Under the pieces are notes generated by a model. That model was not told where the DNA came from. It worked only from the letters and a program-made list of their open reading frames with translations, and ran no database searches. DNA of 7,097 nucleotides, taken from an uncultured Ruminococcus sp. GTDB taxonomy: Bacteria; Bacillota; Clostridia; Oscillospirales; Acutalibacteraceae. Shown here piece by piece: positions 1 to 7,097 of the stretch; the first letter of the stretch is position 1, and every line of letters starts with the position of its first letter. The stretch is taken from positions 1-7,097 of the forward strand of contig USJJ01000063.1 of the NCBI GenBank assembly GCA_900554995.1. The letters are read 5' to 3'. The translations under genes were made by a program, and so were the position numbers.

Positions 1-327
1 GTAATCCATTTCAAGAGAGTCGGGCTGACTGTCGATAAAGATCAACCTTGCGCCCACATGACAAACAACCTCTGCCGTTGCTGTGTAGGTGTATGCCGGT
101 ACGATTACCTCGTCACCCTCGCCGATTCCGAGCAGTCGCAGTGCAATTTCCGCACAGGACGTCTGCGATGAAAGGCAAACTGCCTTATCAGTATTGCAGA
201 ACTCGGCAACCTCCTTTTCGAGAGCTTTTGTTTTGGGGCCCGTAGTGATCCAGCCCGATTTTAAAGCTGAGGCGACTTCCTCAATTTCCGCATCAGTCAG
301 ATCCGGCGGAGAAAATGGTATTTTCAT
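1..327 (-). CDS. DegT/DnrJ/EryC1/StrS family aminotransferase (3' truncated)
   Basis: The first 109 codons are visible; the gene runs off the low-coordinate edge. The opening MKIPFSPPDLTDAEIEEV, then SGWITTGPKTKALEKEVAEF, SSQTSCAEIALRLLGIGEGD and EVIVPAYTYTATAEVV are the standard N-terminal landmarks of PLP-dependent sugar aminotransferases (PF01041). The TS pair in the SSQTSCAEIAL loop is the usual contact for the PLP phosphate. The catalytic lysine lies beyond the window. These enzymes add an amino group to a 3- or 4-keto nucleotide sugar for capsule, O-antigen or glycan building blocks. ATG at 327 has a good AAAGGGG site. It follows the nucleotidyltransferase by 24 nt, and with the chain-length regulator at the other end it supports a polysaccharide locus. 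Which keto-sugar it uses cannot be told from this fragment. Confidence 0.93.
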   Translation of the reverse strand, partial: MKIPFSPPDLTDAEIEEVASALKSGWITTGPKTKALEKEVAEFCNTDKAVCLSSQTSCAEIALRLLGIGEGDEVIVPAYTYTATAEVVCHVGARLIFIDSQPDSLEMDY

Positions 328-335
328 AAAAACAT

Positions 336-342
336 CCCCTTT
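336..342 (-). promoter_or_regulatory. Ribosome binding site of the aminotransferase gene
   Basis: AAAGGGG on the minus strand, 8 nt before ATG at 327, within the 24-nt gap after the nucleotidyltransferase stop. No hairpin or terminator is visible in that gap, so the two genes are probably cotranscribed. Confidence 0.7.
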
Positions 343-351
343 AGAAAATTC

Positions 352-1557
352 CTATTTCTTTTTTAATCCGTAATCGGATAATAATTTAATACGTTTGTTT
401 CCCTTTTCAATCGCCTTTTTTTCGGCTTCGGGGTTTCGTTTATTTTTAATATATCCAGTGATTCTTTTGCAATATACCGACGGCAGCTTCCACGGCTTGT
501 CATAAAGCTCGGGGTGCATCGACGAAAGCAAATCGTAGGAGGGGAAAGCCGAGCGAAAAAGCCCGAAACGACTTCCTCCCGTTTTCGAGAATATAAATGT
601 GCCTGCGTAAGTAAGATCTTTGTCATCATAACCGAATGTTCCGCCGTCCATAAGGTCGGTGAGGAGTCTGTCGCAGTCAAGCCCCTCGGCAGAGGCGGTT
701 TCCTCTCCGCCGAGGAGATTCATAAGTTTTACGGTGTCCGCATAAAACGATCCGTCGATAAACTCGGTGAATTTTTTTTCGGCGCCGGGAAAATCAATGA
801 TATCTTTATATTTATTTCCAAACACGGCAAGGTCAGTCACGTGGCGGAGACCTGCGCCGGTTGTCATAAAATGCTTTAAGTAATGAAAAAGTAAAAATAA
901 GTAGTGATCCGTAGGCTGAAGAGTGTATATTTCAACCTTGTCACACAGCATTTTATACGGATTTTTCAGCGACTCATCAAAGCAGCGGTTCATCGCTTTG
1001 CGCACGGGATTCTGTGTGCCGAAAAGGTTGAGGTGCAGCTCAATTTTCAGATGAGCCGTCTCACTGCTGTAAGCGACGGCGGCAATTCTGCTGAGATATC
1101 TGTCGGAATATTCTCTTTCATCCTCCGGCAAATAGCCGTTATCCGTAAGGATTTTGTGACAGAGGGGGAAGTTGCTTTTTGAAATGAAGATATCCTCGTC
1201 TCCGGACGCCCGATGATTTTCGAGATTTCCGTATGCCTTGCGGCAGACAAGACCTTTCAAAACAATCGGCTTAAGTCCCTCATCGGTCAGCTTTGAATAA
1301 ATCGAAAGAAATTCCGCAGTGTTTTGCGTTTGCCTGATGACAGACTTCGTGGAGTTGTCTATCAGCCGAGCTTTTATAGAGATCGGTGCTGTCGCAAATT
1401 CGGGATATTTTATTGCTCCCTCCAAAAATATCGGAGCGATGTCCTGACAGAACGCAAGCTCACCGAGAGATCCAAAATCCGGCTCGACAAGATTCGACAT
1501 ATTACCTGTCAGCGAGGTGTTTATAATTTTTAAAAAATTGTCGTATTGCTTATTCAT
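352..1557 (-). CDS. NTP_transf_5-type nucleotidyltransferase
   Basis: A 401-residue protein. The stretch PIVLKGLVCRKAYG (97-110) followed by RASGDEDIFIS (116-126) matches the 'vLKGxalxxxxY...RxxgDxDllv' core of the uncharacterised nucleotidyltransferase family NTP_transf_5 (PF14907). Asp120 and Asp122 are the likely metal ligands, and Glu173 in KIELHLNLFG the likely third acid. The C-terminal half is mostly helical and otherwise undiagnostic. Such proteins recur in lasso-peptide clusters that also carry a HprK-like kinase, and in some exosortase/polysaccharide loci with PqqD-like proteins. In pseudomycoidin biosynthesis the homologous gene is linked to further decoration of a phosphorylated C-terminal residue. 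Its ATG overlaps the ABC transporter's end by 8 nt, and no strong ribosome binding site is visible, so translational coupling is likely. Substrate here is inferred, possibly the phosphorylated peptide, a sugar phosphate being the alternative. Confidence 0.85.
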   Translation of the reverse strand: MNKQYDNFLKIINTSLTGNMSNLVEPDFGSLGELAFCQDIAPIFLEGAIKYPEFATAPISIKARLIDNSTKSVIRQTQNTAEFLSIYSKLTDEGLKPIVLKGLVCRKAYGNLENHRASGDEDIFISKSNFPLCHKILTDNGYLPEDEREYSDRYLSRIAAVAYSSETAHLKIELHLNLFGTQNPVRKAMNRCFDESLKNPYKMLCDKVEIYTLQPTDHYLFLLFHYLKHFMTTGAGLRHVTDLAVFGNKYKDIIDFPGAEKKFTEFIDGSFYADTVKLMNLLGGEETASAEGLDCDRLLTDLMDGGTFGYDDKDLTYAGTFIFSKTGGSRFGLFRSAFPSYDLLSSMHPELYDKPWKLPSVYCKRITGYIKNKRNPEAEKKAIEKGNKRIKLLSDYGLKKK

Positions 1558-3298
1558 CTGACATATTCTTTTTATCCAGCAGCTCGATTCCGTTTTCCGA
1601 CACCGAGTAAATGACGTCGGACAGGTTGAATACGCTGGGCTTGTGTGAGGTTAATATAATCATCTTATTGCGATTATTTTTTAATATATTTGAAAGAACG
1701 TTTTTCTCTGTTGCGACGTCGAGCGCACTTGTCGCCTCGTCGAGCAGGAGGATAGGCGTGTCGGCAAGGAGGGCTCTCGCAATCGAAAGCCGCTGATTTT
1801 GTCCGTCCGAGAAGCACTGTCCACGTTCGGTAACAGCTGTGTTGATTGTATCGGGAAGTTTGGAAACAAATTCCCAGGCGCAGGCGTCCTGCAAGGCTTG
1901 CACGATCTCTTCGTCCGTTGCGTCCTGCTTTACCAGCCTGAGATTGTCGGCAATCGTGCCCGAGAAAACGGTGTTGTTCTGTGGTACGTAGCTGAACAGA
2001 GAGCGTGTGGCGGGACCGAGATTAATGCTGTCTCCGTCCTCATCGCTTACGGTGATACTGCCGTCTTTCGGCTTCATCAGTCCGAGCAGGAGGCGCAGGG
2101 TAGAGGTCTTGCCCTTTCCCGAGGCACCGATAAGCGCCGTTATTTTGCCGCTCTCGGCTTTCATATGGGAGTTCTTATATACAAAGGTTTCGTTGTTATA
2201 TGTGCAGGAGATATTGTCGCATACGAGCGTAAGGTTCTTCCGGCGGCAGTTATCTATAAAATCCTTTTCCTTTTCGGTAAGCGTTGCCTTTTCGGCAGGG
2301 AGCTCAAGAATTTCAAGCACACGGCCCGCACTTATGCCCGCCTTTATAAACGTGGGGGCGAGGGACACAACGGAGCTGAATGAGCTTGTGAGAGAGGAGG
2401 CCATAGACATAAACATCGAAAGCGTTCCGTATGTAATATCGCCTTTCCAAAGGCGGTAAAGAGCGAATCCGTAGCAGGAGTAGCTGACGAGCTGACCCAT
2501 AAGTCCCATTACGATCATCATCTGATTCTGGTAACGGTTCTGATCCATTGCAACGTTGAAGCCCTTTTGCTGAAAATTCCTGAACCGCTGAGAGAAAAGG
2601 TCAACAAGTCCGAAAGATTTAATTGTTTGAAGATTTTGGTAGCTTTCTTCCTCAATTGCAAGCCTTTCGCTTGCAAGCTCACGGTTTTTCTTTTGGAATT
2701 CCGTTGCTTTTCCGAATCGGAATCTTGCCGTCAGTACCGTGACGGGCGCTCCCGCAAGAGCAATCAGAGCCATAATCGGGTCGTAATGCAGTATTATAAA
2801 GAAAGCGCCGATAAAATTCACGAGTGCGGTTACAACATTCGGGATATAGCTGAGAACCATATTCGAGACAATGCCGACGTCGGCACCCGTTCTTGTCATA
2901 ATATCGGCTGAGTGATAGGCAGATATCGCTGTCCATTCCGTGTTCATCAGGCGGTCGTAAACATCATTTTTTATCTGTATTCCGACATTGAGACGCACCT
3001 TCAGGGAAACGCGGTTGGTAAGAGCATTGATAAATATTTTGGTAACTGCCGTTCCGATATATACGGCGACAACGGGAGCTATCGCCATTGAAATTTGTCC
3101 GGTAACGGAGTCGATGAGGTCTTTCATTATCCAGGAGGTGAAAAGTCCCATTGCCGTAGAAATCAGTCCGATGCAGGAAAAGGCAATGACCTGACCCTTG
3201 TACCGCAGAATGTAACTGAAAATCCAGCTCCACGAGTGAAGTATTTTCTTTATTTCATTGTGATTTAGGTATTTCCTGAATTTATCAATGATTTTCAA
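1550..3298 (-). CDS. ABC exporter, fused transmembrane and ATPase domains
   Basis: A 582-residue half-transporter of the exporter (MsbA-like) class. The membrane domain covers about residues 25-330, with hydrophobic segments near 36-56, 74-90, 151-190 and 260-320. The ATPase domain covers about 357-575: Walker A GASGKGKT (391-398), Q-loop Gln440, signature FSDGQ (496-500), Walker B ILLLDE (516-521) and switch His552 in TSHKP. The signature departs from the usual LSGGQ but keeps Ser, Gly and Gln; most families tolerate this. There is no N-terminal C39 peptidase domain, so it cannot itself cleave a double-glycine leader. It starts at TTG 5 nt after the kinase stop and its end overlaps the nucleotidyltransferase start by 8 nt. 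It most likely works as a homodimer in the cytoplasmic membrane. Context suggests export of the modified peptide, but a lipid-linked saccharide is possible. Confidence 0.93.
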   Translation of the reverse strand: MKIIDKFRKYLNHNEIKKILHSWSWIFSYILRYKGQVIAFSCIGLISTAMGLFTSWIMKDLIDSVTGQISMAIAPVVAVYIGTAVTKIFINALTNRVSLKVRLNVGIQIKNDVYDRLMNTEWTAISAYHSADIMTRTGADVGIVSNMVLSYIPNVVTALVNFIGAFFIILHYDPIMALIALAGAPVTVLTARFRFGKATEFQKKNRELASERLAIEEESYQNLQTIKSFGLVDLFSQRFRNFQQKGFNVAMDQNRYQNQMMIVMGLMGQLVSYSCYGFALYRLWKGDITYGTLSMFMSMASSLTSSFSSVVSLAPTFIKAGISAGRVLEILELPAEKATLTEKEKDFIDNCRRKNLTLVCDNISCTYNNETFVYKNSHMKAESGKITALIGASGKGKTSTLRLLLGLMKPKDGSITVSDEDGDSINLGPATRSLFSYVPQNNTVFSGTIADNLRLVKQDATDEEIVQALQDACAWEFVSKLPDTINTAVTERGQCFSDGQNQRLSIARALLADTPILLLDEATSALDVATEKNVLSNILKNNRNKMIILTSHKPSVFNLSDVIYSVSENGIELLDKKNMSDE

Positions 3299-3303
3299 AT
3301 TAA

Positions 3304-4074
3304 TTATCCTAACTTTTTTTCTAAGGCTTCAACCGCCCGAATATCCTTTGTACATTCAAGTTTATAAACGGGTACGCTTTTTAACAGCCCGTCGAGGGTG
3401 CTCATTCCGAGCTCCTTGCAGCCGTTAAACCAGTCCGGAAGCATAGCCTCGGGGAAAACACTGAGCATTTCCATACCGCTGACAGCTTCTATCCGACATT
3501 CGTCGCTTTTGATCGGCGTGACGATTGCCTTTATCGGCAGCTTTACATTCAGGCAGTATTCCGACGAGCCGTGCCACGGAGAGCCGCAGGCGTAAAAACG
3601 TCCGTCATCATCCTTATGGATAAAAACCATATCTCCGTTGACGATCCTTGCTCCGCGGTGCTCGTTCCAGAGCTCCGCCTGAGTGGTTTTGCCGACTCCC
3701 GACGGACCCGTGAAAAGAATTGCTTCACCGTTGCGCTCGATCATACTACTGTGCATCACCAGGGTGTCACGGCGAATAAGATTGCCGTAGAGCGCAACCA
3801 TAGCGCATCCGTATATTCCCTGAATATCATCCGAATTTCCGCAGATTTTGCCCTCGGTAAAATCCCTGTTTATACAAAGGACGCTGTCCGACACACGGAA
3901 TGCCTTTCCTCCATCATAAACGGGAAGAGTCTCCGCCCCGTAAAGATCGACATTTTTCGACTCAAGACTGAGCCGCATAACAGGCTCGTCTGTGCCGCTG
4001 TCCCGAAAATTCCGCCAATATCCGTCAAAAAAATCGAAGATGAAAGGGCAGACAATACGATAACGGTTTTCCAT
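3304..4074 (-). CDS. HPr kinase-related P-loop kinase
   Basis: A 256-residue protein. The segment LVMHSSMIERNGEAILF leads into Walker A GPSGVGKT (residues 123-130), in the pattern of HprK C-terminal-like kinases ('H-x-x-x-v-x-G-x-a-i-l-f-x-G-x-S-G-x-G-K-T'). IVNGDMVFI (about 144-152) fits the acidic strand after the P-loop, and SPWHGSSEY (about 165-173) fits the family's conserved 'G-x-PWHG' region. The N-terminal HPr kinase domain is absent, so this is not the catabolite regulator HprK. Relatives are found beside PqqD proteins in peptide-modifying clusters, including lasso-peptide kinases (PadeK type) that phosphorylate a C-terminal serine. ATG at 4074 overlaps the stop of the 98-aa peptide by one base, so the two are coupled; a TTG three codons upstream has no better site. 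Protein target is inferred to be that peptide, which ends in Ser. It could instead act on a small molecule. Confidence 0.85.
   Translation of the reverse strand: MENRYRIVCPFIFDFFDGYWRNFRDSGTDEPVMRLSLESKNVDLYGAETLPVYDGGKAFRVSDSVLCINRDFTEGKICGNSDDIQGIYGCAMVALYGNLIRRDTLVMHSSMIERNGEAILFTGPSGVGKTTQAELWNEHRGARIVNGDMVFIHKDDDGRFYACGSPWHGSSEYCLNVKLPIKAIVTPIKSDECRIEAVSGMEMLSVFPEAMLPDWFNGCKELGMSTLDGLLKSVPVYKLECTKDIRAVEALEKKLG
3307..3310 (-). promoter_or_regulatory. Ribosome binding site supporting a TTG start for the ABC transporter
   Basis: AGGA on the minus strand, ending 8 nt before TTG at 3298, and overlapping the last codons of the kinase gene. The next in-frame ATG is some 50 codons downstream and would remove the first membrane segment, so TTG is the likely start. 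Confidence 0.65.
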
Positions 4075-4370
4075 TATGAGCAACCGATCATATTGACGTA
4101 CATTCCGCCGTGCAGGTTAAGGTACTGCGTAACCTTCGGGGCGATTTCTTCATGACTTGTTCCGTAAACGTTCATTGATGAAAGCGATCCGCTCACGAAA
4201 TCATAGTAAGGGAGATCCCAGCCCTGTCCTACAACACCGCCGTCAAGCGTCCATCTTGCGGTTGCGGTACCCGTTGCGTTGGAAGCACGGTTAGGGTCGT
4301 CACTGCCTGTTGTAACATAGTCCGAGCCGAGAGTTACGTCATAGGCTTCAACAGGTACGTATTCATCCAT
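4074..4370 (-). CDS. 98-aa peptide of unknown family, candidate RiPP precursor
   Basis: I do not recognise this protein. It has 98 residues, is acidic at the N-terminus and rich in Gly, Ser, Thr, Asp and aromatics (eight Tyr, two Trp), with a single lysine. It has no signal peptide or membrane segment. The only cysteine is Cys97, next to the C-terminal Ser98. A GG pair lies at 44-45 and another at 88-89, the latter leaving a nine-residue tail MYVNMIGCS. ATG at 4370 is chosen for its GGAGG site; the stop TAA shares one base with the next gene's ATG (TAATG). Its place between a radical SAM/SPASM enzyme and a HPr-kinase-like protein, after a PqqD-like protein, is what makes it a precursor candidate: N-terminal leader bound by PqqD, C-terminal core modified. 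Alternatives are a small structural or accessory protein of the polysaccharide machinery. That it is a real gene is likely; its role as precursor is inference. Confidence 0.75.
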   Translation of the reverse strand: MDEYVPVEAYDVTLGSDYVTTGSDDPNRASNATGTATARWTLDGGVVGQGWDLPYYDFVSGSLSSMNVYGTSHEEIAPKVTQYLNLHGGMYVNMIGCS

Positions 4371-4371
4371 C

Positions 4372-5403
4372 TTATATTCCTCCAATCGTTTGGTTAAGGA
4401 TCCTGTCAATATATCGACAAAAATCCTTGTTTATTTTGTTAACCGAGCCGCTTTCCGTTGCCAGAGTTGCGGCACATTTGGGACATTTCTGCGACCATTT
4501 GCATTTCTGACATTCCTCCGGCCATTGTAAATTTTCCTCATACTCAACAAGATTTTTCCACGCATCGGAAAAGCCTGATGAAAGGGGCGAAATGTCGGGT
4601 TTGTTGAGAAAAGCGCAAAAGCTCATTTTGCCGTCCCATTTTATCCAATAGCCCGTGCGGTATGTTCTGCATTTTTCGCAGGGCTTTGTTACCTTTATTT
4701 GCTTATTTACTGCACTGACTGCGTCGTCACACAGATAAGGGTATGCGCTGTCGGGAAGCCGAAGCTCCTCAATATTATTATTTGCGCCACGCAGAGATTT
4801 TCTGAGACTTGCCGACGCCGTCCAGGGGATTTGCAGCTTTGACATAAGCTCTGAAATTGCCGGCAGGTCGTTATAATTATCGTTTGTCACGGTCGTTACG
4901 GCGGTCAGCGGGATTCCGATTTCCCTGATGCGTTCTATATTTTCGACAACCATTGAAAAGCCGTCGATGACGCCGCAAACTTTTTGATAGGTTCTGTCGC
5001 TTGCTCCGTAGATTGTGAATTTAATCAGCTTCGGCGGATATTTTTTCAAAAGCTCGAAGCATTCGTCGCTGAAGCGGTAAAGATTTGATTGCAGAGTGAT
5101 TATAAAGCCCATACGGGAAAGCTCGGAATAGATTCGGCAAAATTCGGGGTGCCTTGTCGGCTCGCCGCCTGTAATGCAAAGGAAGAGCGTGCCCGCCGAC
5201 ATTGCCTGTCTGCCGAGCGATATCCACTCCTCAGCACTGAGCTCATTGCCGTGCTCGGAAATCTCGCTGTCCTTGAGATGGACATAGCACATACGGCAGT
5301 TCAGATTACAGCGTGGCGTCAGCTCAAACGTGGCAAAAATGGGAACAGCCTTTTCCTTAGCCTTTATAAGCATCTCATACGGTGCCGCCGCAATAGGAAT
5401 CAT
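4372..5403 (-). CDS. Radical SAM/SPASM domain protein, putative peptide maturase
   Basis: A 343-residue protein. The radical SAM signature is CNLNCRMC, with Cys32, Cys36 and Cys39 to hold the SAM-binding 4Fe-4S cluster. GGEP, the SAM-binding motif of the family, follows in the stretch FLCITGGEPTRHPEF. The C-terminus has a SPASM-type cysteine set: Cys242, Cys245, then GX4C ending at Cys263, Cys298/Cys301/Cys307/Cys310 (CX2CX5CX2C), and Cys329. This is enough for auxiliary iron-sulfur clusters. SPASM enzymes often modify ribosomal peptides, for example by thioether or carbon-carbon crosslinks. The upstream PqqD-like gene overlaps its start by 4 nt, and a small peptide gene begins 2 nt after the last base of its stop codon, with that gene's ribosome binding site inside this coding end. 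That layout argues for a peptide substrate. The reaction cannot be read from sequence. It is not a clear PqqE: no pqqA- or pqqC-like gene is nearby. Confidence 0.92.
   Translation of the reverse strand: MIPIAAAPYEMLIKAKEKAVPIFATFELTPRCNLNCRMCYVHLKDSEISEHGNELSAEEWISLGRQAMSAGTLFLCITGGEPTRHPEFCRIYSELSRMGFIITLQSNLYRFSDECFELLKKYPPKLIKFTIYGASDRTYQKVCGVIDGFSMVVENIERIREIGIPLTAVTTVTNDNYNDLPAISELMSKLQIPWTASASLRKSLRGANNNIEELRLPDSAYPYLCDDAVSAVNKQIKVTKPCEKCRTYRTGYWIKWDGKMSFCAFLNKPDISPLSSGFSDAWKNLVEYEENLQWPEECQKCKWSQKCPKCAATLATESGSVNKINKDFCRYIDRILNQTIGGI
4379..4383 (-). promoter_or_regulatory. Strong ribosome binding site of the 98-aa peptide gene
   Basis: GGAGG on the minus strand, 8 nt before ATG at 4370 and inside the last codons of the radical SAM gene. 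It is the best Shine-Dalgarno match in the cassette. It fixes the start at 4370 rather than at an upstream TTG (4409), and suggests higher expression of the peptide than of its neighbours. Confidence 0.85.
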
Positions 5404-5684
5404 AGGTTATCACTCATATCCAGTATATTATTCTTCATAAGGATCTGCAGGAAACAGATGATATCCTCCTGAGCCTTTTCACGTGTGACGTTTTTGTATT
5501 TTGACATAATGAGGTCGGTGAGCTCATCCAGGGTGAAATTCTTGCCGTCCATATACTGCCAAAGATATGCGGCGGACGATGAAATATACACCATAGACGT
5601 TACATCCTTAACACGCTCCATCACCGGAACAATGACATACTGTCCGGCAATTTCACGCAGAACAAGCTGATCCTTTACTCTCAT
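5400..5684 (-). CDS. PqqD-like RiPP recognition element protein
   Basis: A 94-residue protein with the length and pattern of the PqqD family (PF05402). It opens with the typical LREIAGQYVIVPV strand motif (about residues 8-20). Then comes a segment matching the family's 'aaxlWxxldG' core (SSAAYLWQYMDGK, about 37-49), followed by a DELTDLI/EKAQEDIICFLQIL helical region ending in a short tail. PqqD-type domains form a winged-helix fold that binds the leader part of a precursor peptide and presents it to a modifying enzyme, often a radical SAM protein. ATG at 5684 is chosen because GAGGAG sits 7 nt upstream; a TTG two codons earlier would be only about 3 nt from that site. Its stop overlaps the next gene's start by 4 nt (ATGA), so PqqD and the radical SAM enzyme are translationally coupled, as expected for partners. 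No gene symbol is given because true pqqD function is unlikely here. Confidence 0.9.
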   Translation of the reverse strand: MRVKDQLVLREIAGQYVIVPVMERVKDVTSMVYISSSAAYLWQYMDGKNFTLDELTDLIMSKYKNVTREKAQEDIICFLQILMKNNILDMSDNL

Positions 5685-5691
5685 ATTCAAA

Positions 5692-5697
5692 CTCCTC
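5692..5697 (-). promoter_or_regulatory. Ribosome binding site of the PqqD-like gene
   Basis: GAGGAG on the minus strand, 7 nt before ATG at 5684. It decides between this ATG and the upstream TTG at 5690, which would sit too close to the site. Confidence 0.75.
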
Positions 5698-5714
5698 GGG
5701 TAATAAGGTTGATT

Positions 5715-7097
5715 TTATTTATCGGATTTTTCGTCTCCGTAGGAGCCGTATCCGTATCCGCCGTAGCTGCGGTAGCCGTATTTTCCGTACTTGCCGTAAC
5801 GTCCGTATCCGTAGTAGCCGTAGCTGTATCCGGGATCAAGGATGCTTTCCTTTGCGGCGTTGAGAACGCCGCCGATGATGTTACAGCCTCTTGTCGAAAT
5901 ATTATTCACACAGTCGAGGATCGTCCATCTGTGGGTTGAATCCTGACGTATAACGAACAGTATTCCGTCGCAGTATTCGGAAATCAAAAGCGGGTCTGTT
6001 GTAATGGCGCACGGGGGAGAATCGACGATAACGTAATCTGCAATGTTTTTAAGCTCGCTCATAAATTCACGCATTTTTTCGTCATTCAATTTCTTCTCCG
6101 GGGTCTTGCTCGGCATCTCACTGCCGAAAACAAGGAAATTGTCGGGATTCTCGCTGAAAAGGCGTTTGATCTTTTTGTCACAGCCCTCCGACTGAACACG
6201 CAAAACCTTGTTGTCGGTGAAGTGCTTCTTCACGGTTTTAGGTTCTCCGAGGAGCCTGTCAAGCGAGCAGTAGTTTCTGTCTCCACCGGTAGTCTTGCTC
6301 AATGTCAGCTTTCTGAGGTCAAGGTCGACCAAAGCGACTTTCTTGTTCGGATTGCCGTCCTTAATAAAACGTGCAAGATTCAGGGCAACCGAGCTCTTTC
6401 CCTCGTTTGCGAGGGCGGCAGTTACCATAAGAACCTTTGCATCGGATCTTTGCATTGCGCGTATTACCTTGAGCGAAACAGCCTTCATACTCTCAGCATA
6501 TCTCTTGCCGTTCTCTGTCGATTCATCGGCAAAAATCGGACGATCGTTTTTCTTCCTGCCCGTCTTGGTGAACGGAATAATTCCGAGACAGTTCATATTG
6601 AGCCTGTCGCCGAAATCCTGCTCGGTCTGAATCGTCTTTTTGAAAAGAGCGGTGATTACGATAACAACAAGGCTGGCTCCCGCGGTCACCGCAAAGCAGA
6701 TAAGAATCGCCATAAGATAGTTGACCTTGTTGTTCGGGCTTGTGGGGACGGAGCTCGGCTGGATGATGTTGAGCTTCGTCTCGCCGATAACATATCTTGA
6801 AACGTCGGGCAGCCTTTTTACTACGGCGTCAAGGATAGCTTTTGCGTCCTCGGGATCCTTGCTGACAACGGATATCGAGAAAAGATTGGAATTTTTAATC
6901 GCATTAAGCGTTATTGTTCCGTTGATCTTATCGGCATCAAGCTCGTCCTTCAAAATCTCTTTGAAAACCGAGCTTTTGAGGATATAGGGGAGAACCTTAG
7001 CCATCTGCTCGGCGTTTGCGGAATCGTAGTAGAAACCGTACGATGCGGCAATTTCGGCATAGGAGGTTGTTGTATTGACGGTGAACGACGCCTTGGC
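5715..7097 (-). CDS. Wzz/Wzc-like chain-length regulator fused to BY-type tyrosine kinase (5' truncated)
   Basis: The frame stays open to the window edge, so the N-terminus is missing; 460 residues are visible. Numbering from the first visible codon, residues 1-120 look like the periplasmic/extracytoplasmic part of a Wzz-type polysaccharide co-polymerase. A hydrophobic membrane segment follows at about 127-153. After it comes a cytoplasmic P-loop kinase domain: Walker A ALANEGKSS at 228-236, Walker A' VALVDLDLRK at 254-263 and Walker B YVIVDSPP at 355-362. This order is that of bacterial tyrosine kinases which set polysaccharide chain length and autophosphorylate a C-terminal tyrosine cluster. 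Many Firmicutes split the two domains into two proteins (CapA/CapB); here they are fused, as in Wzc. The last 40 residues hold 13 tyrosines alternating with glycine. The usual EX2RX2R oligomerisation motif is not evident before Walker A; the equivalent stretch (ESMKAVSLKV) lacks both arginines. The stop lies 30 nt before the PqqD-like gene. Family call is firm; the polysaccharide it serves is unknown. Confidence 0.93.
   Translation of the reverse strand, partial: AKASFTVNTTTSYAEIAASYGFYYDSANAEQMAKVLPYILKSSVFKEILKDELDADKINGTITLNAIKNSNLFSISVVSKDPEDAKAILDAVVKRLPDVSRYVIGETKLNIIQPSSVPTSPNNKVNYLMAILICFAVTAGASLVVIVITALFKKTIQTEQDFGDRLNMNCLGIIPFTKTGRKKNDRPIFADESTENGKRYAESMKAVSLKVIRAMQRSDAKVLMVTAALANEGKSSVALNLARFIKDGNPNKKVALVDLDLRKLTLSKTTGGDRNYCSLDRLLGEPKTVKKHFTDNKVLRVQSEGCDKKIKRLFSENPDNFLVFGSEMPSKTPEKKLNDEKMREFMSELKNIADYVIVDSPPCAITTDPLLISEYCDGILFVIRQDSTHRWTILDCVNNISTRGCNIIGGVLNAAKESILDPGYSYGYYGYGRYGKYGKYGYRSYGGYGYGSYGDEKSDK
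5739..5828 (-). repeat. Low-complexity Tyr/Gly-coding repeat in the kinase tail
   Basis: On the plus strand this stretch is an irregular tandem of short units such as ccgta, ccgtatc and ccgtag, read in the gene as Gly-Tyr, Gly-Lys-Tyr or Gly-Arg-Tyr units. All 13 tail tyrosines fall here. The units are imperfect and in frame, so the repeat is explained by the protein. It may be prone to length change by slippage. Confidence 0.8.

Follow-up and report, generated by a model that had tools for sequence, protein, structure and literature searches.

An exopolysaccharide-linked radical SAM cassette of probable RiPP type, with an exchangeable block of peptide and kinase sequence, in an uncultured Ruminococcus sp.

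Known systems and the gene row of the window

Clusters of the lasso peptides paeninodin and pseudomycoidin carry an HprK-like kinase and a nucleotidyltransferase beside the precursor gene, as well as a PqqD-like protein; a review (PMC9266682) gives precedent for the pairing of kinase and nucleotidyltransferase, which the initial annotation had also pointed to, and reports a His-Lys-Asp-Asp (HKDD) set as essential in the lasso-peptide kinases. The SynChlorMet models of NCBIfam (TIGR04248-04251), compared here by model names, bring together PqqD-like, HprK-like and SPASM proteins with two radical SAM enzymes, ScmE and ScmF; a literature search for SynChlorMet by name found no paper. Two further systems share parts of this inventory: the sactipeptide maturases SkfB and AlbA act on substrates with conserved Cys, and the Wgk peptides (WgkB/WgkC) combine PqqD and a SPASM radical SAM enzyme with a conserved Trp.

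The DNA analysed here (the window, 7097 nt from an uncultured Ruminococcus sp.) contains six minus-strand genes at positions 352-5690, in the order PqqD, radical SAM/SPASM enzyme, 98-aa orphan, HprK-like kinase, ABC exporter and NTP_transf_5 (Table 1). The row proposed in the initial annotation, flanked by genes for a Wzc-like kinase and a DegT aminotransferase, was confirmed, with internal junctions from −10 to +5 nt. The start of the PqqD-like gene is ATG at 5684, with TTG at 5690 possible; the translated Wzc-like protein has a Tyr/Gly-rich C-terminal tail.

Table 1. Features of the window and junctions between its genes
Feature	Position	Strand	Evidence or remark
DegT/DnrJ/EryC1 sugar aminotransferase	1..327	-	PF01041 101.6 bits; truncated by window end
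NTP_transf_5 nucleotidyltransferase-like	352..1557	-	PF14907 119.9 bits, cut-off 31.2
ABC exporter (membrane + ATPase)	1550..3298	-	PF00664, PF00005
HprK-like kinase	3304..4083	-	Hpr_kinase_C below cut-off only (20.9 vs 33.3)
Equivalent of exchangeable block (peptide gene + kinase codons 1-104)	3772..4370	-	placed from homologous block edges of four locus pairs
98-aa substrate candidate	4074..4370	-	leave-one-out profile E 5.3e-7
Radical SAM/SPASM enzyme, 343 aa	4372..5403	-	PF04055 83.7 bits, cut-off 29.5
PqqD-like peptide chaperone (RRE), 94 aa	5400..5684	-	PF05402 44.3 bits, cut-off 23.4
Wzc-like polysaccharide tyrosine autokinase	5715..7097	-	NCBIfam TIGR01007 6e-22, below cut-off; truncated by window end
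Junction Wzc to PqqD			gap 24 nt
Junction PqqD to radical SAM			−4 nt
Junction radical SAM to peptide			gap 1 nt
Junction peptide to kinase			−10 nt with TTG start of kinase; ATG at 4074 gives 1-nt stop overlap
Junction kinase to ABC			gap 5 nt
Junction ABC to NTP_transf_5			−8 nt
Junction NTP_transf_5 to aminotransferase			gap 24 nt

Compared with the lasso clusters, the window has a radical SAM/SPASM enzyme in place of the Asn-synthetase-like lasso cyclase and the B2 protease; neither family was found in its eight genes (Pfam and NCBIfam), as had been noted initially, and the window was not assigned to the lasso peptides. Lasso precursors are also shorter than the 98-aa protein, although the C-terminal Ser of the latter is a shared feature. 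The kinase consists of a hypervariable N-domain (residues 1-104) and a conserved P-loop domain (105-259) with H111, GPSGxGKTT (126-134), N149-G150-D151 and GxPxHGSS (167-174). H111, K132 and D151 are present in 44/44 sequences, but the third HKDD residue, which is the first Asp of the HprK DD pair, is Gly150, also in 44/44, which leaves three of the four residues in place; this placement comes from a weak alignment to 1jb1 (E 0.009).

The radical SAM enzyme belongs to its superfamily by PF04055 and by C32-x3-C36-x2-C39, present in 51/51 clade sequences (the clade is defined below). The SPASM consensus is Cx9-15Gx4C - Cx2Cx5Cx3C - C, and the enzyme fits it with C245-x12-G258-x4-C263, C298-x2-C301-x5-C307-x2-C310 and C329, one spacing being x2 and not x3, with each of these Cys conserved in 50 or 51 of the 51 sequences. 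SkfB (6efn, 2.5e-22) is the nearest solved chain, and among the 25 best NCBIfam radical SAM models listed none reached its cut-off. SynChlorMet membership was rejected: the window has one radical SAM enzyme, and ScmC, ScmD, ScmE and ScmF all scored below the equivalog cut-offs, far below where values are 20.8 against 100, 24.1 against 125 and 56.6 against 400. Wgk models scored 52.2 bits against 650 and 17.9 against 110, and the window, unlike Wgk, adds the kinase and the polysaccharide linkage. No such cassette appeared among the papers listed in a literature search, in agreement with the initial view that the combination may be undescribed.

The small protein family and its recurrence

The relatives analysed were the best 80 of 271, making 81 loci with the window. 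With profiles at E ≤ 1e-4 and a match counted anywhere in the locus, PqqD was found in 74 of the 81, the HprK-like kinase in 76, the ABC exporter in 64, Wzc in 45 and NTP_transf_5 in 29; recurrence of the cassette families is far beyond chance. Among the same best 80 of 271, from which all clade counts below are drawn, we defined a clade of 49 loci (L001-L046 by rank, with L068, L069 and L078 included on account of their peptide family members). PqqD is present in 49/49 clade loci and the HprK-like gene in 47/49, the contigs of the remaining two ending early; Wzc occurs in 40/49 and an Ig-like surface protein in 39/49. Carriers are Clostridia with a few bacteria from other groups, capsule genes being the usual neighbours; most are labelled Lachnospiraceae and Oscillospiraceae, with single loci labelled Olsenella (L035) and Faecalitalea (L045).

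In 48/49 clade loci a gene of the peptide family comes after the radical SAM gene, the 49th contig ending at that point. The loci thus share the RiPP trait of a gene-encoded precursor linked to modifying enzymes, and, as had been predicted, the peptide in this slot varies from locus to locus. The NTP_transf_5 gene, initially listed among the six families expected to recur, proved to be optional: it occurs in 20/49 clade loci, in 13 of them within 600 nt of the cassette. The protein belongs to its family by score (Table 1) and by D120-x-D122, which like K101-G102, E173 and H175 is present in 21/21 sequences. Enzymes without a peptide gene, which had been named as evidence against the proposal, are not a feature of the clade but are found outside it: the 31 more distant loci either contain small ORFs of another kind or show no obvious one. 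Two clade loci, L069 and L041, have an extra ORF between the radical SAM and peptide genes, and L091 has a PqqD-peptide pair with no radical SAM match on the stretch examined.

The slot yielded 54 ORFs, of which six (L049, L052, L054, L055, L057 and L080) were judged to be of other types and excluded, leaving a 48-member set. Leave-one-out profiles recovered 48/48 members at E ≤ 0.01 and 46/48 at E ≤ 1e-3; the member ranked first in 42/48, and in the other six the L013 protein scored above it, L013 and L069 being family members outside the set that surfaced as top background matches. The family profile matched at E ≤ 1e-3 in 49 of the 50 clade loci including the window, and gave nothing under E 0.5 in the remaining 31 loci. 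The slot proteins are one new, very divergent peptide family, an addition not covered by any Pfam or NCBIfam model. Peptide matches lay directly behind a radical SAM match in 12/13 cases in 299 genomes of one family and in 19/20 cases in 18 genomes chosen by identifier, both sets of genomes having also contributed to the peptide profile. The 299-genome scan scored up to six candidates per genome, so weaker radical SAM genes may be missed, and since all 11 peptide-positive genomes were already in the locus set it serves as a test for orphans and not as an independent sample.

The 98-aa ORF has no Pfam or NCBIfam match at E ≤ 0.1. It is a coding ORF: GGAGG stands ahead of its ATG, and its differences from L001 by codon position are 22/21/42 over 98 codons. 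The protein has an N-terminal Y4-x2-V region, W40...GGVVGQGW51, C97 and a C-terminal Ser, the last being shared by just 8/48 peptides. M1, Y4, G45 and C97 are invariant in the alignment of 51 sequences; among the 48 members Trp occupies position 40 in 45 and position 51 in 47, and position 47, Val in the window, is Thr in 36. The initial description 'small orphan peptide' needs amending in that the protein is long for a peptide, with family lengths of 95-146 aa, and that its C-terminal part is folded in the better model, that of the L021 protein (residues 41-110, pLDDT 78-94 by ten-residue block). Such a predicted fold is unusual for a RiPP core.

A single Cys within the final 15 residues is found in 41/48 peptides, against 23/1132 mechanical background ORFs of 90-150 aa; the other seven have two or three Cys. 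In sactipeptides and ranthipeptides a short core carries several Cys as thioether donors, a pattern that the family does not show; it differs from the substrates of SkfB and AlbA in the usually lone Cys near the end of a 95-146-aa protein and in the accompanying kinase.

A probable exchangeable block in related loci

The peptide gene makes up a single hypervariable block together with the first ~90-102 codons of the kinase, and loci that are otherwise alike differ in it as a whole. Like the two-component genes upstream in other genomes, this block could not be seen in the single sequence behind the initial annotation. In the closely related genomes L028 and L029 the peptides are 24% and the kinase N-domains 20% identical, against 97% for the radical SAM enzyme, 98% for PqqD, 99% for ABC, 98% for the kinase C-domain, 100% for the response regulator, 99% for the histidine kinase and 99% for the Ig-like protein. 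This natural difference lends itself to testing what is recognised by the kinase N-domain and by the enzymes. Across the block, homology breaks off at similar edges in four of six locus pairs compared; in the two pairs with no gap the peptides are alike (68% and 84%). No swap partner was seen for the window block itself.

In 82 pairs with radical SAM identity >70%, median identity was 28% for the peptide and 29% for the kinase N-domain, against 83% for the kinase C-domain, 81% for PqqD and 77% for ABC. Given radical SAM identity, the peptide co-varied with the kinase N-domain (r = 0.21-0.32; p = 0.0005, uncorrected and at the floor of 2000 permutations) and not with the kinase C-domain, PqqD or ABC. 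In one of 18 tests (r = 0.14, p = 0.005) the N-terminal part of the peptide showed weak co-variation with PqqD; the C-terminal part showed none. The pairing is not strict, because in the group L002/L017/L021/L028 the peptides are 58-65% identical and the kinase N-domains just 17-28%. L020 and L026, in which the kinase N-terminal part is out of frame with the catalytic part, were for that reason dropped from this group comparison and from one co-variation rerun, and kept among the 82 pairs.

Proposed working and alternatives

From sequence comparison we consider it probable that this is a RiPP-type cassette that modifies and exports the small protein, with an exchangeable peptide/kinase block and linkage to exopolysaccharide genes. 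The PqqD protein would hold the N-terminus of the small protein, whose conserved Trp/Gly and Cys region is the predicted target of the radical SAM/SPASM enzyme. Phosphorylation of the small protein would be the task of the likely kinase, whose N-domain perhaps reads the peptide, and export that of the ABC transporter. In loci that have NTP_transf_5, the window among them, this protein may attach a nucleotidyl or sugar moiety to the phosphate, a step that has been proposed for pseudomycoidin. Nothing points to cleavage of a leader by a protease of the cassette: the Pfam/NCBIfam scan found no protease family among the window genes and no C39 peptidase domain on the exporter. Some RiPP clusters have no cassette protease. 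Points counted against the RiPP-type model are the unstrict pairing, Gly150, the lack of a protease or C39 domain, the C-terminal Ser in 8/48, the L021 fold, L091 and Val47.

The product may have an extracellular role as a component that is specific to the strain and is produced together with the exopolysaccharide, and selection may maintain its diversity. Tentatively, the cassette could be a polymorphic peptide system in which precursor and substrate-reading kinase half are traded between strains as one allele, each strain's mini-protein being radical-SAM-modified, phosphorylated, in some lineages sugar-capped, and made and displayed with exopolysaccharide.

A rather unlikely alternative is a narrow-spectrum bacteriocin: the modified peptide would kill relatives, and the kinase, which would bind or phosphorylate the peptide through its variable N-domain, would protect the producer. 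The block would in that case be a toxin/immunity allele. Such an allele would agree with the co-variation within one block and with the regulators of the clade loci (LytTR in 30/49, GHKL sensor in 16/49, LytS-type sensor in 12/49), which are of types common in bacteriocin control, but no separate immunity gene was recognised in the window's row, kinase N-domains differ within one peptide group, and Wzc, present in 40/49 clade loci, links the cassette to exopolysaccharide regulation in a way not typical of bacteriocins. Were the product antagonistic or surface-displayed, it would be a strain-level variable trait, one that cluster-finding rules based on known precursors might overlook.

We regard as unlikely a reading outside the RiPPs, in which the small protein is folded and assists or regulates the assembly of polysaccharide, with the radical SAM enzyme and kinase acting on sugars or Wzc. 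The modelled fold of L021 and the adjoining capsule genes would suit such a role; against it stand the 12/13 placement behind radical SAM matches and the invariance of Cys, Gly and Tyr while the rest of the sequence is free. PqqD and a SPASM radical SAM enzyme usually occur together where the substrate is a peptide. It is quite improbable that the product is a quorum-sensing pheromone which an adjacent two-component system reads, switching on the exopolysaccharide operon: 24/49 clade loci have a gene for a response regulator or sensor no more than 400 nt upstream of pqqD, but the L028/L029 two-component proteins stay nearly identical across the swap, which argues against peptide sensing by them, GHKL sensor and peptide identities do not co-vary (r = −0.05, 120 pairs), and no two-component gene was among those recognised in the window or the L001 stretch.

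As a RiPP-type system, the cassette would tie radical SAM peptide chemistry to capsule loci.

Gene row of the window and its recurrence

On its minus strand the window carries a partial Wzc-like kinase gene followed by genes for a PqqD protein, a radical SAM/SPASM enzyme (rSAM), a 98-aa ORF, an HprK-like protein (the kinase), an ABC exporter, an NTP_transf_5 protein (NTP5) and a partial DegT aminotransferase. This order bears out the initial annotation, which had placed six contiguous genes between a Wzc-like kinase and a sugar aminotransferase with every junction an overlap or a gap of at most 5 nt: the internal junctions are, in order, -4, 1, -10, 5 and -8 nt, and the outer ones, on the Wzc and aminotransferase sides, 24 nt each. 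A ribosome-binding site precedes the 98-aa ORF, which differs from its counterpart in L001 (L-numbers denote loci of rSAM relatives) at 22/21/42 codon positions, third positions having roughly double the number of changes seen at first or second ones. Because of these two features the ORF is, on sequence grounds, a real gene.

Relatives of the rSAM were sought in one genome per species and 271 were found. The window and the best 80 of these 271 make 81 loci, of which 74 have PqqD, 76 HprK-like, 64 ABC, 45 Wzc and 29 NTP5 genes. Within the best 80, the neighbour families of a clade of 49 loci (L001-L046 by rank, plus L068, L069 and L078, which carry the peptide family) were named via representative sequences. 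The expectation that all six families would recur with a variable peptide in the same slot held for PqqD (49/49), for the kinase (47) and for the peptide, whose absence beside close enzyme homologues had been named as counter-evidence and is not seen in the clade (a family ORF follows the rSAM gene in 48 loci, and the remaining one, L019, ends 97 nt past it); it did not hold for NTP5, present in only 20. The clade also has ABC (44 loci), Wzc (40), an Ig-like surface protein (PF16403; 39), CpsB (27), LCP (10), a LytTR regulator (30) and sensors of the GHKL (16) and LytS (12) types. One order that recurs often runs from regulator/sensor through PqqD, rSAM, peptide, kinase, ABC and Ig-like to a Wzc-family pair and CpsB. 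L001, the closest relative of the window, has an Ig-like gene and two Wzc genes, then PqqD, rSAM, peptide, kinase, ABC, NTP5 and the aminotransferase; the window has the same order from the second Wzc.

Tyr/Gly tails such as that of the window's Wzc-like protein (see table) are a feature of autophosphorylating capsule tyrosine kinases. In L003, L004, L024, L042 and L069 a LytR-CpsA-Psr-family gene adjoins NTP5, hinting at a role in phosphodiester linking of polymers. In the variant loci L053 and L062, Ig-like and Wzc-family genes lie upstream and the rSAM gene is followed by a 119- or 121-aa ORF of another type with C-terminal KY.

The peptide family

The 48-member set (the window and 46 loci, two members coming from L006) comprises very divergent peptides of 95-146 aa. 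In 51 aligned peptides M1, Y4, G45 and C97 are invariant, and W40 and W51 occur in at least 90% (45/48 and 47/48, respectively, in the 48-member set). In 41 of the 48 the only Cys of the peptide lies within the last 15 residues, compared with 23 of 1132 mechanical background ORFs. Leave-one-out profiles, trained only on members <40% identical to the one left out, recovered 48/48 peptides at E<=0.01 and 46/48 at E<=1e-3; the left-out peptide ranked first in 42 cases, and in the other six the family member of L013 scored above it. With the window counted in, 49 of the 50 clade loci matched the profile from all 48 at E<=1e-3; in the remaining 31 loci it gave no match below E 0.5. Searches of Pfam and NCBIfam with the peptides produced no fitting family, only single weak matches. 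Close homologues of the window's peptide are scarce, with 9 proteins at E<=0.01, whereas its rSAM has 540 homologues.

Across 299 genomes of one family the profile gave 13 matches in 11 genomes, 12 of the 13 directly behind an rSAM match; five of the 17 rSAM matches, weaker ones, had no peptide match. In the 18 genomes reached through the loci, 19 of 20 peptide matches adjoin an rSAM match. Because the same genomes also fed the profile, the 12/13 and 19/20 counts are a test for orphan peptides, not for independence.

The two exceptions to these counts, the peptides in L091 and L081, have no rSAM beside them. In L091 the gene adjacent to the PqqD-peptide pair is integrase-like by eye, and its genome (G122) has a complete cassette on a different contig. 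L081, on the same contig as L032, consists of a 5'-truncated peptide, a kinase and a split ABC behind CpsB-Wzc.

The peptide/kinase block

Between the Mediterraneibacter records L028 and L029, DNA identity is 90-100% from the regulator gene almost to the end of the rSAM gene and 34-43% over most of the peptide gene and kinase start. Starting with the kinase catalytic part, most of the DNA that follows is 85-99% identical, except for two short stretches at 5-43%, after the kinase and after ABC. The proteins agree: regulator 100%, sensor, ABC and Ig-like 99%, PqqD 98%, rSAM 97% and the conserved P-loop domain of the kinase (kinase C) 98% identical, the peptide 24% and the hypervariable N-domain (kinase N) 20%. 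By blastn, homology is lost near the rSAM stop and returns at about kinase codon 90-102 in four of six pairs (L028/L029, L012/L023, L007/L010 and L039/L044); L034/L036 and L031/L032, with peptides 68% and 84% identical, show no gap. Median identities over 82 pairs with rSAM >70% are 28% for the peptide, 29% for kinase N, 83% for kinase C, 81% for PqqD and 77% for ABC.

With rSAM identity allowed for, peptide identity co-varies with that of kinase N (r=0.23, p=0.0005, uncorrected and at the floor of 2000 permutations; r=0.21-0.32 with a quadratic term in three rSAM ranges) and not with that of kinase C, PqqD or ABC. Weak co-variation with PqqD is seen for the peptide's N-terminal part (r=0.14, uncorrected p=0.005, one of 18 tests) and not for its C-terminal part. 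Evidence against strict pairing comes from L002, L017, L021 and L028, which share a peptide type (58-65%) yet have kinase N only 17-28% identical. The kinase breaks in L020 and L026 are pseudogenes, sequencing errors or separate proteins.

As the initial annotation had supposed of the gene combination, a literature search found no description of such a cassette, and the NCBIfam models listed, among them those for SynChlorMet, Wgk, Skf and PqqE, all matched below cut-off. The individual parts are already known; what looks new is the peptide family, the peptide/kinase block and the way the genes are combined.

Proposed function

PqqD proteins bind the N-termini of precursors, and SPASM enzymes modify peptides. 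Here PqqD would bind the peptide N-terminus and the rSAM, which among proteins of solved structure is closest in sequence to SkfB, the maturase of the sporulation killing factor, would modify the peptide. The AlphaFold model of the window's peptide is poor (54.2) and that of the L021 peptide better (68.4); in the latter, residues 1-30 have pLDDT <50 and 41-110 reach 78-94 by block, as would suit a leader followed by a modified domain that folds. The putative kinase, which keeps the HprK active-site His, Lys and second Asp (opposite the first Asp the alignment has an invariant Gly), would phosphorylate the peptide. According to the review PMC9266682, lasso precursors are phosphorylated at their C-terminal Ser by HprK-like kinases, and in pseudomycoidin a nucleotidyltransferase-like protein is tied to the addition of hexose to this phosphate. 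A C-terminal Ser is likewise present in the window's peptide and, apart from the truncated P0008, in its near homologues; only 8 of the 48 peptides have one, so the others would need a different phosphosite.

A pheromone read by the adjacent sensor is spoken against by L028/L029, where the sensor stays constant while the peptide differs. These points, the last included, lead us to favour an exported, diversified peptide made together with exopolysaccharide. The main rival is an antagonistic peptide with kinase-based self-protection. The explanation as a whole (RiPP-type cassette, exchangeable peptide/kinase block, exopolysaccharide link) seems to us reasonably probable, our confidence being slightly lower because the genome counts are no independent sample.

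A second precursor class, often in two copies, lies near more distant rSAM relatives. It has a leader of about KxWxxPxxKVxxVKLxENIAAS, an invariant D-T and, close to the C-terminus, a Cys; by eye, genes near it resemble those for glycosyltransferases and small membrane proteins.

Positions of individual features in the window and the compared loci
Locus	Positions	Feature
Window	5715-5830	Wzc-like protein, C-terminal tail dense in Tyr/Gly
L001	7277-9039	ABC gene read as two ORFs
L006	5322-11074	Tandem PqqD-rSAM-peptide-kinase modules, the two peptides unlike
L020	10321-11153	Kinase N-terminal part not in frame with catalytic part, or severed from it
L026	2655-3457	As L020
L053	2842-13114	Variant locus, NTP5 protein of 659 aa
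L062	3027-13102	Variant locus, NTP5 protein of 615 aa
L081	738-5565	Decayed-looking second copy without PqqD and rSAM
L091	3417-5339	PqqD then family peptide, no rSAM on stretch covered
L047	258-518; 2977-3240	Second-class precursors
L048	180-440	Second-class precursor
L056	7179-7445; 7486-7737	Second-class precursors
L058	6898-7191; 7309-7563	Second-class precursors
L059	6872-7162; 7346-7600	Second-class precursors
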